Shown here piece by piece: positions 1-64,000 of a stretch of DNA of 64,000 bases. Origin of the DNA: Candidatus Tenderia electrophaga (lineage in GTDB: Bacteria > Pseudomonadota > Gammaproteobacteria > Tenderiales > Tenderiaceae); contig CP013099.1 in assembly GCA_001447805.1 (NCBI GenBank), positions 1,240,001 to 1,304,000 of the forward strand. The letters are read 5' to 3'. The notes under the pieces are model-generated. The model worked only from the letters and a program-made list of their open reading frames with translations. It was not told where the DNA came from and did no database searches. The position numbers and the translations under genes are program-made. Within the stretch, counting starts at the first letter, position 1. Every line of letters begins with the position of its first letter.

Positions 1-392
1 GCGAGCAGGTGTTCGCCCTGCCGCTGGCCAATGTCAGTGAAATATTCGATATGGATTCGGCCAAGCGCAGCACGGTTGACGGCAAAGAGGTGGTCATCAT
101 TCGTGAAAAGGCCGTGCCCCTGGTGCGCCTCAGGTCTTGGCTGATCAAGGGCCATGCCGCCAATGTCGAGACCGAGGGCGATGGTTTCGTTGTCGTCACA
201 GCGGTGGGCAATCAATTGATCGGTTGCGTGGTTGATCAGCTGGTGGGCCAGGAAGAAGTGGTGATCAAACCCCTGGGCGCCATGTTGCACGGCACTAAAG
301 GCATTTCCGGTGCCACAATCACAGGTAATGGTGGAATCGCCCTAATACTGGATATGCCAGGGCTCATGGAAGCCTATGCCAGCCGTTTGTAG
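1..392 (+). CDS. cheA: Chemotaxis histidine kinase CheA, C-terminal fragment
   Basis: This is the last ~130 residues of a protein that begins before the window; the reading frame is open from base 3. What is visible is a CheW-like SH3-type regulatory domain: VFALPLANVSEIF, then VPLVRL, then the glycine-rich stretch where the protein contacts the receptor/CheW ring, ending with ILDMPGLM. A CheW-like domain at the C-terminus followed 9 bases later by cheB is the normal position of the P5 domain of CheA, the autophosphorylating kinase that feeds CheY and CheB. The kinase domains cannot be seen, so the assignment rests on the domain and on the conserved cheA-cheB-motC-motD gene order. Confidence 0.88.
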   Translation, partial: EQVFALPLANVSEIFDMDSAKRSTVDGKEVVIIREKAVPLVRLRSWLIKGHAANVETEGDGFVVVTAVGNQLIGCVVDQLVGQEEVVIKPLGAMLHGTKGISGATITGNGGIALILDMPGLMEAYASRL

Positions 393-401
393 GAGAACAC
401 C

Positions 402-1448
402 ATGCCGGTTCGGGTCCTGGTTGTCGATGACTCATCATTTTTCAGAAAGCGACTGACCGAAATACTCAATGGCGATAACCATATTGAAGTCGTCGGTGCG
501 GCGATCAATGGCAAGGAGGCCATCGAGCTTGTAAAAAAGCTTAAACCCGATGTCGTCACCATGGACATCGAGATGCCGGTGATGGACGGCATTACCGCGG
601 TGCGCAAGATCATGCAGTCCGATCCGCTGCCTATCCTCATGTTTTCATCCCTGACCACCGACGGCGCCAAGGCGACGCTGGACGCACTTGAAGCCGGTGC
701 GACTGATTTTCTGCCCAAGCGCATGGAAGACATCTCGCAGGACCGGGAGTCGGCCAAACGTCAGCTCTGCGCGCGCGTGCGTTTGATCGGTGCCCGGGGC
801 TTGCAAAAGGGCCCGCTACTCGCGGCCAAACCCCAGTTCGCCGCGCCGGCGCCAAAACCGGCCCCCGGGCTGCGGCGCGGCAAGTTCAGATTGGTGGCCA
901 TCGGGACGTCGACGGGCGGACCGGTGGCCTTGCAACAAGTGCTGACCGGTCTGCCGGCCTCTTTTCCTTTGCCTATCCTGCTGGTGCAGCACATGCCGGC
1001 CAGTTTCACGCCGGCCTTTGCCGAACGTCTCAACAAGTTGTCGGCCATTCGTATCAAAGAGGCCTGCGACGGCGATCGTTTGGAAAACGGCTGCGCCTAT
1101 CTGGCCCCGGGCGGGATGCAGTTGCTGCTGGAGGAACGCCACGGCGGCGCCGTGATCCGCATAGTCGAAAGCCGTCCGGGACAGACCTACAAGCCCAGCG
1201 TGGACGTTACCTTCGGCTCGGCCTCGAAACTGTTCGGCGCGGATGTATTGGCCATTGTGCTCACCGGTATGGGTGCCGATGGGCGCGAGGGTGCGCGCAT
1301 GCTGAAGCACGGGGGTGCCAGCGTCTGGGCTCAGGACAAGGGCAGCAGTGTGATCTACGGCATGCCAGCGGCTGTAGTCGAGGCCGGGCTGGCCGATAAG
1401 GTATTAGCGTTGAATGCAATCGGCCCCAGCTTAATGGAAGTGGTGTAA
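402..1448 (+). CDS. cheB: CheB chemoreceptor glutamate methylesterase/deamidase
   Basis: A 348-residue cytoplasmic enzyme that removes methyl groups from chemoreceptor glutamates and so resets adaptation. An N-terminal receiver domain (about 1-120) has the acidic pair DD at 9-10, the phosphoacceptor Asp55 in TMDIEMP and the FSS segment. After a Pro/Ala-rich linker (about 130-165) comes the CheB methylesterase domain with its serine motif IGTSTGG, the histidine motif QHMPASFTPAFA and the aspartate motif LTGMGADG, so the catalytic triad looks complete. It starts 9 bases after cheA with a GGAG ribosome site (392-395) and belongs to the same operon. Length is normal for the family. Confidence 0.95.
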   Translation: MPVRVLVVDDSSFFRKRLTEILNGDNHIEVVGAAINGKEAIELVKKLKPDVVTMDIEMPVMDGITAVRKIMQSDPLPILMFSSLTTDGAKATLDALEAGATDFLPKRMEDISQDRESAKRQLCARVRLIGARGLQKGPLLAAKPQFAAPAPKPAPGLRRGKFRLVAIGTSTGGPVALQQVLTGLPASFPLPILLVQHMPASFTPAFAERLNKLSAIRIKEACDGDRLENGCAYLAPGGMQLLLEERHGGAVIRIVESRPGQTYKPSVDVTFGSASKLFGADVLAIVLTGMGADGREGARMLKHGGASVWAQDKGSSVIYGMPAAVVEAGLADKVLALNAIGPSLMEVV

Positions 1449-1457
1449 CGGCTTTAT

Positions 1458-2198
1458 ATGGATATCCTCACACTCATCGGCCTCGCGCTCGGCTTTGGCG
1501 CCATTCTTGTCGGCAACATTCTCGAGGGTGGGCATACCGACTCCCTGGTACAGGGGGTCGCCTTTTTGATCGTCGCCGGCGGTACGGTCGGCGCGGTGAT
1601 GGTCCAGACGCCCCTGTCGGTGTTTCTGCGTTCCTTGAAGATGTTCATGTGGATCTTTCTCCCCCCCAAGGTGGAGCAGAAGGCAGCGGTGGAAAAGATC
1701 GTCAGTTGGAGCAACATCGCCCGTAAAGAGGGCTTGTTGGGGCTGGAGTCGTTGGTGGAGTCGGAGACCGACAGCTTTGCCCAAAAGGGGCTGCAACTGT
1801 TGGTGGACGGCTCCGAGCCGGAGACCATTCGCAGTATTCTGGAGGTCGAAATCGGCGTCAAGGAACACTTCGACACCCAGGCGGCCAAGGTCTACGAAGG
1901 GCTGGGCGGCTATTCCCCCACCATCGGCATCATCGGCGCCGTCATGGGCCTGATCCACGTGATGAACAATCTGGCCGATCCCAGCAAGCTCGGCTCGGGC
2001 ATCGCCGTGGCCTTCGTCGCCACTATTTACGGTGTCGGTCTGGCCAATCTCATCTTTCTGCCCGTCGCCACTAAATTGAAAGGCATCATCCACAACCAGA
2101 CCCAATTCCGCGAAATGGTGGTTGAGGGTGTTATCTCCATCGCCGAAGGCGAAAACCCCAGGAATATCGAAACCAAGCTGGATGGCTATCTGCATTAA
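1458..2198 (+). CDS. motC: Flagellar motor stator protein MotC (MotA family)
   Basis: A 246-residue inner-membrane protein of the MotA/TolQ/ExbB proton channel family. Four hydrophobic segments are visible: about residues 3-22, 28-50, 148-170 and 180-202, with a large cytoplasmic loop between the second and third. The GYSPTIGIIGAVMGLIHVM segment carries the conserved proline of the third helix. With MotD it forms a proton-driven stator; in Pseudomonas the homologous motCD genes lie at this same place next to cheB and support swimming in viscous conditions and swarming. The TAA stop lies at 2196-2198, and the first arm of a nested palindromic element begins inside that stop codon. Confidence 0.93.
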   Translation: MDILTLIGLALGFGAILVGNILEGGHTDSLVQGVAFLIVAGGTVGAVMVQTPLSVFLRSLKMFMWIFLPPKVEQKAAVEKIVSWSNIARKEGLLGLESLVESETDSFAQKGLQLLVDGSEPETIRSILEVEIGVKEHFDTQAAKVYEGLGGYSPTIGIIGAVMGLIHVMNNLADPSKLGSGIAVAFVATIYGVGLANLIFLPVATKLKGIIHNQTQFREMVVEGVISIAEGENPRNIETKLDGYLH

Positions 2199-2464
2199 GG
2201 CCTGTGAACACTAATTTCAAAGCAGCGCCGGCGGCCCATTTTTCTCGGGACAAGGCGCATTGAGCGGCAGTGTACTTACTGTACATGAGCGAAATGCAAC
2301 GCCGTCCCGAGGAAAATGGGCCCCGTCCCTTCGGGTTGCGCCCCAGAACGGGCCATGCGGCGTTGCTCGGCGCTCATTTGGAATCACCAAACTACGCTTC
2401 TCGCGCCTTGCCTGGCCCGTTCTGGGGCGGCAACGCTGCTTTGAAATTAGTGTTCACAGGCCTT
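2197..2464. repeat. MITE-like nested palindromic element between motC and motD
   Basis: A 268-bp stretch is bounded by a perfect 31-bp inverted repeat (2197-2227 and 2434-2464). Inside it lie two further stem-loops: arm A, 19 bp with one mismatch (2233-2251 with 2304-2322), whose loop contains the short palindrome TGTAC-TTACT-GTACA (2271-2285); and arm B, 16 bp perfect (2340-2355 with 2413-2428). Folded as single-stranded DNA or RNA it would give a three-way junction. It holds no convincing gene. The symmetry, size and intergenic position are those of a miniature inverted-repeat element or a folded intergenic repeat. No clear target-site duplication was found and no second full copy is in the window. 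Confidence 0.8.
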
Positions 2465-2579
2465 GGCCCGCATTTCTCACCGGGCCGCCGGCGGTTCGAC
2501 GAGGCACAGAAATTGCACCATCTCCTTGGCAGTCACTTTTTTGACTCGCGGATTGGGACATGTTGCTGACTGAGTTGAT
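2199..2579. other. Gene-free spacer inside the motC-motD operon
   Basis: The 381 bp between motC and motD hold the nested palindromic element (to 2464) and about 115 bp of further sequence with no gene. The first 19 bases after the element (2464-2482) recur exactly at 19278-19296. The only ribosome-site candidate before motD is a weak GAG at 2573-2575, so motD expression may depend on readthrough of the folded element. Confidence 0.7.
2464..2482. repeat. 19-bp sequence repeated at 19278-19296 (copy 1)
   Basis: TGGCCCGCATTTCTCACCG occurs here directly beside the nested palindromic element and again, in the same orientation, at 19278-19296 downstream of the patatin gene. A 19-bp exact match within 64 kb is unlikely by chance. 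It may be the end of an insertion sequence or other dispersed repeat; neither copy sits next to a recognisable transposase. Confidence 0.6.
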
Positions 2580-3635
2580 ATGGCGCGCAAGAAAAAACCC
2601 GAAGAGCACGAAAACCACGAACGTTGGTTGGTCTCATACGCCGACTTCATTACCCTGTTGTTCGCCTTTTTCGTGGTGATGTACGCCCTGTCGTCGGTTA
2701 ACGAAGGCAAGTATCGCGTGCTATCGGACTCCCTGATCGCCGCGTTTCGCAACGCGCCGCAAAGCCTCAAGCCGATCCAGATCGGCGCCCCGGTGAAGGC
2801 GCCCGACAAGGTGATGCCGGACAGCCAGCCGCAATTGAAGGCCATTCCCTACAGCCCGCCTATGAACGTCTCCTCGAAGGAGATGGAAGAGGGCGGAGAA
2901 CAGGGCCATGGCCGCGACCGGGAGAATTTGAACAAGATCCAGAAACAGCTGGAAAAGGCGCTGGGGCGCATGATCGAACAGGACCTGATCGCGGTGAAAC
3001 GCACCGGCCGGGGGTTGGAGGTGGAGATCAATACCGCCGTGCTGTTCGACAGCGGCAGTGCCCTGATCCAGCCTGCGGCCGTGCCCACCTTGACTAAGGT
3101 GGCGGCGGCGTTGAAGGGATTTCCCAACGCCGTGCAAGTGGAAGGCTTTACCGATGACGTGCCCATCGACACGCCCGCCTACCCCTCCAACTGGGAGTTG
3201 TCCGCCGGCCGTGCCGCCAGCGTCGTGCACGTGTTTTCCGACGAAGGGGTGGATCCGTTCCGCATGTCGGCCATCGGCTATGGTGAATATCGACCGGTGG
3301 CCCTGAATACTACTGCCGAGGGGCGGCGCCGCAATCGCCGCGTGGTGATCGTGATCCTCTCCGAGGCGGCGGAAAAATTGTACAACCTGGACAAGGTGGT
3401 GGAACTCAAGGCCAAGGACAGGCCGGCGCAGGACATCGATTTGGATAACCCCCCCGACTTGATCGAACTGCCGCTAATGACGCCCAGCGCGCCGGTGCCC
3501 GAGACCGGCTTTCCGCAAGAGTTGCCCTTGCGCGGGCGTGATACCAACTCCGGCAACCGCGCCGAACAGCAGCGGTTGATGGACATTATGGATCAGGCGG
3601 AAACGGACCCGCCGCGCGAGGAGGACGCGCCGTGA
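2580..3635 (+). CDS. motD: Flagellar motor stator protein MotD (MotB/OmpA family)
   Basis: A 351-residue protein with one N-terminal membrane helix (about 20-40). Asp22 in the SYADFITLL segment is the proton-carrying residue of MotB-type proteins. After a linker comes an OmpA-like peptidoglycan-binding domain (about 140-265): FDSGSALIQPAA, VEGFTDDVPI, NWELSAGRAASVV and EGRRRNRRVVI. A C-terminal tail of about 90 residues, rich in Pro and acidic residues, has no visible domain. MotD anchors the MotC channel to the cell wall. The stop overlaps the next gene's GTG start by 4 bases, so translation of the ATPase is probably coupled to motD. Confidence 0.93.
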   Translation: MARKKKPEEHENHERWLVSYADFITLLFAFFVVMYALSSVNEGKYRVLSDSLIAAFRNAPQSLKPIQIGAPVKAPDKVMPDSQPQLKAIPYSPPMNVSSKEMEEGGEQGHGRDRENLNKIQKQLEKALGRMIEQDLIAVKRTGRGLEVEINTAVLFDSGSALIQPAAVPTLTKVAAALKGFPNAVQVEGFTDDVPIDTPAYPSNWELSAGRAASVVHVFSDEGVDPFRMSAIGYGEYRPVALNTTAEGRRRNRRVVIVILSEAAEKLYNLDKVVELKAKDRPAQDIDLDNPPDLIELPLMTPSAPVPETGFPQELPLRGRDTNSGNRAEQQRLMDIMDQAETDPPREEDAP

Positions 3636-4417
3636 GGGTCTGGGCCGTGGCCAATCAGAAGGGCGGTGTGGGCAAGACCACCAGCGCCGTCAGCCTGGCC
3701 GGGCTGCTGACCCAGCGTGGCCGGCGCGTGCTGCTGTTGGACATCGATCCGCACGGCTCCCTGACTTCGTATTTCCGTTTCAATCCGGACGAGCTGGAAA
3801 GCAGCATTTTTACCCTGTTCCAGGACCAGGTTGTCAATCCCATCAGCGTCATCCGCCCGACCCGCTTCGAGAATCTGCACCTCCTGCCGGCGACCATGGC
3901 GCTGGCCACTCTGGATCGTCAGCTGGGCGCGCGCAGCGGCATGGGCTTGGTGCTAAGCCGCGCCCTGAAGACGCTGGCCGGGCGCTACGACTATGCGTTG
4001 ATCGACTGCCCGCCCATGCTCGGGGTGTTGATGGTGAACGCCATGGCGGCCTGCGATCATTTGGTGATTCCGGTGCAGACCGAGTTTCTCGCCCTCAAGG
4101 GGCTGGAGCGCATGCTGAAGACGCTTTCCATGATCACCCGTTCACGCAGCGTGCGCCTGCCGTACACCATCGTGCCAACCATGTTCGATCGCCGCACCCG
4201 CGCCTCTAGCGACACCCTGCGGCTGCTGAGGACGCGCTACAGCGCCGAATTGTGGAATGCCGTGATCCCGGTGGACACCCAGTTTCGCGAGGCCAGTCGA
4301 ATCGGTGTACCCCTGCCGTTGTTGGCGCCCCAGGCACGCGGCGTGGCGGCCTATACGCGCTTGCTGGATACCCTGGTGAGCACTCATGCCGGCGAGCGGC
4401 AGGCGGCGGTCATATGA
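3632..4417 (+). CDS. ParA/MinD-family ATPase of the chemotaxis cluster (ParC-like)
   Basis: A 261-residue ParA ATPase. The deviant Walker A motif KGGVGKTT lies at about 10-17, the Walker A' segment is LLLDIDPHGS and the Walker B-like segment LIDCPPML. The GTG start overlaps motD (GTGA) and the stop overlaps the next gene (ATGA). Homologues at this position (PA1462 in Pseudomonas, ParC in Vibrio) place the chemotaxis array at the cell pole and secure its inheritance. There is no parB and no parS site nearby, which argues against a role in chromosome partition. Confidence 0.87.
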   Translation: MRVWAVANQKGGVGKTTSAVSLAGLLTQRGRRVLLLDIDPHGSLTSYFRFNPDELESSIFTLFQDQVVNPISVIRPTRFENLHLLPATMALATLDRQLGARSGMGLVLSRALKTLAGRYDYALIDCPPMLGVLMVNAMAACDHLVIPVQTEFLALKGLERMLKTLSMITRSRSVRLPYTIVPTMFDRRTRASSDTLRLLRTRYSAELWNAVIPVDTQFREASRIGVPLPLLAPQARGVAAYTRLLDTLVSTHAGERQAAVI

Positions 4418-5178
4418 GCCGGGACGACGAACAGGATTTCGTTACCGTGGTCGAGCATGAGCAGGCGCTCAAGGTCTACATCGATGCCTTGCTGCTTGAG
4501 CCCCCCGCTGACGACGCTGCGTCCGTCGAAACCGCCGCGCCGACCCCGCTGGTTGCGCCCGTGGCGGCCGAGCCCGACGCTGCGACGGTGGCAATCGACG
4601 CGGTTGAACCGCCGCCTCAGCCGCGGCGGCGGCAAGCACCAGCCGTCGACCGCGATGCGCCGTTTGAGTGTTTGCTGTTTAAAGTGGCAGGTGGCTTGAG
4701 GCTGGCCGTACCCCTGGTGCGCCTGACCGGTATTCTGAAATGGGAGGGACACCTGACGCCCATTCCCGGTTACGCCGATTGGTTTCTCGGCCTGATGTCC
4801 AAGCGCGGCCGGCAAGTGAAGGTGATCGATATCGCCGCCTTTGTCATTCCCGAAAATCACAACGCACGACAAGCCCTGGCGGACACGCGCCGCTATCAGC
4901 ATCTGTTATTAATCGACGACGGCAAGATCGGCCTGGCCTGCGACGACCTGGGCCGGGTGTTGAAATTGTCTGCGGATAAAGTGCGCTGGCGCAAGGACGC
5001 CGGCAGCCGTCCCTGGTTGGCCGGTACCGTGATCGAGCAGATGAGCGCGTTGCTCGACGTCGAGCAACTGACGGCCATGCTAAAGGAAGGCGCACCATCG
5101 GACGACATACATGAAGATACCAGGGAACCGGTTGATTTATCGGATGTTAGACACCCGAGTCGACCCGACGACATTTAG
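4414..5178 (+). CDS. ParP-like CheW-domain protein
   Basis: A 254-residue protein starting at the ATG that overlaps the ATPase stop (ATGA). The first ~80 residues are Pro/Ala-rich and acidic, probably a flexible region for binding the ParA-type ATPase. The rest is a CheW-like domain: FECLLFKVAGGLRLAVPLVRL, then the LLLIDDGKIGLACDDLGRVLKL core and WLAGTVIEQM. In Vibrio the equivalent ParP joins the polar ParC ATPase to CheA and receptor arrays through such a domain. Here the order parA-parP-cheW is kept. The role is inferred from domain and position; the PA1463 family is the alternative name. Confidence 0.82.
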   Translation: MSRDDEQDFVTVVEHEQALKVYIDALLLEPPADDAASVETAAPTPLVAPVAAEPDAATVAIDAVEPPPQPRRRQAPAVDRDAPFECLLFKVAGGLRLAVPLVRLTGILKWEGHLTPIPGYADWFLGLMSKRGRQVKVIDIAAFVIPENHNARQALADTRRYQHLLLIDDGKIGLACDDLGRVLKLSADKVRWRKDAGSRPWLAGTVIEQMSALLDVEQLTAMLKEGAPSDDIHEDTREPVDLSDVRHPSRPDDI

Positions 5179-5197
5179 CTAGACCAGGAGCACAGCG

Positions 5198-5674
5198 ATG
5201 AGCACAAGCGAGCAGGCAGAAAATAATCCGATTACACAGTGGGTGACTTTTCGCTTGGGTGAAGAAACCTATGGCATCAATGTCATGCAGGTACAGGAAG
5301 TCCTGCGCATGACCGAAATCGCCCCGGTGCCGGGGGCGCCAGGCTATGTGCTGGGCATCATCAATCTGCGCGGCAATGTCGTCACCGTCATGGACACGCG
5401 CAGTCGCTTCGGCCTGCCGCCGCACGAGGCCGACGAGGCCACGCGTATCGTGATCATCGAGGCCGAAGACCAGGTCGTGGGCATTCTGGTGGACAGCGTC
5501 GCCGAGGTGGTCTACCTAAAACAATCCGACATCGAGATCGCACCCAATGTGGGCAACGAAGAGAGCTCGCGTTATATTCAGGGGGTGGCGAATCGGGACG
5601 AAGGCCTGCTGATATTGGTTGACCTGGACAAACTCCTGACAGACGAAGAGTGGAAGGAGTTCGCCAGCCTGTAA
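5198..5674 (+). CDS. cheW: Chemotaxis coupling protein CheW
   Basis: A 158-residue stand-alone CheW. The segment WVTFRLGEETYGINVMQVQEV opens the domain, followed by APVPGAPGYVLGIINLRG and GILVDSVAEVV. Residues of this kind form the two SH3-like subdomains that bridge chemoreceptors to CheA. It starts 19 bases after the ParP-like gene behind a GGAG ribosome site. Full length and without unusual features. Confidence 0.94.
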   Translation: MSTSEQAENNPITQWVTFRLGEETYGINVMQVQEVLRMTEIAPVPGAPGYVLGIINLRGNVVTVMDTRSRFGLPPHEADEATRIVIIEAEDQVVGILVDSVAEVVYLKQSDIEIAPNVGNEESSRYIQGVANRDEGLLILVDLDKLLTDEEWKEFASL

Positions 5675-5700
5675 CCGCCAGGCCGCAAGGGAGGGTCGCC

Positions 5701-5883
5701 ATGGCTGAAATCGACAACTCGAATCCTATCGGCCCGGTCTGGCCGCAGCGCCCGATACGACGGGTGGAGGACGACGACAAGGCAAAGGACGAGCGCCGTT
5801 GGAAACAACAAAAGCGGCGCCAACAGGGAGGTAATAATGATAAAAAGGATGATGGCAAGCCGCATATCGATGAATATGCCTAA
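5701..5883 (+). CDS. Small charged protein between cheW and the DUF2802 gene
   Basis: A 60-residue very hydrophilic protein: MAEIDNSNPIGPVWPQRP, then a run of Asp/Lys/Arg/Gln (about 20-50), ending HIDEYA. The start was placed at the ATG at 5701 because AAGGGAGG lies 7 bases upstream; an earlier in-frame ATG at 5650 lies inside cheW. The same slot holds a small hypothetical gene in Pseudomonas (PA1465), and the conserved-looking N-terminal NPIGPVWP and C-terminal HIDEY ends are the parts to compare. Function is not known; position suggests a flagellar or chemotaxis accessory. Confidence 0.7.
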   Translation: MAEIDNSNPIGPVWPQRPIRRVEDDDKAKDERRWKQQKRRQQGGNNDKKDDGKPHIDEYA

Positions 5884-5907
5884 TGCATCCCGGGGAGCTC
5901 CGTATCC

Positions 5908-6291
5908 ATGGATAATCTCGTTTACATAGCCGCCGTTCTGAGTCTGGTGCTGGTGGTATGTGTGGTGCTGCTGGCAAAGCGGCAGTCGCGTCTGCAACGG
6001 GGACTGGCGGAGAACCGGGAACGCATCGATCATTTAATGGATGAACTCAAGGCCTTGTATGCCGGCGCCGCCGGGCAGGGCAGTCATATCGCCCGCATCG
6101 AGGAACAGATCGGCCAATTGTCAGACCGGCAGGAACAAATCGATGAACAGGACCCGACCAGCCAAAGCTACAGCGAAGCTATCGAACTGATCCAGAGCGG
6201 CGCCTCCGTCGACGAACTGGTGCGCCACGGGCTGCGCCGCGAAGAGGCGGAACTGTTGATGCGCCTGCACGGCGAGCAGTCGCTGGATTAA
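5908..6291 (+). CDS. DUF2802 membrane protein
   Basis: A 127-residue protein with one N-terminal membrane helix (about 5-23), a coiled-coil-like region (about 28-85, rich in Glu/Gln/Leu, with RIEEQIGQLSDRQEQIDEQ), and a C-terminal conserved block SYSEAIELIQSGASVDELVRHGLRREEAELLMRLHG, which looks like a small helix-turn-helix fold. This is the DUF2802 family, found as the last gene of the flagellar/chemotaxis operon in many gammaproteobacteria (PA1466). No biochemical role is established. Confidence 0.82.
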   Translation: MDNLVYIAAVLSLVLVVCVVLLAKRQSRLQRGLAENRERIDHLMDELKALYAGAAGQGSHIARIEEQIGQLSDRQEQIDEQDPTSQSYSEAIELIQSGASVDELVRHGLRREEAELLMRLHGEQSLD

Positions 6292-6415
6292 CCCCCATTT
6301 TCCACCACCGTCCGTAGCGGGACGATTCAAGCTGCGGCTGCCCAGGCAGGGCGTGCCATTGGGTCGTCACAGCAGGCGGGGTGAGACACGGGGGTGACCG
6401 TGGCGCGGCTTTTCT

Positions 6416-6709
6416 TCAGGCCTGCGCATCCTCTGTCACGCTGTGTCTGCCGGACAGGTGATAGGCAAAGGCGATGACTTGCGCCACCGCCACGTATAAG
6501 CTTTCCGGGATTTCATCCCCCAGCTCGATTTGCGCCAGGGCGGTGACCAGCACTTCGTTGTCTTCCTGAATGGGAATGTCGTGGGCCCGGGCGATGGCCA
6601 GGATCTGCTCCGCCAGATCGCCCTGACCTTTGGCGGTGACCGTGGGGGCGGCCTTGCCGTCCCACTTCAATGCCACTGCCTTGGGCGGTTTTCGGTCTTG
6701 TTCGCTCAT
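6416..6709 (-). CDS. FlhB C-terminal-domain-only protein (EscU/YscU/HrcU family)
   Basis: A 97-residue protein that aligns only with the cytoplasmic C-terminal domain of FlhB, the export switch of the flagellar type III system: [57 protein letters not shown]. It has no membrane helices, and the self-cleaving NPTH motif that precedes this domain in FlhB is absent. Its start overlaps the stop of the FliK-like gene by 4 bases, so the two are co-translated. FlhB and FliK work together in the hook-length switch, so a soluble FlhB mimic paired with a FliK-like protein suggests a role in export or hook control. Confidence 0.85.
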
Positions 6710-8040
6710 GCCTTGATATCCAATACGATCTGCGTCGCGGCCCGTTCCCGGGCGCCCGGTGGCGTTCCTTGAAAACAGCCCAGCTCGCCGGGCTCCAATC
6801 CCGCTGCGCGATAGCGCTGTGACAGGTCGGCCAGGTGTTGCTTGAATAGCTGGCTGGTGTGGGCATTTTCGGCCCAGAACAGGGTGGAAACTTTATCCTT
6901 GATCAGGCGCAGCCGGGCGTACACCGGGCCCAGCCCGTCAAGATTAAAGGCCAGGGTGACGCTCCAGGGAGGGTTGCCGTCTTCCTCACCCTGTTCGCGC
7001 GCCGTGTCTTCTTCGATGACCATGTCGAAGATATCGATCTGTTGACCGTTGCGCAGCGGCAGTTCGAAGGCCCAGCTGTTCGGTGTTTGCTCGCCGGGCG
7101 GCAGGGAGGCGGCCTGGTGCAACTGTGTGCGGGCCAGCGCTGCCTCAGTCTGTCTGCCCAGCTCCTGCAACAGCAGTTGCAGCGTGCCCAGTTGCTGCAG
7201 CGTCGCGGCGGCGCGCGCCTGCGCCTGCGGCGCCTGGCCGCGCAGGGGGGGCGGGGTGGCGAGGGGCTGCGACGCTGCGGCACTGGACTGGAATGCTGAT
7301 GCCTGCGGCGCGCTGACGCGCGGCGCTTGTTGCACCGCGCCCAGCAGGCGTAACAGATTGGCCTTCAGATCGCCGGCAGTGGCGGAGTATGCGCCCGGGG
7401 CCGGCTTCTCGCCGCCGGTCTGCACGGTGTGTTGTAATGCCTGCTTCAACTGCATGCCGCCTGGGTCCGCGGCGTTTTTAGCAAGCCTGCTTTCCAGGAA
7501 TATGCCTGAATTGGCAATGCTCTGTTTAAGCTGCTGGGCATTGCCGATTTTATCCGCCGTCGGCAATTGGCGATAAAGCTGTTTGGTAATGGCCTCCACC
7601 GCCGGCGGCAGGGGCATTAGGCGGCCGGCCTGACTATTGAGCTGACTGAGATTGGCCAATAGGCCGGCCATGCCGGCCTGTTGCGGTAGCGCCTGTTTTA
7701 ACAGGGCATTAACGGCGGTTTGCATGGGTGCCGATGAGCTGTCGGCGCGCCCCGGCGCGGCCGTGGAGAGATTCGTCGGTGCCGCGGAGCCGAGCAGCCG
7801 TGCCTGCAGCACCGGTTTGTCACCGAGCTGGGTCACGGTCAATTCCAGCCGTTGACCGGCGGCAAGTTGTACATGGGTCTTTGCCAGCAACTGCTGATTA
7901 TCGACTTGCAGCAGCACGGCCTGGGGCGTGGCCTGCCTGACCACCCGGGCGTGCATGATCTGGCCGATCTGCCAGGCGTTGACGGTCGCCCGAATCTGGC
8001 GGGGCGTCATGGTGGTTGGCGGTGGGCCGTTGATTTCCAT
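6706..8040 (-). CDS. FliK-like flagellar hook-length control protein
   Basis: About 444 residues if it starts at the ATG at 8040 (MEINGPPP); an in-frame TTG at 8100 would add 20 residues, and neither has a good ribosome site. The N-terminal part (about 15-85) is a compact domain ([21 protein letters not shown]). A long Ala/Gln/Pro-rich low-complexity middle is typical of molecular-ruler proteins. The C-terminal ~130 residues resemble the FliK substrate-switch domain (Flg_hook): [53 protein letters not shown]. It lies next to and upstream of the FlhB-C protein, outside any main flagellar structural operon seen here. Confidence 0.78.
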
Positions 8041-8155
8041 GGGGGATAAAGAGAAGCCCTGATTGTCCGATTTACTCTTAGGGGGTTTATATATTGCCAA
8101 GCCGTAACTCGGATGTATAGATAATCGGCCTTAACGGAGTTTTTCTGAATTCATC

Positions 8156-9076
8156 ATGACCTCGAAGAAACAACACCTGCTGTGGTATGTGCGCCGCAAC
8201 CGGGATGTGCGCGGGCCGTTTCCAACGGCGGTCATCTCCCAGTTCCTGTTGCTGGGGCGCCTGCAAAAATCCGACTACGTCAGCCTTGATCGTCAGGAAT
8301 GGCGGGAGATCGGCAACGTGGTCGAGTTGCAGCCCGAGGTGTTGAGGGCCGACTTGAGCGAAACCGCGAACCAGTCGAATCTGGAGGCCGCCAGGCGCGG
8401 TGCCGATGAGCGCGATGTGGGCGATCGGCGTCGGGCCGATGATCCCGACTATGTCGACCAGCGTAAGGGCGAACGCCGCGGGGTGGAAAGCGAGGAAATG
8501 CGTATCCACCGCGAACGGCGCGCCGCATTGCGTCAGGGGGAATCGGAAAAGAAGAAAAGGCGGCAGCAAACTTTTTTGACAATTGTTTTGCTACTGGTGT
8601 GCGCAGGTGTGCTGGGCCTTTTGTTTATCTCCACTCCACGTCAGACGGACGGGGCGATCGATTGCGCCGCCGATCCGGCGCCCGGGGTCAACTGGAGTAA
8701 TTGTAATTTGCAGGCCGCCGCATTCGATGGTGCCGATCTGAGCCGCGCGCATATTCGCAACGCTAATCTTACCAATGCCTCATTCTATCGAGCCACGCTG
8801 ACAGGCGCCGATCTGGCCTATACCAATCTGGCATTGGCCAATCTCCGCATGACCGACATGGCCCAGGTCATCATGACCGGGGCGACATTGCGCGGTGCCG
8901 ATTTACGTGGCGCCGATTTGCGCGGTGCCGATCTCTCCTATGCCGACCTGCAAGGCGCACAACTGGCCGGTGTCAGCCTCGAGGGCGCCAGGCTGGACAA
9001 GGCGGTCTGGATCGACGGAACGCTGTGTGCGCGCGAGTCGGTGAGTGGCTGTGTGCCCGCCGCCGTTTCCAACTAG
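8156..9076 (+). CDS. Membrane protein with N-terminal GYF-like domain and pentapeptide repeats
   Basis: A 306-residue protein of three parts. Residues about 9-55 (LWYVRRNRDVRGPFPTAV, then LLLGRLQKSDYVSLD and EWREI) resemble a GYF_2-type domain, a ligand-binding module often found at the N-terminus of bacterial membrane proteins. A very charged Arg/Glu/Asp linker follows (about 65-138), then one membrane helix (about 140-158). The outer part (about 180-285) is a series of pentapeptide repeats of the A(D/N)LXX type, for instance GADLRGADLRGADLSYADL, which fold as a right-handed beta-helix. The repeats would be periplasmic with the GYF-like domain in the cytoplasm. No partner gene is adjacent; function unknown. 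Confidence 0.78.
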   Translation: MTSKKQHLLWYVRRNRDVRGPFPTAVISQFLLLGRLQKSDYVSLDRQEWREIGNVVELQPEVLRADLSETANQSNLEAARRGADERDVGDRRRADDPDYVDQRKGERRGVESEEMRIHRERRAALRQGESEKKKRRQQTFLTIVLLLVCAGVLGLLFISTPRQTDGAIDCAADPAPGVNWSNCNLQAAAFDGADLSRAHIRNANLTNASFYRATLTGADLAYTNLALANLRMTDMAQVIMTGATLRGADLRGADLRGADLSYADLQGAQLAGVSLEGARLDKAVWIDGTLCARESVSGCVPAAVSN

Positions 9077-9198
9077 CCATCACTGCATCGTTTTGTCCGC
9101 TGCCCTGACCGAGAATATCGTCAATTTTGACAATACCGCCGATGTCGGTGCCCATCCGAGTGCCAATTTTTATTTTTGAGTATCAAACTGACCCAAAG

Positions 9199-9786
9199 CT
9201 ATGGGAACGAGGTGGTGATGTAGCGCCATACCCGCAGCGAAGGCGACCAGTGCTTGGGGGACAGCCCCGCCTTTAATTTGAGATGGGCAAAAAACTGTTC
9301 CGGCTCGGGCAACTGTTCCCAGACACTGGGCAGGAAGGTGCCCCTGTGGCCATCTTGTTGAATAATCAGGCCGTCGATACCCGGACGCAGCTGGGTGATC
9401 AAATCGGTTTGCGAGTCAAACTGCATCTCCTCTGCGGGATTGAGAATGGCGATATGAATATCGATGCGTTCGAACTCCGCCATTGTCACGGGCAGGAAAC
9501 GTGGATCGCTAAAGGCGGCTGCGTAGGCGTTGCGGGCCACGTCCAGCACCACAGGCTGGTAGGCCTCCAAATTACCGATGCAGCCGCGCAGCTCATGGTC
9601 CAGGTGCAGGGTGACGAAAGCGGCGCGCTGTTGCCTTAGCCGATCCGGATAATCCTGTATCTCGAGCCGGATCTGTTCGCCGTGGTTCAGCGTGTGGGCG
9701 ATACTCTGTCGCGCCACGTCCAACAGGGTGTCCTGTTCTGCCGCAGTGACGGCAGCCGCTGCGGCCTCATCTGAAGACATAGGCAC
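9199..9786 (-). CDS. amrA: AmmeMemoRadiSam system protein A (AMMECR1 family)
   Basis: A 195-residue AMMECR1-domain protein. Diagnostic segments are AAFVTLHLDHELRGCIGNLEAYQPV, with the RGCIG motif, and FSDPRFLPVTMAEF. AMMECR1 is conserved from bacteria to human; its structure is known but its reaction is not. It lies immediately downstream of, and overlaps by 20 bases, the Memo-family gene, and the radical SAM member is divergent and adjacent, completing the AmmeMemoRadiSam trio. The C-terminus ends TSFP at 9199. Confidence 0.9.
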   Translation of the reverse strand: MPMSSDEAAAAAVTAAEQDTLLDVARQSIAHTLNHGEQIRLEIQDYPDRLRQQRAAFVTLHLDHELRGCIGNLEAYQPVVLDVARNAYAAAFSDPRFLPVTMAEFERIDIHIAILNPAEEMQFDSQTDLITQLRPGIDGLIIQQDGHRGTFLPSVWEQLPEPEQFFAHLKLKAGLSPKHWSPSLRVWRYITTSFP

Positions 9787-10552
9787 CGTATCCCACCACC
9801 TGATCTCTCGGCCCGGCGGTATCGCCGGAGTTACGCAGATCGACGATCTCCGCCTTCAATCCCAGCTTGCGCGCCAGCGTCAGCATGCCGCTGACGGGGA
9901 TGCGGCCGCAGGCGTCTTCATAGCCGAGCGTGTCGGGCGCCAGGTGTTTGATGGCGTCGGAGGTGTGCTGGTCCATCTGTTGTGCGGTGGCATAGTCGTG
10001 GTAATGGCTCAGGTCGGAACTGATGACGATCAGGGTCGTCCGGTCCAGTCCGGCCTGTTCCAGTACTTCGCAGACTTCATCGGCGCTGGCATCGCCAACC
10101 ACTAAGGGGACCAGTTTGAAGTCAGCCAAAATGGATTGCAGAAACGGCAGTTGCACTTCCAAGCTGTGTTCCATTATGTGCGCTTCGTCCAAGATGTTGA
10201 CCTGGGGCAATTGGCTCAGCCGTGCAATCATGGTCCGATCCAGCGGCACGTTCCCCAGCGGAGTGGCAAAGCTCTCGGCGCTGCTGGCGGCCAGACCCAG
10301 CAGCGGCACCCGGTGTGAGGGTCCGAGCAGCACGACGCGTTTGATCGTGTCGCGCTGGCCCTCCAACAGGTGGTAGGCGCTGGCGGCCACGCAGCCGGAA
10401 TAGATGTAGCCCGCGTGCGGGGCGATGATGGCCTTGGGCGCGGCGCCGCTGGAGGTGGCCTGATCCAGAAATTGGCGCACCATGTGTTTCAGTGTGGCCG
10501 CGTCATCGGGATAGAACATACCGGCAACGGCGGCGGGTCTGACCTTGCTCAT
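9767..10552 (-). CDS. amrB: AmmeMemoRadiSam system protein B (Memo family)
   Basis: A 261-residue Memo-like protein. The start was set at the ATG at 10552, 7 bases after AGGAAGG; a longer frame runs back to 10639 but would overlap the divergent gene. The fold is that of extradiol dioxygenases; visible metal-site-like segments are APHAGYIYSG, the EHSLEVQLPFLQ block and ISSDLSHYHDY. Human MEMO1 is a metal-binding protein implicated in iron/copper handling, but the bacterial reaction is not established. It is co-transcribed with the AMMECR1 gene and divergent from the radical SAM gene (132 bp between starts). Confidence 0.9.
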   Translation of the reverse strand: MSKVRPAAVAGMFYPDDAATLKHMVRQFLDQATSSGAAPKAIIAPHAGYIYSGCVAASAYHLLEGQRDTIKRVVLLGPSHRVPLLGLAASSAESFATPLGNVPLDRTMIARLSQLPQVNILDEAHIMEHSLEVQLPFLQSILADFKLVPLVVGDASADEVCEVLEQAGLDRTTLIVISSDLSHYHDYATAQQMDQHTSDAIKHLAPDTLGYEDACGRIPVSGMLTLARKLGLKAEIVDLRNSGDTAGPRDQVVGYGAYVFR

Positions 10553-10684
10553 ACGACACCTTCCTGAATCTGTGAATGGACGCTGTCCGCAACACAACAA
10601 GTATAACGTCGGTCTGTCGTGATTCCAGGCGCACACCAATCGCGGGCTTGCAATCTGGCGCTGTTAACACTATTAAATTCCAGT

Positions 10685-11791
10685 ATGAGTGACGCGATGC
10701 AGATGCAAACAGTGGTTCCTACCACATTTTGGCACAGGCTCGAGGATGGCCGCATACAGTGCGATGTCTGTCCCCGTTTTTGCAAGTTACACGAGGGGCA
10801 GCAGGGCTTGTGTTTTGTGCGCGCCAACCAGGGCGACCAGATCGTGCTTACCACCTATGGCCGTTCCAGTGGCTACTGTATTGATCCCATTGAGAAAAAG
10901 CCGCTAAACCATTTTCTGCCGGGCACCCCGGTGCTGTCCTTTGGCACAGCCGGCTGCAATCTGGCCTGCAAGTTCTGTCAGAACTGGGACATGAGCAAGG
11001 CCCGCGAGATGGATGTGTTGGCCGATGAGGCGCCGCCCGCGGCGATCGCCCAGGCGGCCAAGGAACTGGGCTGTGCCAGTGTCGCCTACACCTATAATGA
11101 TCCGGTGATTTTCCTCGAATACGCCGTGGATGTGGCCAAGGCCTGTCATGAGCGCGGGATCAAGTCCGTTGCCGTCACGGCGGGCTACATCACGCCGCAG
11201 CCGCGCAAGCTGTTCTTTGAGCACATGGATGCTGCCAATGTGGACCTGAAGGCCTTCACCGATGAGTTCTACTATAAGGTCTGCGGTGGTCACTTGCAGC
11301 ACATCCTCGATACCCTGATGTATATCAAGCACGAGACCGATTGCTGGTTGGAAACGACCACGCTCATTATCCCGGGCAGCAACGACTCGGACGATGAGCT
11401 TAAGCGCATGACCGAGTGGGTGGTGGAAAACCTGGGTCCGGACGTGCCCATGCACTTTTCCGGCTTCCATCCCGACTGGAAGATGATGGACGTGCCCGCC
11501 ACCCCCATGGCCACCCTGGTGCGCGCGCGCAATATCGCCCTGGCCGCCGGTGTGCGTTACGCCTATACCGGCAATGTGCACGACAAGGCCGGCGAGAGCA
11601 CCTATTGCCATCAGTGCGGCAAGATGCTGATCGGTCGCGACTGGTACGTGTTATCGGATTGGCATTTGAGCGAGGATGGTCAGTGTGAATTCTGCGGTGC
11701 GCGATGCAGCGGGGTATTCCATGGTCCGCCGGGGGCGTGGGGCGCTAAGCGTATGCCGATTAGGTTAAAGGATTACGCAGCGCTCGCGTGA
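10685..11791 (+). CDS. amrS: AmmeMemoRadiSam system radical SAM enzyme
   Basis: A 368-residue radical SAM protein. Cys91, Cys95 and Cys98 in AGCNLACKFCQNWD bind the [4Fe-4S] cluster that cleaves S-adenosylmethionine. An N-terminal cysteine group (CDVCPRFC, 26-33) and a C-terminal set (CHQCG and CEFCGARC) look like extra cluster or zinc sites, as in the family related to pyruvate formate-lyase activases. The start chosen is the ATG at 10685; upstream in-frame codons from 10619 would run towards the divergent Memo gene. With the two neighbours it forms the conserved but functionally uncharacterised AmmeMemoRadiSam set. Confidence 0.9.
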   Translation: MSDAMQMQTVVPTTFWHRLEDGRIQCDVCPRFCKLHEGQQGLCFVRANQGDQIVLTTYGRSSGYCIDPIEKKPLNHFLPGTPVLSFGTAGCNLACKFCQNWDMSKAREMDVLADEAPPAAIAQAAKELGCASVAYTYNDPVIFLEYAVDVAKACHERGIKSVAVTAGYITPQPRKLFFEHMDAANVDLKAFTDEFYYKVCGGHLQHILDTLMYIKHETDCWLETTTLIIPGSNDSDDELKRMTEWVVENLGPDVPMHFSGFHPDWKMMDVPATPMATLVRARNIALAAGVRYAYTGNVHDKAGESTYCHQCGKMLIGRDWYVLSDWHLSEDGQCEFCGARCSGVFHGPPGAWGAKRMPIRLKDYAALA

Positions 11792-11797
11792 TGCGGA

Positions 11798-12445
11798 CTA
11801 GCTCGCATCGGTCATCTGGTACAGCTTGGAGATGCCGTCTGTGCTTTCGAAGGTCACGCCCAAGTCACGCAGCAGACCGTCCTTGATGCTGTAGATCCAG
11901 CCGTGTATAGAGAGTTCCTGGCCCCGCCCCCAGGCGCTCTGGACGATGTTGGTGTGGCAGACATTGAACACCTGTTCCACCACGTTCAGCTCGCACATGC
12001 GGTCCCAGCGTTGTTCCCGGTCGGCAATCTGCTTCAGGGCTTGATGGTGCTTCTGATACAGGTCCTTGAGGTGGCGCAGCCAGTAGTCGACAATGCCGAA
12101 AGACTGGGTTTGCATGGCCGCCTGTACCCCGCCGCAGCCGTAATGACCGCAGACGATGATGTGCTTGACCTTGAGGACGTCAACGGCATATTGGATCACC
12201 GACAGGCAATTCAGATCGGTATGAATGACCGCATTGGCGACGTTGCGATGTACGAACAATTCGCCCGGCAGCAGGCCGACGATTTCATTGGCCGGCACAC
12301 GGCTGTCGGCGCAGCCGATCCACAGGTATTCCGGTGCCTGCTGCGCCGACAGCTTCTTGAAAAAGGTCGGGTCCTCGGCGTTGATGGCCTCGGTCCAGGC
12401 CTTGTTATTTTCAAATAAGTCGTTGAGGTCGGTCATGATCTTCAT
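11798..12445 (-). CDS. can: Beta-class carbonic anhydrase
   Basis: A 215-residue enzyme interconverting CO2 and bicarbonate. Zinc ligands are visible as Cys45, His101 and Cys104, with the Asp47-Arg49 dyad in CADSR; HYGCGG is the second signature. There is no signal peptide, so it acts in the cytoplasm, supplying bicarbonate for carboxylases or carbon fixation. The start is at 12445; the next in-frame ATG (12436) is nearly as good. It converges with the radical SAM gene, leaving only 6 bases between stops and no visible terminator. Confidence 0.95.
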   Translation of the reverse strand: MKIMTDLNDLFENNKAWTEAINAEDPTFFKKLSAQQAPEYLWIGCADSRVPANEIVGLLPGELFVHRNVANAVIHTDLNCLSVIQYAVDVLKVKHIIVCGHYGCGGVQAAMQTQSFGIVDYWLRHLKDLYQKHHQALKQIADREQRWDRMCELNVVEQVFNVCHTNIVQSAWGRGQELSIHGWIYSIKDGLLRDLGVTFESTDGISKLYQMTDAS

Positions 12446-12493
12446 ACTACGTTAAGGGGCGGCCTGAGCATACCAGTGTTGCCCGAAATCGGG

Positions 12494-14149
12494 CTAGTCC
12501 GAATGGCTCAGTGCTTCCTTTTCTTCCAATTGTTCGGCCGGGGTGCGGGCCTGAAAATTGGCCAGGTAGCGGGCGCCTTTTTCGATCTGTTCCGCGAGGC
12601 GGCGGATCTCGCTCATGAGCTCCAATTGACTGACCATTTCGCGCGCGCTAACGCGTGCCTCGGTGCCGGCGCGCAGCAGTTGCGCCTTGAGCGCCTGGTA
12701 TTCGCTCTGCAGCTGTGCCAGCAGCTGGGCGCAGGTCTCGCTGTGGTACTGCTCGCGGCTGACGTCGGCTGCCAGGGTCAAGTGCACCGCGCCGCCCTTG
12801 AAGTGGTTGATCGCCTCGTCGAGAGCTGTGTCGTGCAGCTCGTGACGCTGGGCCTGGGCGGCGGCAATGTGTTCGGCCAGATGGGCGACGGTGCTGTAAT
12901 AACGCCCTACACGGATGGCATTGGGAAGGGCCTCGGCCAGTTCCGAGGGCAGGTCGGTCTTTTGTAGCGAGGTGCAGTACTCTCCCGTGCTGGTCACCAG
13001 CCGGTCCAGAATTTGGCGGTCACTACGCAGTTGACCGCCGGGCCCGAGCTCAGCGCTGATGGCGCCCTTGGCGACGCGACGGCCAATCTCGGCGATACGC
13101 TGCAGTTCCAGACCCAGGGCGCGGAAGGCCAGCACGGGGGTGCCCAGCAGGGTGCGGTCCAGATGATGGGGGCGGGCCTCGTCCTCTTCGGTGGAGCGGA
13201 AGCGCGGTTCGAGAAAGGCCACCAGGCGGTCGGTCATGGGCCACAGCAGCGCGACGCCCAGGATATTGAAGAAGCTGTGGAACAGGGCCAATACCGCCGG
13301 CACTTCGGCGATGTAGCCCAGCATATTCTGCAAGCCCTGTACCGCGGCCAGCATCCAGGGCAGGATCAGCAGGGCCACGGCGCCGGTGATCAGATTGAAG
13401 GCCACATGGGCGGCCGCCACCCGTTTGGCGTTGGCGGTAGCACCGATCACCGCCAGCAGGGCGGTGCTGGTCGAACCCACATTGGCGCCGATGGTCATGG
13501 CCGCGGCGGCGGGCAGGGGGATCACGCCGCCGCCTGCGGCGGTGAGAATGATGGCCATGGCGGCGCTGGAAGACTGCATCAGCACGGTCATCACAAAGCC
13601 GCTGACCACCAGCAGTAACAGCCCCAGCCCGTCGGGTTGCAGTGTGGCAAACTGGAGCGAGCCGCCCAGGCCCTCGAACCCCCCTTTGAGGACCTCGATG
13701 CCGAGAAAAAATACGCCGAAGCCCGCCAAGGCCTGGCCCACGGCGCCGGCGCGGCTGTCGTTGCGGAACAGCCACAGCCCCATGCCCAGGCCGATGGCGG
13801 GCAGGGCAAAGCCCTTGATATCGATATGAAAGCCGATCAGGGCCACTAGCCAGGCGGTCATGGTGGTGCCGATATTGCTGCCGTAAATCACCGTGATCGC
13901 TTGGCGCAGCGACATCAGCCCGGCGTTGACGAAGCCCAGTGTGGCCATGGTCACGGCACCTGAGGATTGCACCAAGGCGGTGATGCTAAAGCCTGCCAGA
14001 ATGCCGCGCAGGGTGGTACGGGTAGCGCTTTCCAGAATGCTCTGCAGGGCCTGACCGGCGGCGAGCCGCAGGCCGTGGGTCATCAGATACATGCCCAATA
14101 AAAAGAGGCCGATGCCCCCGAGCAGGCTGCTGCCGATACTGAAATCCAT
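12494..14149 (-). CDS. Na/Pi-cotransporter family protein with PhoU-like tail
   Basis: A 551-residue inner-membrane protein of the Na+/phosphate cotransporter II (NptA/YjbB) family. Two inverted repeats each carry the QSS signature: ALVQSSGAVTMATLGFVNAG near 60 and LMQSSSAAMAIILTAAGGG near 190. Eight or so hydrophobic segments run to about residue 310. The last ~220 residues are a helical PhoU-like domain of the kind thought to sense phosphate or regulate the transporter. Full length. It may export or import phosphate; direction cannot be read from sequence. Confidence 0.9.
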   Translation of the reverse strand: MDFSIGSSLLGGIGLFLLGMYLMTHGLRLAAGQALQSILESATRTTLRGILAGFSITALVQSSGAVTMATLGFVNAGLMSLRQAITVIYGSNIGTTMTAWLVALIGFHIDIKGFALPAIGLGMGLWLFRNDSRAGAVGQALAGFGVFFLGIEVLKGGFEGLGGSLQFATLQPDGLGLLLLVVSGFVMTVLMQSSSAAMAIILTAAGGGVIPLPAAAAMTIGANVGSTSTALLAVIGATANAKRVAAAHVAFNLITGAVALLILPWMLAAVQGLQNMLGYIAEVPAVLALFHSFFNILGVALLWPMTDRLVAFLEPRFRSTEEDEARPHHLDRTLLGTPVLAFRALGLELQRIAEIGRRVAKGAISAELGPGGQLRSDRQILDRLVTSTGEYCTSLQKTDLPSELAEALPNAIRVGRYYSTVAHLAEHIAAAQAQRHELHDTALDEAINHFKGGAVHLTLAADVSREQYHSETCAQLLAQLQSEYQALKAQLLRAGTEARVSAREMVSQLELMSEIRRLAEQIEKGARYLANFQARTPAEQLEEKEALSHSD

Positions 14150-14204
14150 CTCAGGTCTTGTAAGTATGTGGCTTAATTGTGCCGCATTGTGAATGGTTAT
14201 AGCG

Positions 14205-14290
14205 GCCGACTATATTATATTTAAAATAAATATATAATATTCGAAACTATATAGGGTAATCTTATATCGAATTGAAGAGGCGATCCCTCG
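14205..14290 (+). promoter_or_regulatory. AT-rich promoter region of cysH with imperfect palindrome
   Basis: The sequence before cysH is sharply AT-rich compared with the surrounding GC-rich DNA. An imperfect inverted repeat (14212-14240; arms ATATTATATT and TATATAATAT) and several TATAAT-like hexamers lie here, followed by a second AT-rich patch to about 14270. This looks like a promoter/operator region; a LysR-type sulfur regulator such as CysB would be a reasonable binder but no consensus can be proved by eye. Confidence 0.45.
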
Positions 14291-14324
14291 ATTTCAAATT
14301 AAGCATAATCCGGAATCCTTTTAT

Positions 14325-15020
14325 ATGACGACAACCGCAGTCCAGACCCCCAGCCGCTCGCTTGAGGAGCAGCTGCATGATCTCAACGCCCGCTACCATG
14401 GCCTCACACCGGAACAGCGGGTCAAGCAGCTGTATCGTGATTTCGACGCCGGTGAGGTTATGCTGACTTCCTCGTTTGCCACCAACTCGGCCTTCTTGCT
14501 GCATCTGTTTGCCACCACGGCGCCGGATCAGGTGATCCATTTCATCGACACCGGCTATCACTTTCCCGAAACCCTGGCCTACAAAAAGAAGCTCACCGAG
14601 CTGTATCACCTGAACGTGGTGGACGTGCATCCCGAGCCTTGGAAGCACGAGTATACCCTCAAGGACCAGACCTGGAAAACCGACCCCGATTTTTGTTGTT
14701 CCATCAACAAGGTCGAGCCCTTGCAGGAGATCAAAAAGGATTACAATGTCTGGGTCTCCGGCCTGATGCGCTGGCAGACCGAGCACCGCGCCTCACTGGA
14801 TATATTCGAATATCGCGGCGGCATTATTAAATTCTACCCCCTGCTGGATGTCACCAAGGAGCAGCGTGATGCCTATATTCGCGATCATAAGCTGCCCTTC
14901 CATCCGCTGGTGGCGCAGGGCTATTCTTCGGTGGGCTGTACCCATTGCACCCGGGCCGGCGACGACCGCTGCGGCCGCTGGGTGGACTCATCCAAGTCCG
15001 AGTGCGGACTGCATTTATAG
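14325..15020 (+). CDS. cysH: Assimilatory adenylyl-sulfate (APS) reductase CysH
   Basis: A 231-residue reductase producing sulfite from activated sulfate with thioredoxin or glutathione as donor. The cysteine set is Cys124-Cys125, Cys205-x-x-Cys208 and the catalytic Cys227 in ECGLHL. The CC plus CxxC set binds a [4Fe-4S] cluster and marks the APS-reducing type; E. coli-type PAPS reductases lack it. The P-loop-like segment TSSFATNSAF and FIDTGYHFPETL are also visible. No other cys gene is adjacent, and a strong terminator follows, so it is transcribed alone from the AT-rich region upstream. Confidence 0.94.
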   Translation: MTTTAVQTPSRSLEEQLHDLNARYHGLTPEQRVKQLYRDFDAGEVMLTSSFATNSAFLLHLFATTAPDQVIHFIDTGYHFPETLAYKKKLTELYHLNVVDVHPEPWKHEYTLKDQTWKTDPDFCCSINKVEPLQEIKKDYNVWVSGLMRWQTEHRASLDIFEYRGGIIKFYPLLDVTKEQRDAYIRDHKLPFHPLVAQGYSSVGCTHCTRAGDDRCGRWVDSSKSECGLHL

Positions 15021-15052
15021 ATACCGCTCCGGCTGAATTCCCAACCTGCAGG

Positions 15053-15085
15053 GCCCCCTGGGTATTGAGCCCAGGGGGCTTTTAT
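15053..15085 (+). terminator. Rho-independent terminator of cysH
   Basis: A perfect 10-bp GC-rich stem (15053-15062 with 15070-15079, loop TATTGAG) followed by TTTTATTT. It lies 33 bases after the cysH stop. Confidence 0.88.
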
Positions 15086-15193
15086 TTACGGCCGATAATC
15101 GGGGTTGGGGATTAAGCTTTTCTAATAATTAGGTCGATATAGGGATAGGCCCCGTCGCACATGGAGAGGCGGGCGCAAGCGAAAGGAACAAGC

Positions 15194-16564
15194 ATGAAGT
15201 ACGACGTCGTCGATGCACGTATCACCCCCGAAGGACATCTGGATGTACTGTCCCAGCTGGAGGTCGCCAAGCTGCGCGATACCAGTCAGGGCGGCCTGTA
15301 TCACATCTTCCGCAACTGTTCGCTGGCGGTGTTGAACTGCGGCGGTCATCTGGATGACGGCCGTGAGCTGCTGCAACGCTATAAGGATTTTGATATCTGG
15401 GTGGTGCAACAGGAACGCGGTATCAAGCTGGAAGTGCAAAACGCACCGGCCACCGCCTTCGTTGACGGTAAGATGATCAAGGGCATCAGCGAACACCTGT
15501 TCGCCGTGCTGCGCGACGTGGTCTACGTGAATGACGAAATCCATGGTACCGGCCGCTTCGATCTCAACGACAGCGAAGGCATTAGCAATGCCGTGTTCCA
15601 TATCCTGCGTAATGCCAATGTGCTGCAGCCCAACTCGAATACCAATATGGTGGTCTGTTGGGGCGGCCATTCCATCGAGCGCAGCGAATATGAATATACC
15701 AAGGAAGTCGGGCATGAACTGGGGCTGCGCACTTTGAATATCTGCACCGGCTGCGGTCCGGGTTCCATGAAGGGCCCCATGAAGGGCGCCACCATCGGCC
15801 ACGCCAAGCAGCGCATTAATAACGGCCGTTATCTCGGTATTTCCGAGCCGGGCATCATCGCCGCCGAATCACCCAATCCCATTGTCAACGAGTTGGTGAT
15901 CATGCCCGACATCGAGAAGCGGCTGGAGGCCTTCGTGCGCACCGCCCACGGCGTGGTGGTGTTTCCGGGCGGTGCCGGCACGGCCGAGGAGATCCTCTAC
16001 ATACTGGGTATCCTGTTGCACCCCGACAATGAGGAGATTCCCTTTCCGCTGATTTTTACCGGCCCTGCCTCGGCGCAGACGTATTTTAACGGCATCGATA
16101 GATTCATCGCCCAGACGTTGGGGCCCAAGGCGCAGAAGCTGTATCAAATCATCATCGACGACCCCGCCCGAGTGGCGCGGGAGATCGAGAACGGCATACA
16201 GGCGGTGCGCCAGTTTCGCCGCGAAAAGGGCGATGCCTACTATTTCAACTGGCTGCTGACCATCGACCAGGCGTTCCAGAAGCCCTTCGAACCCACCCAT
16301 GAAAACATGGCGGCGCTGGAGTTGCACAAGGACCAGGATGCCCACCTGCTGGCCGCCAATCTGCGCCGCGCCTTTTCCGGCGTGGTGGCGGGTAACGTCA
16401 AGGACGAAGGCATCCGCGCCATCGAAGAAAAGGGTCTCTTCGAGATCCGCGGTGACCACGGCATCATGGAACCGCTGGACGTGCTGCTTGCCAGTTTCGT
16501 GGAACAGCAGCGCATGAAATTGCCGGGCAGAGGCTACACCCCCTGCTACAAGGTGATCAAATAG
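15194..16564 (+). CDS. ppnN: Pyrimidine/purine 5'-monophosphate nucleosidase PpnN
   Basis: A 456-residue homologue of E. coli PpnN (YgdH, 454 residues), which hydrolyses the glycosidic bond of nucleotide monophosphates to base and ribose 5-phosphate and is activated by (p)ppGpp. The central LOG-type Rossmann domain has FPGGAGTAEEILYILG (the PGGxGTxxE motif) and CTGCGPGSMKGPMKGATIGH; N- and C-terminal PpnN-specific domains are both present. The start at 15194 follows GAAAGGAAC; an upstream in-frame ATG at 15161 lacks one. It is monocistronic. Confidence 0.92.
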   Translation: MKYDVVDARITPEGHLDVLSQLEVAKLRDTSQGGLYHIFRNCSLAVLNCGGHLDDGRELLQRYKDFDIWVVQQERGIKLEVQNAPATAFVDGKMIKGISEHLFAVLRDVVYVNDEIHGTGRFDLNDSEGISNAVFHILRNANVLQPNSNTNMVVCWGGHSIERSEYEYTKEVGHELGLRTLNICTGCGPGSMKGPMKGATIGHAKQRINNGRYLGISEPGIIAAESPNPIVNELVIMPDIEKRLEAFVRTAHGVVVFPGGAGTAEEILYILGILLHPDNEEIPFPLIFTGPASAQTYFNGIDRFIAQTLGPKAQKLYQIIIDDPARVAREIENGIQAVRQFRREKGDAYYFNWLLTIDQAFQKPFEPTHENMAALELHKDQDAHLLAANLRRAFSGVVAGNVKDEGIRAIEEKGLFEIRGDHGIMEPLDVLLASFVEQQRMKLPGRGYTPCYKVIK

Positions 16565-16763
16565 ACTGACAACCCCGGCTTGCCTGAATGGGCTTGGCTA
16601 GCGTCACCTCGATGACTGTGTCGGGATCATCGCCCTGAGATAGCGCTATGGCCGGCGCTGGTTTACAGTTTTGTGTTTCCTGTGCTTCGTTGCCTAGCGA
16701 CTCTATGGTCGGGGCCTGACTGGCAAGATCGATAAAGCCGGCATAATTTACGGAATAGTTCAT
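16557..16763 (-). CDS. Possible small hypothetical protein
   Basis: A 68-residue frame, MNYSVNYAGFIDLASQAPTIE to its end, preceded by a GGGGG stretch before the ATG at 16763. Its 3' end overlaps the end of ppnN by 8 bases. It has no recognisable domain or signal and resembles short unstructured proteins only in general. It fills a gap of about 400 bp between ppnN and the acyltransferase gene. It could equally be a chance frame. Confidence 0.3.
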   Translation of the reverse strand: MNYSVNYAGFIDLASQAPTIESLGNEAQETQNCKPAPAIALSQGDDPDTVIEVTLAKPIQASRGCQSI

Positions 16764-16979
16764 TGTTAACCCCCGTGTGATAAAAGTGTTAATGAGACCT
16801 GCGTGATTGGCGTAACAATGTCCGTGCCAAGTCGCTATCCGCCTGCAAAAACAATGATTTCTGCACCGCGCCGGAAGGGTGTTCAGGGGCGTATGCTGCG
16901 TTTTGGAGCATACGCCAGGCGAAAATGGTGCGGTATTGGAGGTAAACCAGGGGCGGAGCAACATCCCGCGTGTCCGGTT

Positions 16980-18143
16980 TCAGTTGGGATGACGAAAGGG
17001 GGAATGAGTTTCGAGCCGCTGCATCAATTTGTCCATCTCCGCGGCCTCGGCGGCGGTATAGCGCGCGATGGCTTGGCGAAATTCCGGATGGCTGATCCAG
17101 TGCGCCGACCACGTGCGTGTCGGTAGAAAGCCACGTGCGATCTTATGTTCCCCTTGGGCGCCCGGCTCAAAGCGCGTCAGGCCGTGCTTGAGGCAGTATT
17201 CCAGGCCCTGGTAATAGCAGGTTTCGAAATGCAGGCCCGGTAGCGCTTCGTCACAGCCCCAGTGACGCCCGTAAAGGGTGTGATCGCTGCGCAGATTGAG
17301 GGCGGCGGCGATGCAGGTATCACCGCGATAGGCCAGTACCAAGACCACCTGACGCGGCAGAGCGCGGCCGATTTCCTGAAAGAAGTCCAGGCTCAGAGTG
17401 GCAAAGCCCCATTTGCGATCGTAGATCTCGCGGTAGAATCGATGGAAGAGGGACCACTCTTCCGGGCTGATTTCATCGCCATGCAGCAGACGAAAACTGA
17501 TCCCGGCGTTTTGCACCTGGCGTCGCTCCTTCAACACGTTTTTTCGTTTGCGTGAAGCGAAATGACTCAGGTAGTGATCAAAACTCTCATAGCCCTGATT
17601 GTGCCAGTGATACTGACAACCCTGGCGGATAATCAGTCCCTGCCGCGCCATGATGTCCTTTTGCGCCTCGCTGGGAAACAGCCAGTGCGCCGATGAATAG
17701 CCCATTTCCTCGGCCAATTCGGTGATCGCCGTAATGAGTGTGCCGGCCACCTGCGCGGCATCGGCCTCGGGCGCGATCAGCAGTCGCTCACCGCTCATCG
17801 GCGTATAGGGAATGGCCGAGACCAGCTTGGGGTAATAGGCCAGCCGGCTGCGTTGATAGGCCTCGGCCCAGGACCAGTCAAACACAAATTCACCGTGGGA
17901 GTGAACCTTTGCATACAACGGTGAGGCGCCCACCAGGCGGCAGCGTTCGTCATGGACGACGATATGTTGCGGCTGCCAGCCGCTGTCCTGGCCAACGCAA
18001 TGATGGCGCTCCAGGGCGGACAGGAATTCGTGCCTCAGAAAGGGATTGTTGTCGCGCACGAGCCGATTCCAGTCGCGCCGCTCGATCTGTTCGAGCGAGT
18101 CGATCAGGGTGACTTGTAAGGCGTGACCGATTACTGACTCCAC
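16980..18143 (-). CDS. FemAB-like/GNAT N-acyltransferase (DUF482, PF04339)
   Basis: A 387-residue cytoplasmic protein of the COG3146 family, annotated elsewhere as peptidogalycan biosynthesis or GNAT-fold acyltransferase. Recognisable parts are NPFLRHEFLSALE near the start, SRLAYYPKLVSAIPYTP, SHFASRKRKNVLKERRQV, and the GCDEALPGLHFETCYYQGLEYCLKHGL segment with EPGAQGEHKIARGFLPT. The family is widespread in proteobacteria, and the substrate is not known. Transcribed alone on the minus strand. Confidence 0.85.
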   Translation of the reverse strand: MESVIGHALQVTLIDSLEQIERRDWNRLVRDNNPFLRHEFLSALERHHCVGQDSGWQPQHIVVHDERCRLVGASPLYAKVHSHGEFVFDWSWAEAYQRSRLAYYPKLVSAIPYTPMSGERLLIAPEADAAQVAGTLITAITELAEEMGYSSAHWLFPSEAQKDIMARQGLIIRQGCQYHWHNQGYESFDHYLSHFASRKRKNVLKERRQVQNAGISFRLLHGDEISPEEWSLFHRFYREIYDRKWGFATLSLDFFQEIGRALPRQVVLVLAYRGDTCIAAALNLRSDHTLYGRHWGCDEALPGLHFETCYYQGLEYCLKHGLTRFEPGAQGEHKIARGFLPTRTWSAHWISHPEFRQAIARYTAAEAAEMDKLMQRLETHSPFRHPN

Positions 18144-18318
18144 GGGTAAAGTTTAGTCCATGAGGTGGGGCGTATAAAACACAATAAATCAGCCTATATC
18201 ATCGGCCCGATCTGGCGGGATGCTTGTGCTGGGCCATGGCTATGCTTCATGATGACAATTATAACGGGGTCTAGGCTGGCAAGGGCCCAACCGTAATTGA
18301 ATATGAGGTACGTCGTAG

Positions 18319-19272
18319 ATGGGCAGCGCCCTGGAAACCAAACCCCGTATCGGACTGGCGCTGGGCAGCGGCTCGTCGCGCGGCTGGGCCCACATCGGTG
18401 TCATCAAGGCCTTGGCCAGGCACGGCATCGAGCCGGATGTAGTCACCGGCTGTTCTATCGGCGCCCTGGTGGGCGCGGCCTATGTCACCGATCATCTGGA
18501 TAAGCTGGAGCGCTGGGTGTGCTCCCTGGACCGTCTCGACGTGGCCCGGTTCTTCGAAATCTCAACGAGTTTCAGCGGCTTCGTCAATAAGGACAAGTTC
18601 CACAAGTTTTTGAACCAACACGTGTGCCGGGACGACACCCAGATCGAGTCCCTCGACAAGGCGTTTGCGGTGGTGGCCACCGACTTGGCCAGCGGCACCG
18701 AAGTGTGGTTTTCCAGGGGTGCCTTGATCGAAGCGGTGTGGGCGTCCATCTCTCTGCCCGGACTGTTTCCGGCCATCCGTCACAAGAATCGCTGGCTGGT
18801 GGATGGTGGCCTGGTCAATCCGGTGCCCATCTCCACCTGCCGTTCCCTGGGGGCCGATGTGGTCATCGCGGTCAATCTCAACGGCGATATTGCCGGTAAA
18901 CATTTTAAGAAAATGGCGCCCAAGGTCGAGAAGGTGGAACGTACGGAGACCGAAATTCCCGCGGACGAGGGTTGGATAGACACCCTGACCCGTACAGTGC
19001 GTGAATACTCGATGAGTCTATTCACCAATCATAAGGATGGGCGTGAGGAGGCCCCGGACCTGTTCGATGCCATTGCCGGCTCGATCAATATCACCCAGGA
19101 TCGTATTACCCGCTTTCGCATTGCCTCCGACCCGCCCGACATCCTGATTACGCCCCGATTGATGCATATCAGTTTGCTGGAGTTTCATCGTGCCAAAGAG
19201 GCCATCGAGGCGGGCGAGGCGATGATCGAAACGATGTTGCCCGAGATACAGGATGTGGTGTCATCCGTGTAG
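18319..19272 (+). CDS. Patatin-like phospholipase (RssA family)
   Basis: A 317-residue serine hydrolase of the patatin/NTE-RssA family. The oxyanion segment GLALGSGSSRGWAHIGV, the nucleophile elbow GCSIG and the DGG motif (WLVDGGLVNPVP) supply the Ser-Asp dyad. No signal peptide; probably acts on membrane lipids from the cytoplasmic side. In E. coli rssA lies next to the response regulator rssB; here the next gene is an HDOD protein, so the pairing is different. The C-terminal ~90 residues after the catalytic region have no recognised domain. Confidence 0.9.
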   Translation: MGSALETKPRIGLALGSGSSRGWAHIGVIKALARHGIEPDVVTGCSIGALVGAAYVTDHLDKLERWVCSLDRLDVARFFEISTSFSGFVNKDKFHKFLNQHVCRDDTQIESLDKAFAVVATDLASGTEVWFSRGALIEAVWASISLPGLFPAIRHKNRWLVDGGLVNPVPISTCRSLGADVVIAVNLNGDIAGKHFKKMAPKVEKVERTETEIPADEGWIDTLTRTVREYSMSLFTNHKDGREEAPDLFDAIAGSINITQDRITRFRIASDPPDILITPRLMHISLLEFHRAKEAIEAGEAMIETMLPEIQDVVSSV

Positions 19273-19277
19273 GCGCC

Positions 19278-19296
19278 TGGCCCGCATTTCTCACCG
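19278..19296. repeat. 19-bp sequence repeated at 2464-2482 (copy 2)
   Basis: Second exact copy of TGGCCCGCATTTCTCACCG, five bases after the patatin gene stop. The flanking sequence is unrelated to that of copy 1 apart from a preceding GCC. Confidence 0.6.
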
Positions 19297-19464
19297 TTTA
19301 AGACAGCCGCATGTCCGTCGCTGCCAGGCCAAGTATTAAAGTTTCGCTCCGGACCCGACGATATACCAAACGGCCAAGACGCTGTTTTTAACCCGTTTTT
19401 TTATTGGGAAAGGGCGTTGAGTCGGTCGCTTGCTAGACACGTCGCAAACAGGATTTGAACAACC

Positions 19465-20364
19465 ATGCAAACCATGTTGAGCCAGGCACAGAGGCAGCAA
19501 TTCGCCGATGAATTTCGTCGGCGTCTGGCACATGTCGAAGAACTGCCGGCCTTGCCAGAGGCGGCCATGGAGTTGTTGGCCTTGCGTAATCACCCGCAGG
19601 CCGACGTCAAGGACCTGGTCAGCATCATCTCGCGGGATCCCGGTGTCAGCGCCCAGGTGCTGCGCTACGGCCGACTGTCGATCTTCGGCTACGGTGAGCG
19701 GATTCAGACCGTGGAGAACGCCGTCACCCTGGTGCTGGGCTATGAAAAGGCCCTGTATTTGACGCTCGGCCTGGCGGTGGGCAATAGTCTGACCATGCAG
19801 GCCGACGGGCCGCTGGGTCGGCGCGAGTTCTGGCGTCATTCATTTACCAGCGCCATTCTCTGCCAGACCTTGGCGCAGGCCATGCCCAAGCAACAGCAAC
19901 CCAACGCCGATATGGCCTACCTGAGCGGTTTGCTGCACGATATCGGCTCGATGCTGATCGGCTATTTATATCCACGTGAATTCGCCATGCTCAACGTCCT
20001 GGTGGAACGCTATTACGATCAGGAGCCGCGCGAGCTGGAGCTGCTCAGCCTGGGGATCAGCCATGATATGATCGGGCTGCATTTAATGCGTACCTGGAAC
20101 ATGCCGGAAGAACTGTTGGTGGCCATCGGCGAGCATCACTTCCCCGAATACGGCGGCAAACACAGCGCGTATTGCAAGCTGGTGTACTTATCGAACTATC
20201 TGCAACGGCAGATGCGTCAGCCCGGTCTGGCGGTTGAAGAACGCCGCTATGTCATGGTTCGGCAATACCTGGGCTTGGACGAGGAAAGCGTCGAAGCAGC
20301 GGTGCGCATGATGAACCAGGCCACTGCCGAGATCGGACAGCTGTCCGAGGACATGGCCGCCTGA
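19465..20364 (+). CDS. HDOD-domain signalling protein
   Basis: A 299-residue protein consisting largely of an HDOD domain: LPALPEAAMELLAL, VSIISRDPGVSAQVLRYGR, VENAVTLVLGYEKALYL, and the HD-like LSGLLHDIGSMLIGY. HDOD domains are HD-fold relatives that usually lack phosphodiesterase activity and act as regulators in c-di-GMP, chemotaxis or stress circuits. The histidine-aspartate pair in LLHDIG is retained, but other metal ligands expected of active HD-GYP enzymes are not obvious. It converges on batD with a 5-base gap. Confidence 0.86.
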   Translation: MQTMLSQAQRQQFADEFRRRLAHVEELPALPEAAMELLALRNHPQADVKDLVSIISRDPGVSAQVLRYGRLSIFGYGERIQTVENAVTLVLGYEKALYLTLGLAVGNSLTMQADGPLGRREFWRHSFTSAILCQTLAQAMPKQQQPNADMAYLSGLLHDIGSMLIGYLYPREFAMLNVLVERYYDQEPRELELLSLGISHDMIGLHLMRTWNMPEELLVAIGEHHFPEYGGKHSAYCKLVYLSNYLQRQMRQPGLAVEERRYVMVRQYLGLDEESVEAAVRMMNQATAEIGQLSEDMAA

Positions 20365-20369
20365 ATCGC

Positions 20370-22052
20370 TTAGGGGTAAAGCGGCAGTAAAACCTGATTG
20401 TCCGACCTGTCCCGCTTTGCATGATTAGCGCTCGCCTTTTTTAGGCTTTGCCACAATTCATCACCCCGCCATCCGGTTTGTCGCGAGCCGTAGAGCGTTT
20501 GATTGAGCGATTCTATTTCCCCTTGTACGTCTTCATCAAGACGCCGACCGATGTCGCCCAGGCTGGCGGGAGGGGCCGCGGGCCAAAAAGCCGCGCCCCA
20601 TTCCAGCAATGCCCGTTTCGTCCCGTGCGGGTCATTGCGTTCACAGGCCTTCTTGACCGCGCCTAAGCAAAGCTTTGCGCCGGGTGTGGTCGGCCGTCCC
20701 CGTAGCAGCGCTGTCCGGCGTCGGCTGACAACCCAGGCCAGTGAGGTGGTCAACCATGCCGCTGCGAAAAAGAGACTCAGCCACAGATATATGCCCGGCG
20801 TGGCTTGGTCCGTGGTCCCCGCCGGCGCGGCGCGGGTCTCGGCCGTAACCGTGTTGGTGTCGGGCTGGGTGATCGAGGACGTTGCTTGAGCGCCGCCCAC
20901 GCCGGGCTGGACCTGGACGGTGCGCGCCGGCAGTTTGGCCACTTCGCGCTGTTGGCGATTAACGTTCCACCAGGGGATCTCGATGGCGGGCAGGGTGAGT
21001 TCGCCGGGGCGTGTGGGAATGATGGCGATCTTCTCTTGTCGCGTACCGTTGATGCCTTGACTGCCGCGTTTATCGTTGAGACGCGGTTGATCGGGATAGG
21101 TCTTGAAACCGTCGCCTTGCGGCATGGGCAAGGCCGGCAATTGGGCCGCGCTCAAGCCGTCGGCCTTGAGTGTGAGAGTGCGGGTGATCGGTTCGCCGAC
21201 GACAAACTCCGGGGATTGCTGCGACCAGCTCTCGCTGAGGCGCAAATCCTCGGCCGGCAGCCAGGGCTGATTCTGCATGGCCGTCGGGATGGGTTTGATA
21301 TCCAGCTTCACGCGCTTTGAGTTGAGCCGCCGCGTGCTGGTGTTCTGGCCGAAGGGGTCGAAGACACCGGCGCGGCTGTTGACCACTTGCGCGTCGAGCG
21401 TGATGGGGTTGATGGTGATGGCGCCGCTTTGCTGCGGAAACAGCGCGTAATTGCGCTCGATCACTACATAGCGTCGGCCGTTGCGGCGCGTCTCGAAGCT
21501 GGAATCCTCGCCCAGCTGCTGCACCCGTACCTCGCCGCCACTGAATGTCGGTTCCGGCATGGTGGCGCTGTTGAGGTTGACGGCGCGATAGAAGCGGATG
21601 GTGTAGAGGATCTGCGATTGCACATAGGCGCTGGTGGGTTGCGCCTCCACTTCCAGGAACATGTCCATGTTCTCGGCGGCGGCGCCGCTATCACCGGCCG
21701 CGTTGACCGTGATGCTGATCTGTGGGCTGTGATCCGAACCGATCTCGATCGAAGGGATGTTCAACTCGCCGCTGCGCTTGGCCATGACGAACAGGGTCCA
21801 GCGGGTTTGTTGGGTGATTTCGCTGTTGAGGATTTGCATGTTGCTGCTGCGGCTGCGACTCAGGATGTCGAAGTCCTGTTCCAGCGGCGCAAAGTCCGGG
21901 TCTGCGTTGATATTGTCATCCGCCTCGAAGATGATCTTGAAGGATTCGTTAAGCCGCACCGGGTCGCGATCCACCCGGGCGGTGATGTTGGCGGCCATGG
22001 CGGTGACGGTCATCAGGCTCAGACATAAAAAAAGAAATACGCGTTTCACCAT
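20370..22052 (-). CDS. batD: BatD/DUF11-like membrane protein of the Bat operon
   Basis: A 560-residue protein with an N-terminal signal peptide (VKRVFLFLCLSLMTVTAMA), a long periplasmic beta-rich region built of immunoglobulin-like repeats (about 25-410), a Thr/Ala-rich spacer, one membrane helix (about 430-452) and a short cytoplasmic tail. This is the architecture of BatD, the last gene of MoxR/Bat clusters. The GTG three bases after the annotated ATG is an alternative start. The start overlaps the end of the BatB/BatC gene by 7 bases, pointing to translational coupling. Precise function is unknown. Confidence 0.9.
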   Translation of the reverse strand: MVKRVFLFLCLSLMTVTAMAANITARVDRDPVRLNESFKIIFEADDNINADPDFAPLEQDFDILSRSRSSNMQILNSEITQQTRWTLFVMAKRSGELNIPSIEIGSDHSPQISITVNAAGDSGAAAENMDMFLEVEAQPTSAYVQSQILYTIRFYRAVNLNSATMPEPTFSGGEVRVQQLGEDSSFETRRNGRRYVVIERNYALFPQQSGAITINPITLDAQVVNSRAGVFDPFGQNTSTRRLNSKRVKLDIKPIPTAMQNQPWLPAEDLRLSESWSQQSPEFVVGEPITRTLTLKADGLSAAQLPALPMPQGDGFKTYPDQPRLNDKRGSQGINGTRQEKIAIIPTRPGELTLPAIEIPWWNVNRQQREVAKLPARTVQVQPGVGGAQATSSITQPDTNTVTAETRAAPAGTTDQATPGIYLWLSLFFAAAWLTTSLAWVVSRRRTALLRGRPTTPGAKLCLGAVKKACERNDPHGTKRALLEWGAAFWPAAPPASLGDIGRRLDEDVQGEIESLNQTLYGSRQTGWRGDELWQSLKKASANHAKRDRSDNQVLLPLYP

Positions 22053-23866
22053 GGCTCCCGTTCATTGTTGCGCCGCTGGCGCGCCTGTTGTTGATATTGA
22101 TACTGGAACTTGCGCCGCAGCAGACCGCCCGGGTCGTCGGGGATGCGGCGCAGCCACTGTTCGGTGGCGATGTCGGTTTCCGCGGTTTCGCTGTATTCCC
22201 GCGACGGCAGGGGACGTTGTTCTTCGCCTTCCGCTTGTTCACCGTCCTGCTGCCGCCCGAGTTGTTGCTGTTCACCTTCGATCTCATCGGCCTCCTGTTG
22301 TGCCTGTTGTTGCGCCTGTTGCTGTTGCGCCGTCGGATCCTGTGTTGGGCCGGCCGAGTCGGCCTGTTGCTGATCGCCGCGCTGAGCGGGCTGTTGTTCG
22401 GCGGACTGTTGCTCGCCCTGTTGTCCCGGCCGGTCTGATTGTTGTTTCCCCTGACCGTCCTGCTGCGGTTGATCACCTTTTGTTTGATCCGATTGCGACT
22501 GCTTTTGTTGTTGCAGTTGTGCCTTTACCAGATCGCGGTTGTGGCGTGCGTCCTCGTCATCCGGGTCCAGCTTCAAAGCCTGTTCATAGGCCTCAATGGC
22601 TGCTGGATAGTCGCCCAGCCGGGCCAGGGCGTTGCCTTTATTGTAGAGGGCGTCGGCGGTATTGATGCCCTCCAGTGTCTCTACCGCCGCTTCATACTGT
22701 CCGGCCCGGTAACGGGCCGCCGCGCGCCAGTGGGGGGCATTGAACAATCGGGCCGCCGCTTCCGCATTGCCTTGTTTGAGTTGATGCAGGGCTTGTTGAT
22801 TATCATTGCGCCACAGATCGGCCAGTTCGACGGCCTCGGCGTTTTGTGGCAGGGGCAACAGCGCCACCACCGCCAGCAGCGCCAAGTGACCGCGGCGGAA
22901 GGCCAAGGCCGCCAGCAGCAGCACGGGCAACAACAACCACGGCCCGGCCTCACGCCATTGATCACTCTTCAGGCGGCTAAGCTGTGCTTCGGATTTGCGC
23001 AAGCTGTCGACGCCTTCGAGCAGGTGATTGATATCCCCATCACCGGCCGTGATGCGGTGATAACGGCCGCCACCCTGGCGCGCCAGTTGTTGCAGCGCGG
23101 CCGTGTCCAGTTTGGGGACGACGATGGCGCCCTGGCTGTCCTTGAGAAAGCCGCCGTCACGCAGGGCGATGGGGGCCCCTTCCGCCGTGCCCACCGCCAG
23201 CACGGAGAGGCGGTGCTGATGCCCCTTTAATTCAGCCAGAGTGTGTTCCAGGTCCTGGCGATCGATGCCGTCGCTAATCAGCAAAATATCGCCCTCGGGT
23301 ACACCGGCCTGTTGCAACAGCTGCGTCGCCCTGGCCACGGCGGCCGAGGTGTCGCTGCCCTGCAGCGGCATCATATTGCTGTCCAGGGCGTTGACCAGGG
23401 AGATAATGGTGTTGGCATCATCGGTCAGCGGTGACACGGTGAAGGCCTCGGCGGCATAGACGATGAGCGCGGCCTGACCCTCGCGACGTTGTTTGAGGAT
23501 ATCGATCAACTTCAAGCGGGCGCGCGCCAGCCGGCTGGGTTTGATATCGGTGGCGTCCATGGAGCGCGACAGGTCCAAGGCGATCACCAGCGCTGAGGGA
23601 TCACGAAACACCGGTTGCTCGCGCTGTTCACAGGCCGGACCGGCCAGCGCCAGGATGGCCAGGAGTCCGGCCAGGGCGGTGACCGGCAACGGCCAGCGCG
23701 CCGCCCGGGCCGCGCCGCTCTGTAGGATGTAGGGCAGCAGACGGGGCTCGCAGACCGCTTGCCAACGGCCGGCGTTGCCGCGGCGTCGACCCAGCAGCCA
23801 CAACAGCAGGGCCAGCGGCAGCAGCAGCCAGAGCCATTCCGGGCGCAGCAAATGACAACTAGCCAT
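22046..23866 (-). CDS. BatB/BatC fusion: VWA domain plus TPR and Gln-rich tail
   Basis: A 606-residue membrane protein. Two helices near the N-terminus (about 10-26 and 60-78) precede a von Willebrand factor A domain with the MIDAS motif DLSRSMDATD and ISDGID. Further helices lie near 300-345. Next are TPR-like repeats (NKGNALARLGDYPAAIEAYEQALKLDPDDEDARHNRDLVK, about 405-450), then about 100 residues dominated by Gln, Glu and Asp. The C-terminus carries the conserved block EQWLRRIPDDPGGLLRRKF. BatB and BatC are separate genes in Bacteroides; here they are one protein, as is usual in proteobacteria. It overlaps BatA by 8 bases. Confidence 0.9.
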   Translation of the reverse strand: MASCHLLRPEWLWLLLPLALLLWLLGRRRGNAGRWQAVCEPRLLPYILQSGAARAARWPLPVTALAGLLAILALAGPACEQREQPVFRDPSALVIALDLSRSMDATDIKPSRLARARLKLIDILKQRREGQAALIVYAAEAFTVSPLTDDANTIISLVNALDSNMMPLQGSDTSAAVARATQLLQQAGVPEGDILLISDGIDRQDLEHTLAELKGHQHRLSVLAVGTAEGAPIALRDGGFLKDSQGAIVVPKLDTAALQQLARQGGGRYHRITAGDGDINHLLEGVDSLRKSEAQLSRLKSDQWREAGPWLLLPVLLLAALAFRRGHLALLAVVALLPLPQNAEAVELADLWRNDNQQALHQLKQGNAEAAARLFNAPHWRAAARYRAGQYEAAVETLEGINTADALYNKGNALARLGDYPAAIEAYEQALKLDPDDEDARHNRDLVKAQLQQQKQSQSDQTKGDQPQQDGQGKQQSDRPGQQGEQQSAEQQPAQRGDQQQADSAGPTQDPTAQQQQAQQQAQQEADEIEGEQQQLGRQQDGEQAEGEEQRPLPSREYSETAETDIATEQWLRRIPDDPGGLLRRKFQYQYQQQARQRRNNEREPW

Positions 23867-24860
23867 GCCGCCGCCTCACCTCCGGCAGGCTCAGGGCCAG
23901 GATCAGCGCGGTGGCCAATGCCATGGCCGCGCCGAGGGGGTAGACATACAGGGCCTGCAGAGGACGGAACACCTGCGCCTCTTGCTCGCTGGGCTCCAGT
24001 TGATCGATCAGGCCATAAACCTGTTGCAACTCCTCGGTATCGCGGGCGCGAAAATAACGGCCGCCGGTCTTGTCGGCGATGGCGGTCAACAGTCCTTCAT
24101 CCAGGTCGGCCGAGGGATTGACGCGCTGCCGGCCGAACAGGGATTGCACCACCATCTCATCGGCGCCGATGCCGATGGTGTAGATCTTCAGGCCTTTGTC
24201 CGCCGCGAGTTCGGCGGCCTTGAGCGGTGACACCTCGCCGGCGGTGTTGGCGCCGTCGGTGAGCAGGATCATCACCTGGTCCGTGGCGTGTTCATCCCCC
24301 AAGCGTTTCACCATCAGGCCGATGGCGTCGCCGATGGCGGTGGCCTGACCCGCCAGGCCGATGACGGCCTCGTAGAGCAGGGTGCGCACCGTTTGGCGAT
24401 CGAAGGTAAGGGGTGTCTGTAGATAAGCCTGTGCGCCGAACAGGATCAGGCCCACCCGGTCGCCGACGCGGCGCTGGATGAATTCACCGGCGATGGCCTG
24501 GGTCGCCTCCAGGCGGTTGACCACCCGGCCGCTGAGCTGGAAGTCGAGGGTGTCCATACTGCCGGACAGGTCCACCGCCAGCATCAGATCGCGGCCCGTG
24601 GTGGGCAGTTCGATGGGCTCGCCGAGCCATTGCGGCCGCGCCGCCGCCGTCACCAGAAATAGCCAGGCCAGGCTCGCCAGCAACAGCGGCCAGCGCCGTT
24701 GCTTGAAATGCACGGAGCGTTCGCCGATGACCTGAAAGTCTTCAATGAAGGGCACGCGCAGGGCGGCGTCCTGACGTGATTGGGCCGCCGGCAACAGCAG
24801 GCGCAGCAACAAGGGTAAAGGCACGAGTGCAAAGGCCCAGAGCCATTCGAACTGGATCAT
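23859..24860 (-). CDS. batA: BatA-type VWA-domain membrane protein
   Basis: A 333-residue inner-membrane protein. Membrane helices lie at about 5-20, 50-67 and near the C-terminus (about 305-325). The VWA domain between them has an intact MIDAS: AVDLSGSMDTLDF, then a threonine in TPLTF and ILLTDGANTAGEV. Start at 24860 (MIQFEWLW), overlapping the DUF4381 stop as ATGA; a longer frame from 24890 is unlikely. VWA/MoxR pairs are thought to act as metal-dependent adaptors and AAA+ chaperones for maturation of other complexes. Confidence 0.9.
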   Translation of the reverse strand: MIQFEWLWAFALVPLPLLLRLLLPAAQSRQDAALRVPFIEDFQVIGERSVHFKQRRWPLLLASLAWLFLVTAAARPQWLGEPIELPTTGRDLMLAVDLSGSMDTLDFQLSGRVVNRLEATQAIAGEFIQRRVGDRVGLILFGAQAYLQTPLTFDRQTVRTLLYEAVIGLAGQATAIGDAIGLMVKRLGDEHATDQVMILLTDGANTAGEVSPLKAAELAADKGLKIYTIGIGADEMVVQSLFGRQRVNPSADLDEGLLTAIADKTGGRYFRARDTEELQQVYGLIDQLEPSEQEAQVFRPLQALYVYPLGAAMALATALILALSLPEVRRRHG

Positions 24861-25330
24861 GCCGAGCCCCCGGGCAGTTGCTGCAGCCAACGGCGGCAGG
24901 CGTTCAACAAGGCCTGCGGGTTGCCGGTGATGTCTTTTTCATAAGGCGCGTGCAGTAGGGTGGCGGCGGCCGCGTCGTCGAACGGACGCGTCTTGCCGTG
25001 GCGGTTGAGAAAGTCCAGCCAGGCCCGGCCGGTGAGCCCCGCCACCTCTTGGCGCGGATAGCGGCTGATGGCGACACGGCGCAGTAGCACCGAGCACGCC
25101 CCCGCCAGTTGCTGAGTGTTCGCATGCTCGGCAAAGGCCTGTTCGATGCGTTGCAGTTCGTCTAGGGCCTGTCTGCGCAGGCGTTGGCGTTGCCGGGCGT
25201 GGCGCACGGCCCAGAGGATCATGCCGATCACGATCAATAATACCAGCAGCAGCCACCAGCCCGCTGCCGGCGGCCACCAGGGTACGCCCGCGGGCAGGTG
25301 GATGTCGCGCAGCGGTAACTCGCCGTTCAT
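24857..25330 (-). CDS. DUF4381 membrane protein
   Basis: A 157-residue protein with one membrane helix (about 25-43, WWLLLVLLIVIGMILWAV) after a short periplasmic N-terminus with the sequence LPLRDIHLPAGVPWWPPA, which is typical of DUF4381. The cytoplasmic remainder is helical and Arg-rich. It lies between the DUF58 and BatA genes with 4-base overlaps at both ends. The start (25330) was taken at the ATG that overlaps the DUF58 stop. Function unknown; it is a standard member of proteobacterial MoxR-Bat operons. Confidence 0.86.
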   Translation of the reverse strand: MNGELPLRDIHLPAGVPWWPPAAGWWLLLVLLIVIGMILWAVRHARQRQRLRRQALDELQRIEQAFAEHANTQQLAGACSVLLRRVAISRYPRQEVAGLTGRAWLDFLNRHGKTRPFDDAAAATLLHAPYEKDITGNPQALLNACRRWLQQLPGGSA

Positions 25331-26262
25331 GGCCGCCCGCCGTATTGCAGCGTGGCCACGAGATCGGCATCGGTGGCGCAGCTGAGATAATGGATGCCGG
25401 GAAAACGGCAAAGTTGTTTGAGCATAGCGCTATGCTCACGGAAGTGCTCGCGGTGTTGGCGCTGAGTCGTTTTGTCGTCGCCGCTGAAGCGGCTGCTGCG
25501 TTCGCCCCAGGCGACACGATAGATGCCGTGCCGCGGCAGTTCGGCCTCCAAGGGGTCATAGATATGAAACAACACCACATCGTTGTGGCGCGCCAGCTGC
25601 GCCAGGTGGGATTCGGCCTGGGCGCCCAGCTTGCGGAAATCGCTCAATAGAAAGATCAGGCTGCCGGGTTTGGCGACGCGGCGCAGCCGCGCCAGGGCCT
25701 TGTCGGCGTCGGGTTCAGTTTCGTTGTATCGGCTTTGCCACCGGGACGTCTGACTCAGTTGGCGCAGCAGATTCAACACAGCCGACTTGCCGCGCTTGGG
25801 ACGCAGTTCGTGATGCACATCGGCTGTGAACACCAAGCCGCCGAGGCGGTCGCCCTGCCGGTTGGCACTCCAGGCGATGAGGGCGGCGGCGCGGGCGGCG
25901 ATCACCGATTTGAAGGCGCCGCGGGTGGCGAAGAACATGGTGGGGCGCATATCGACCCAGGCCAGTACGGCGCGTTCGCGCTCTTCGCGAAACAGTTTGG
26001 TATGCAGGGTGCCGCTGCGCGCGGTGACGCGCCAGTCCACATTGCGCACGTCGTCGCCGGGCTGGTAGAGGCGTGCCTCGTCGAACTCCATGCCGCGGCC
26101 CTTGAAGCGGGATAGATAGCCGCCGCTTTGTTGTGCCTTGATACGCAGGGTCTTGAGTGACAGCTTCTCGCCGGCGCCGCGCAGGGCGATCAGGGCCTCG
26201 CTGGACACCCGCACCAGGTTGTCGCCGGCGTCAGTGGGTTCAGGCGCGTGGAACAACGTCAT
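25327..26262 (-). CDS. DUF58 domain protein (MoxR-associated)
   Basis: A 311-residue cytoplasmic protein. The DUF58 core is RMKAQQ-like region followed by GMEFDEARLYQPGDDVRNVDW, then RSGTLHTKLFREERERAVLAWVD, which continues into a VWA-like fold. The start is the ATG at 26262, overlapping the MoxR stop (ATGA); the same frame continues upstream as a meaningless reading of the MoxR gene. Second gene of the operon, so presumably a client adaptor of the MoxR ATPase. Confidence 0.9.
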   Translation of the reverse strand: MTLFHAPEPTDAGDNLVRVSSEALIALRGAGEKLSLKTLRIKAQQSGGYLSRFKGRGMEFDEARLYQPGDDVRNVDWRVTARSGTLHTKLFREERERAVLAWVDMRPTMFFATRGAFKSVIAARAAALIAWSANRQGDRLGGLVFTADVHHELRPKRGKSAVLNLLRQLSQTSRWQSRYNETEPDADKALARLRRVAKPGSLIFLLSDFRKLGAQAESHLAQLARHNDVVLFHIYDPLEAELPRHGIYRVAWGERSSRFSGDDKTTQRQHREHFREHSAMLKQLCRFPGIHYLSCATDADLVATLQYGGRP

Positions 26263-27224
26263 GGTACGGCAACGGTGCGGATCAAGGCGTCGATGAATGT
26301 GTCGCTGGTGACGCCGTCGGCCTCGGCCTCGTAACTGAGGATGATGCGATGGCGCAGCACATCGTGGGCCAGCGCCTGGATATCTTCCGGCGCCACATAG
26401 TCGCGTCCCTGCAGCCAGGCAAGGGCGCGGGCGCAGCGGTCCAGGGCGATGGTGGCGCGCGGACTGGCGCCGAATTCGATCCATTGACTCAGCTCGCTGC
26501 CGTAGCCTTCCGGTTTGCGCGTCGCCAATACCAGTTGCAGCAGGTACTCCTCCAAGGGGTCGGCCATGTGGATCTGCAGCACCTCCTGGCGCGCGCCGAA
26601 CAGGGCCTGCTGGGTGATCATGGTGGCGGGGGCGTGGTGCGCGTGTTGCGCCTCGCCGCGTACCAGGTGCAGGATGTCGCGCTCGGCGGCGGCGTCGGGA
26701 TAGTCGACGGTCACATGCAGGAGAAAGCGATCCAGCTGCGCCTCGGGCAGCGGGTAGGTCCCTTCCTGCTCGATGGGGTTTTGGGTCGCCATCACCAGGA
26801 ACAGCTCGGGGAGTTTGTGGGTCACAGCGCCGACGGTGATCTGGCGTTCGGCCATGGCCTCCAGCAGGGCGGACTGCACCTTGGCCGGGGCGCGATTGAT
26901 CTCGTCGGCCAGCACCATGTTGTGAAACAGCGGGCCGGGCTGAAATTCGAAGCGGGCCTCCTGGGGCCGGAACACCTCGGTGCCGGTGAGGTCGGCGGGC
27001 AGCAGGTCGGGGGTGAACTGGATGCGTTGGAAATCGCCCTCGATGGCCTCGCTCAGGGTCTTGATGGCGCGGGTCTTGGCCAGCCCCGGCGCGCCTTCCA
27101 CCAGCAGGTGGCCGTCGCACAGCAGGGCCACCAAGAGGCGCTCCACCAGGGCCTCTTGGCCGATGATCTGGCGGCTGATCTGTTGTTTGAGTTGTTGGAT
27201 TTCGTTTTGATACGGCATGGGCAT
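26259..27224 (-). CDS. MoxR-family AAA+ ATPase
   Basis: A 321-residue AAA+ ATPase. Walker A is seen in modified form as HLLVEGAPGLAKTRAIKTL (GxPGLAKT), Walker B as NMVLADEINRAPAKVQSALLEAM, and sensor/arginine parts as VMATQNPIEQEGTYPLPEAQLDRFLLH. The C-terminal lid carries SPRATIALDRCARALAWLQGRDYV. This is the first gene of the Bat operon, with about 260 bp of upstream sequence before the divergent glgP gene. MoxR proteins act with VWA partners in assembling or activating protein complexes, including metal insertion and envelope stress tolerance. Confidence 0.94.
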   Translation of the reverse strand: MPMPYQNEIQQLKQQISRQIIGQEALVERLLVALLCDGHLLVEGAPGLAKTRAIKTLSEAIEGDFQRIQFTPDLLPADLTGTEVFRPQEARFEFQPGPLFHNMVLADEINRAPAKVQSALLEAMAERQITVGAVTHKLPELFLVMATQNPIEQEGTYPLPEAQLDRFLLHVTVDYPDAAAERDILHLVRGEAQHAHHAPATMITQQALFGARQEVLQIHMADPLEEYLLQLVLATRKPEGYGSELSQWIEFGASPRATIALDRCARALAWLQGRDYVAPEDIQALAHDVLRHRIILSYEAEADGVTSDTFIDALIRTVAVP

Positions 27225-27483
27225 CCTTGACGTCGATTAACTGCATGAACCGGGGAATCTTAGCAAGCGTCGCGATGCGGCGAAAACACCTCATTGCAGA
27301 GTGAAGATATGACTCGACTGAAGCACGGGAGTTCATCCATAGCGGGTCCCGCTAACCGGATTAGCGTATAATTATTCAAATAACAAACAATTCATCGCTG
27401 CCGCCCCCCTGTCGAGTTGGAAACCGGGTGGCCCTGAACTTGCACGCCATATTCGTTAATCGAACAACAACAGAGTCTTTATC

Positions 27484-29979
27484 ATGATCTTCGAACGCCT
27501 AAAAAACAGCGACCCCCTGCCGGAGTTGACCGAGGTCGCCGAGCTGGGAATGAGCACCGAGGACCTGGCGGAGGATTTTCGCCGCCATTTCAGCACCACT
27601 TTGGGGCGCGACCGTTTTTGCCGCTCTACCCATTATCCTTACACCGCCCTGGCGCTGGTGCTGCGCGACCGCTTGATGGAGCGCTGGAAGAACACCCGCT
27701 ACGCCTACCAGGAGACCGATACCCGCCGGGTGCATTACCTGTCGCTGGAATTCCTGATGGGGCGCGCCCTGGGCAATGCCATGCTCAACCTCGGTGTCAC
27801 CGATGAGGCCTCGGCGGCACTGGAGCGTTACGGTATCGAGCTGGAGGAAATCGCCGAGGCGGAGCACGACGCCGGGTTGGGCAACGGCGGTTTGGGACGT
27901 CTGGCGGCCTGTTTTCTCGACAGCTGCGCCACCCTGCAACTGCCGGTGATCGGCTACGGCATTCGTTACGAGTACGGCATGTTCCGTCAGGAGATCCTCA
28001 ACGGTTATCAGGCCGAGGAGCCGGACCACTGGCTGCGCAATGGCAATCCCTGGGAGCTGGAGCGACCCGAGTTCACCCAGCGGGTGCACTTCGGCGGCCG
28101 CACGGAATCCTATCGTGACGCTCACGGCATCAACCGCATGCGTTGGGTCGATACCCAGGATGTGCTGGCCGTACCCTATGATGTGCCGGTGCCCGGCTAT
28201 CGCAACGGTACGGTCAACACCCTGCGGCTGTGGAGCGCGGCGGCCACCGACGAGTTCAGCCTCGACGAGTTTAACGCCGGCGACTATACCGGTTCGGTGG
28301 CGAGTAAGAACGACGCCGAGCAAATCACCATGGTGCTGTATCCCAACGACGCCAGCGAGAGCGGTAAGGAGCTGCGCCTGAAACAACAGTATTTTCTCGC
28401 CTCCGCCAGTTTGCGCGACACCTTTCGTCGTTGGATTCGCGACCACGGCGCCGAATTCGAGCAGTTCGCCGAGAAGAATTGCTTTCAGCTCAACGATACC
28501 CATCCCACCATCGCCATCGCCGAACTGATGCGCCAGTTGATGGACAATCACTGCCTGGCCTGGGAAGAGGCCTGGCGCATTACCAGCAGCACCATGGCCT
28601 ATACCAACCACACCCTGCTGCCCGAGGCATTGGAAAAATGGCCGGTGCGCGTGTTTCAACAATTGTTGCCGCGCCACTTGGAGATCATTTACGAAATCAA
28701 CGCGCGCTTTCTCGGCCAAGTGGCGCGGCGTTGGCCCGGCGATACGCAGCGCCTGACGCGCATGTCCATTATCGAAGAGGGCGACGATCCCCAAGTGCGC
28801 ATGGCCTATCTGGCCATTGTCGGCAGTTATTCCGTCAACGGTGTGGCGGCGCTGCATTCCCAGTTGTTGCAGGAAGGCCTGTTCCATGACTTCTACGAAT
28901 TCTGGCCGGACAAATTCAACAACAAGACCAACGGCGTCACCCAGCGCCGTTGGCTGGCCTGGTGTAATCCGGACCAGAGCCAATTAATCAGCGATACTAT
29001 CGGCGATGAATGGGTTACACGGCTGGAACACCTGGAGAAACTCAAACCCTATGCCGAAGATGCCGCCTTCCGCAAACAATGGCGCGAGGTAAAACAGGCT
29101 AATAAGCAGCGCCTGGCGGATCTGGTGAAAAAGGATTGCGGCGTGGATTTCAGCACCGATGCCATGTTCGATGTGCAGGTCAAGCGCATGCACGAATACA
29201 AACGCCAGTTATTGAATGTGCTGCATGTAATCCATCTCTACGACCGCATCAAGCGCGGCGATACCGATAACTGGACGCCGCGCTGCGTGCTCATCGGCGG
29301 CAAGGCCGCCCCCGGTTATGCCATGGCCAAACGCATCATTAAGCTGGTCAATAATGTCGCCTTTATGATCAACAATGACCCGACGGTGGGGGACCTGCTC
29401 AAGCTGGTGTTTTTGCCCAACTACCGGGTCACGGCCATGGAGATCATCGCCCCGGGCACCGACCTGTCGGAGCAGATTTCCACGGCCGGTAAAGAGGCCT
29501 CGGGCACCGGTAATATGAAATTCATGATGAACGGCGCCATCACCATCGGCACCCTGGACGGGGCCAATATCGAGATTCGCGAAGAGGTGGGTGACGATCA
29601 CTTCTTCCTCTTCGGTATGAGCGCGCAGGAGGTGGTCGAGACGCGTGGCTATTACGATCCCGGCGCCATCATCCGCGACGACGCGGACCTGCTGCGGGTG
29701 ATGAAATTACTGGAATGCGGCCACTTCAATCAGTTCGAGCCGGGTCTGTTCGATGACATCATCCAGTCCATTCGTAATCCGCTTGATCCCTGGCTGGTGG
29801 CGGCCGACTTCCGCAGTTTCGTCGATACTCAGCGGCGCGTTGCCGAGGCCTATCGGGATGAGGAGCGTTGGACGCGTATGAGCATTCTTAATGCCGCCAG
29901 CAGCGGCAAATTCTCCACCGACCGCACCATGCGCGAATACAACGAGGGGATTTGGAAGTTGGCGTCGGTGTCGCCGTGA
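27484..29979 (+). CDS. glgP: Glycogen/starch/maltodextrin phosphorylase
   Basis: An 831-residue family 35 phosphorylase that releases glucose 1-phosphate from alpha-1,4-glucans. The pyridoxal phosphate region EASGTGNMKFMMNGAITIGTLDGANIEI is intact, with VQVKRMHEYKRQLLN and QLNDTHPTIAIAELMR also typical. Slightly longer than E. coli GlgP (815). A TATAAT hexamer lies at 27367-27372. No other glg gene is in the window; the gene is monocistronic and ends at the palindromic element that separates it from the asparagine synthetase gene. Confidence 0.96.
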   Translation: MIFERLKNSDPLPELTEVAELGMSTEDLAEDFRRHFSTTLGRDRFCRSTHYPYTALALVLRDRLMERWKNTRYAYQETDTRRVHYLSLEFLMGRALGNAMLNLGVTDEASAALERYGIELEEIAEAEHDAGLGNGGLGRLAACFLDSCATLQLPVIGYGIRYEYGMFRQEILNGYQAEEPDHWLRNGNPWELERPEFTQRVHFGGRTESYRDAHGINRMRWVDTQDVLAVPYDVPVPGYRNGTVNTLRLWSAAATDEFSLDEFNAGDYTGSVASKNDAEQITMVLYPNDASESGKELRLKQQYFLASASLRDTFRRWIRDHGAEFEQFAEKNCFQLNDTHPTIAIAELMRQLMDNHCLAWEEAWRITSSTMAYTNHTLLPEALEKWPVRVFQQLLPRHLEIIYEINARFLGQVARRWPGDTQRLTRMSIIEEGDDPQVRMAYLAIVGSYSVNGVAALHSQLLQEGLFHDFYEFWPDKFNNKTNGVTQRRWLAWCNPDQSQLISDTIGDEWVTRLEHLEKLKPYAEDAAFRKQWREVKQANKQRLADLVKKDCGVDFSTDAMFDVQVKRMHEYKRQLLNVLHVIHLYDRIKRGDTDNWTPRCVLIGGKAAPGYAMAKRIIKLVNNVAFMINNDPTVGDLLKLVFLPNYRVTAMEIIAPGTDLSEQISTAGKEASGTGNMKFMMNGAITIGTLDGANIEIREEVGDDHFFLFGMSAQEVVETRGYYDPGAIIRDDADLLRVMKLLECGHFNQFEPGLFDDIIQSIRNPLDPWLVAADFRSFVDTQRRVAEAYRDEERWTRMSILNAASSGKFSTDRTMREYNEGIWKLASVSP

Positions 29980-29989
29980 TTGATTATTG

Positions 29990-30149
29990 AGTCCGTAAAT
30001 GAACGCAAATTAAGGCTCCCCTCTTCAATTAAAGAGGGGCTGGGGGAGATTTAAAGCTAAGCGTTTCAAATCTTTAAATCCCCCTCAGTCCCCCTTTAAG
30101 AAAGGGGGAGGCTGGGACGTGTATTTAATGTGTGTTCATTGGCCGGACT
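29990..30149. repeat. Palindromic intergenic element between convergent glgP and asn genes
   Basis: About 160 bp form one large imperfect palindrome. The outer ends are AGTCCG (29990-29995) and CGGACT (30144-30149), followed inward by related ATGAAC/GTTCAT segments. The inner arms each contain a small hairpin: CTCCCCTC...GAGGGGCTGGGGGAG on the left and CTCCCCCTTT...-type repeats on the right (seen reversed as CCCCCTTTAAGAAAGGGGG). It could act as a two-way transcription terminator for the convergent genes and also looks like a dispersed MITE-type repeat. No second copy is present in the window. Confidence 0.65.
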
Positions 30150-30157
30150 GATATCGA

Positions 30158-32170
30158 TCAGGCCGCCCAGCCCAGTTCCTCGGCACGCGTACGCGCCATC
30201 TCGGGTACGTCGGTGGCGACGAAGTGGCTGTGCAACACCTGGATGCCGATCATATGATTGATGACGGCGTCGAGTTGGATCTTGGTGGAGGCGCTGGTGT
30301 CTTGCGCTTCGTGCAGATCAAACACCGCTTTCACGCCGTCCTTGTCCAACACGCCGGCGGCGTCGATGGCCTGGTCCGACAGATATTCATCGGCCAGTGC
30401 CTTCATCGCGTCCCATTTTTTGGGATCGGTGTGGGCCGGCGGCGCCATAAAGGCGAATTTTTCACGCTCATACAAGGTTTTGGGCAGGATGCCCTTCATC
30501 GCCTCACGCAGCACGTATTTCTCGGTGCGGCCCTTGATGCGCATGGTCGGCGGCAGCTTGGTGGCCGCTTCAGCCAGGTGGTGATCGAGGAAGGGCGGGC
30601 GTGCCTCCATGGAGTTGGCCATGTCGACGCGGTCGCCGCCCCAGGTGAGGATCTGGCCTTCGAGCATGGTCTTGATCCAGACGTACTGGGCCTTGTCCAG
30701 CGGGTGGCGATCCTTGAGCATGTCGCCGTCCAGGGCCTCGGCGATGGCCTTGCCCGGCTGGTAGCCTTCGGTTTGCTTGCGCAATTCGGGGTGCAGCAGG
30801 CCGGGCACGTGCTCGGCCGCGGCCAGCCACGGCTGCAGGCAGCTGGGCGTGAAGCCGACCAACGCATCCAGGGCCGGATCATGAAGTTCGTTTTCCGCCA
30901 GCATAGCACCCTGGAACAGCTTGTTGCTCTCATCCAGCAGTGCCTGCCACTCCTTGCGCTCCTCCGGCGGCAGGGTGTCCAGGCCGTGCAGGAACATGTC
31001 GCGGCGGAAGGCGGGATAGCCGGCGAACAATTCGTCCGAGCCCTCACCGGTCACCACCACCTTGTAGCCCGCCTGGTTGACGTGGCGACTCATCAACAAC
31101 TTGGCCACGCCCAGGGTGTTGTAGATGGTGCGTTCGGTGTGCCACAGGGTCTCGACGAAGTTGTCGTAGAGGTGGTCGGCCTTGAGGCGCATGATGTCCT
31201 GATCGGCGCCCACCGATTCGGCCATCTCGGTGGCGATGACGCTTTCGTCGTAGTCGGCGTCGTCGAAGCCGATGGTAAAGGCCTTCACCGGTGACTGCTG
31301 ACTGGCGGCGGCCAGGCCCAGGGTGGCGCAGGAGTCGATGCCGCCGGAGAGGTAGCAGGCCACCGGCACGTCGGCCTCCAGGCGCAATTGCACCGCCTCG
31401 AGCAGCTTTTCGCGAATGGCCTCGATATAGAATTCCTCCGGCTGCGACTCGTCGCGCTCGCCCATGAGCGGGAAGTCCATGTCCCAATAGCGCTCATCCT
31501 TGATCTCGAACTTGCCGTTGTTGCGCTCGATGATCACCACGTGACCGGGCTTGACCTGATGCACGCCTTCGAAGGCGGTAGTGCCGGGCACGATGGTTTG
31601 CATCAACTGGTGATAGACGCCTTGGGCACTGAACTGGCGCGGCACCTCGGGATGGGCGAATAACACCTTCAGTTCCGAGCCAAACACCAGCGTCCCATTG
31701 TGCTCGGTCCAGTAGAGCGGCTTGACGCCGAAGCGGTCGCGCACCAGCATCAGGCGGTCGTGTTCGCGGTCATAGAGGGCGAAGGCGTATTCGCCGCGGC
31801 AGGTCTTGAGCATTTCCTCGAGGCCGAAGCGCTCGTAGAGGTGCAGGACCAGCTCCGAGTCGCTCTTGGTTTTGAAGCGCGCGCCGCGCGAGGTGAGATC
31901 GGCACGGATGCGTTTGTAATCGTAGAGTTCGCCGTTCTGGGTCAGCATCAGATTGCCGTCGTTGGAGAAGAACGGCTGGCGGCCGCGGTCCTCGTTCAGG
32001 TCGATGATGGAGAGCCGGGCGTGGCTGAAACCGATGCCGCGGTCGTTCATGGTCTTGTAGCCGAAGCCGTCCGGTCCGCGATGGTGTTGGATGGCGGCCA
32101 TGTTGACCAGGGTCTGTGGGTCTACCGGCCGGGCCGGGTCTGCATGTAGGTAGCCTGCAATTCCGCACAT
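30158..32170 (-). CDS. asnB: Glutamine-hydrolysing asparagine synthetase-like amidotransferase
   Basis: A 670-residue enzyme with an N-terminal class II glutamine amidotransferase domain (Met1 followed by the nucleophile Cys2 in MCGIAGYLH; HHRGPDGFG; NGELYDYKRIR) and a C-terminal synthetase domain with the ATP-binding SGGIDSCATLGLA, TGEGSDELFAGYPAFR and WGGDRVDMANSMEARPPFLDHHL. The true start is the ATG at 32170 because Cys2 must follow it. Longer than E. coli AsnB (554) and closer in size to Bacillus AsnB/AsnO. Last gene of a four-gene operon with carbamoyl-chemistry enzymes, so aspartate may not be the real acceptor; related enzymes amidate other acids. Confidence 0.9.
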   Translation of the reverse strand: MCGIAGYLHADPARPVDPQTLVNMAAIQHHRGPDGFGYKTMNDRGIGFSHARLSIIDLNEDRGRQPFFSNDGNLMLTQNGELYDYKRIRADLTSRGARFKTKSDSELVLHLYERFGLEEMLKTCRGEYAFALYDREHDRLMLVRDRFGVKPLYWTEHNGTLVFGSELKVLFAHPEVPRQFSAQGVYHQLMQTIVPGTTAFEGVHQVKPGHVVIIERNNGKFEIKDERYWDMDFPLMGERDESQPEEFYIEAIREKLLEAVQLRLEADVPVACYLSGGIDSCATLGLAAASQQSPVKAFTIGFDDADYDESVIATEMAESVGADQDIMRLKADHLYDNFVETLWHTERTIYNTLGVAKLLMSRHVNQAGYKVVVTGEGSDELFAGYPAFRRDMFLHGLDTLPPEERKEWQALLDESNKLFQGAMLAENELHDPALDALVGFTPSCLQPWLAAAEHVPGLLHPELRKQTEGYQPGKAIAEALDGDMLKDRHPLDKAQYVWIKTMLEGQILTWGGDRVDMANSMEARPPFLDHHLAEAATKLPPTMRIKGRTEKYVLREAMKGILPKTLYEREKFAFMAPPAHTDPKKWDAMKALADEYLSDQAIDAAGVLDKDGVKAVFDLHEAQDTSASTKIQLDAVINHMIGIQVLHSHFVATDVPEMARTRAEELGWAA

Positions 32171-32204
32171 AATATTGTAGTTCCTCTGGAGTCTTGGTGA
32201 TTGA

Positions 32205-33287
32205 TTAAGATAATAGTTCGTCGGGTGTGTCGATGACATGCTGGACGCGCTGCACCACGCTGGTGAGCAGGGCCATGCGGATGTAAACGGCGCCGCGGGC
32301 CTGGGCGAAGTACCAGTTGTGCTCGGTGTTGTCCAGGTCGGTCGACAGCTCCTTGCCGCGCGCCAGCGGGTGCATGATGATGGAGCCGGGCTTGAGCGGT
32401 GACTTGGCGTTGAGCTTCAGGTCTTCACCCATTCGTTCGAAAGTATCGCCCACCCAGGCAATGGAGTTGATGTAGACCACGTCCAGCTGCGGCAGTTCTT
32501 TGTTCAGGGATTGGCTGACACGGATGTTGAGTCCCTCTTGCTGCAGTTCTTCCAATTGCCCTTGATCGTACGGATGGTCATCCTCGCAGATCACCACCAC
32601 CTCTTCGAAGGCGTGGGCATAGAGCGACAGCATGATCAATAGGGAGCGCACCGTGCGCATCTTGTTGGGCACGCCGATGATGCCGATGCGCGCCTTGTCG
32701 CCGTCGGCCACGTGCTCGGCCAGCAATTGAGGGCGCCATTTGAAGATGGCGAACATGTCGGTCAGCGCCTGGGTGGGGTGCTCATCGACGCCGTTACCGG
32801 CATTGATGATGGGGATGCGCAGTCCGTCCAACATCTCATAGACGGCGTCTTCGTTGCGGTCGCGCAGCACCACCACATCACCGTAGTGATTGAACATCTC
32901 GGCCACGTCGCCGAGCGATTCACCCTTGGCGATGCCGGTGGTGGCGGGGTCCGTGATGCTCATTACGTCGCCGCCGAGGCGATGCCAGGCGCTTTCGAAG
33001 GATAGCCGCGTGCGCGTGCTGGGTTCGTAAAAGGCATTGATCAGGATCTTGCCCTTCAGCGGTGGGAACAGGTTGGGCGAGGTCTCGTATAGGGCCGCCA
33101 GGCGACACACCTGGGCGATCCTGTCACGCGTGAATTGGCGCGCCGAGACGATGGGCATGCCGGCCAGGTCGACCAGGTATCGCGGATCTTCCTCCACCTG
33201 ATCGAGCAGGCGCTGCGGCCGCTCGATGCCGTCGCGCCATTTGGCGGGGATGACCGGGTTCCTGAGTAGGGGGTGAAGCGGTTTCAC
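32205..33287 (-). CDS. Aspartate/ornithine-type carbamoyltransferase, probably not a standard ATCase
   Basis: A 360-residue transcarbamylase. The carbamoyl-phosphate site is intact: PSTRTRLSFESA, the swinging-loop lysine in AKGESLGD, and HPTQALTDMF. A homologue of E. coli ATCase Arg167 is present (NKMRTVRSL). But the aspartate-binding loop, which in E. coli reads TRVQKER and supplies Arg229 and Gln231, is here YINSIAWVGDTFERMGED. The later HPLARGKELSTDLDNTEHNWYFAQA matches the ATCase HPLPR region. An N-terminal extension of about 45 residues is also unusual. Annotation tools would call this pyrB, but the acceptor may be another amine. Third gene of the operon; 35 bp before asnB. Confidence 0.82.
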   Translation of the reverse strand: MKPLHPLLRNPVIPAKWRDGIERPQRLLDQVEEDPRYLVDLAGMPIVSARQFTRDRIAQVCRLAALYETSPNLFPPLKGKILINAFYEPSTRTRLSFESAWHRLGGDVMSITDPATTGIAKGESLGDVAEMFNHYGDVVVLRDRNEDAVYEMLDGLRIPIINAGNGVDEHPTQALTDMFAIFKWRPQLLAEHVADGDKARIGIIGVPNKMRTVRSLLIMLSLYAHAFEEVVVICEDDHPYDQGQLEELQQEGLNIRVSQSLNKELPQLDVVYINSIAWVGDTFERMGEDLKLNAKSPLKPGSIIMHPLARGKELSTDLDNTEHNWYFAQARGAVYIRMALLTSVVQRVQHVIDTPDELLS

Positions 33288-33378
33288 CAGACGTCTCCTT
33301 TTGTTCCAGCAATGAATCTACAGGTGAGTGATGACAACGCCGTCGGGCGTGTCGTCGTCAGTAATTCGCGAGTCTTGC

Positions 33379-34110
33379 TCATTGGCTTCTGGCCTTTACA
33401 TCCGCCAGTTCCGCCAGCGCCTCTTGCGTGGAAATGACGCGGGCATAGCGGTCCTTCATAGTGGTGATGGTGGCCTGTTGCAGCTCGGGTGTCACGGTTG
33501 CGCAACCGTCTTCTATCAGTGTCACATAAAAGCCCAAATCGCAGGCGTCGCGGATGGCGGTGGAGACACATTCGTTGCTATACACACCGACCATGTACAG
33601 GCCGGTGATCTCCATATTGCGCAGGATGTACTCCACATTGGTGGCATTGAATACGCCGCTGGCAGTCTTGTTGATAATGATCTCGTCGCCCTGGGGCGCC
33701 ACTTGGGGCAGGAATTCGGCCTCTTTCGAGCCGGGCGGCGCGTGCAGGTTGAGGCGCTTATGGCCGGGGCCGCGGTCGCGACCGTCCTGGGTCAATGACT
33801 GGATGCGGGTGTGAATCACCTCCAGTCCTTTGCGCCTGAAGCCGTCCTGCAGTTTGCGTACGTTGGGTAATACGGTCTCTTCCAGCCGATTGAAATAATA
33901 TTCCTGCGCCTCTACCGGCACCCCCGATTTCTGCACGTCGGCGAACACGCCGTAACCGGGTGCGGCGTCGAGGAATTGCAGGTCGATGGTGAGCAGGGCG
34001 GTGTGGTATTGCTCCAGCGACTTGTGTACCGCCGGGGCGTCGGTGATCGATTCGCGATAGGTCTCGCGTAAGGGGTCGACATTGACATATTCTTCGTACT
34101 TTATCGTCAT
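33379..34110 (-). CDS. Isochorismatase-family amidohydrolase
   Basis: A 243-residue cysteine hydrolase. The catalytic set of the family can be read as Asp in ALLTIDLQFLD, Lys in IIINKTASGVFNAT and Cys in VGVYSNECVSTAIRDACDLGF. Members include ureidoacrylate amidohydrolase (RutB), N-carbamoylsarcosine amidase, biuret hydrolase and nicotinamidase. The neighbours, a carbamoylase and a transcarbamylase, favour a ureido or N-carbamoyl substrate. The N-terminal ~35 residues precede the domain. Start overlaps the carbamoylase stop by 4 bases; 91 bp separate it from the transcarbamylase gene. Confidence 0.85.
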   Translation of the reverse strand: MTIKYEEYVNVDPLRETYRESITDAPAVHKSLEQYHTALLTIDLQFLDAAPGYGVFADVQKSGVPVEAQEYYFNRLEETVLPNVRKLQDGFRRKGLEVIHTRIQSLTQDGRDRGPGHKRLNLHAPPGSKEAEFLPQVAPQGDEIIINKTASGVFNATNVEYILRNMEITGLYMVGVYSNECVSTAIRDACDLGFYVTLIEDGCATVTPELQQATITTMKDRYARVISTQEALAELADVKARSQ

Positions 34111-35348
34111 TTTTCGCTAGCCAGCTTGTGGAGGGTATTCAGTAATATATTAGCTCCGTTTTCGATGTCCTCCCAGGCGGTCCATTCGGCCGGTGAATGG
34201 CTGCGACCGTCCTTGCTGGGGACGAAGATCAAACCGGCGCGCGTCATGCGTGACATGATCTGGGTGTCATGCGCGGCGCCGCTGGGCATTTGCAGCATGG
34301 ACAGGCCGTCGGCCTGGGCCGCCTCGCTGATCAACTGCATGACGCCGGGGTCGCATTTCACCGGGGCGATATCGCTCAGTACTTCGAATTCGAACATCAG
34401 GTCGCGGCGTCGGGCGATGGCGGAGATGGCACGGCGAAAGGCGCTGGCCAGCTGTTCCAGTTTTTCGTGATTGGTTTCGCGCACGTCGAGGGAGAATTCC
34501 ACCATGCCGGGCACCACGTTGGCCGCGCCCGGCGACAACTCGACCCGGCCGACGGTGGCGACGCTGCTGGGGCTGCCGTGTTCCTCCAGGATGCGCGGGA
34601 TCTCGCCGGAGAATTCCGCCAGGCCCTGAAACGCGTCCTGGCGCATGTCCATGGGCGTGGAGCCGGCGTGGGCGGCCATGCCGGCGAGCCTGACGTTCCA
34701 TTTGAACAGGCCGGCGATGGCATCCACCACGCCGATCTTGATATGGCGGCGATCCAGCACCGGCCCCTGTTCGATATGCAACTCGATAAAGGCGTGAATG
34801 CTCTCCGCCGGCCGCGCGGCGTTCAGGGCGTCCATGGCGTTCATGCCCCAGTGCGCCATGGCGTCACTGATGGAGACGCCCTCCAAATCACGTGCGTGAT
34901 GAATGCTCTCAGGTGTCAGGCGGCCGCATATGGCGCTGGAGCCGAAGATGCCGCCGAAGCGTCCCTCCTCATCGGAAAAGGCCACCGCTTCCAGCGGCCG
35001 GGCAAGATCGATCTCTTGTTCCTTGAGACAACGTAGGCACTCCAGGCCGGCGACCACGCCCAGGGCGCCGTCCAGCTGTCCGCCGCCGGGCACCGAGTCG
35101 ATATGGGAGCCTGTCATGATGCTGGCCTTGCCTTCGCGCCAATTGAGCCGGGCGTGAACGTTGGCCGCACCGTCTATATAGTGCTCCAGCCCGGCGCTCT
35201 CGATACGTTGACGCAACCAGTCCCTGGCCTGCATGTCGGCGGCGCTGAAGGCCATGCGGTAAATACCTTGGTCTTCGGCTTTGCCGATTTCCGCAAGTGA
35301 GGCGAGATCGTCGCGCAGACGTGTGGCATTGACTTTGAGGTTACTCAT
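34107..35348 (-). CDS. Zn-dependent M20-family hydantoinase/carbamoylase (allantoate amidohydrolase-like)
   Basis: A 413-residue amidohydrolase of the AllC/HyuC/beta-ureidopropionase group. Metal-site motifs are GSHIDSVPGGGQLDGALGVVAGLE, AFSDEEGRFGGIFGSSA and ELHIEQGPVLD; the dimer-domain histidine lies in GMAAHAGSTPMDMRQDA, and DTQIMSRM with GRSHSPAEWT closes the active site. Such enzymes release CO2 and ammonia from N-carbamoyl-amino acids or allantoate. The start is taken at the ATG at 35348 (MSNLKVNATRLRDDL). First gene of the operon. The exact substrate cannot be told from sequence. Confidence 0.88.
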   Translation of the reverse strand: MSNLKVNATRLRDDLASLAEIGKAEDQGIYRMAFSAADMQARDWLRQRIESAGLEHYIDGAANVHARLNWREGKASIMTGSHIDSVPGGGQLDGALGVVAGLECLRCLKEQEIDLARPLEAVAFSDEEGRFGGIFGSSAICGRLTPESIHHARDLEGVSISDAMAHWGMNAMDALNAARPAESIHAFIELHIEQGPVLDRRHIKIGVVDAIAGLFKWNVRLAGMAAHAGSTPMDMRQDAFQGLAEFSGEIPRILEEHGSPSSVATVGRVELSPGAANVVPGMVEFSLDVRETNHEKLEQLASAFRRAISAIARRRDLMFEFEVLSDIAPVKCDPGVMQLISEAAQADGLSMLQMPSGAAHDTQIMSRMTRAGLIFVPSKDGRSHSPAEWTAWEDIENGANILLNTLHKLASEK

Positions 35349-36309
35349 AATCGACGGCTCCGATAGTGCTAAGGGGATAAAGCGGCGCGTCTGACGCGGC
35401 GCCGCCACGGCAGGGGCGGGGCTTTGCAGTTTGATGGTCGTGTATGCAAATTCGTTTCGGCTGTAAAGCGGCGACTGGGCGGCTTGTTGTGGGGTTGATC
35501 CATCCCGTCTCGGGATCGCTGGCAGAGAGCATATTGTCCTGTATCGAGTTTTCCGTCATCTGACACGGGGTGGCTTATCTCAACTCCGTTCACGGTACAA
35601 TTATGAACGCCAACTATCATGTGCGAGTCAGGAGATTAGATTAATGGCGGCGGGGCATTCATCACGCAGTCACGCTGGCGCCGTCGCCGCGCCGTTCGGG
35701 TGTCTGGGTCGTATGCACATGTCGATGCGCGCCGGCATTTTTTCGTCTCATATCCAGGCCGGGGCCGAAAGCGAAAGCATGCTCCCGTGTCGGACGATAT
35801 TCGCTAAGCTCTTATTCATTCAAAAGGTTTTGGCCCTGAATGTCAAATCAGGCGCGGCTTGTGCAGGCCCGTTGAGCGGTGCAAAGGGGCTTTGAAACAG
35901 TCGCTTATGCTGATGCGAACGGCACGTGATATTTCCAATGTTTGTGGCATGTGTGCGCGCGGCTCGGCCGCCACCCCGGTGAAAGACGCTTGGCGCACGT
36001 GCCGCGATCAAGCAGCCTTACCTCGTTGGGCCCGGATTGAAGTGCTAAATTATTCGGTTTTTCATTGCCTGCGCGCCGTGGCGCGCGTGGGATTGACACG
36101 TGTCGTCGCGGGCGTCTATTAAATCTTCGGTGAGATGAATCACCTTCTCCGTGTCGCGGTCGACGGCAGGCGGAAAGTGGGTATTGATAATTATCATACT
36201 CGAAACCTTGTTGCCCCGGTATGATAATCACTGATGCCCTGGACGAGGGAAAATAACAATCGTCAACCGGAAAAGACGTTTATTCACTGTTAAGAAAAAG
36301 GAGAGTCAG
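35349..36309. other. Gene-poor 960-bp region before the cytochrome c peroxidase gene
   Basis: No convincing gene, tRNA or insertion sequence was found. Part of it must contain the promoter of the minus-strand carbamoylase operon and, at its other end, that of the peroxidase. One plus-strand frame of 83 codons (35644-35895) has AGGAG nine bases before its ATG, but its composition shows no domain and looks like chance. The far end (36184-36228) carries an FNR-like site with a fitting -10 hexamer. Confidence 0.5.
36184..36228 (+). promoter_or_regulatory. FNR/ANR-type site and promoter of the cytochrome c peroxidase gene
   Basis: TTGAT-AATT-ATCAT (36184-36197) matches the FNR/ANR consensus TTGAT-N4-ATCAA at nine of ten positions. 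A TATGAT -10 hexamer follows at 36220-36225. If transcription starts near 36232, the site is centred at about -41.5, the usual position for activation by FNR. Diheme cytochrome c peroxidases are known targets of FNR/ANR in other bacteria. A Fur box (GATAAT repeats) is the alternative reading of the same bases. Confidence 0.6.
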
Positions 36310-37362
36310 ATGAGAGTGATGGCTGTTTTAATGCTGCTGGTCTTCGCTGCCGCGCCGGCTATGGCCGCTGAAGACCTTATGGACAGGGCGAAACAAGTAT
36401 TCGAACCCATTCCGACCACGCCGCCCAAGGATAAAATCATATCGCCGCAATCGGTGGAGCTGGGCAAGATGCTCTATTTCGATCCGCGCCTGTCCAGCAG
36501 CTGGCTGGTCAGTTGCAACACCTGCCATAACCTTGGCACCGCCGGGGTGGATTTGCAGGAGACATCGGTTGGCCACGGCTGGAAGCGCGGCCCGCGCAAC
36601 GCACCGACGGTGCTCAACTCCGTCTACAACATTGCCCAGTTCTGGGACGGCCGGGCATCGGATCTGAAGGAACAAGCCAAAGGCCCGGTGCAGGCGGCGG
36701 TGGAAATGAACAACACGCCGGATAGGGTCGTCAAGACGCTCAAGAGTATGCCGGAATACGTCAAGCGCTTTGGTGAGGTCTTCCCGGATCAAAAAGATCC
36801 GGTCACCTTCGAAAATATGGCCCGCGTCATTGCCGACTACGAAGTTACCTTGCTGACACCCAATGCGCCCATCGACAAATTTATCAAGGGCGATGACAAC
36901 GCCTTGTCGAAGGCGGAAAAGGAAGGTTTGCGCTTGTTCATGGATAAGGGCTGCGCTACTTGTCACAGCGGCATCAATATCGGTGGCGGTATGTATCAGC
37001 CCTTCGGTGTCGTGGAAAAGCCGGGCTCCGACATTCTGCCGCGCGATGATAAGGGGCGTTTTGCCGTGACCGAAACGCCCAGCGACGAGTATGTATTCAA
37101 AGTACCGTCATTGCGCAATGTAGCCCTGACGCCACCCTATTTCCATTCAGGCAAGGTCTGGAGCCTGAGGCAGGCGGTGGGAGTGATGGGGACGGCCCAA
37201 TTGGGTGTCGACCTTACGGACAGTGAAGCGAGCAAGATCGTTACCTTTTTGCATGCCCTGACGGGTGATCAGCCCGATGTGGATTACCCGATTCTGCCGC
37301 CTATCACAGATAGCACACCGAAGCCGGAGCTGGCGGTAACCCAGCAGGGGGGTGGGCACTAG
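36310..37362 (+). CDS. ccpA: Diheme cytochrome c peroxidase
   Basis: A 350-residue periplasmic protein with a clear signal peptide (cleavage after AMAA). Two c-type heme motifs are visible, CNTCH near residue 73 and CATCH near 218, each in its own domain. This is the bacterial CcpA/MauG family, which reduces hydrogen peroxide with electrons from small cytochromes. Length and spacing are those of peroxidases rather than of MauG proteins. GGAG ribosome site 6 bases upstream. Likely induced when oxygen is low through the FNR-like site upstream, and ends in a good terminator. Confidence 0.93.
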   Translation: MRVMAVLMLLVFAAAPAMAAEDLMDRAKQVFEPIPTTPPKDKIISPQSVELGKMLYFDPRLSSSWLVSCNTCHNLGTAGVDLQETSVGHGWKRGPRNAPTVLNSVYNIAQFWDGRASDLKEQAKGPVQAAVEMNNTPDRVVKTLKSMPEYVKRFGEVFPDQKDPVTFENMARVIADYEVTLLTPNAPIDKFIKGDDNALSKAEKEGLRLFMDKGCATCHSGINIGGGMYQPFGVVEKPGSDILPRDDKGRFAVTETPSDEYVFKVPSLRNVALTPPYFHSGKVWSLRQAVGVMGTAQLGVDLTDSEASKIVTFLHALTGDQPDVDYPILPPITDSTPKPELAVTQQGGGH

Positions 37363-37387
37363 CCACCGCCGGGTCAAGGTGAATGCG

Positions 37388-37424
37388 TCCAAGGCAAAGT
37401 CTGACTTTGCCTTGGATTTTTTTT
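37388..37424 (+). terminator. Rho-independent terminator of the peroxidase gene
   Basis: Perfect 12-bp stem (37388-37399 with 37405-37416), 5-base loop, then eight T residues. Confidence 0.92.
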
Positions 37425-37661
37425 ATGTAAGGACGACGCTTGGGTTGACGTCTTTAGTGGCTTGATGGTTGGGCCGCAATGACTTCATACTTGGCAGTGT
37501 GTACATGCCCGGCAGTAACCGTTCCAGCGGATACGCCGCCGTTCTTGACAGTGTATGGCCCCCCGTCTACTTTTTGAAGGTGTCTTGGTTAAAGTCTCGA
37601 ATAACAATGTGGTCTTTTGGCGGCCGTCGTCCGCAGCTTGATCCAGGGAGGGGGCAATGAA

Positions 37662-38678
37662 ATGAAAAGAATCACCCGGCGTGAGTTTCTCGGCATGTCT
37701 CTAAAGACCGGTGCAGCGACAATGTTTGCAGGGATGTTCGCGCCATCGGCAACCAGCCTGATGGGCTTGGGCGGAGTGGCGCAAGCCACCACCAAAACCA
37801 TTTCACCGTTTACCTTTGCCGTAATCACCGATTCACACCTTTACGATATTCCCGACCACAAGTTCGACGCCATTCTGGAAAAGGCCGTGGCCGATGTGAA
37901 CGGCCTCAGGCCACAGCCTGACTTCGTGCTCTATTCAGGTGACCTGGCACAGTTCGGCAAGGAGGCCGAATTTGTCAAAGGAAAGCGCATTCTCGACAAG
38001 TTGAAGGTGCCTTATAAGATCATCCCCGGCGAGCATGACTGGTACCTGGATATGGGGAAGGCCTGGCGCAAGATGTTCGGTGATGAGTATTGGTCCTTCG
38101 ATCATAAAGGCACACACATCATCGGTATGAACTCTATTCTCGTCGATGATTTCTGGACGCTGCGTGAACTGACCCCGGCCGAGCGCATGGGTTACATGGC
38201 GGAGCTGGAGTGCCATCAATGCGGCCTCTGGGGCGTGCATGATAAACAGCTCGATTGGCTGGAAAAGGATATCAAAAACCTGAGTCCGGATACGCCGGTG
38301 ATTATCATGACGCATTCGCCGCTGTGGGATTACTACCCGCGCTGGAACTTTCAAACCATCGACGCGCCGGAGATCCGTCTGCTGCTGCGCAAATTCGAAA
38401 AGGTAATGGCGATTCACGGGCATATCCACCAGGTGGTTTACAACTCCATCGGCAATATCAGGTCGGCCGGGCTGCTGTCCACCTCCTGGCCCTGGCCTTA
38501 TCCGCCGGTGGAGCTGCCTTATCCTCATATCAAGATGAACCGTGTCGATCCAGGCGATTTCGAAGACGGTTTGGGTACCCACGCCATCGATCTTGCCAAA
38601 AATTTTGACGGCGTCTTGAACTACCGCGCGTTTTCCGACTTGTTGCCGGACAACGTCAAACGCGGTGTCAAACTCTGA
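37662..38678 (+). CDS. Tat-exported metallophosphoesterase
   Basis: A 338-residue calcineurin-like phosphoesterase. The N-terminus KRITRREFLGM is a twin-arginine signal, followed by a hydrophobic stretch and a likely cleavage site near VAQA. Metal-binding motifs: VITDSHLYD, YSGDLAQFG, GEHDW (in place of the common GNHD), MTHSPL and IHGHIH. Start chosen at the ATG at 37662, which follows GGAGGGGGC. It overlaps the next gene's upstream region with a 16-base gap. The substrate is unknown; folded export implies metal loading in the cytoplasm. Confidence 0.88.
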   Translation: MKRITRREFLGMSLKTGAATMFAGMFAPSATSLMGLGGVAQATTKTISPFTFAVITDSHLYDIPDHKFDAILEKAVADVNGLRPQPDFVLYSGDLAQFGKEAEFVKGKRILDKLKVPYKIIPGEHDWYLDMGKAWRKMFGDEYWSFDHKGTHIIGMNSILVDDFWTLRELTPAERMGYMAELECHQCGLWGVHDKQLDWLEKDIKNLSPDTPVIIMTHSPLWDYYPRWNFQTIDAPEIRLLLRKFEKVMAIHGHIHQVVYNSIGNIRSAGLLSTSWPWPYPPVELPYPHIKMNRVDPGDFEDGLGTHAIDLAKNFDGVLNYRAFSDLLPDNVKRGVKL

Positions 38679-38694
38679 TTCGGGGGACGGGACG

Positions 38695-39174
38695 ATGAAG
38701 ACGCACCAGCATCACGCCAACGCCATTTATATTCTGCTTGTGTTGCTTAGTATGACGACGCTTCAGGCCAAGGAGCCGCTTAGCAGCGCGGCAGCGGAAG
38801 ATCAAAGAAATATGCTGATCGATTTCGTCGCGCGCGGCGATGCCCTTTGGCACAGTGAAGACTTGGGTACCAATGGTTTGGCCTGCGGTAATTGCCATCC
38901 GGACGCGAGCGCGACCAACCCCCATACCTGGCCCAAATATCAGACCAACCTGGGCAAGGTGGGAACCCTGCGCGAGATGATCAACTGGTGCATTGCGGTG
39001 CCCATGCTCGGCAAACCCTTGGCGCTGGACAGCGACGACATGATTGCCATGGAGGCTTATGCCACTTATATGCATCGCGGTGTCGCTATCGCGCCGGCCA
39101 AGGATGAGCAGCACGGCGGGATTCCCGTCATCAGTGGGCCGGGATATCCCACCGCCGTCGGCGGCAATCGTTAG
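38695..39174 (+). CDS. Small exported c-type cytochrome
   Basis: A 159-residue protein with an N-terminal membrane/signal segment (about 10-26, cleavage probably after LQA) and a single heme motif, LACGNCHPDAS. A later conserved block, YQTNLGKVGTLREMINWCIAVPMLGKPLALDSDDMIAMEAYATYM, is the sort found in SoxA-like and thiosulfate/sulfite-associated cytochromes, and a methionine-containing segment might supply the sixth heme ligand. It lies just after the phosphoesterase gene; the pair is probably co-transcribed and the proteins meet in the periplasm. Confidence 0.85.
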   Translation: MKTHQHHANAIYILLVLLSMTTLQAKEPLSSAAAEDQRNMLIDFVARGDALWHSEDLGTNGLACGNCHPDASATNPHTWPKYQTNLGKVGTLREMINWCIAVPMLGKPLALDSDDMIAMEAYATYMHRGVAIAPAKDEQHGGIPVISGPGYPTAVGGNR

Positions 39175-39212
39175 TCGCCCTGGGCGAGCCAGAATCCATA
39201 CGGAGTGTTGTC

Positions 39213-39758
39213 ATGCTGAAGCGCATATTCGTGTTGCTGTTCATTGTTTCCTGCTGCTCATCGGCCTGGGCGGAGAGTTGCCGCGATGACCGGTCGGCCT
39301 CGACACCCAGTAGTCGTTTCACCACCCACGGCGATACGGTCACGGATCAGGACACTAAGCTGTCATGGATGCGCTGCGCCGTGGGGCAGCGTTGGAATGG
39401 CACAAGCTGTATCGGCACTGTGCAACACCTCGATTGGCAGCAGGCCATGGCGCACGTAGAGCGCATCAACGCCCTGCGGCTCGGCGGCCACAGCGACTGG
39501 CGCATGCCGGTGGTCCCGGAACTGGCCTCCATCGTCGAACGCAAATGCTTTAATCCGCGCATGAATACCGAGGTGTTCGCCGGTGCGCCGTCAGTGATTT
39601 TCTGGACCGCCATGGAAAAGATGGGGCGGCCGGACTATGCCTATACCCTGGATTTCGGCGCGGGCGCGGCGCGGGCAACGGATAAGCATCATGCCGCCGC
39701 CGTGCGCTTGGTGCGTGGCGGGCCGTGGTGGGAGCCGCCGCGAATGTCGCAGCGCTGA
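39213..39758 (+). CDS. Exported DUF1566 (Lcl C-terminal domain) protein
   Basis: A 181-residue protein with a signal peptide (cleavage after SAWA). DUF1566 features are DTVTDQDTKLSWMRCAVGQRW, LDWQQAMAHVERINALRLGGHSDWRMPVVPELASIVE and IFWTAM. The domain occurs in secreted or surface proteins of many gram-negative bacteria, often of unknown role. Third gene of the phosphoesterase-cytochrome group, 38 bp downstream. Confidence 0.86.
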   Translation: MLKRIFVLLFIVSCCSSAWAESCRDDRSASTPSSRFTTHGDTVTDQDTKLSWMRCAVGQRWNGTSCIGTVQHLDWQQAMAHVERINALRLGGHSDWRMPVVPELASIVERKCFNPRMNTEVFAGAPSVIFWTAMEKMGRPDYAYTLDFGAGAARATDKHHAAAVRLVRGGPWWEPPRMSQR

Positions 39759-39807
39759 TACCGGTGCCGTGCCCGGCGGTACAGGCCTTTAGGCGCCGCT
39801 TTCAGGA

Positions 39808-40956
39808 TTATCGCAGCTCCCAGACATTGTTGTAATTGACGTGTAGTCTGCGTCGTCTGACGGTGTCGTCGTCATGACCGATGCCGTCGATGCTGTAACG
39901 TATGTCGCTGTTGACCGGACCCCAAAGGTAATAGCTGTGTTCCACCAGCCCACCGACTAGGACGGCGCAATCCACTTGGTGCGCCTTGCGGTGCAGTTGC
40001 GCCGGGCGAGCAGCGCCTTCATGGCCGAGCCGGTCCGGGTGGCCCTTGGTGTAGTCGGAAACATACATGGCCATGTCACCCTTGTTGTGATAAACCGTCA
40101 CGCTGCGGGCAATCTCGTGCAGGTCGCACATCTCCTTGCCGGCCTCGAGCACATCATCATCCACGTCCGGTGCACACAAGAAGATATGGGAAAACAAGCG
40201 CGGAAGATTCTTGCCGTTGGCGAAGTCGCGCAGTCGCACCAGCGTGTTTTGTAATACATAATTGCCCATGGAATGACACAATAGGTGTAGATCCTGATCG
40301 CACAGCGGACTGCCGCTGCGGGCGCCGTCGGTCTTGAGCTCGGCGAGAAAATCGCGCAGCTTTAGTAAACCGCGACCGAAGGCATACCCCGATCCTTTGG
40401 CCTCGGAACGGTCGGATTTGTATGAAACAAAGGGTAGAGCCTGGCCGTCCGAGGGCCAGGTGAATAGCACCACCAGAACGTCTTTACCGCCTTGATATTT
40501 TTGCCGGTTGAGCATCAGCTGCAGGGACAAGGCCCCTCCCACAGCCTGATACCAGTCGACATTGAAGCCGTGGATATAGACCAGTACATCGGATCGCTTG
40601 AGCATGACCTTGCGCAGGTCGTCGAACATGGAGTTTGAGCCGAACTTGGCATTGGGTTGATGGGCGTCGGCGATATCGGACCTGATGCGTTCGTGGTAGG
40701 CCTTGATGGTGGAGGATTTCAAACAGCACTTGGCCAGATAGTCAGCGAGTTTCTCGCCGTCGCCTACATCGGTTTGGGCGCCCTTTTTGCGCTTTAAATG
40801 ACGCTCGACGAGCGCAGAGTCGGCCTCCAGCGTGACTTGGCCGAAGCGCAGATTCTCCATGCCATCGCTGCTAAATTCGGCGCCGTATTCGTCCGGCGCC
40901 CAGCGGTTGTCGCCCCGATGCCGCCGATTGGTGGCATAAAACAGTCTCAATTTCAT
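39808..40956 (-). CDS. Alpha/beta hydrolase of the DUF900 family
   Basis: A 382-residue protein. FYATNRRHRG near the N-terminus and DVLVYIHGFNVDWYQAVGGALSL are typical of DUF900 hydrolases; the nucleophile elbow is LLCHSMGNYVLQ. There is no signal peptide, so it is probably cytoplasmic. The start at 40956 follows GGGAGGAG. Possible esterase or lipase; natural substrate not known. Convergent with the DUF1566 gene. Confidence 0.84.
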   Translation of the reverse strand: MKLRLFYATNRRHRGDNRWAPDEYGAEFSSDGMENLRFGQVTLEADSALVERHLKRKKGAQTDVGDGEKLADYLAKCCLKSSTIKAYHERIRSDIADAHQPNAKFGSNSMFDDLRKVMLKRSDVLVYIHGFNVDWYQAVGGALSLQLMLNRQKYQGGKDVLVVLFTWPSDGQALPFVSYKSDRSEAKGSGYAFGRGLLKLRDFLAELKTDGARSGSPLCDQDLHLLCHSMGNYVLQNTLVRLRDFANGKNLPRLFSHIFLCAPDVDDDVLEAGKEMCDLHEIARSVTVYHNKGDMAMYVSDYTKGHPDRLGHEGAARPAQLHRKAHQVDCAVLVGGLVEHSYYLWGPVNSDIRYSIDGIGHDDDTVRRRRLHVNYNNVWELR

Positions 40957-41088
40957 CCCCTCTCCTCCCAGTAGCACGTTGTGTTCCGTTACGCTCGATG
41001 TTGATTGTCTGCGGTCGCTGAAGCGCGGTCAGTCTGCCAATCCTTGTGGAAGTGTCGGGATGTGTCAATCGCGAAATGCCGCCGCGGG

Positions 41089-42528
41089 CTAAGCGTTGGT
41101 GACGCAGGGCAATTGCCTGGACAAGTTCAGTGCGCGCTTGCGGCTGCTGTTGAGGTCCAATATCGGTGCCGGATAGTCGCGGCCGATGCGCACATTGCAG
41201 GCGTGCTGAACATCGGCGGGCGTCAGCCAGGGGCGGTGCAGCCAAGGCAGCGGCAGCTGCGCCAATTCCGGCAGCCATTGACGTAGATAGTCGCCATGGG
41301 GATCGAAGCGCTCGCTTTGTCTGACCGGGTTGAAGATGCGGAAATACGGTGCGGCGTCGAGCCCGCAGCCAGCCACCCATTGCCAGTTGAAGCTGTTGCT
41401 GGCCAGATCGGCATCCACCAAGGTGTCCCAGAACCAGCGGGCCCCCGTCTGCCAGGGCTGCAGACCGTTCTTGGTCAAAAACGAGGCGACGATCATGCGT
41501 ACGCGGTTGTGCATCCAGCCGCTATGCCAGAGTTGGCGCATGCCGGCATCGATGATGGGAAAGCCGGTCTTGCCTTGTTGCCAGGCCCGCAGCAGCGCTT
41601 TGTCGTCACGCCAGGGAAAGGCTTCAAAACGGGGGTTGAGCGGTGTGTCGGTGGCATAGGGGAAATGATGCAGGGTGTGATAGGCGAACTCGCGCCAGCC
41701 GAGTTCGCTGAGAAAACGATCCATGCTGTCGCCCTGAGTGGCGTGGTCCATAAATGCGTTAAGCACGGCGCTGACCACCTGGCGCGGGCTGATTTCGCCA
41801 AACGCCAGATGCGGCGACAGACGTGAGGTGTCGAGCCGGTCCGGGCGGTCGCGACCCGCGTCATAATGCGCCAGCGCCGCGTCGCAAAAACCTTGGAGCT
41901 GTTCCAGGGCATTGTCCTCTCCCGGTCGCCAGCTTGATGCCAGGCCGTGGTGCCAGGGAATATCGGGCAGCAATGCCAAGGCCTCGACGGCTTCGGACGC
42001 CAGTCTGCATTCGCCCAGCCGTTGCGGCACCGGCAACGGCGGCGCGCCTAGACCTTGTTGTCGGCAGGCGCGCCAGAACGGGGTAAAGACGCGAAACGGT
42101 TTGTGTTCTTTGGTGAGCACGCTGCCCGGCGTGTAAAGCAGGTTGCCGTGGTAGGTATGGACCTCGATGTCGTGCGCTCTGAGCCAGGCCGCGATATGCG
42201 CGTCGCGCCTGGCCGCCTGCGGCGCGTAGCGATGATTCCAGTAGACCGCACCGGCGCCGGTTTCGCGGATCAGGCGTTGCAGGACGTCCTGGCTGGCGCC
42301 GCGCCGGATGATCAGACGGCTGCCGCGGGCATGCAGCGCCTGCTGCAGTGTGCTGAGGCTGTGATGGCACCACCAGCGGCTGGCTGCGCCCGGCGCCCAG
42401 GGTTCCAATTCTTGCGGGGCATGGATGTATACCGGGATGAGGGTATCCGCCGCCTCGGCGGCGTGGTAGAGCGCAGGGTTGTCACTCAGGCGTAGATCCT
42501 GGTGCAACCATACAAGGCAGGTCTTCAT
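41089..42528 (-). CDS. phrB: Deoxyribodipyrimidine photolyase
   Basis: A 479-residue class I CPD photolyase-type protein: N-terminal antenna domain (LVWLHQDLRLSDNPALYHA, about 1-165) and helical FAD-binding domain with WREFAYHTLHHFP, GMRQLWHSGWMHNRVRMIVASFLTKN and DADLASNSFNWQWVAGCGLDAAPYFRIFNP. The cofactor loop residues and the conserved tryptophans are in place. It repairs UV-induced pyrimidine dimers using blue light. It lies 25 bp downstream of the CarH/LitR-type photoreceptor gene on the same strand, so its expression is probably light-induced. Confidence 0.94.
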   Translation of the reverse strand: MKTCLVWLHQDLRLSDNPALYHAAEAADTLIPVYIHAPQELEPWAPGAASRWWCHHSLSTLQQALHARGSRLIIRRGASQDVLQRLIRETGAGAVYWNHRYAPQAARRDAHIAAWLRAHDIEVHTYHGNLLYTPGSVLTKEHKPFRVFTPFWRACRQQGLGAPPLPVPQRLGECRLASEAVEALALLPDIPWHHGLASSWRPGEDNALEQLQGFCDAALAHYDAGRDRPDRLDTSRLSPHLAFGEISPRQVVSAVLNAFMDHATQGDSMDRFLSELGWREFAYHTLHHFPYATDTPLNPRFEAFPWRDDKALLRAWQQGKTGFPIIDAGMRQLWHSGWMHNRVRMIVASFLTKNGLQPWQTGARWFWDTLVDADLASNSFNWQWVAGCGLDAAPYFRIFNPVRQSERFDPHGDYLRQWLPELAQLPLPWLHRPWLTPADVQHACNVRIGRDYPAPILDLNSSRKRALNLSRQLPCVTNA

Positions 42529-42553
42529 CGATGCGACTCCTTCATCGGTTTGT

Positions 42554-43468
42554 TTATCGCGCGCTTGAATGGGTGACGAGTTCGGCTTCGATACGCTTCA
42601 GCGCCGTCGGAATATCGGTGCCGAGTGGAATAGCCCCGGCGGCGACAATGGCGTCGTTGAATTGCAAGGCCGTCTGGCCGCCGATAAAAACCGGCACCGT
42701 GACATCCTGCACCAAGGCCGGCAACTGGCGGTGCAACACCTCATCCGTCGGTATCATCGAGCCGGACAACAGCACGCCGCACGCCTCGGTACGCCGGCAG
42801 GGGTCGCGCAGTTCCGCCAGCGGTGTGTCGGCGCCCAGCAGTACGACGCGGTAACCCCTGGCCATGACCGACAGGCTGGCCAGTAGAATGCCGGTCTCGT
42901 GCTGTTCGCCGGGCAGGCACGCCGCGACCAAACGCGGCCCGCGGGCGCGGCTGGCCTCATGGTGAAAGCGGGCGCCCAGCTTGTTGCGCATGTAGGCGCC
43001 GAAAAAGTGTTCCTCGGCGATGCTGCCAGCGCGGCTGGCCCAGCGCTTGCCCAGGGTCTGCAGCAGCGGCACCACCAGGCGGGCGGTCACCATATCGATC
43101 GGGTGCAGGGATAAGGCCTCGTTGTAGGCGCCCTCCAGGGACTGATCGTCAAAGCGTACTACCGCATTGAGCATGCGCCGCTGGTAGTCCGGCCAGGGGC
43201 CCTCAAGCGCTTCCTGGGGTGCCTGCTGATTTAAATAGGACTTTGTCTGGCTGATGGGTACACCCTTGTGCAAAAGTTCTACAACCTGGTTGATCAGGTC
43301 GATGTCCTTGTGCGTGTAGAGGCGGTGTCCTTTGTCGCTGCGTAGCGGCGTGAGCAGGCCGTAACGGCGTTCCCAGGCGCGCAGGGTGATGGGATTGACG
43401 CCGGTGAGGCTGGCGACCGTGCGGATGGGGTAAAGTCCGGACTCGGGTAGTCCTTCTGCGCTATCCAT
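42554..43468 (-). CDS. CarH/LitR-type B12-dependent photoreceptor repressor
   Basis: A 304-residue MerR-family regulator with a C-terminal cobalamin domain. Residues 13-80 form the MerR DNA-binding domain (YPIRTVASLTGVNPITLRAWERRYGLL). The helical cap has the photoreceptor signature W-x9-EH: Trp143, Glu153, His154. The Rossmann part has the B12-binding E-x-H-x-x-G motif (Glu188, His190, Gly193). This signature is that of adenosylcobalamin-binding proteins in which light breaks the Co-C bond and releases DNA. It is followed by the photolyase gene, and its promoter region holds matching TGTA(C/T)A repeats. Confidence 0.92.
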   Translation of the reverse strand: MDSAEGLPESGLYPIRTVASLTGVNPITLRAWERRYGLLTPLRSDKGHRLYTHKDIDLINQVVELLHKGVPISQTKSYLNQQAPQEALEGPWPDYQRRMLNAVVRFDDQSLEGAYNEALSLHPIDMVTARLVVPLLQTLGKRWASRAGSIAEEHFFGAYMRNKLGARFHHEASRARGPRLVAACLPGEQHETGILLASLSVMARGYRVVLLGADTPLAELRDPCRRTEACGVLLSGSMIPTDEVLHRQLPALVQDVTVPVFIGGQTALQFNDAIVAAGAIPLGTDIPTALKRIEAELVTHSSAR

Positions 43469-43488
43469 GATATTCGTACCTAATTGAT

Positions 43489-43570
43489 TTGTACATAAAT
43501 TGTATAGTTGAATTTTATAAAAAACATCCGATAATTGCTAGTGAATGTTATGATGTATAATGTTTGTATA
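43489..43570. promoter_or_regulatory. Candidate CarH/LitR operators in the divergent promoter region
   Basis: Two pairs of direct repeats occur in an AT-rich stretch: TTGTACA (43489-43495) with TTGTATA (43500-43506), and ATGTATA (43553-43559) with TTGTATA (43564-43570). Within each pair the spacing is exactly 11 bp. The structure of CarH on DNA shows the tetramer contacting tandem 11-bp direct repeats, so this fits. The second pair overlaps a TATAAT hexamer (43556-43561) that could be the -10 of the plus-strand glutathione peroxidase gene; the first lies 20-40 bp before the photoreceptor start. Confidence 0.65.
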
Positions 43571-43600
43571 AGTTCATTTTGAGTTTCGAGGAGCGCGCAA

Positions 43601-44158
43601 ATGAAGCACAGCAGCAAAATATTTTTCACCTGGGTGGCTGGCTTGGTGTTGGCCGGCACGGTCAGTGCCGCCGATACGGTCTGTTCTGAGGTTCTGGATT
43701 TCGAGCGTAAGCCGCTGGCGGGCGAGGGCAGTATCAATCTTTGTGAGCACTATCGGGGCAAGGTGATCGTGGTGGTCAACACCGCCAGTAAGTGTGGGTA
43801 CACCTATCAATACGAGGGACTGGAACAGCTGTACAGCCGCTACGAGGCGCAGGGTCTGGTGGTGCTCGGGTTTCCGTCCAATGATTTCGCCAATCAAGAA
43901 CCCGGTTCGGCCGACCAGATCAAAACCTTTTGCCGCCTGACCTACGGCGTGAAATTCCCCATGTTTGCCAAGACCCGCGTCGCGCGCGGCACCGATGACC
44001 CGCTGTTCCGCGCCTTGGCCCGGCATGCGGGCGAGTACCCGCAGTGGAACTTTCACAAATACCTCATAGATCGGCAAGGCCGCGTGGCGGCCAGTTATGC
44101 CAGCAAGGTGGAACCCTTGGGCGGTGAATTGGAAGCCGCCGTCAAGGGCTTGTTGTAG
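43601..44158 (+). CDS. Periplasmic glutathione peroxidase-like peroxidase
   Basis: A 185-residue protein with a signal peptide (cleavage after VSAA). The peroxidatic cysteine is Cys65 in NTASKCGYT; family motifs FPSNDFANQEPG and WNFHKYLIDRQG with the conserved Trp-Asn follow. Cysteine rather than selenocysteine, so likely thioredoxin- or other thiol-dependent. It is the first plus-strand gene opposite the photoreceptor gene, and its promoter shares the operator region, suggesting a light-induced defence against photo-oxidative damage. Confidence 0.9.
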   Translation: MKHSSKIFFTWVAGLVLAGTVSAADTVCSEVLDFERKPLAGEGSINLCEHYRGKVIVVVNTASKCGYTYQYEGLEQLYSRYEAQGLVVLGFPSNDFANQEPGSADQIKTFCRLTYGVKFPMFAKTRVARGTDDPLFRALARHAGEYPQWNFHKYLIDRQGRVAASYASKVEPLGGELEAAVKGLL

Positions 44159-44160
44159 TC

Positions 44161-45105
44161 ATGGAGAAGATCCGTCTGGGCGTCAGCAGCTGCCTGTTAG
44201 GTCATCCGGTCCGCTTCGATGGCGGGCACAAGCACCAGCCCTTTATTACCGCCACCTTGGCGCAGTACTTCGACGTGGTGCCGCTATGCCCCGAACTGGC
44301 CATCGGCCTGGGCGTTCCGCGCCAGTCTTTACGGCTGGTGGGGCGGCCCGAGCGGCCGCGCGTGATCGGCAACAAAGATCCTGGTCTGGATGTCACCGAT
44401 ACCCTGGCGGACTACGGCCGTGAGGTGGCGGCGCAGCAGGATGACATCTGCGGCTACATCGTCAAAAAAGATTCCCCCAGTTGCGGCATGGCCCGGGTGC
44501 GTGTTTACGTGGACGGGCAGATGCCGCAACGCGCGGGGGTGGGCGCCTTTACCCGTGCCCTGATGGCGGCCAAGCCCTGGCTGCCGGTGGAAGAGGAAGG
44601 GCGTCTCAATGACGCCGTGCTGCGCGAGAACTTTTTCGAGCGGGTCTATGTTTGCCATCGCTGGCAGAGGCTGCTGCGGGTGGGCCTGACACCGGCGGCG
44701 CTGGTGCGCTTTCACACGGCACATAAATACCTGTTGATGTCGCGCGCTCAGGACCCATATCGGCAATTAGGGCGCATGGTGGCGCGCGCCGGTTGCGCCG
44801 ACATACAGCGCCTTGGCGAGGACTATTTTCTCGCCGTGATGACGGCCCTGAAGCGCCCGGCCAATCGCAAGCGTCATTCCAACGTGCTGTATCACCTGCT
44901 GGGTTATTTCAAACGTCAGTTGCCGGGGCGGGACCGGCAGGAGCTGGCCGGGCTGATCGAGGCCTATCGTCGGGGGCGGGTGCCCTTGGTGGTGCCGGTG
45001 ACCCTGCTCAAGCATCATCTCGGCCGCAACGGTGACCGCTATCTGGCCGGGCAATACTATTTTGATCCCTATCCCCCGGAGTTGAGCCTGCGCAACTCTA
45101 TCTAG
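44161..45105 (+). CDS. DUF523-DUF1722 fusion protein
   Basis: A 314-residue cytoplasmic protein. The N-terminal half is DUF523, related to the thiouracil desulfurase TudS: cysteines in VSSCLLG, PLCPELA and DSPSCGMARV probably hold an iron-sulfur cluster. The C-terminal half (about 190-310) is DUF1722 (E. coli YbgA): HKYLLMSRAQDPYRQLGRMVA and RPANRKRHSNVLYHLLGYFKRQL. In E. coli ybgA lies directly before phr; here the fused form sits across the divergent promoter from the photolyase gene. It begins 2 bases after the peroxidase stop, so the two are co-transcribed. Confidence 0.9.
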   Translation: MEKIRLGVSSCLLGHPVRFDGGHKHQPFITATLAQYFDVVPLCPELAIGLGVPRQSLRLVGRPERPRVIGNKDPGLDVTDTLADYGREVAAQQDDICGYIVKKDSPSCGMARVRVYVDGQMPQRAGVGAFTRALMAAKPWLPVEEEGRLNDAVLRENFFERVYVCHRWQRLLRVGLTPAALVRFHTAHKYLLMSRAQDPYRQLGRMVARAGCADIQRLGEDYFLAVMTALKRPANRKRHSNVLYHLLGYFKRQLPGRDRQELAGLIEAYRRGRVPLVVPVTLLKHHLGRNGDRYLAGQYYFDPYPPELSLRNSI

Positions 45106-45239
45106 CCGGGATTTCTCCCCGGGATCGCGGCAGCAGAAAATAATCACCCGCCGGTACGAAACCATACCCTTCAGTGAACTATAATCCAGGCTGAGACTCG
45201 ACCGTACCTATTCTTTAATTTTCAAGAGGAGCTTTTGTA

Positions 45240-45917
45240 ATGACCCAGGGTGATCCGCTAAATAAATCGACATACGAGTCCGCCAGGGCGTATCTCAAAG
45301 ATGCGCTGGAGCAAATGCTTGCCGCCGGTCGCAGTACGCGCGAGTTCGGTGAGTTCGCACTGGAAAAGTTCGGCGACAAGTTCATACCCTATTTGCAGGA
45401 GTTTTCGCAGGATGTCAGTAAGGGAAAAATCAAGATAAAGGGGCTCGGCCAATCCGCCAAGACCGCGGTGTTTGGACGGCACGTCACCCTTGAAGAACGT
45501 AACCAGCTGATACGCGAGGCCGCCTATCTGCGCGCCGAGCGGCGCGGTTTCGTCGGCGGTTCGCCGGAGCAGGACTGGTGTCTGGCCGAGCAGGACGTGG
45601 ATCAACGCTTGGCACAGGAGACGGGGTTGGTGGAGAAAGGGCGTCAGGCCTTGCATTCGGCGAGCGCGGTCATGGAACGGGAGTTTGATGATATCAAGCA
45701 CGTGGTCGGCCGCTGGCTGGAGGGCCGCCCTGCGGCCCCTGACGACACGCCGGCGAAGAATAAGGCCGGCGCCAAGAAAAAGGCCGTGAAGAAGGCCGTG
45801 AAGAAAAAGGCGGCAAAGACAGCCGAAACAAAGGTCGTAAAAAAGAAAGCGGCAAAGAAAAAGGCGAGCAAGAACAAGAAAAAGCCGGCAAGCGGCACGG
45901 CGGCGCCCCCGGCCTGA
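45240..45917 (+). CDS. DUF2934-like protein with histone-H1-type Lys/Ala tail
   Basis: A 225-residue protein. The first ~75 residues are predicted helical. Residues about 80-120 carry a DUF2934-like block, ERNQLIREAAYLRAERRGF with PEQDWCLAEQDVD. The last ~65 residues are almost only Lys, Ala, Val and Pro (KKKAVKKAVKKKAAK-type), like the C-terminal tail of histone H1 and of AlgP-like proteins. Such tails bind DNA or polyphosphate. It is 170 bp upstream of groES but separated from it by a heat-shock-type promoter. Nucleoid-binding role is an inference. Confidence 0.78.
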   Translation: MTQGDPLNKSTYESARAYLKDALEQMLAAGRSTREFGEFALEKFGDKFIPYLQEFSQDVSKGKIKIKGLGQSAKTAVFGRHVTLEERNQLIREAAYLRAERRGFVGGSPEQDWCLAEQDVDQRLAQETGLVEKGRQALHSASAVMEREFDDIKHVVGRWLEGRPAAPDDTPAKNKAGAKKKAVKKAVKKKAAKTAETKVVKKKAAKKKASKNKKKPASGTAAPPA

Positions 45918-45965
45918 TGGCGCGCCCCGGCCTCCGGCCGCTGTAAAAAAATCACACTCGTCCCC

Positions 45966-45994
45966 CTTGAAATCCTGAAAAGCGTCCCAAATAT
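45966..45994 (+). promoter_or_regulatory. Sigma-32-type heat-shock promoter of groESL
   Basis: CTTGAAA (45966-45972) and CCCAAATAT (45986-45994), separated by 13 bp, match the sigma-32 consensus CTTGAAA-N11-16-CCCCATNT closely. It lies about 100 bp before groES. No CIRCE element was seen. Confidence 0.75.
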
Positions 45995-46092
45995 CACTCT
46001 CGGCGCTCGCCCGTGCATCGGCCGCGAGCGCCCCCTAACAATTATCGGTAACAATAACTTTATTAATTTGTTTCTTTAGGAGGAACGCAACA

Positions 46093-46380
46093 GTGAATAT
46101 TCGTCCTTTGCATGATCGCGTTGTGGTAAAACGCCTGGAAAGCGAAGAGAAGACCTCCGGCGGCATCGTGCTGCCGGGGTCGGCTCAGGAAAAACCCATC
46201 ATGGGTGAAGTCGTGGCCGCAGGTGCGGGTCGTGTGCTGGATAACGGCGACAAGGCAGCCCTGGATGTCAAAACCGGCGACAAGATATTGTTCGGCAAAT
46301 TCGCCGGCACCGAGGTCAAGGTCGAAGGTGAAGACTATCTGGTGATGCGTGAAGACGACATCTTCGCTATCGTCGAATAA
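46093..46380 (+). CDS. groES: Co-chaperonin GroES
   Basis: A 95-residue co-chaperonin; the start is GTG at 46093 after AGGAGGAA ([19 protein letters not shown]). The mobile loop [19 protein letters not shown] and the KYAGTEVKV-type core ([18 protein letters not shown]) are intact. It caps the GroEL cavity during folding. Upstream groEL partner follows 33 bp downstream on the same transcript. Confidence 0.97.
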
Positions 46381-46392
46381 CTACTTATTTAA

Positions 46393-48057
<1,665 letters not shown>

Positions 48058-48080
48058 CGCCGCCAAAATGCCGCAAAACA

Positions 48081-48115
48081 AAGGCCCCGCCGGCAACGGC
48101 GGGGCCTTTTGTTTT
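48081..48115 (+). terminator. Rho-independent terminator of groESL
   Basis: A perfect 12-bp stem (48081-48092 with 48097-48108), GCAA tetraloop, then TTGTTTTT. Confidence 0.92.
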
Positions 48116-48205
48116 TGACCGGCTTCGTCGCAGCCACATGGGCGGGGTTTGGCTGGCGCATGGGCGGTGATAAAGTGACGGCTCTACACCGAACAGGAGG
48201 CGGCG

Positions 48206-48943
48206 GTGAGCAGCGCCCAGGCAGGTTTGATCATTATCGGCGATGAAATCCTTTATGGCAGCCGTCGCGACCGCCATTTCGACCATGTGCGCGAGACCCT
48301 GCGGCCCATCGGCTGGCAATTGACCTGGGTGAGTATTCTCCCTGACGAGGAGGACGCCTTGATTGCGCAGCTCAGCCGAACCCTGGCGGCCCAGCAGCCG
48401 GTGTTCTGTTTCGGCGGCATCGGTGCCACCCCCGATGATGTCACCCGCCGCTGCGCGGCCCTGGCCGCGGGCGTCGAGCTCCATGCCCATGCCGGGGCGC
48501 TGGCTGAAATCGAAGCGCGCTTCGGCGCCGCGGCCTATCCCCACCGCGTCAAGATGGCGGACCTGCCCGTCGGCAGTCGCCTGATCCCCAATCCGATCAA
48601 TCGCGTGCCCGGTTTCAGCCTGCGGCGGCATCACTTCTTCCCCGGGTTTCCCGAGATGGCCTGGCCCATGCTGGAGTGGGTGTTGCAGCACGAGTACCGC
48701 GCCGAACTTGAACCGCTGCAGGAATTGTCGCTCAAGGTCTTCGACGTGGGCGAGAGCGAGCTGGTGGAACTCATGGAGAGGCTGATCGACCGCCATCCCG
48801 GGGTCAAACTGTTCAGCCTGCCCCATCTCGGCAGGGGCCGGCATATCGAGCTGGGTTTTCGTGGTCGGCGCGGTGTTGAGCAGGCCATGGCGGACCTGAC
48901 CGCGGGCCTGCGACAGGCGGGCTTGACGTTCGAAGCGCCGTAG
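48206..48943 (+). CDS. MoCF/CinA-N-type molybdopterin-binding domain protein
   Basis: A 245-residue protein beginning at a GTG behind GGAGG. The MoCF_biosynth fold is seen as LIIIGDEILYGSRRDRH, WVSILPDEEDALIAQL and CFGGIGATPDDVTRRCAALAAG. The same domain occurs in CinA, MogA and FAD synthetase-like proteins; here it stands alone and without the C-terminal nicotinamide-nucleotide amidase domain of CinA. The second half (PGFSLRRHHFFPGFPEMAWPMLEWVL) is characteristic of the stand-alone subfamily. Exact role is unknown. Confidence 0.82.
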   Translation: MSSAQAGLIIIGDEILYGSRRDRHFDHVRETLRPIGWQLTWVSILPDEEDALIAQLSRTLAAQQPVFCFGGIGATPDDVTRRCAALAAGVELHAHAGALAEIEARFGAAAYPHRVKMADLPVGSRLIPNPINRVPGFSLRRHHFFPGFPEMAWPMLEWVLQHEYRAELEPLQELSLKVFDVGESELVELMERLIDRHPGVKLFSLPHLGRGRHIELGFRGRRGVEQAMADLTAGLRQAGLTFEAP

Positions 48944-49214
48944 TGCGCGGAGTCACATCTTGCCAAACCTCACCCATATTCCACCGTGTTTTCATTCGTC
49001 GTCTGAGTCCGCGCTCAAGCGTGTCTTCAAGCATGAGATTGAAGCGCGTCGCCAAGACAGAGTCCAGGGTGAAGATGGGGCGATGACTGTAATTTCCAGC
49101 CTGTTCTTGTGCAAGTTAATCGTTGTTTAATGTCACCGAGTCGCAATATTTTGCTGCTAACTTCGTCCTTGATCTTATACCCACCCATGCGATATCAAGG
49201 AGCGGAGGAACACC

Positions 49215-51074
49215 ATGAATCACGACGACGGCATTAGTAACAAATCAAACAACCGGCCTTTCGCCGACGTGCTCAACGTCCATATCTCGCGGCGCAAAGT
49301 GCTGGCCGGTGGTCTGGCCATGGCGGCCAGCAGCTTCTTTGCCGGCTCGGGGCTGGCATTTGCAGCGCCGCCGCCGTGGGCGGGCAGACCGGAGCGTGGC
49401 GGACCGCATGCGCAAGGGGGGCCATTGATGGATTTCACCCCGGTTCCCGTCGCCGAGGGCAGCGGCCCCTGGCCCAGTATTTCGCCGGATTATGAATTCG
49501 ATGTCCTGATTCCCTGGGGCGAGCCCCTGGAGCCCGGTGGCCCGGCCTTCAGCTATCCGCCCACCGCCGCCGACCAGGCGCAACAGATCGGCATCGGCCA
49601 TGACGGCATGAGCTATTTTCCCCTGCGGCACGGCAAATTCGGCCGCGGCGGTGACGATCACGGCCTGCTCTGTATCAATCATGAGTTCGGCGGCAACCGG
49701 CATGTGCTCGGCAAGCCGGCACCCACCAGCCTGGAGGATGTGCGCGTCTCCCAGCACGCTCACGGTGTGTCCGTGGTTGAGATCAAAAAAATCGGCGCCA
49801 AGTGGCGCCAGCTGCGCAGCCACCGCGCGCGCCGTATCCACGTCAACACCCCGGTGAGTTTCAGCGGCCCGGTGGCCGGCCATGGCTTGCTCCAGACCCC
49901 TAACGGCAATGTCCCGCTGGGTACGGTCAACAACTGCGCCAACGGTGAAACCCCCTGGGGCACCTATCTTACCTGCGAGGAAAACTTCAACGGTTACTTT
50001 GGCGCGACCAATCAACAGACCACTTGGGTGCCCAGCGAGGCGCAGGCGCGTTACGGTTTCAGCGCCGGCGGGTTCGGCTACGGCTGGGAGACCTTCGACC
50101 GCCGCTTTGATCTGTCCGATGCCGATTACATCAACGAGGAAAACCGTTTCGGCTGGATCGTGGAAATCGATCCCATGGACGCCACGCGAACCCCCGTCAA
50201 GCGCACCGCTCTGGGCCGTTTCAAGCACGAGGGCATCGCCCTGACGCTGGGGCGCGGCGGCCGCGTGGTCGGTTACATGGGCGATGACGAACGCTTCGAC
50301 TATATCTACAAATTTGTTTCCGACGATAATTGGCGCGCCATGCGCGCCCAGGGCCAGAGTCCGCTGGACCATGGCCGACTCTATGTCGCCAAATTCCACG
50401 ACGACGGCAGCGGCGAATGGCTGGAACTGAGCATTGACAATCCGGCCCTGGCAGCGAAATTCGCCGATCAGGCCGAGGTATTGACCTTCGCCCGCCTGGC
50501 CGCCGATATCGTCGGCGCCACTCCCATGGATCGTCCCGAGTGGACCACGGTAGCCCCCAACGGCGATGTCTATTGCACACTGACCAACAACAGCCGGCGC
50601 GATACGGCCACCGGTCCCAATCCGCAGGCGCCCAATCCCGACGGTCATATCATCAAGTGGCATGACAGCGACGACCACCTGGGCACCACCTTCCAATGGG
50701 AGATCTTCCTGATCGCCAGCGACAGCCACGGAACGGAAGACAGTTACAGCGATCCCGACGGCCTGTGGGCCGATCCCGACGGCCGCCTGTTTATCCAGAC
50801 CGACGGCGGTCAGAAGGACGGTTTGAACAATCAGATGTTGGTGGCCGATACCGCCACCGGCGAGCTGCGCCGACTGCTGACCGGGGTCAGCGGCGACGAA
50901 ATCACGGGCATTGCGGTCACCCCGGACCGCCGCACCATGTTCGTCAACACCCAACACCCAGGCAACGGTGATCCGAGCTTGACGAATTTCCCGGCGCCGT
51001 TCGACGGGGTGACGGTCCCCCGCGACTCAACGCTGGTCATCACCCGCAAGGACGGCGGCGTTATCGGTTCGTAA
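49215..51074 (+). CDS. phoX: PhoX-family alkaline phosphatase (DUF839)
   Basis: A 619-residue protein exported by the Tat pathway: VHISRRKVLAGGLAMAASSFFAGSG followed by a likely cleavage site near AFAA. The PhoX/DUF839 region is recognised from LCINHEFGG, SQHAHGVSVVEIK, NNCANGETPWGTYLTCEENFNGYF and PEWTTVAPNGDVYCTLTNNS. PhoX enzymes are calcium/iron-dependent phosphomonoesterases of the periplasm or cell surface. Starts 271 bp after the previous gene; no clear Pho box could be defined in that stretch. Ends 24 bases before a terminator. Confidence 0.9.
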   Translation: MNHDDGISNKSNNRPFADVLNVHISRRKVLAGGLAMAASSFFAGSGLAFAAPPPWAGRPERGGPHAQGGPLMDFTPVPVAEGSGPWPSISPDYEFDVLIPWGEPLEPGGPAFSYPPTAADQAQQIGIGHDGMSYFPLRHGKFGRGGDDHGLLCINHEFGGNRHVLGKPAPTSLEDVRVSQHAHGVSVVEIKKIGAKWRQLRSHRARRIHVNTPVSFSGPVAGHGLLQTPNGNVPLGTVNNCANGETPWGTYLTCEENFNGYFGATNQQTTWVPSEAQARYGFSAGGFGYGWETFDRRFDLSDADYINEENRFGWIVEIDPMDATRTPVKRTALGRFKHEGIALTLGRGGRVVGYMGDDERFDYIYKFVSDDNWRAMRAQGQSPLDHGRLYVAKFHDDGSGEWLELSIDNPALAAKFADQAEVLTFARLAADIVGATPMDRPEWTTVAPNGDVYCTLTNNSRRDTATGPNPQAPNPDGHIIKWHDSDDHLGTTFQWEIFLIASDSHGTEDSYSDPDGLWADPDGRLFIQTDGGQKDGLNNQMLVADTATGELRRLLTGVSGDEITGIAVTPDRRTMFVNTQHPGNGDPSLTNFPAPFDGVTVPRDSTLVITRKDGGVIGS

Positions 51075-51097
51075 GCAGCGGCCCGCCGCGATACCCC

Positions 51098-51130
51098 ACG
51101 CCCCGGTCAGCGCCGGGGCGTTTTCGTTTG
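51098..51130 (+). terminator. Rho-independent terminator of the phoX gene
   Basis: A 9-bp GC-rich stem (51098-51106 with 51113-51121), 6-base loop, then TTTCGTTT. Confidence 0.8.
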
Positions 51131-51314
51131 ACTCGCCCCATCCAGGCCGCCACGCGCCTGTTTTCCTAAAAGTCAGGTGGCTGCGGCGTTGAAAACATAT
51201 TGTAATAATCCGCGTTCTACCTTATAAAACTTCCGCCGAGACCGGCCAGGTGCCGGGGAACCACCCTGTCACGGCAAGGGTCTGAGATTTATCTCGCAGA
51301 GTAAGGAGAGAAGT

Positions 51315-51533
51315 ATGCGTGATGACGACGACGATGAAGAGGGTCTGGTCTCTGACGAGGATGACGACATGTTCGATGACGACGACGCGAGTGAAGCGGC
51401 GGTCACCGCTGCGGAGAGTAACCTGACCAAGCTTGAGGTGCGCCGCAGACTGGAGCGTTTGTCCGAGCTCAAGCGCCTGCGCCAGCAATTGGGTGACGAC
51501 TGGTCAGACGACCTGTTCGACGACGATCTTTAG
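51315..51533 (+). CDS. Small very acidic protein
   Basis: A 72-residue protein with two parts: about 27 residues made largely of Asp and Glu (MRDDDDDEEGLVSDEDDDMFDDDD region), then an amphipathic, Arg/Leu-rich helix (KLEVRRRLERLSELKRLRQQL), ending in another acidic stretch. AAGGAGAG ribosome site. The helix resembles that of the PA3496 family, but this is only a suggestion. The stop overlaps the convergent HAD gene by 4 bases. Function unknown. Confidence 0.7.
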   Translation: MRDDDDDEEGLVSDEDDDMFDDDDASEAAVTAAESNLTKLEVRRRLERLSELKRLRQQLGDDWSDDLFDDDL

Positions 51534-52375
51534 TCGGCCGCAAGCCAAGCCCTGGTCCACGGCATAAAGTGGACCAAGCCTTCCACAATCCCGGCGCTGT
51601 AGTTGCCGTTCATCCCGAGAAAATCCCCCCGCGCCACGTAGAGATGATCCGTGTTGCCGTGTTGCGCCGCCTGTTCGCGGGCCTGTTGCCGCACGTCTGC
51701 GCGGGCATTGGCGACCAGGACTGAATTCACCTCACTGGCCATCACCGCCAGGTCATTGCCGCTGTCGCCGGCGAACAGGGTTTTGTCGTGGGCGTAGCCC
51801 TTGCGCTGCATTAGAAACTCGACGGCGTGCAGTTTGGTGGCGTTCTGCGGCAGCAGATCCAGCAGGCCCACGTGTTCCAAGTCGTCGACGCTCCAGATCA
51901 GGCTGGCGCGAATGTTGTTTCGCTGTAGGCGTTGCTGCATGTCCTGCAACAGGGCGTCCACGTCGGTTGTTTCGGGTACGTAATAGCTGAGTTTGAAGGT
52001 GTTCTGTTTTTCGGGCTCCTGTTGGGTGAGCAGTTCCATGTCCTCGAACAGCGCGGCCAGGCGATCATGGGTATAGCCGGCCCAGCAGGGGGCGATTTCG
52101 TCCTGCCACTCCTGCCAGAGACGCCATTCGCCTGATTGAATTTCGTAGATGGTGCTGCCCACGTCGCCCAGGACGTAATCGGGTGTGGGGAGTCGGTATT
52201 CTTCGATGGCGGCGAGCACCAGCGCCTGGTGGCGGCCGGTGACATAGGCCACATCCACATCGGGACGTTGCACCAGCGCGGCGAAGTGCGCTCTGGCGGC
52301 GGCGGACTCGGGTGCTTCGCCATTGGGCAGCAGGGTACGGTCCAGGTCGGTGCAGATCAGGAGTTTGTCAGACAC
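51530..52375 (-). CDS. HAD phosphatase resembling sucrose-6-phosphate phosphatase
   Basis: A 281-residue HAD-superfamily hydrolase of the Cof/SPP type: ICTDLDRTLLPNG (nucleophile and acid/base aspartates), VTGRHQALVLAAI (motif II), and a C2-type cap between motifs, ending with KGYAHDKTLFAGDSGNDLAVM (motif IV). The start is GTG at 52375. The SPP-like segments suggest dephosphorylation of a sugar phosphate such as sucrose 6-phosphate or a related disaccharide phosphate. No sucrose-phosphate synthase is in the window, so the true substrate is open. Confidence 0.83.
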   Translation of the reverse strand: MSDKLLICTDLDRTLLPNGEAPESAAARAHFAALVQRPDVDVAYVTGRHQALVLAAIEEYRLPTPDYVLGDVGSTIYEIQSGEWRLWQEWQDEIAPCWAGYTHDRLAALFEDMELLTQQEPEKQNTFKLSYYVPETTDVDALLQDMQQRLQRNNIRASLIWSVDDLEHVGLLDLLPQNATKLHAVEFLMQRKGYAHDKTLFAGDSGNDLAVMASEVNSVLVANARADVRQQAREQAAQHGNTDHLYVARGDFLGMNGNYSAGIVEGLVHFMPWTRAWLAAD

Positions 52376-52432
52376 GGCGGATTCCCTTGGTCAGCGGTCG
52401 ATCGCCACAGTGTAAAGAAAAAGCGGGGCTGG

Positions 52433-53014
52433 TTAAAACTTGGCACCGATATACAGCCCCAGGCTGTCGGCGTCGATCTGGGTATTCCCCGTTTCGTAGT
52501 CCATGGCGCGCAGCTTGACCGCGATATAGGTATCGGTGGTATAGCTGGCGGTTTCCGCCCGGGAAAAGATGTAGTGGTATGCCAGAAACACGCCGGTGGC
52601 GTTATCAAAATCGACTTCGCCATTCAGGAGCGGACTGCTGGATGAGATCTGGTAGGTGGGGTTGATGTGGATGCTGGGGCCGACACCGAATTCGTGCCGG
52701 TCCCAGGTCTTGAACAGCCCCAGCTCTAGCGGAAAACTGTCGGCCTCGGCGTCACCGTCGGGTGAGTTGAACTCGACGCTATTAAACAAGTAGTGCAGTA
52801 CCACCCGCAGGCTCATGGTCGAATGGTCGGGTGTGAAGCTGAGTCCGGCACCGAAGCTGATGCCGCCGCCGGCATTCAAATCGGTGGTGGTGGTTTGCAC
52901 CAGCTCGTCGCCGCCGAATTCATAGCCGGTGGTCAGGATGGGTTCGACCGCGGCATGGGCGCTAGCGCTGGCAAGAGTGAGGAGGGCGAGGATAGAAGCC
53001 TTGCGTAACAGCAT
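52433..53014 (-). CDS. Outer-membrane beta-barrel protein
   Basis: A 193-residue protein with a signal peptide (cleavage after AHAA). The mature part has alternating hydrophobic/polar strands ending in an aromatic, LGLYIGAKF, as expected for an outer-membrane barrel of about eight strands. No specific family can be named. Upstream of the HAD gene with a 57-bp gap on the same strand; no functional link is evident. Confidence 0.75.
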   Translation of the reverse strand: MLLRKASILALLTLASASAHAAVEPILTTGYEFGGDELVQTTTTDLNAGGGISFGAGLSFTPDHSTMSLRVVLHYLFNSVEFNSPDGDAEADSFPLELGLFKTWDRHEFGVGPSIHINPTYQISSSSPLLNGEVDFDNATGVFLAYHYIFSRAETASYTTDTYIAVKLRAMDYETGNTQIDADSLGLYIGAKF

Positions 53015-53089
53015 AAATAATGACCCCTTATAATTTTTTTAGATAGGCGCGCAAATTATAGCATTGATCGGCGTGTTCCCTGCAGGCAC

Positions 53090-53120
53090 AAAAAAGCGGA
53101 CCTTGTCGCCAAGGTCCGCT
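53090..53120 (-). terminator. Rho-independent terminator of the aminotransferase/glc operon
   Basis: Read on the minus strand, a perfect 10-bp stem (53111-53120 with 53095-53104) and 6-base loop are followed by six T residues. It lies 50 bp after the aminotransferase stop. Confidence 0.88.
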
Positions 53121-53169
53121 ATATCAGAGCGGCGTAGGTGTAGGGTGCGCACTGCGCACCATGACCGGC

Positions 53170-54351
53170 TTAACCGGCCAGCACCTGCTGCGCCGCTGCG
53201 AGCGCCACGCCGTGTTCCACCGGCGCCTTTACGCGGCCCAGCACGTCGTCCAGGGCGCCCAGGCAGAGGTAGACATTGCGCGCGTTGCAGGCATGACCCA
53301 TGAGGCCGATGCGCCACACCTTGCCGGCCATGACGCCGAGCCCGGCGCCGATCTCCAAGGAATAATCCTTGAGCAGGGTGGTGCGCACCGCCGCATCGTC
53401 AACGCCCTCGGGAATGGTGACGGCGTTGAGCTGGGGCAGGCGCTCCTCTGCGTGGACCACGAAGTTGAGGCCCATGGCCTCCAGCCCGGCGCGCAGGGCC
53501 TGGTGATGTTTGGCGTGGCGCGCCCAGGCGTTTTCCAGGCCTTCCTCTTTGAGGATCACCAGTGCCTCGTGCAGCCCGTACAGGGCGTTGATGGGCGCGG
53601 TGTGATGGTAGGCGCGCTTGCCTGCGCCGCCCCAGTAGCCCATGACCAGATTCAGGTCGAGGAACCAGCTCTGCACTTTCGAAGAGCGCTTGCGGATCTT
53701 CTCCAGGGCGCGTTCGCTGAAGCTCACCGGTGACAGGCCGGGGGTGCAGGAGAGACACTTCTGGGTGCCGGAGTAGATGGCGTCGATGGCCCAATCGTCC
53801 ACCCGCAGCGGCGTACCGCCCAATGAAGTCACGGCATCGACGATGGTGAGGCAGTCGTGCCGGTGGGCAATCTCGGTGAGGGTCTTGGCATCAGATTGTG
53901 CCCCGGTGGAGGTTTCGGCGTGGACAAAGGCGACGATCTTGGCATCGGGATTGGCCTTGAGCGCCTCCTCCACTTTGTTGGGATCCACCGCCTTGCCCCA
54001 GTCGTCCTCGACCATGACGGCGGTGCCGCCGCAGCGTTCCACGTTTTCCTTCATGCGGCCGCCGAAGACGCCGTTTTGGCACACGATCACTTTGTCGCCC
54101 GGCTCGACCAGATTGACGAAGCAGGTCTCCATGCCGGCGGAGCCCGGCGCCGAGACCGGCATGGTGAGTTCGTTCTGGGTCTGAAAGGCGTATTTCAGCA
54201 GCTCCTTCATCTCGTCCATCATGGCGACGAAGACGGGATCGAGGTGGCCGATGGTGGGGCGTGACATGGCCTCCAGGATGCGCGGGTTGACGTCCGAGGG
54301 ACCCGGGCCCATCAGGGTGCGCTGCGGGGGATGGAAGGATTTTGTGGTCAT
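53170..54351 (-). CDS. Alanine/serine-glyoxylate aminotransferase
   Basis: A 393-residue pyridoxal-phosphate enzyme of class [30 protein letters not shown] opens the fold, [15 protein letters not shown] holds the phosphate-binding region, and the cofactor lysine is in [16 protein letters not shown]. It transfers an amino group to glyoxylate, giving glycine. The start at 54351 follows GGAGACAAA. It lies immediately downstream of glcDEF, so it can remove the glyoxylate made by glycolate oxidase. The stop is followed by a strong terminator. Amino donor (alanine, serine or other) is not fixed by sequence. Confidence 0.92.
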
Positions 54352-54380
54352 GATGTTTGTCTCCGTTGCGTTTATCGAAA

Positions 54381-55592
54381 TTAAGCTTGATCCAATAACT
54401 CTATCCAGTGTTTTACAGGAATCCCTGCCTCGCTCTCCAGATGCAGCTGGCAGCCCACGTTGGCCGTGGCGATGACATCGGGCTGGCCGCCCTGCAGTGC
54501 TTCGAGTTTGTTGTGCAGCAATTGCTGCGACAACTGGGGTTGCAGAATCGTGTAGGTGCCGGCGGCGCCGCAGCACAGATGGCTGTCGGGTACCGGCGTT
54601 AATGCGTAGCCGCAGCGCTGCAGGATGGCTTCCACCGCGCCGCCGAGCTGCTGGCCGTGTTGCAAGGTACAGGAAGAATGATAGGCCGCCTGGATGCCCT
54701 TGCCGACATGCTTGAATTCACTCAGATCCTCGTCGCGCAGCACTTCGCTCAGGTCGCGAGTCATGCTGCTGATATGCCGGGCCTTGCCGGCATAATCGGG
54801 ATCATTCTTTAATACTTGGCCGTACTCCTTCACCATCAGGCCACAGGCGCTGGCGCTGAGCACGATGGCCTCCGCGCCGTCTTGCACCTGGGGCCACCAG
54901 GCGTCGATGTTATTGCGCATGCGCTGTTTGGCGGTTTCCGTATCCGACAAGTGCTGATTGACGGCGCCGCAGCAACCGGCCCGCTCGGCGCTGATGAGCG
55001 AGATGCCGAGCCGATCCAATACCCGTGCCGCGGCGGCGTTGGTGTTGGGGGTGGTGAGTGGTTGCACGCAGCCCTCCAGGGTCAGCATGCGGCGCGCGTG
55101 TCGGGTGGTGGGCCGGGGCGCGGCGGTCTTTTGTGGCGGCAGTTTTTTCTTCAGCGTGGCGGGCAGCAACGGCCTCAGCAGGCGTCCGATCTTGAGCACC
55201 AGATTGAAACGCTTGGTGTCGGGCAGGACTTCAAGCAAGGCCTTGCGCAGTATGCGTTCGCCCAGCGGCCGCTCGGTCTTTTCCTCCACCAGGTCACGAC
55301 CGATCTCCACCAGTCGACCGTAGCGCACACCCGAGGGGCAGGTGGTCTCGCAGGCGCGGCAGGTGAGACAGCGGTCTAGGTGCAGGCGCGTCTTCTCCGT
55401 GGCCTCTCTGCCTTCAAGCAGATCTTTGATCAAGTAAATGCGGCCGCGCGGGCCGTCCAGCTCAGAACCCAGCAGTTGATAGGTGGGGCAGGTGGCGGTG
55501 CAGAAGCCGCAGTGGACGCAGGCGCGCAGGATGGTATCGGCCTCGGCGACGTCCTCGCGTTGTTTTAAGTCGGGATCGATACGGGTCTGCAT
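54381..55592 (-). CDS. glcF: Glycolate oxidase iron-sulfur subunit GlcF
   Basis: A 403-residue protein with two 4Fe-4S motifs near the N-terminus, [14 protein letters not shown] and [15 protein letters not shown], and two CCG domains further on ([10 protein letters not shown] and [13 protein letters not shown]). It passes electrons from GlcD to the quinone pool at the membrane. Start at 55592, 2 bases after glcE. The gene is complete and of normal length. Confidence 0.94.
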
Positions 55593-55594
55593 GC

Positions 55595-56659
55595 TTATAA
55601 CTCTGCGTACATGCGGCCGGGGTTGAAGATGCCGTTCGGATCGAAACTGTGCTTCAGGCGTTGCTGCAACGCGCGCAGCGGTTGCGCCAAGGGCTGGAAG
55701 ATCTCAGCGTCGCGGTCGCCGCCGCGGAACAGGGTGGCGTGGCCGCCGTGTTGCTGCACCTTGTTGCGAATCTGTTGCGCGTCCAGGTCGCTGATCAGCC
55801 AGCGCTGGGCGCCGCCCCAGTCCAGCAGCCAGTCGCCGGCGAGGGGCAGCGGCGGGGTATCCGGTTTCACCACGATGCGCCACAGCGGGGTGTCGCTGTT
55901 GAAAAAGGAGAGCTGCTGCTCGCGCAGCCGCTGCCAGAAATGACTGCGCGCATTGAGGCTTTCGCCCGGCAGTTTGCGCTGGGCTTCAACGACCGACTGG
56001 GCGCTGCCCGCCAGTCGCACATAACACTGGCCCTTGTAGTAGCAGGCGCCATCGACGGGCAGGGCCTGGCTCAACAGACCGCTCATGAGTTCAATGGCAC
56101 GCGCGGCGCTGCATTCGTGAAACAGGGTGGCGCTGGCGGCGGGTCGGGGCAGTACCTTGAGACTGATTTCCAGCAATACGCCCAGGGTGCCCCAGGCGCC
56201 GGCCATCAGGCGCGAGACGTCGTAACCGGCGACATTTTTCATCACCTGGCCGCCGAAGCGCAGGATCTCGCCCTTGCCGTTGAGCAGCTGGCAACCGAGT
56301 ACGAAATCGCGCGCCGCGCCGACGTAGGGGCGGCGCGGGCCGGAGAGGCCGCAGGCGACGGTGCCGCCCAGGGTGGCGCTGGCGGCGAAATGGGGGGGCT
56401 CGAAGGCGAGCATCTGATTGTTGTCGGCGAGGGCCTGCTCGATCTCTGCTAAGGGCGTGCCGGCGCGGGCGCTGAGCACCAGCTCGCGCGGATCGTAATC
56501 GACAATGCCGCGTTGGCCGCTCACATCCAAGGTCTCGCCCGCGGCGATGCGGCCGAGCATGGCCTTGCTGCCGCCGCCGACGATGTTCAAGGGGCGCTTT
56601 TCCTGCGCCGCCTGCTGCACCTGCTGTTGCAGCGCCGCGCTCAGATCGTGTTCGACCAT
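55595..56659 (-). CDS. glcE: Glycolate oxidase FAD-binding subunit GlcE
   Basis: A 354-residue FAD_binding_4 protein: RPLNIVGGGSKAMLGR, LSARAGTPLAEIEQAL, and FEPPHFAASATLGGTVACGLSGPRRPYVGAARDFVLG. It works with GlcD in oxidising glycolate to glyoxylate. The start (56659) shares one base with the glcD stop, so it is translationally coupled. Longer upstream readings of this frame lie inside glcD. Confidence 0.93.
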   Translation of the reverse strand: MVEHDLSAALQQQVQQAAQEKRPLNIVGGGSKAMLGRIAAGETLDVSGQRGIVDYDPRELVLSARAGTPLAEIEQALADNNQMLAFEPPHFAASATLGGTVACGLSGPRRPYVGAARDFVLGCQLLNGKGEILRFGGQVMKNVAGYDVSRLMAGAWGTLGVLLEISLKVLPRPAASATLFHECSAARAIELMSGLLSQALPVDGACYYKGQCYVRLAGSAQSVVEAQRKLPGESLNARSHFWQRLREQQLSFFNSDTPLWRIVVKPDTPPLPLAGDWLLDWGGAQRWLISDLDAQQIRNKVQQHGGHATLFRGGDRDAEIFQPLAQPLRALQQRLKHSFDPNGIFNPGRMYAEL

Positions 56660-58134
56660 CAAAAACGCTCCAACTCGGGGTGGGGCAGCTGGCCCTTGTG
56701 GACATGCATGGCGCCGAATTCGGCACAGCGGTGCAGGGTGGGCACGGCCTTGCCGGGGTTGAGCAGGCCGTCCGGATCGAAGGCCGCCTTGAGGGCGTGG
56801 AACTGACTCAGCTCGGCGCTGCGGAACTGGACGCACATCTGATCGATCTTCTCCATGCCCACCCCGTGTTCGCCGGTGATGGTGCCGCCCACGTCCACGC
56901 ACAGTTCCAGGATTTTACGGCCGAATGCTTCGGTGCGCTCCAGCTCGCCGGGCTGGTTGGCGTCAAACAGGATCAGCGGGTGCAGGTTGCCGTCGCCGGC
57001 GTGGAAGACATTGGCCACCGGCAGCTGGAAATCTTGTGAAAGTTGGCTGATGCGGCGCAGCACCTCGGGCAGCTGGCGCCGCGGGATGGTGCCGTCCATG
57101 CAGTAATAGTCGGGCGCGATGCGCCCCACCGCGGGAAACGCCGACTTGCGTCCCTTCCAGAACAGCTGGCGCTCGGCCTCGTCGCGGGCGGTGCGCACCT
57201 CGGTGGCGCCGCGTTCCTTGAGCACCCGGCGCACGGTCATGATCTGTTCCGAGACCTCGGCATTGGTGCCGTCCAGCTCGCACAGCAGGATCGCCTCGGC
57301 GTCGCGCGGATAGCCGGCATGGACGAAATCCTCGGCCGCCTGGATGGCCAGCCGGTCCATCATCTCCAGCCCGGCGGGGATGATGCCGGCGGCGATGATG
57401 GCGCCCACCGCCTCGCCCGCTCGGGCCACATCGTCGAAGGCGGCCAACACCACCTGGGCCCGTTCCGGTTTGGGCAGCAGTTTCACCGTCACCTCGACGA
57501 TGACGCCGAGCATGCCTTCCGAACCGGTCATCAGTGCCAGCAGGTCGTAGCCGGGGCTGTCCAGGGTCTCGCCGCCGACGGTGAGGAGTTCACCGTCTAC
57601 GGTGACGATCTTGAGTTGCAGGATGTTGTGCACCGTCAGGCCGTACTTGAGGCAGTGCACGCCGCCGGAATTCTCCGCCACGTTGCCGCCGATGGTGCAG
57701 GCGATCTGGGACGAGGGGTCCGGCGCATAATAGAGGTTATGAGGCGCGGCCGCCTCGGAGATGGCCAGGTTGCGCACCCCGGGTTGCACCGTGGCCATCG
57801 CATTCCGGGCATCTAGGTCGAGAATCTTGTTGAACTTCGCCAGGCTCAGCAGCACGCCTTCTTCCAGCGGCAGGGCGCCGCCGGACAGCCCAGTGCCCGC
57901 GCCACGGGCGACCACCGGCACCTGGAGTTGGTGACACAGACGCATGATGCGGCGCACCTGGTCCACGGTGTCCGGCAGCACCACCACCATGGGCAGGCGC
58001 CGGTACATGGACAGGCCGTCGCATTCGAAGGGTCGCAGCTCTTCAGGTTCGGTCAGTACCGCCTCATGGGGCAGCAGTTGTATCAGCGCCTGGATCAGAC
58101 GATCCTTGGGCGCAGCATGGTCCTCCCCGCTCAT
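56659..58134 (-). CDS. glcD: Glycolate oxidase FAD-linked subunit GlcD
   Basis: A 491-residue FAD-linked oxidase. The FAD site is VPVVARGAGTGLSGGALPLEEG, with IGGNVAENSGGVHCLKYG; the C-terminal domain carries NVFHAGDGNLHPLILFD and GTITGEHGVGMEK. GlcDEF oxidises glycolate, a product of RuBisCO oxygenation, to glyoxylate. Start at 58134 (MSGEDHAAP); earlier codons to 58203 are in frame but without a better site. First gene of glcDEF-aminotransferase. Confidence 0.95.
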   Translation of the reverse strand: MSGEDHAAPKDRLIQALIQLLPHEAVLTEPEELRPFECDGLSMYRRLPMVVVLPDTVDQVRRIMRLCHQLQVPVVARGAGTGLSGGALPLEEGVLLSLAKFNKILDLDARNAMATVQPGVRNLAISEAAAPHNLYYAPDPSSQIACTIGGNVAENSGGVHCLKYGLTVHNILQLKIVTVDGELLTVGGETLDSPGYDLLALMTGSEGMLGVIVEVTVKLLPKPERAQVVLAAFDDVARAGEAVGAIIAAGIIPAGLEMMDRLAIQAAEDFVHAGYPRDAEAILLCELDGTNAEVSEQIMTVRRVLKERGATEVRTARDEAERQLFWKGRKSAFPAVGRIAPDYYCMDGTIPRRQLPEVLRRISQLSQDFQLPVANVFHAGDGNLHPLILFDANQPGELERTEAFGRKILELCVDVGGTITGEHGVGMEKIDQMCVQFRSAELSQFHALKAAFDPDGLLNPGKAVPTLHRCAEFGAMHVHKGQLPHPELERF

Positions 58135-58235
58135 CGACTTCTCGTAGTAACTGACTAAATTGGTAGGGTGGGCTATCTCACCAGAGTTGGACCCTAAATG
58201 CAAGATAAGACCCTGTTTAGTGTGTGAGTATTGCG

Positions 58236-58266
58236 CACAAAAAAGCCCTCGACTGAGAGGGCTTTT
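58236..58266 (-). terminator. Rho-independent terminator downstream of the small exported protein gene
   Basis: On the minus strand a 10-bp stem (58257-58266 with 58241-58250, loop TCAGTC) is followed by a T-rich run. It lies 24 bp beyond the stop at 58290 and separates that gene from glcD. Confidence 0.82.
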
Positions 58267-58289
58267 GCGGCGCAGGGCGGCGCCCGATG

Positions 58290-58757
58290 CTATTGCGCTG
58301 CGGTATCCGTCGCCTCCCCGGAGGCTTGCTCAGAGCTTTGTTCGGGCGGAGCCTCGGCCGCTGGTTCAGGTTTCGGTTGCGGCGGCAGCAGCTTCTGCAA
58401 GCGTTTGCGCAGCCCCGGATTGGCGTTGGTGTCGAATTGGTTGAGGACCTTGGCCAGCTCCTTTTCGCCCTCGAAGGCGCCGACGTCGCGCAGTACCCCC
58501 CAGACCAGGTCCTTGTCCTCCGCTTTGACGCTACCGTTCATGTTCAACATGGCCTTGGCCAGCGCCTGTTCGTTAGCGGTGACGTTGGTGCCGTCGGCGA
58601 TCTGTCTCAGCACCTCGTGCTGCGCGGGTGTGGGCGTGTTTTCCATGTTCAGCAGGATCTCCGCCATTTGTTGAATCGCCACGCTGGCCGCCGAGGCGGG
58701 TTGAAGCGCCAGGCTCATGGGGATGAGTAAAGACAGGATTAAGGCCTTTAACTTCAC
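58290..58757 (-). CDS. Exported hypothetical protein
   Basis: A 155-residue protein beginning at GTG after GGAGGAGATC, with a signal peptide (cleavage after ASA). The mature part is helical (VAIQQMAEILLNMENTPTPAQHEVLRQIADG, then LAKAMLNMNGSVKAEDKDLVWGVLRDV) and ends in about 40 residues rich in Pro, Glu, Ala and Gln. No family could be named. It has its own terminator and a divergent peptidase gene 149 bp upstream. Confidence 0.78.
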   Translation of the reverse strand: MKLKALILSLLIPMSLALQPASAASVAIQQMAEILLNMENTPTPAQHEVLRQIADGTNVTANEQALAKAMLNMNGSVKAEDKDLVWGVLRDVGAFEGEKELAKVLNQFDTNANPGLRKRLQKLLPPQPKPEPAAEAPPEQSSEQASGEATDTAAQ

Positions 58758-58906
58758 TGTGATCTCCTCCGCATTGTTGTTGTCGGTGTGCGCTTTACCT
58801 TACGTGCCTGGTGTTCCCGTGTCCACTGTGACGCCTGGCGCGCCATTCTTTAAGGTGCCGATTGGGGGTATAGTTGCTGCAGTGAGTTTTATCGGAGAGC
58901 AAAGCC

Positions 58907-59704
58907 GTGACCAGAATACTGTCGCTAGTTGTGTTGTCGTTGAGCTTGACCGCGTGTGCCGTTTCCCCCACCGGCCGTAAGCAATTGGCCTTTATGCCCG
59001 AATCCCAAATGGAGACGATGGGCATGCAGTCCTTCCAGCAATTGAAGCAGGAAACGCCCCTGGTTGAGGACCCCGCCATCAATCGCTATGTCCAGTGTGT
59101 GGCCGATGCCATCACCGCCTTGCCGCAGGTGCAACAGTACAGCCGCGACTGGGACGTGCAGGTATTCGACCAAGACATGGTCAACGCCTTCGCCCTGCCC
59201 GGCGGCCATATCGGTGTTTACAAGGGGCTGTTGTCGGTGGCGGAGAACGCGGATCAACTGGCGGCGGTGATGGGACATGAGGTGGCCCATGTGTTGGCGC
59301 AGCACGGCAACGAACGCGTCTCTCAGAACCTGGCGGTCAATCAGACCCTGGCGCTGCTGGAAAATTGGATGGCGGCTAACAATACCGCCTATCGTCAACA
59401 GGCCATGGGGCTGCTGGGGGTGGGGGCCCAGGTGGGGGTATTGCTGCCCTTCAGCCGGGTGCATGAGAGCGAGGCCGATGAGATCGGCCAGACCTTGATG
59501 GCCAAGGCCGGTTTCGATCCGCGCGCCAGCGTCGCCCTGTGGCAGAACATGGCCAAGGTGGGCGGCGATGCACCGCCGGAGTTTCTTTCCACCCATCCCA
59601 CGCATGAAACCCGCATCGATCAATTGCAAGCGGGTATGGATGCCGCCATGCAACACTATCGGGCGGTGAGCGATAAGCCCGCGTGTACGCCACCCCCATT
59701 GTGA
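58907..59704 (+). CDS. M48-family zinc metalloprotease lipoprotein
   Basis: A 265-residue peptidase with an N-terminal lipobox (SLTAC, lipidated Cys at 17). The zinc site is AVMGHEVAHVLAQHGNER (HExxH) with the third ligand in HESEADEIG. The C-terminal FLSTHPTHETRIDQL block is typical of M48 enzymes such as LoiP, which degrade misfolded envelope proteins. GTG start. The lipobox lacks an Asp at position +2, so outer-membrane sorting is expected. Confidence 0.92.
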   Translation: MTRILSLVVLSLSLTACAVSPTGRKQLAFMPESQMETMGMQSFQQLKQETPLVEDPAINRYVQCVADAITALPQVQQYSRDWDVQVFDQDMVNAFALPGGHIGVYKGLLSVAENADQLAAVMGHEVAHVLAQHGNERVSQNLAVNQTLALLENWMAANNTAYRQQAMGLLGVGAQVGVLLPFSRVHESEADEIGQTLMAKAGFDPRASVALWQNMAKVGGDAPPEFLSTHPTHETRIDQLQAGMDAAMQHYRAVSDKPACTPPPL

Positions 59705-59705
59705 G

Positions 59706-62204
59706 TCAGGGCCGCGAGCGCGTCTTCGCGGTATGCCAGTCGTTGTTGTTGATCCAGGCCTCGAGCTCTGATTGTGGCAGCGGCGCGGCGATGAAATAGC
59801 CTTGCGCCACGTCGCAGCCGCAGCCGCGCAAGGCATCGAAGGTGGGGCGATTCTCCACGCCCTCGGCGACCACGGTCAATCCCAGGTTATGGGCCAGGTT
59901 GATGGTCGATTTGACGATGATCTCATCCTGTTTGTCCTGCAGCATGTGGGTGACGAAGGACAGGTCGATCTTCAGGGCGTGCAGCGGCATGCGTTTCAGA
60001 TAGGCCATGGATGAATAGCCGGTGCCGAAATCATCGATCGCCAGTTGTGCGCCGGTGCGATGCAGACGGTTGAGGTTTTTCAACACCCGTTCCGGGTCCT
60101 TGATAAGCGCGCTTTCGGTGATTTCGAACTCCACGTATTCGGGGGCGAGTCCGTATCGGTCCAGCAGGGTCTCGAGCTTTTCACTGCAATCCTGGTTTAA
60201 CAGATTGCGGGTAGAGAGATTGACCGAGACGGAGATCATATGGCCGCGTTGATGCCATTTGCGGCATTCGCGTATGGCATTTTCCATCACCCAATAGGTC
60301 ATCGGATGAATGGACTCGCTGAGTTCGGCGAAGGGTACGAACTGGGCCGGCGGGATTAAACCGTGTTGCGGATGTTGCCACCGCACCAAGGCCTCGAAAC
60401 CGATCAGTTCCATGCTGTCGAGGTTGATCTTGGGTTGGAAGCAAAGCCGCAGCTGGTCGTCGCTGATGGCGTTGCGCAGTTCCGATATCAAGGCCAGCCG
60501 GCGCGTCGAGTGACGATCGATGTCGGTCTGGTAAAAGGAATAGCCGTAGCGCTGCTCCTTAGACACATACATGGCGACGTCGGCGCAGCGCAATAGGGTG
60601 TGCGTATCGCGGCCGTCCTCGGGAAAAAATGCAATGCCCAGGCTGGCGCCCAGCTCCAGGCGCATGCTCTCGAAATAGAACGGTTTTTCCAGCGCCTTTA
60701 GGGTCTCAGCCGCCGCCGATGCGACATCGTCTTGGTTGCATGTATCGTGCAAAACCATGGCGAATTCGTCACCGCCTAGGCGTGCCAGCTCGCCGTTCAG
60801 ATGTTCCAGGGTGTGTTTGAGCTTGGGACCGACCTGCTTAAGCAAGTGATCGCCGGTGTGATGTCCGAGGGTGTCGTTGATTTCCTTGAATTGGTCCAGA
60901 TCCAGTATCAACAGGGCGAATGGGGTGTCCCTGGCGACCAATTCGTCGATGCGCGTCTTGAGCCAGTTACGGTTATACAGGCCCGTGAGGGGATCATGGG
61001 TGGCCTGATATTCCAGTGCCCGGGTGATTTTTTTGGTATCGGTAATATCCCGCGTAACCGAGACCAAACATCCCTCGCCATTGAAGTCGATCACCTCGGC
61101 CGAGGTGAGACAATCGCGGATCTCGCCCGACTTTATCCTGATCTTGGTCTCGAAGTCGCGCAATGAGTGATGTTGACGAATGATGCTCAGCATTTCATCA
61201 CGCTGCATCGGGTTTGCCCAGATACCCAGCGTCAGGGTGCTTTTGCCAATGGTTTCACCGATGCTGTAGCCGGAAATCTTGGTGAATCCTTCGTTGGCCT
61301 CGAGAATGGTGCCGTCCTCGATCCGGGTAATGATGATGGCCTCGGGGCTGGCATGAAAGGCCTTGGAGAATTTCTCTTCGGAAATCCTTAAGGCTTCTTG
61401 CGCCATCTTTTTATCGTGTATATCGCGACCCACCGACTGCAGCGCCACGATGTGGCCCGCGTCATTGAAAAAGGCCCGGTCGAGCCAGTGGTGCCAACGC
61501 AGCTCGCCACTGGGCGTCACGGCTTGGTGTTCGTCCGAGGCCAACGGTTGTGCCGGGGTCAGAGCCGCGATCTTGTCGCGCACCGCCTGTTGTTGTTGCG
61601 GCGGAATTAGGGGGAAAAGGTTCTCGCCGACGAGTTCCTGGCGTGACTTGCCGAAGTAGCGGCAATAGGCGTCGTTGACGAAGGTTCGGGTGCCGTCCGG
61701 CAGCCAGCGGACGATGAAGTCGAGCTGGTCCTGAACGATACGACGGTATTGTTCCTCGCGCTCTTTCAGTGCATTTTCGATACGCTTGCGTTGGGTGATG
61801 TCACGCAGATGGCAGAGCAGTGCGGCCTGTCCTTGGTGGGTGATTTTGGAAAGACTGACTTCGATATCGATCGGACTGCCGTCGCCGCGAGTGTGGATCC
61901 ATTCGAAGATTTGGCGTTCGCCTTTCAATCCGCGGCTGACGTAATCGCGGGCCTTGGTCTTGCTGTCCTGGCCGTCAGCCTGCTGCGGCGGTGAGATGTC
62001 CGCGGGGGTGTGGCCGACCACTTGCTTACGTTTGCGCCCCAGCAATTGCAACAGGCGTTGATTGCAGTCTACGAAGCGACCATTCTGCAATAACATGATG
62101 CCGTCGTTAGAGTGCAGGTACAGCGCGCGATAAAACGAATCTTCCAATTTTATCGGTCCGCTCTGAACAGTTTGTGTCCCCCCCGAATTTTTTGTAGAAC
62201 CCAT
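59706..62204 (-). CDS. PAS-GGDEF-EAL cyclic-di-GMP protein
   Basis: An 832-residue cytoplasmic sensor-effector. Three PAS domains can be traced (about 22-135, 148-265 and 272-390), then GGDEF (about 395-555) with LARLGGDEFAMVL, and EAL (about 568-825) with FEALVRWQHP, EFEITESALI, AIDDFGTGYSS, KIDLSFV and VVAEGVEN. All key residues of both active sites are present, so it could make and break c-di-GMP. No membrane helix. It lies downstream of the hybrid kinase gene on the same strand (232-bp gap) and converges with the peptidase gene (1 base between stops). Confidence 0.93.
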   Translation of the reverse strand: MGSTKNSGGTQTVQSGPIKLEDSFYRALYLHSNDGIMLLQNGRFVDCNQRLLQLLGRKRKQVVGHTPADISPPQQADGQDSKTKARDYVSRGLKGERQIFEWIHTRGDGSPIDIEVSLSKITHQGQAALLCHLRDITQRKRIENALKEREEQYRRIVQDQLDFIVRWLPDGTRTFVNDAYCRYFGKSRQELVGENLFPLIPPQQQQAVRDKIAALTPAQPLASDEHQAVTPSGELRWHHWLDRAFFNDAGHIVALQSVGRDIHDKKMAQEALRISEEKFSKAFHASPEAIIITRIEDGTILEANEGFTKISGYSIGETIGKSTLTLGIWANPMQRDEMLSIIRQHHSLRDFETKIRIKSGEIRDCLTSAEVIDFNGEGCLVSVTRDITDTKKITRALEYQATHDPLTGLYNRNWLKTRIDELVARDTPFALLILDLDQFKEINDTLGHHTGDHLLKQVGPKLKHTLEHLNGELARLGGDEFAMVLHDTCNQDDVASAAAETLKALEKPFYFESMRLELGASLGIAFFPEDGRDTHTLLRCADVAMYVSKEQRYGYSFYQTDIDRHSTRRLALISELRNAISDDQLRLCFQPKINLDSMELIGFEALVRWQHPQHGLIPPAQFVPFAELSESIHPMTYWVMENAIRECRKWHQRGHMISVSVNLSTRNLLNQDCSEKLETLLDRYGLAPEYVEFEITESALIKDPERVLKNLNRLHRTGAQLAIDDFGTGYSSMAYLKRMPLHALKIDLSFVTHMLQDKQDEIIVKSTINLAHNLGLTVVAEGVENRPTFDALRGCGCDVAQGYFIAAPLPQSELEAWINNNDWHTAKTRSRP

Positions 62205-62436
62205 AGCTTTATTCCCGCAGCGCTATTCTTTAACTGTAATGAGCACTCTGTTTGCATCTTTTTGGCGCGCGCTGATTCAGGATCACGATATCCTAATAAT
62301 TCCACTATAGTCCAAAAATACTGAGTAAACTTCTCCGGTTTATAGGGGCATGGATAGGCGCGGCCGGCAACGCCGCCAGGCGGGCGAGGGGGTGGGCCAA
62401 TGATCTGTTGGCGTCGGATTCGGCGTGGGCTGGGGC

Positions 62437-64000
62437 CTACTGCTGCGCGGCGGGATGGATATGGCTGCGAATGGCGTCGAGCAGCTGGCGCGGCGACACC
62501 TTGGACTTGGTCAGCACCGCGTCTACCCGCTGGGTGTCCTCGCTTGTTACATCGTAGCCGGACAGGATAACTATCCGGGCACCCGGAAGTTGTCGGCGTA
62601 TTTCCGGTAACAGGTCCCAGCCGGAGCCGTCCGGCAGGACCAGATCGAGGATGACCACATCGAAGCGATCCAAGGCCAGTCGTGTGCGGGCCTGCGCCAG
62701 TGTCGCCGCCCGGGCGAACTCGAACTCGGGGCCCGCCATGCTGCGCACCACTTGCAGCAGGTTGGTGTCGTCCTCGACGTGCAGCAGCCGCGGACGTTGA
62801 CTGCTCGGTGCGACCAGTCCGGCCAAAATTGTCAGTAAGTGGCTTTCGTCGATGGGCTTGGCCAGCCAGGAGAGATTGGTGAAGTCACCGTTGATCGCCA
62901 GGCGGCCGTCTTCCATCTTGGCCGATATCACCACGACGGGCAGTTCCGCGGTGTCCGCGTGTTGGCGCAGGCGGCGAATGATTTCCAGGCCGCTGATATC
63001 CGGCAACAGCAAATCCAGGGTGACGGCGGCGTAGCGCTGATTTTTCAGCGCCGCCAGTGCCTCCTTGCCGCTACCTGCAATATCCACCTTGTAGCCGGCG
63101 CGACTCAGTATCAGGCCCAGCATGCGGGCCACATCGGCTTCGTCTTCCACCACCAGAATGCGTGCCGCGTCCAGCGCCTGGGGGGTGTGTGCTTCGAAGA
63201 GGGAGGCGGCCGCGTTCTCGTCCCACAGCGGCAGCTCAAAAAAGAACGTCGCGCCGCGGCCTGGGGTCGAATCAAAGCCGATCCTGCCGCCCATGCGTTC
63301 CACCAGTTCCTTGGTAATGGCCAGGCCCAAACCGGTCCCGCCTTTTTGGCGTGTATCCGAGGAATCCGCCTGAACGAACTTCTCAAAGATGCGATCACGA
63401 AACGCCTCAGGCACACCGGGGCCGTGGTCGCTCACCGTGACGCGGACCGACTTGCCGCACCGTTCCATGGCGATCTCCACCGTGTCTTGCGGGGGTGAAT
63501 ATTTGATGGCGTTGGAGAGCAGGTTGGACATTACCTGCATGAAACGTTGGCCGTCCACGCTCACCTGTACGTCGTCTTGGCTGCTTGTCAAAGTGAGTTT
63601 GACCTGATGTTCCGCACCGTAGCCGCGGTTCGCTTCAAGGGCTTGATCGATCAACGGCATCAGTGTCTGCACTTGCATGTCAAACGGCATTTTGCCGGCC
63701 GCCAGTTTCTCAATGTCGAGCAGGTCATTGATAAGGTGGGTCAGGCGCTCGCCGTTTTTGCGGGCGATATCGACCATGTGCTGCGCTTGGGCGGGAAGTT
63801 CACCGAAGGCGCCGCCCGATACCAGACCCAGCGCCCCACCGATGGCGGTCAGCGGCGTGCGCAGTTCGTGGCTGACGGTGGAGACGAACTCGCTCTTCAT
63901 GCGTTCCGCCCGCTTGCGCTCGGTAATGTCGCGCACCATGCCGACATACATGGGCCGCTCCTGACGCGTGATTTCGGAGACGGCCAGCTCCATGGGAAAC
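62437..64000 (-). CDS. Hybrid sensor histidine kinase, C-terminal part
   Basis: The visible 521 residues run on past the window edge. They begin in the end of a PAS domain (FPMELAVSEITRQERPMYVGMVRDITERKRAE), followed by HisKA with the phosphoacceptor histidine in FVSTVSHELRTPLTAIGGALG, an HATPase with NLLSNAIKYSPP, DHGPGVP and GTGLGLAITKEL, and two receiver domains (RILVVEDEADVARML with LDLLLPDISG, and RLLHVEDDTNLLQV with ILDLVLPDGSG). All the catalytic parts seem intact. A histidine kinase followed by two receivers suggests a phosphorelay that could act on the downstream c-di-GMP protein. Confidence 0.9.
   Translation of the reverse strand, partial: FPMELAVSEITRQERPMYVGMVRDITERKRAERMKSEFVSTVSHELRTPLTAIGGALGLVSGGAFGELPAQAQHMVDIARKNGERLTHLINDLLDIEKLAAGKMPFDMQVQTLMPLIDQALEANRGYGAEHQVKLTLTSSQDDVQVSVDGQRFMQVMSNLLSNAIKYSPPQDTVEIAMERCGKSVRVTVSDHGPGVPEAFRDRIFEKFVQADSSDTRQKGGTGLGLAITKELVERMGGRIGFDSTPGRGATFFFELPLWDENAAASLFEAHTPQALDAARILVVEDEADVARMLGLILSRAGYKVDIAGSGKEALAALKNQRYAAVTLDLLLPDISGLEIIRRLRQHADTAELPVVVISAKMEDGRLAINGDFTNLSWLAKPIDESHLLTILAGLVAPSSQRPRLLHVEDDTNLLQVVRSMAGPEFEFARAATLAQARTRLALDRFDVVILDLVLPDGSGWDLLPEIRRQLPGARIVILSGYDVTSEDTQRVDAVLTKSKVSPRQLLDAIRSHIHPAAQQ

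Follow-up and report, generated by a model that had tools for sequence, protein, structure and literature searches.

A conserved transcarbamylase and amidotransferase operon as a candidate for synthesis and turnover of the osmolyte carbamoyl-glutamine amide

A four-gene operon in the genome of Candidatus Tenderia electrophaga belongs to a real, conserved gene cluster and is not a chance grouping. We consider it quite likely that this cluster encodes a pathway for some N-carbamoyl amino-acid amide, and we hold it probable, with less assurance, that the pathway serves the synthesis and turnover of carbamoyl-glutamine amide (CGA). According to a passage in PMC1224877, which cites Galinski and Oren 1991, CGA is an osmolyte known since 1991 that was isolated from Ectothiorhodospira marismortui. 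The compound is therefore already known, and the assignment of genes to it is the new part. The literature searched, largely that outside subscription journals, contained no earlier assignment and no report of genes or enzymes for CGA or of such a cluster.

The window, by which we mean the whole 64-kb stretch of DNA that was analyzed, is G000:C1:1240001-1304000 of a 3.76 Mb genome in two contigs. Searches for open reading frames and protein families found a compact minus-strand operon of four intact genes in the order M20, ISO, TCB and ASN, exactly as a sequence-only reading had described it, including the 4-base overlap (ATGA) at the M20/ISO junction. The four family assignments made in that reading were also confirmed by the matches given here for each feature.

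34107..35348, minus strand: M20, N-carbamoyl-L-amino-acid hydrolase, 413 aa (NF006771)
33379..34110, minus strand: ISO, isochorismatase-type cysteine amidase, 243 aa (Pfam Isochorismatase, PF00857)
33288..33378, minus strand: ISO-TCB gap of 91 bp, without a symporter here; the symporter position in most relatives
32205..33287, minus strand: TCB, transcarbamylase of a distinct family, 360 aa (OTCace_N and OTCace)
30158..32170, minus strand: ASN, glutamine-dependent AsnB-family amidotransferase, 670 aa (GATase_7 and Asn_synthase)
30014..30113, minus strand: long imperfect hairpin downstream of ASN (RNA fold -51.3 kcal/mol, z -4.9)

TCB has a GTG start with AAAGGAG just before it, and 34 bp separate it from ASN. 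A longer open reading frame for ASN starts at 32239; this start is probably unused, since the protein read from 32170 begins with MCG, the usual beginning of an AsnB-type glutaminase. The hairpin downstream of ASN, possibly the end of the operon or a repeat element, was absent from the output of a simple terminator scan, and an Rfam search of the hairpin and the operon gave no match. Across the operon loci scanned, NtcA-like sites were found in a few cyanobacterial loci and sigma-54-like sites only sporadically, and neither kind was conserved.

The neighbors of these genes are strongly conserved across homologous loci, which bears out the suggestion of the sequence-only reading that they form one functional unit. 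Gene order was read only at loci where the contig was long enough. More than 20 gammaproteobacterial loci from many families share the order M20-ISO-SSS-TCB-ASN, with the symporter (SSS) absent from a few operons. In marine Synechococcus and Cyanobium the order is symporter-TCB-ASN-M20-DUF1028, with DUF1028 shifted in some Cyanobium, and in Prochlorococcus it is TCB-ASN-M20-DUF1028, the symporter being absent from the locus. A strong TCB match was present in 24 of 369 sampled gammaproteobacterial genomes (approximately 22 clear orthologs, from many families), and TCB was found in 54 of 300 Cyanobiaceae genomes and 41 of 47 genomes of the Ectothiorhodospira family, including all 38 that are near-complete. 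A contig scan with TCB peptides, from which the named carriers come, missed Ectothiorhodospira (62 to 66% identical), so that its list favors close sequences and counts from that list are not prevalences. Within the genus of the window the distribution is patchy (two of seven genomes, several of them incomplete), and the closest named relative, a Candidatus Tenderia MAG, has a TCB that is 94% identical. TCB is rare outside Gammaproteobacteria and Cyanobacteria: among approximately 400 genomes in the phylum there was one further carrier (47%), in which TCB, ASN, the symporter and M20 are grouped, and a SAR324 genome had TCB alone. No TCB ortholog was found in plasmid and phage collections, where PyrB-like proteins reached at most about 36% identity among the matches listed. 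Two TCB matches (L152 and L153, 37 to 40%) were set aside, having lost the STRT motif and the operon neighbors. The named carriers are presumably mostly marine, haloalkaline or soda-lake organisms, their habitats being taken partly from strain names, a pattern that is suggestive only, coming from a scan biased to close sequences.

In most relatives the ISO-TCB gap is occupied by a fifth gene, encoding an SSS-family Na+/solute symporter (SSF family, distant kin of PutP and PanF). A small membrane protein that matches no Pfam family is encoded upstream of M20 in symporter-bearing gammaproteobacterial operons and is absent from those without the symporter. In the window genome and the Ectothiorhodospira genomes tested, the symporter is located elsewhere (G000:C1:1572068-1573486 in the window genome, 76% identity) with the small membrane protein directly upstream of it. 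Since the two are present, absent and relocated together, they behave as one module, which in Tenderia adjoins a CHASE histidine kinase. Neither the symporter as the usual fifth gene nor the link to CGA figured in the sequence-only reading.

TCB shares its fold family with PyrB and keeps the carbamoyl-phosphate site (STRT at 90-93, K121, R142, H170 and Q173, compared with STRT, K84, R105, H134 and Q137 in PyrB). In E. coli aspartate transcarbamylase, R167 binds the alpha-carboxylate while R229 and Q231 hold the side-chain carboxylate of aspartate. The equivalent of R167 is kept in TCB as R211; R229 and Q231 are replaced by S275 and A277 in the alignment, where the operon proteins carry an IN[S/A]I motif as opposed to R-x-Q in true PyrB sequences. 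Because the residues for the aspartate side chain are replaced and those for carbamoyl phosphate and the alpha-carboxylate are retained, TCB is expected to act on an alpha-amino acid whose side chain is not acidic, and the kept alpha-carboxylate arginine indicates that carbamoylation should precede amidation. Judged from these residue changes, the acceptor could also be a neutral amino acid other than glutamine. The sequence-only reading had described the specificity loop of TCB as missing and as pointing away from pyrimidine synthesis; the 240s region is in fact there and lacks only a few residues, and what has changed is its substrate-binding residues. The second part of the claim stands. 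Among automatic models TCB scores nearest to PyrB, yet it falls below the cut-off of the ATCase model TIGR00670 (182 versus 237 bits), has an N-terminal extension of about 40 residues relative to PyrB, and lies on its own branch of the tree, separate from PyrB and ArgF. Three transcarbamylases are encoded in the window genome, namely TCB and two that score as ordinary members of the family, one being of PyrB type, and nine other carriers hold at least three. PyrB and ArgF were both present beside TCB in all ten genomes checked, which makes TCB a third paralog. The normal pyrB that the sequence-only reading had proposed looking for thus exists separately, along with argF, and with the neighborhood conserved as well, the chance grouping that it had allowed for does not describe this locus.

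In ASN, the glutaminase and ATP sites are complete, with the glutaminase motifs MCG (at the start), NGE (NGELYD) and SDSE (KSDSE) and the P-loop SGGIDS. It passes the general model asn_synth_AEB (426 bits, cut-off 267) and is far below the cut-off of TIGR03104, the NAGGN amidotransferase model (303.6 bits, cut-off 570.1). In the tree it forms a clade of its own, outside which fall E. coli AsnB, the NAGGN enzyme AsnO and the exosortase-linked XrtA enzymes. The TTIR segment of E. coli AsnB, where T322 and R325 bind aspartate, is absent from ASN, leaving a two-residue gap in the alignment. This absence is common to AsnO and XrtA enzymes and, taken alone, says little. At the threshold used, AsnB-type enzymes were not found in four picocyanobacterial genomes that lack the operon, so that asparagine supply in these organisms does not depend on ASN.

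Both hydrolases match families that act on carbamoyl or amide bonds. M20 passes NF006771 (539 bits, cut-off 399); the next best model, the N-carbamyl-L-glutamate amidohydrolase ErtE, is below its cut-off (398 versus 520 bits) and comes from another gene context. Its closest solved structure is the N-carbamoyl-L-amino acid hydrolase 3n5f (4e-81), and like the L-carbamoylases and ErtE it is an M20-family enzyme with conserved metal ligands (H82, D93, E127/E128, H191 and H384); N277 and R290 are putative carboxylate-binding residues. ISO matches PF00857 at 5.7e-32, is 68 to 80% identical among gammaproteobacterial operons, and has as its nearest solved relatives Cys hydrolases, biuret hydrolase and N-carbamoylsarcosine amidohydrolase, with which it shares the isochorismatase family and the Asp-Lys-Cys residues (D43-K148-C181). 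The latter two occur in other gene contexts, however, and ISO scores only 73.7 bits against the BiuH model NF050097, the cut-off of which is 370.

With one enzyme carbamoylating an amino group and the other turning a carboxylate into a carboxamide, the product would be an N-carbamoyl amino-acid amide, and CGA carries exactly these two modifications. In the proposed pathway, TCB would use carbamoyl phosphate to carbamoylate L-glutamine at its alpha-amino group, giving N-carbamoyl-L-glutamine. ASN would then use ATP and a second glutamine to convert the alpha-carboxylate into a carboxamide, and the resulting CGA would be neutral, with both charges masked. Once the cell can do without the solute, ISO would hydrolyze the 1-carboxamide, a role that DUF1028 may take in picocyanobacteria, and M20 would convert N-carbamoyl-glutamine into glutamine, CO2 and NH3. 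The L-carbamoylase family of M20 requires a free carboxylate, so that ISO followed by M20 would undo the synthesis in reverse order. The Na+ symporter and its small membrane partner may recover leaked solute.

The pathway resembles that of N-acetylglutaminylglutamine amide (NAGGN), likewise a neutral glutamine-derived osmolyte in which the amino group is capped before amidation by an AsnB-family enzyme. In the NAGGN system, N-acylation and peptide bond formation by Ngg are followed by amidation by AsnO, and an M42 peptidase is linked. Both therefore have a linked hydrolase, and both can have a MarR regulator nearby: in P. aeruginosa a MarR repressor governs the NAGGN operon (PMC8070244), and a MarR regulator adjoins the present operon in locus L166 and occurs close by in four further loci. 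The cap is added by an acetyltransferase/ligase in NAGGN and by a transcarbamylase here, the hydrolases are others, the symporter is part of the present unit only, and AsnO forms a separate clade. Neither ngg nor the M42 peptidase was found in the window operon or as a conserved neighbor in homologous loci. Since ngg is absent and ASN is far below the model cut-off (304 versus 570 bits), the operon would share the masking principle with NAGGN but is not a member of that system.

If the operon has a role in CGA, it must occur in E. marismortui. Within one genus, two genomes with TCB also contain pufL and pufM. One of them, G377, is 2.6 Mb in approximately 40 contigs with 68.7% GC in the operon region; E. 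marismortui DSM 4180 has 2,624,954 bp in 35 contigs at 68.2% GC, most others having 62 to 64% (PMC8877833). Further genomes match entries in Table 1 of the same paper (PMC8877833): G428, at 3.8 Mb in 150 contigs, compares with E. shaposhnikovii (3,788,226 bp, 154 contigs), G430, at 3.6 Mb in one contig, with BSL-9 (3,550,080 bp, one contig), and G429 and G426 match E. vacuolata and E. marina. By its pufLM genes, GC content and assembly features, G377 fits E. marismortui, and it carries M20-ISO-TCB-ASN (L166). This locus and that of the other phototroph genome (L160) have sucrose synthase and fructokinase flanking the operon. Sucrose is itself a compatible solute. TCB is present in all Ectothiorhodospira whereas CGA is documented in few strains, an observation that counts against the CGA reading. 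The biosynthetic option of the sequence-only reading, a carbamoylated or amidated small molecule, gains support as a possibility from the TCB residues, the conserved linkage and the genome matching the producer.

Other explanations have to be weighed against CGA. The same logic might be applied to another neutral amino acid such as asparagine, glycine or alanine, yielding an osmolyte, a nitrogen store or a building block; the TCB residues specify only that the alpha-carboxylate is recognized and that the acceptor has no acidic side chain. We regard this as unlikely, since CGA is the only such compound we found described as a solute and the operon occurs in a genome that fits its producer. The linkage of two hydrolases to a Na+ symporter could instead suggest scavenging, in which an imported ureide or carbamoyl amide is degraded by ISO and M20 and TCB runs in reverse to give carbamoyl phosphate, much as in the catabolic option of the sequence-only reading. 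ASN, an ATP-consuming amide former, has no place in such a breakdown, and M20 would already have removed the carbamoyl group. The operon also has no carbamate kinase and no conserved NtcA or sigma-54 site, and the symporter is missing from Prochlorococcus loci and some gammaproteobacterial operons. Scavenging is accordingly doubtful, and the catabolic option is disfavored.

Automatic models would make this a housekeeping set, with TCB (closest to PyrB) as aspartate transcarbamylase, ASN (426 bits, over the asn_synth_AEB cut-off) as asparagine synthetase, and unrelated hydrolases alongside. This we find very improbable given the strict linkage of the genes. Roles in pyrimidine and asparagine synthesis were rejected on the separate PyrB of all ten genomes checked, on the binding residues lost from both enzymes (R229/Q231 and the TTIR segment) together with the sub-threshold ATCase score of TCB, and on the absence of AsnB-type enzymes, at the threshold used, from the four operon-free picocyanobacterial relatives.

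The patchy carriage of TCB in Cyanobiaceae and in the genus of the window counts against the preferred assignment to CGA, which also meets an ecological difficulty. High-light Prochlorococcus has been described as favoring osmolytes that contain no nitrogen (PMC10654061), yet some carry the cluster. With four nitrogens per molecule, CGA would be a surprising and costly solute there. We speculate that this objection would weaken if CGA served as a store of nitrogen. The fuller proposal, about which we are evenly divided, is that the operon represents the missing CGA genes and that CGA has been overlooked as a nitrogen-rich solute or a dynamic reserve of nitrogen, both in picocyanobacteria of the ocean (marine Synechococcus, Cyanobium and some Prochlorococcus, all of which carry the set) and in chemolithoautotrophs, among them Candidatus Tenderia. 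If true, the operon would provide a genetic handle on CGA and define a family of transcarbamylases for which aspartate is not a substrate. It would also correct the automatic pyrimidine and asparagine annotation of TCB and ASN in abundant marine picocyanobacteria, and it would predict a nitrogen-rich ocean compound that could be found by targeted metabolomics at a known mass.

The SSS symporter (a Na+/solute symporter that lies in the gap between the isochorismatase-type amidase and transcarbamylase genes in most relatives) is accompanied by a small membrane protein, located as follows.

L214:6525-7037, minus strand: small membrane protein, no Pfam match
L042, L043, L154-L158, L161-L165, L167-L170 and L173-L181, 5' of the M20 carbamoylase gene: small membrane protein, no Pfam match

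This protein was found only together with the operon's symporter, including where the symporter is unlinked, and is probably its partner. In Cyanobium and Synechococcus, weak relatives of it were found before the symporter.

Relatives of the operon transcarbamylase (TCB) and the AsnB-type amidotransferase (ASN) were also noted. The TCB-like proteins of L152/L171 and L153/L172 (37-40%) have lost their operon neighbours and carry VNQT or VNRT in place of the carbamoyl-phosphate motif STRT; they are possibly a transcarbamylase fold with a different function. A SAR324 genome (L086:10001-15800) encodes a TCB relative (51%) without ASN and with an amidase close by. In the nearest Tenderia MAG, codon 22 of the TCB gene is an in-frame stop (L041:10064-10066), which may reflect a sequencing error, a later start or a broken gene. 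The closest ASN relative outside the operon (39%), on a Methylobacterium nodulans plasmid (L206:37-3438), is followed by an FAD monooxygenase and an acyl-CoA dehydrogenase, and looks like part of another amidating pathway.

Two other groups of consecutive genes were noted in the window: on the plus strand (36310-39174), genes for a metallophosphoesterase and two cytochrome proteins, namely a MauG-type di-haem cytochrome c peroxidase and a cytochrome c of SoxA/TsdA type; on the minus strand (20370-27224), a Bat-type cluster, recognised by eye, in which a MoxR ATPase gene is accompanied by genes of DUF58-like, von Willebrand and BatD-like type.

Picocyanobacterial-type clusters were also present in records labelled as a Trichodesmium MAG and a Gammaproteobacteria MAG (L062 and L083), probably as contaminating contigs. 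Since the isochorismatase is replaced in picocyanobacterial clusters by a DUF1028 protein (L056:14422-15075 and other cyanobacterial loci), an amidase role is suggested for DUF1028, a family of unknown function.
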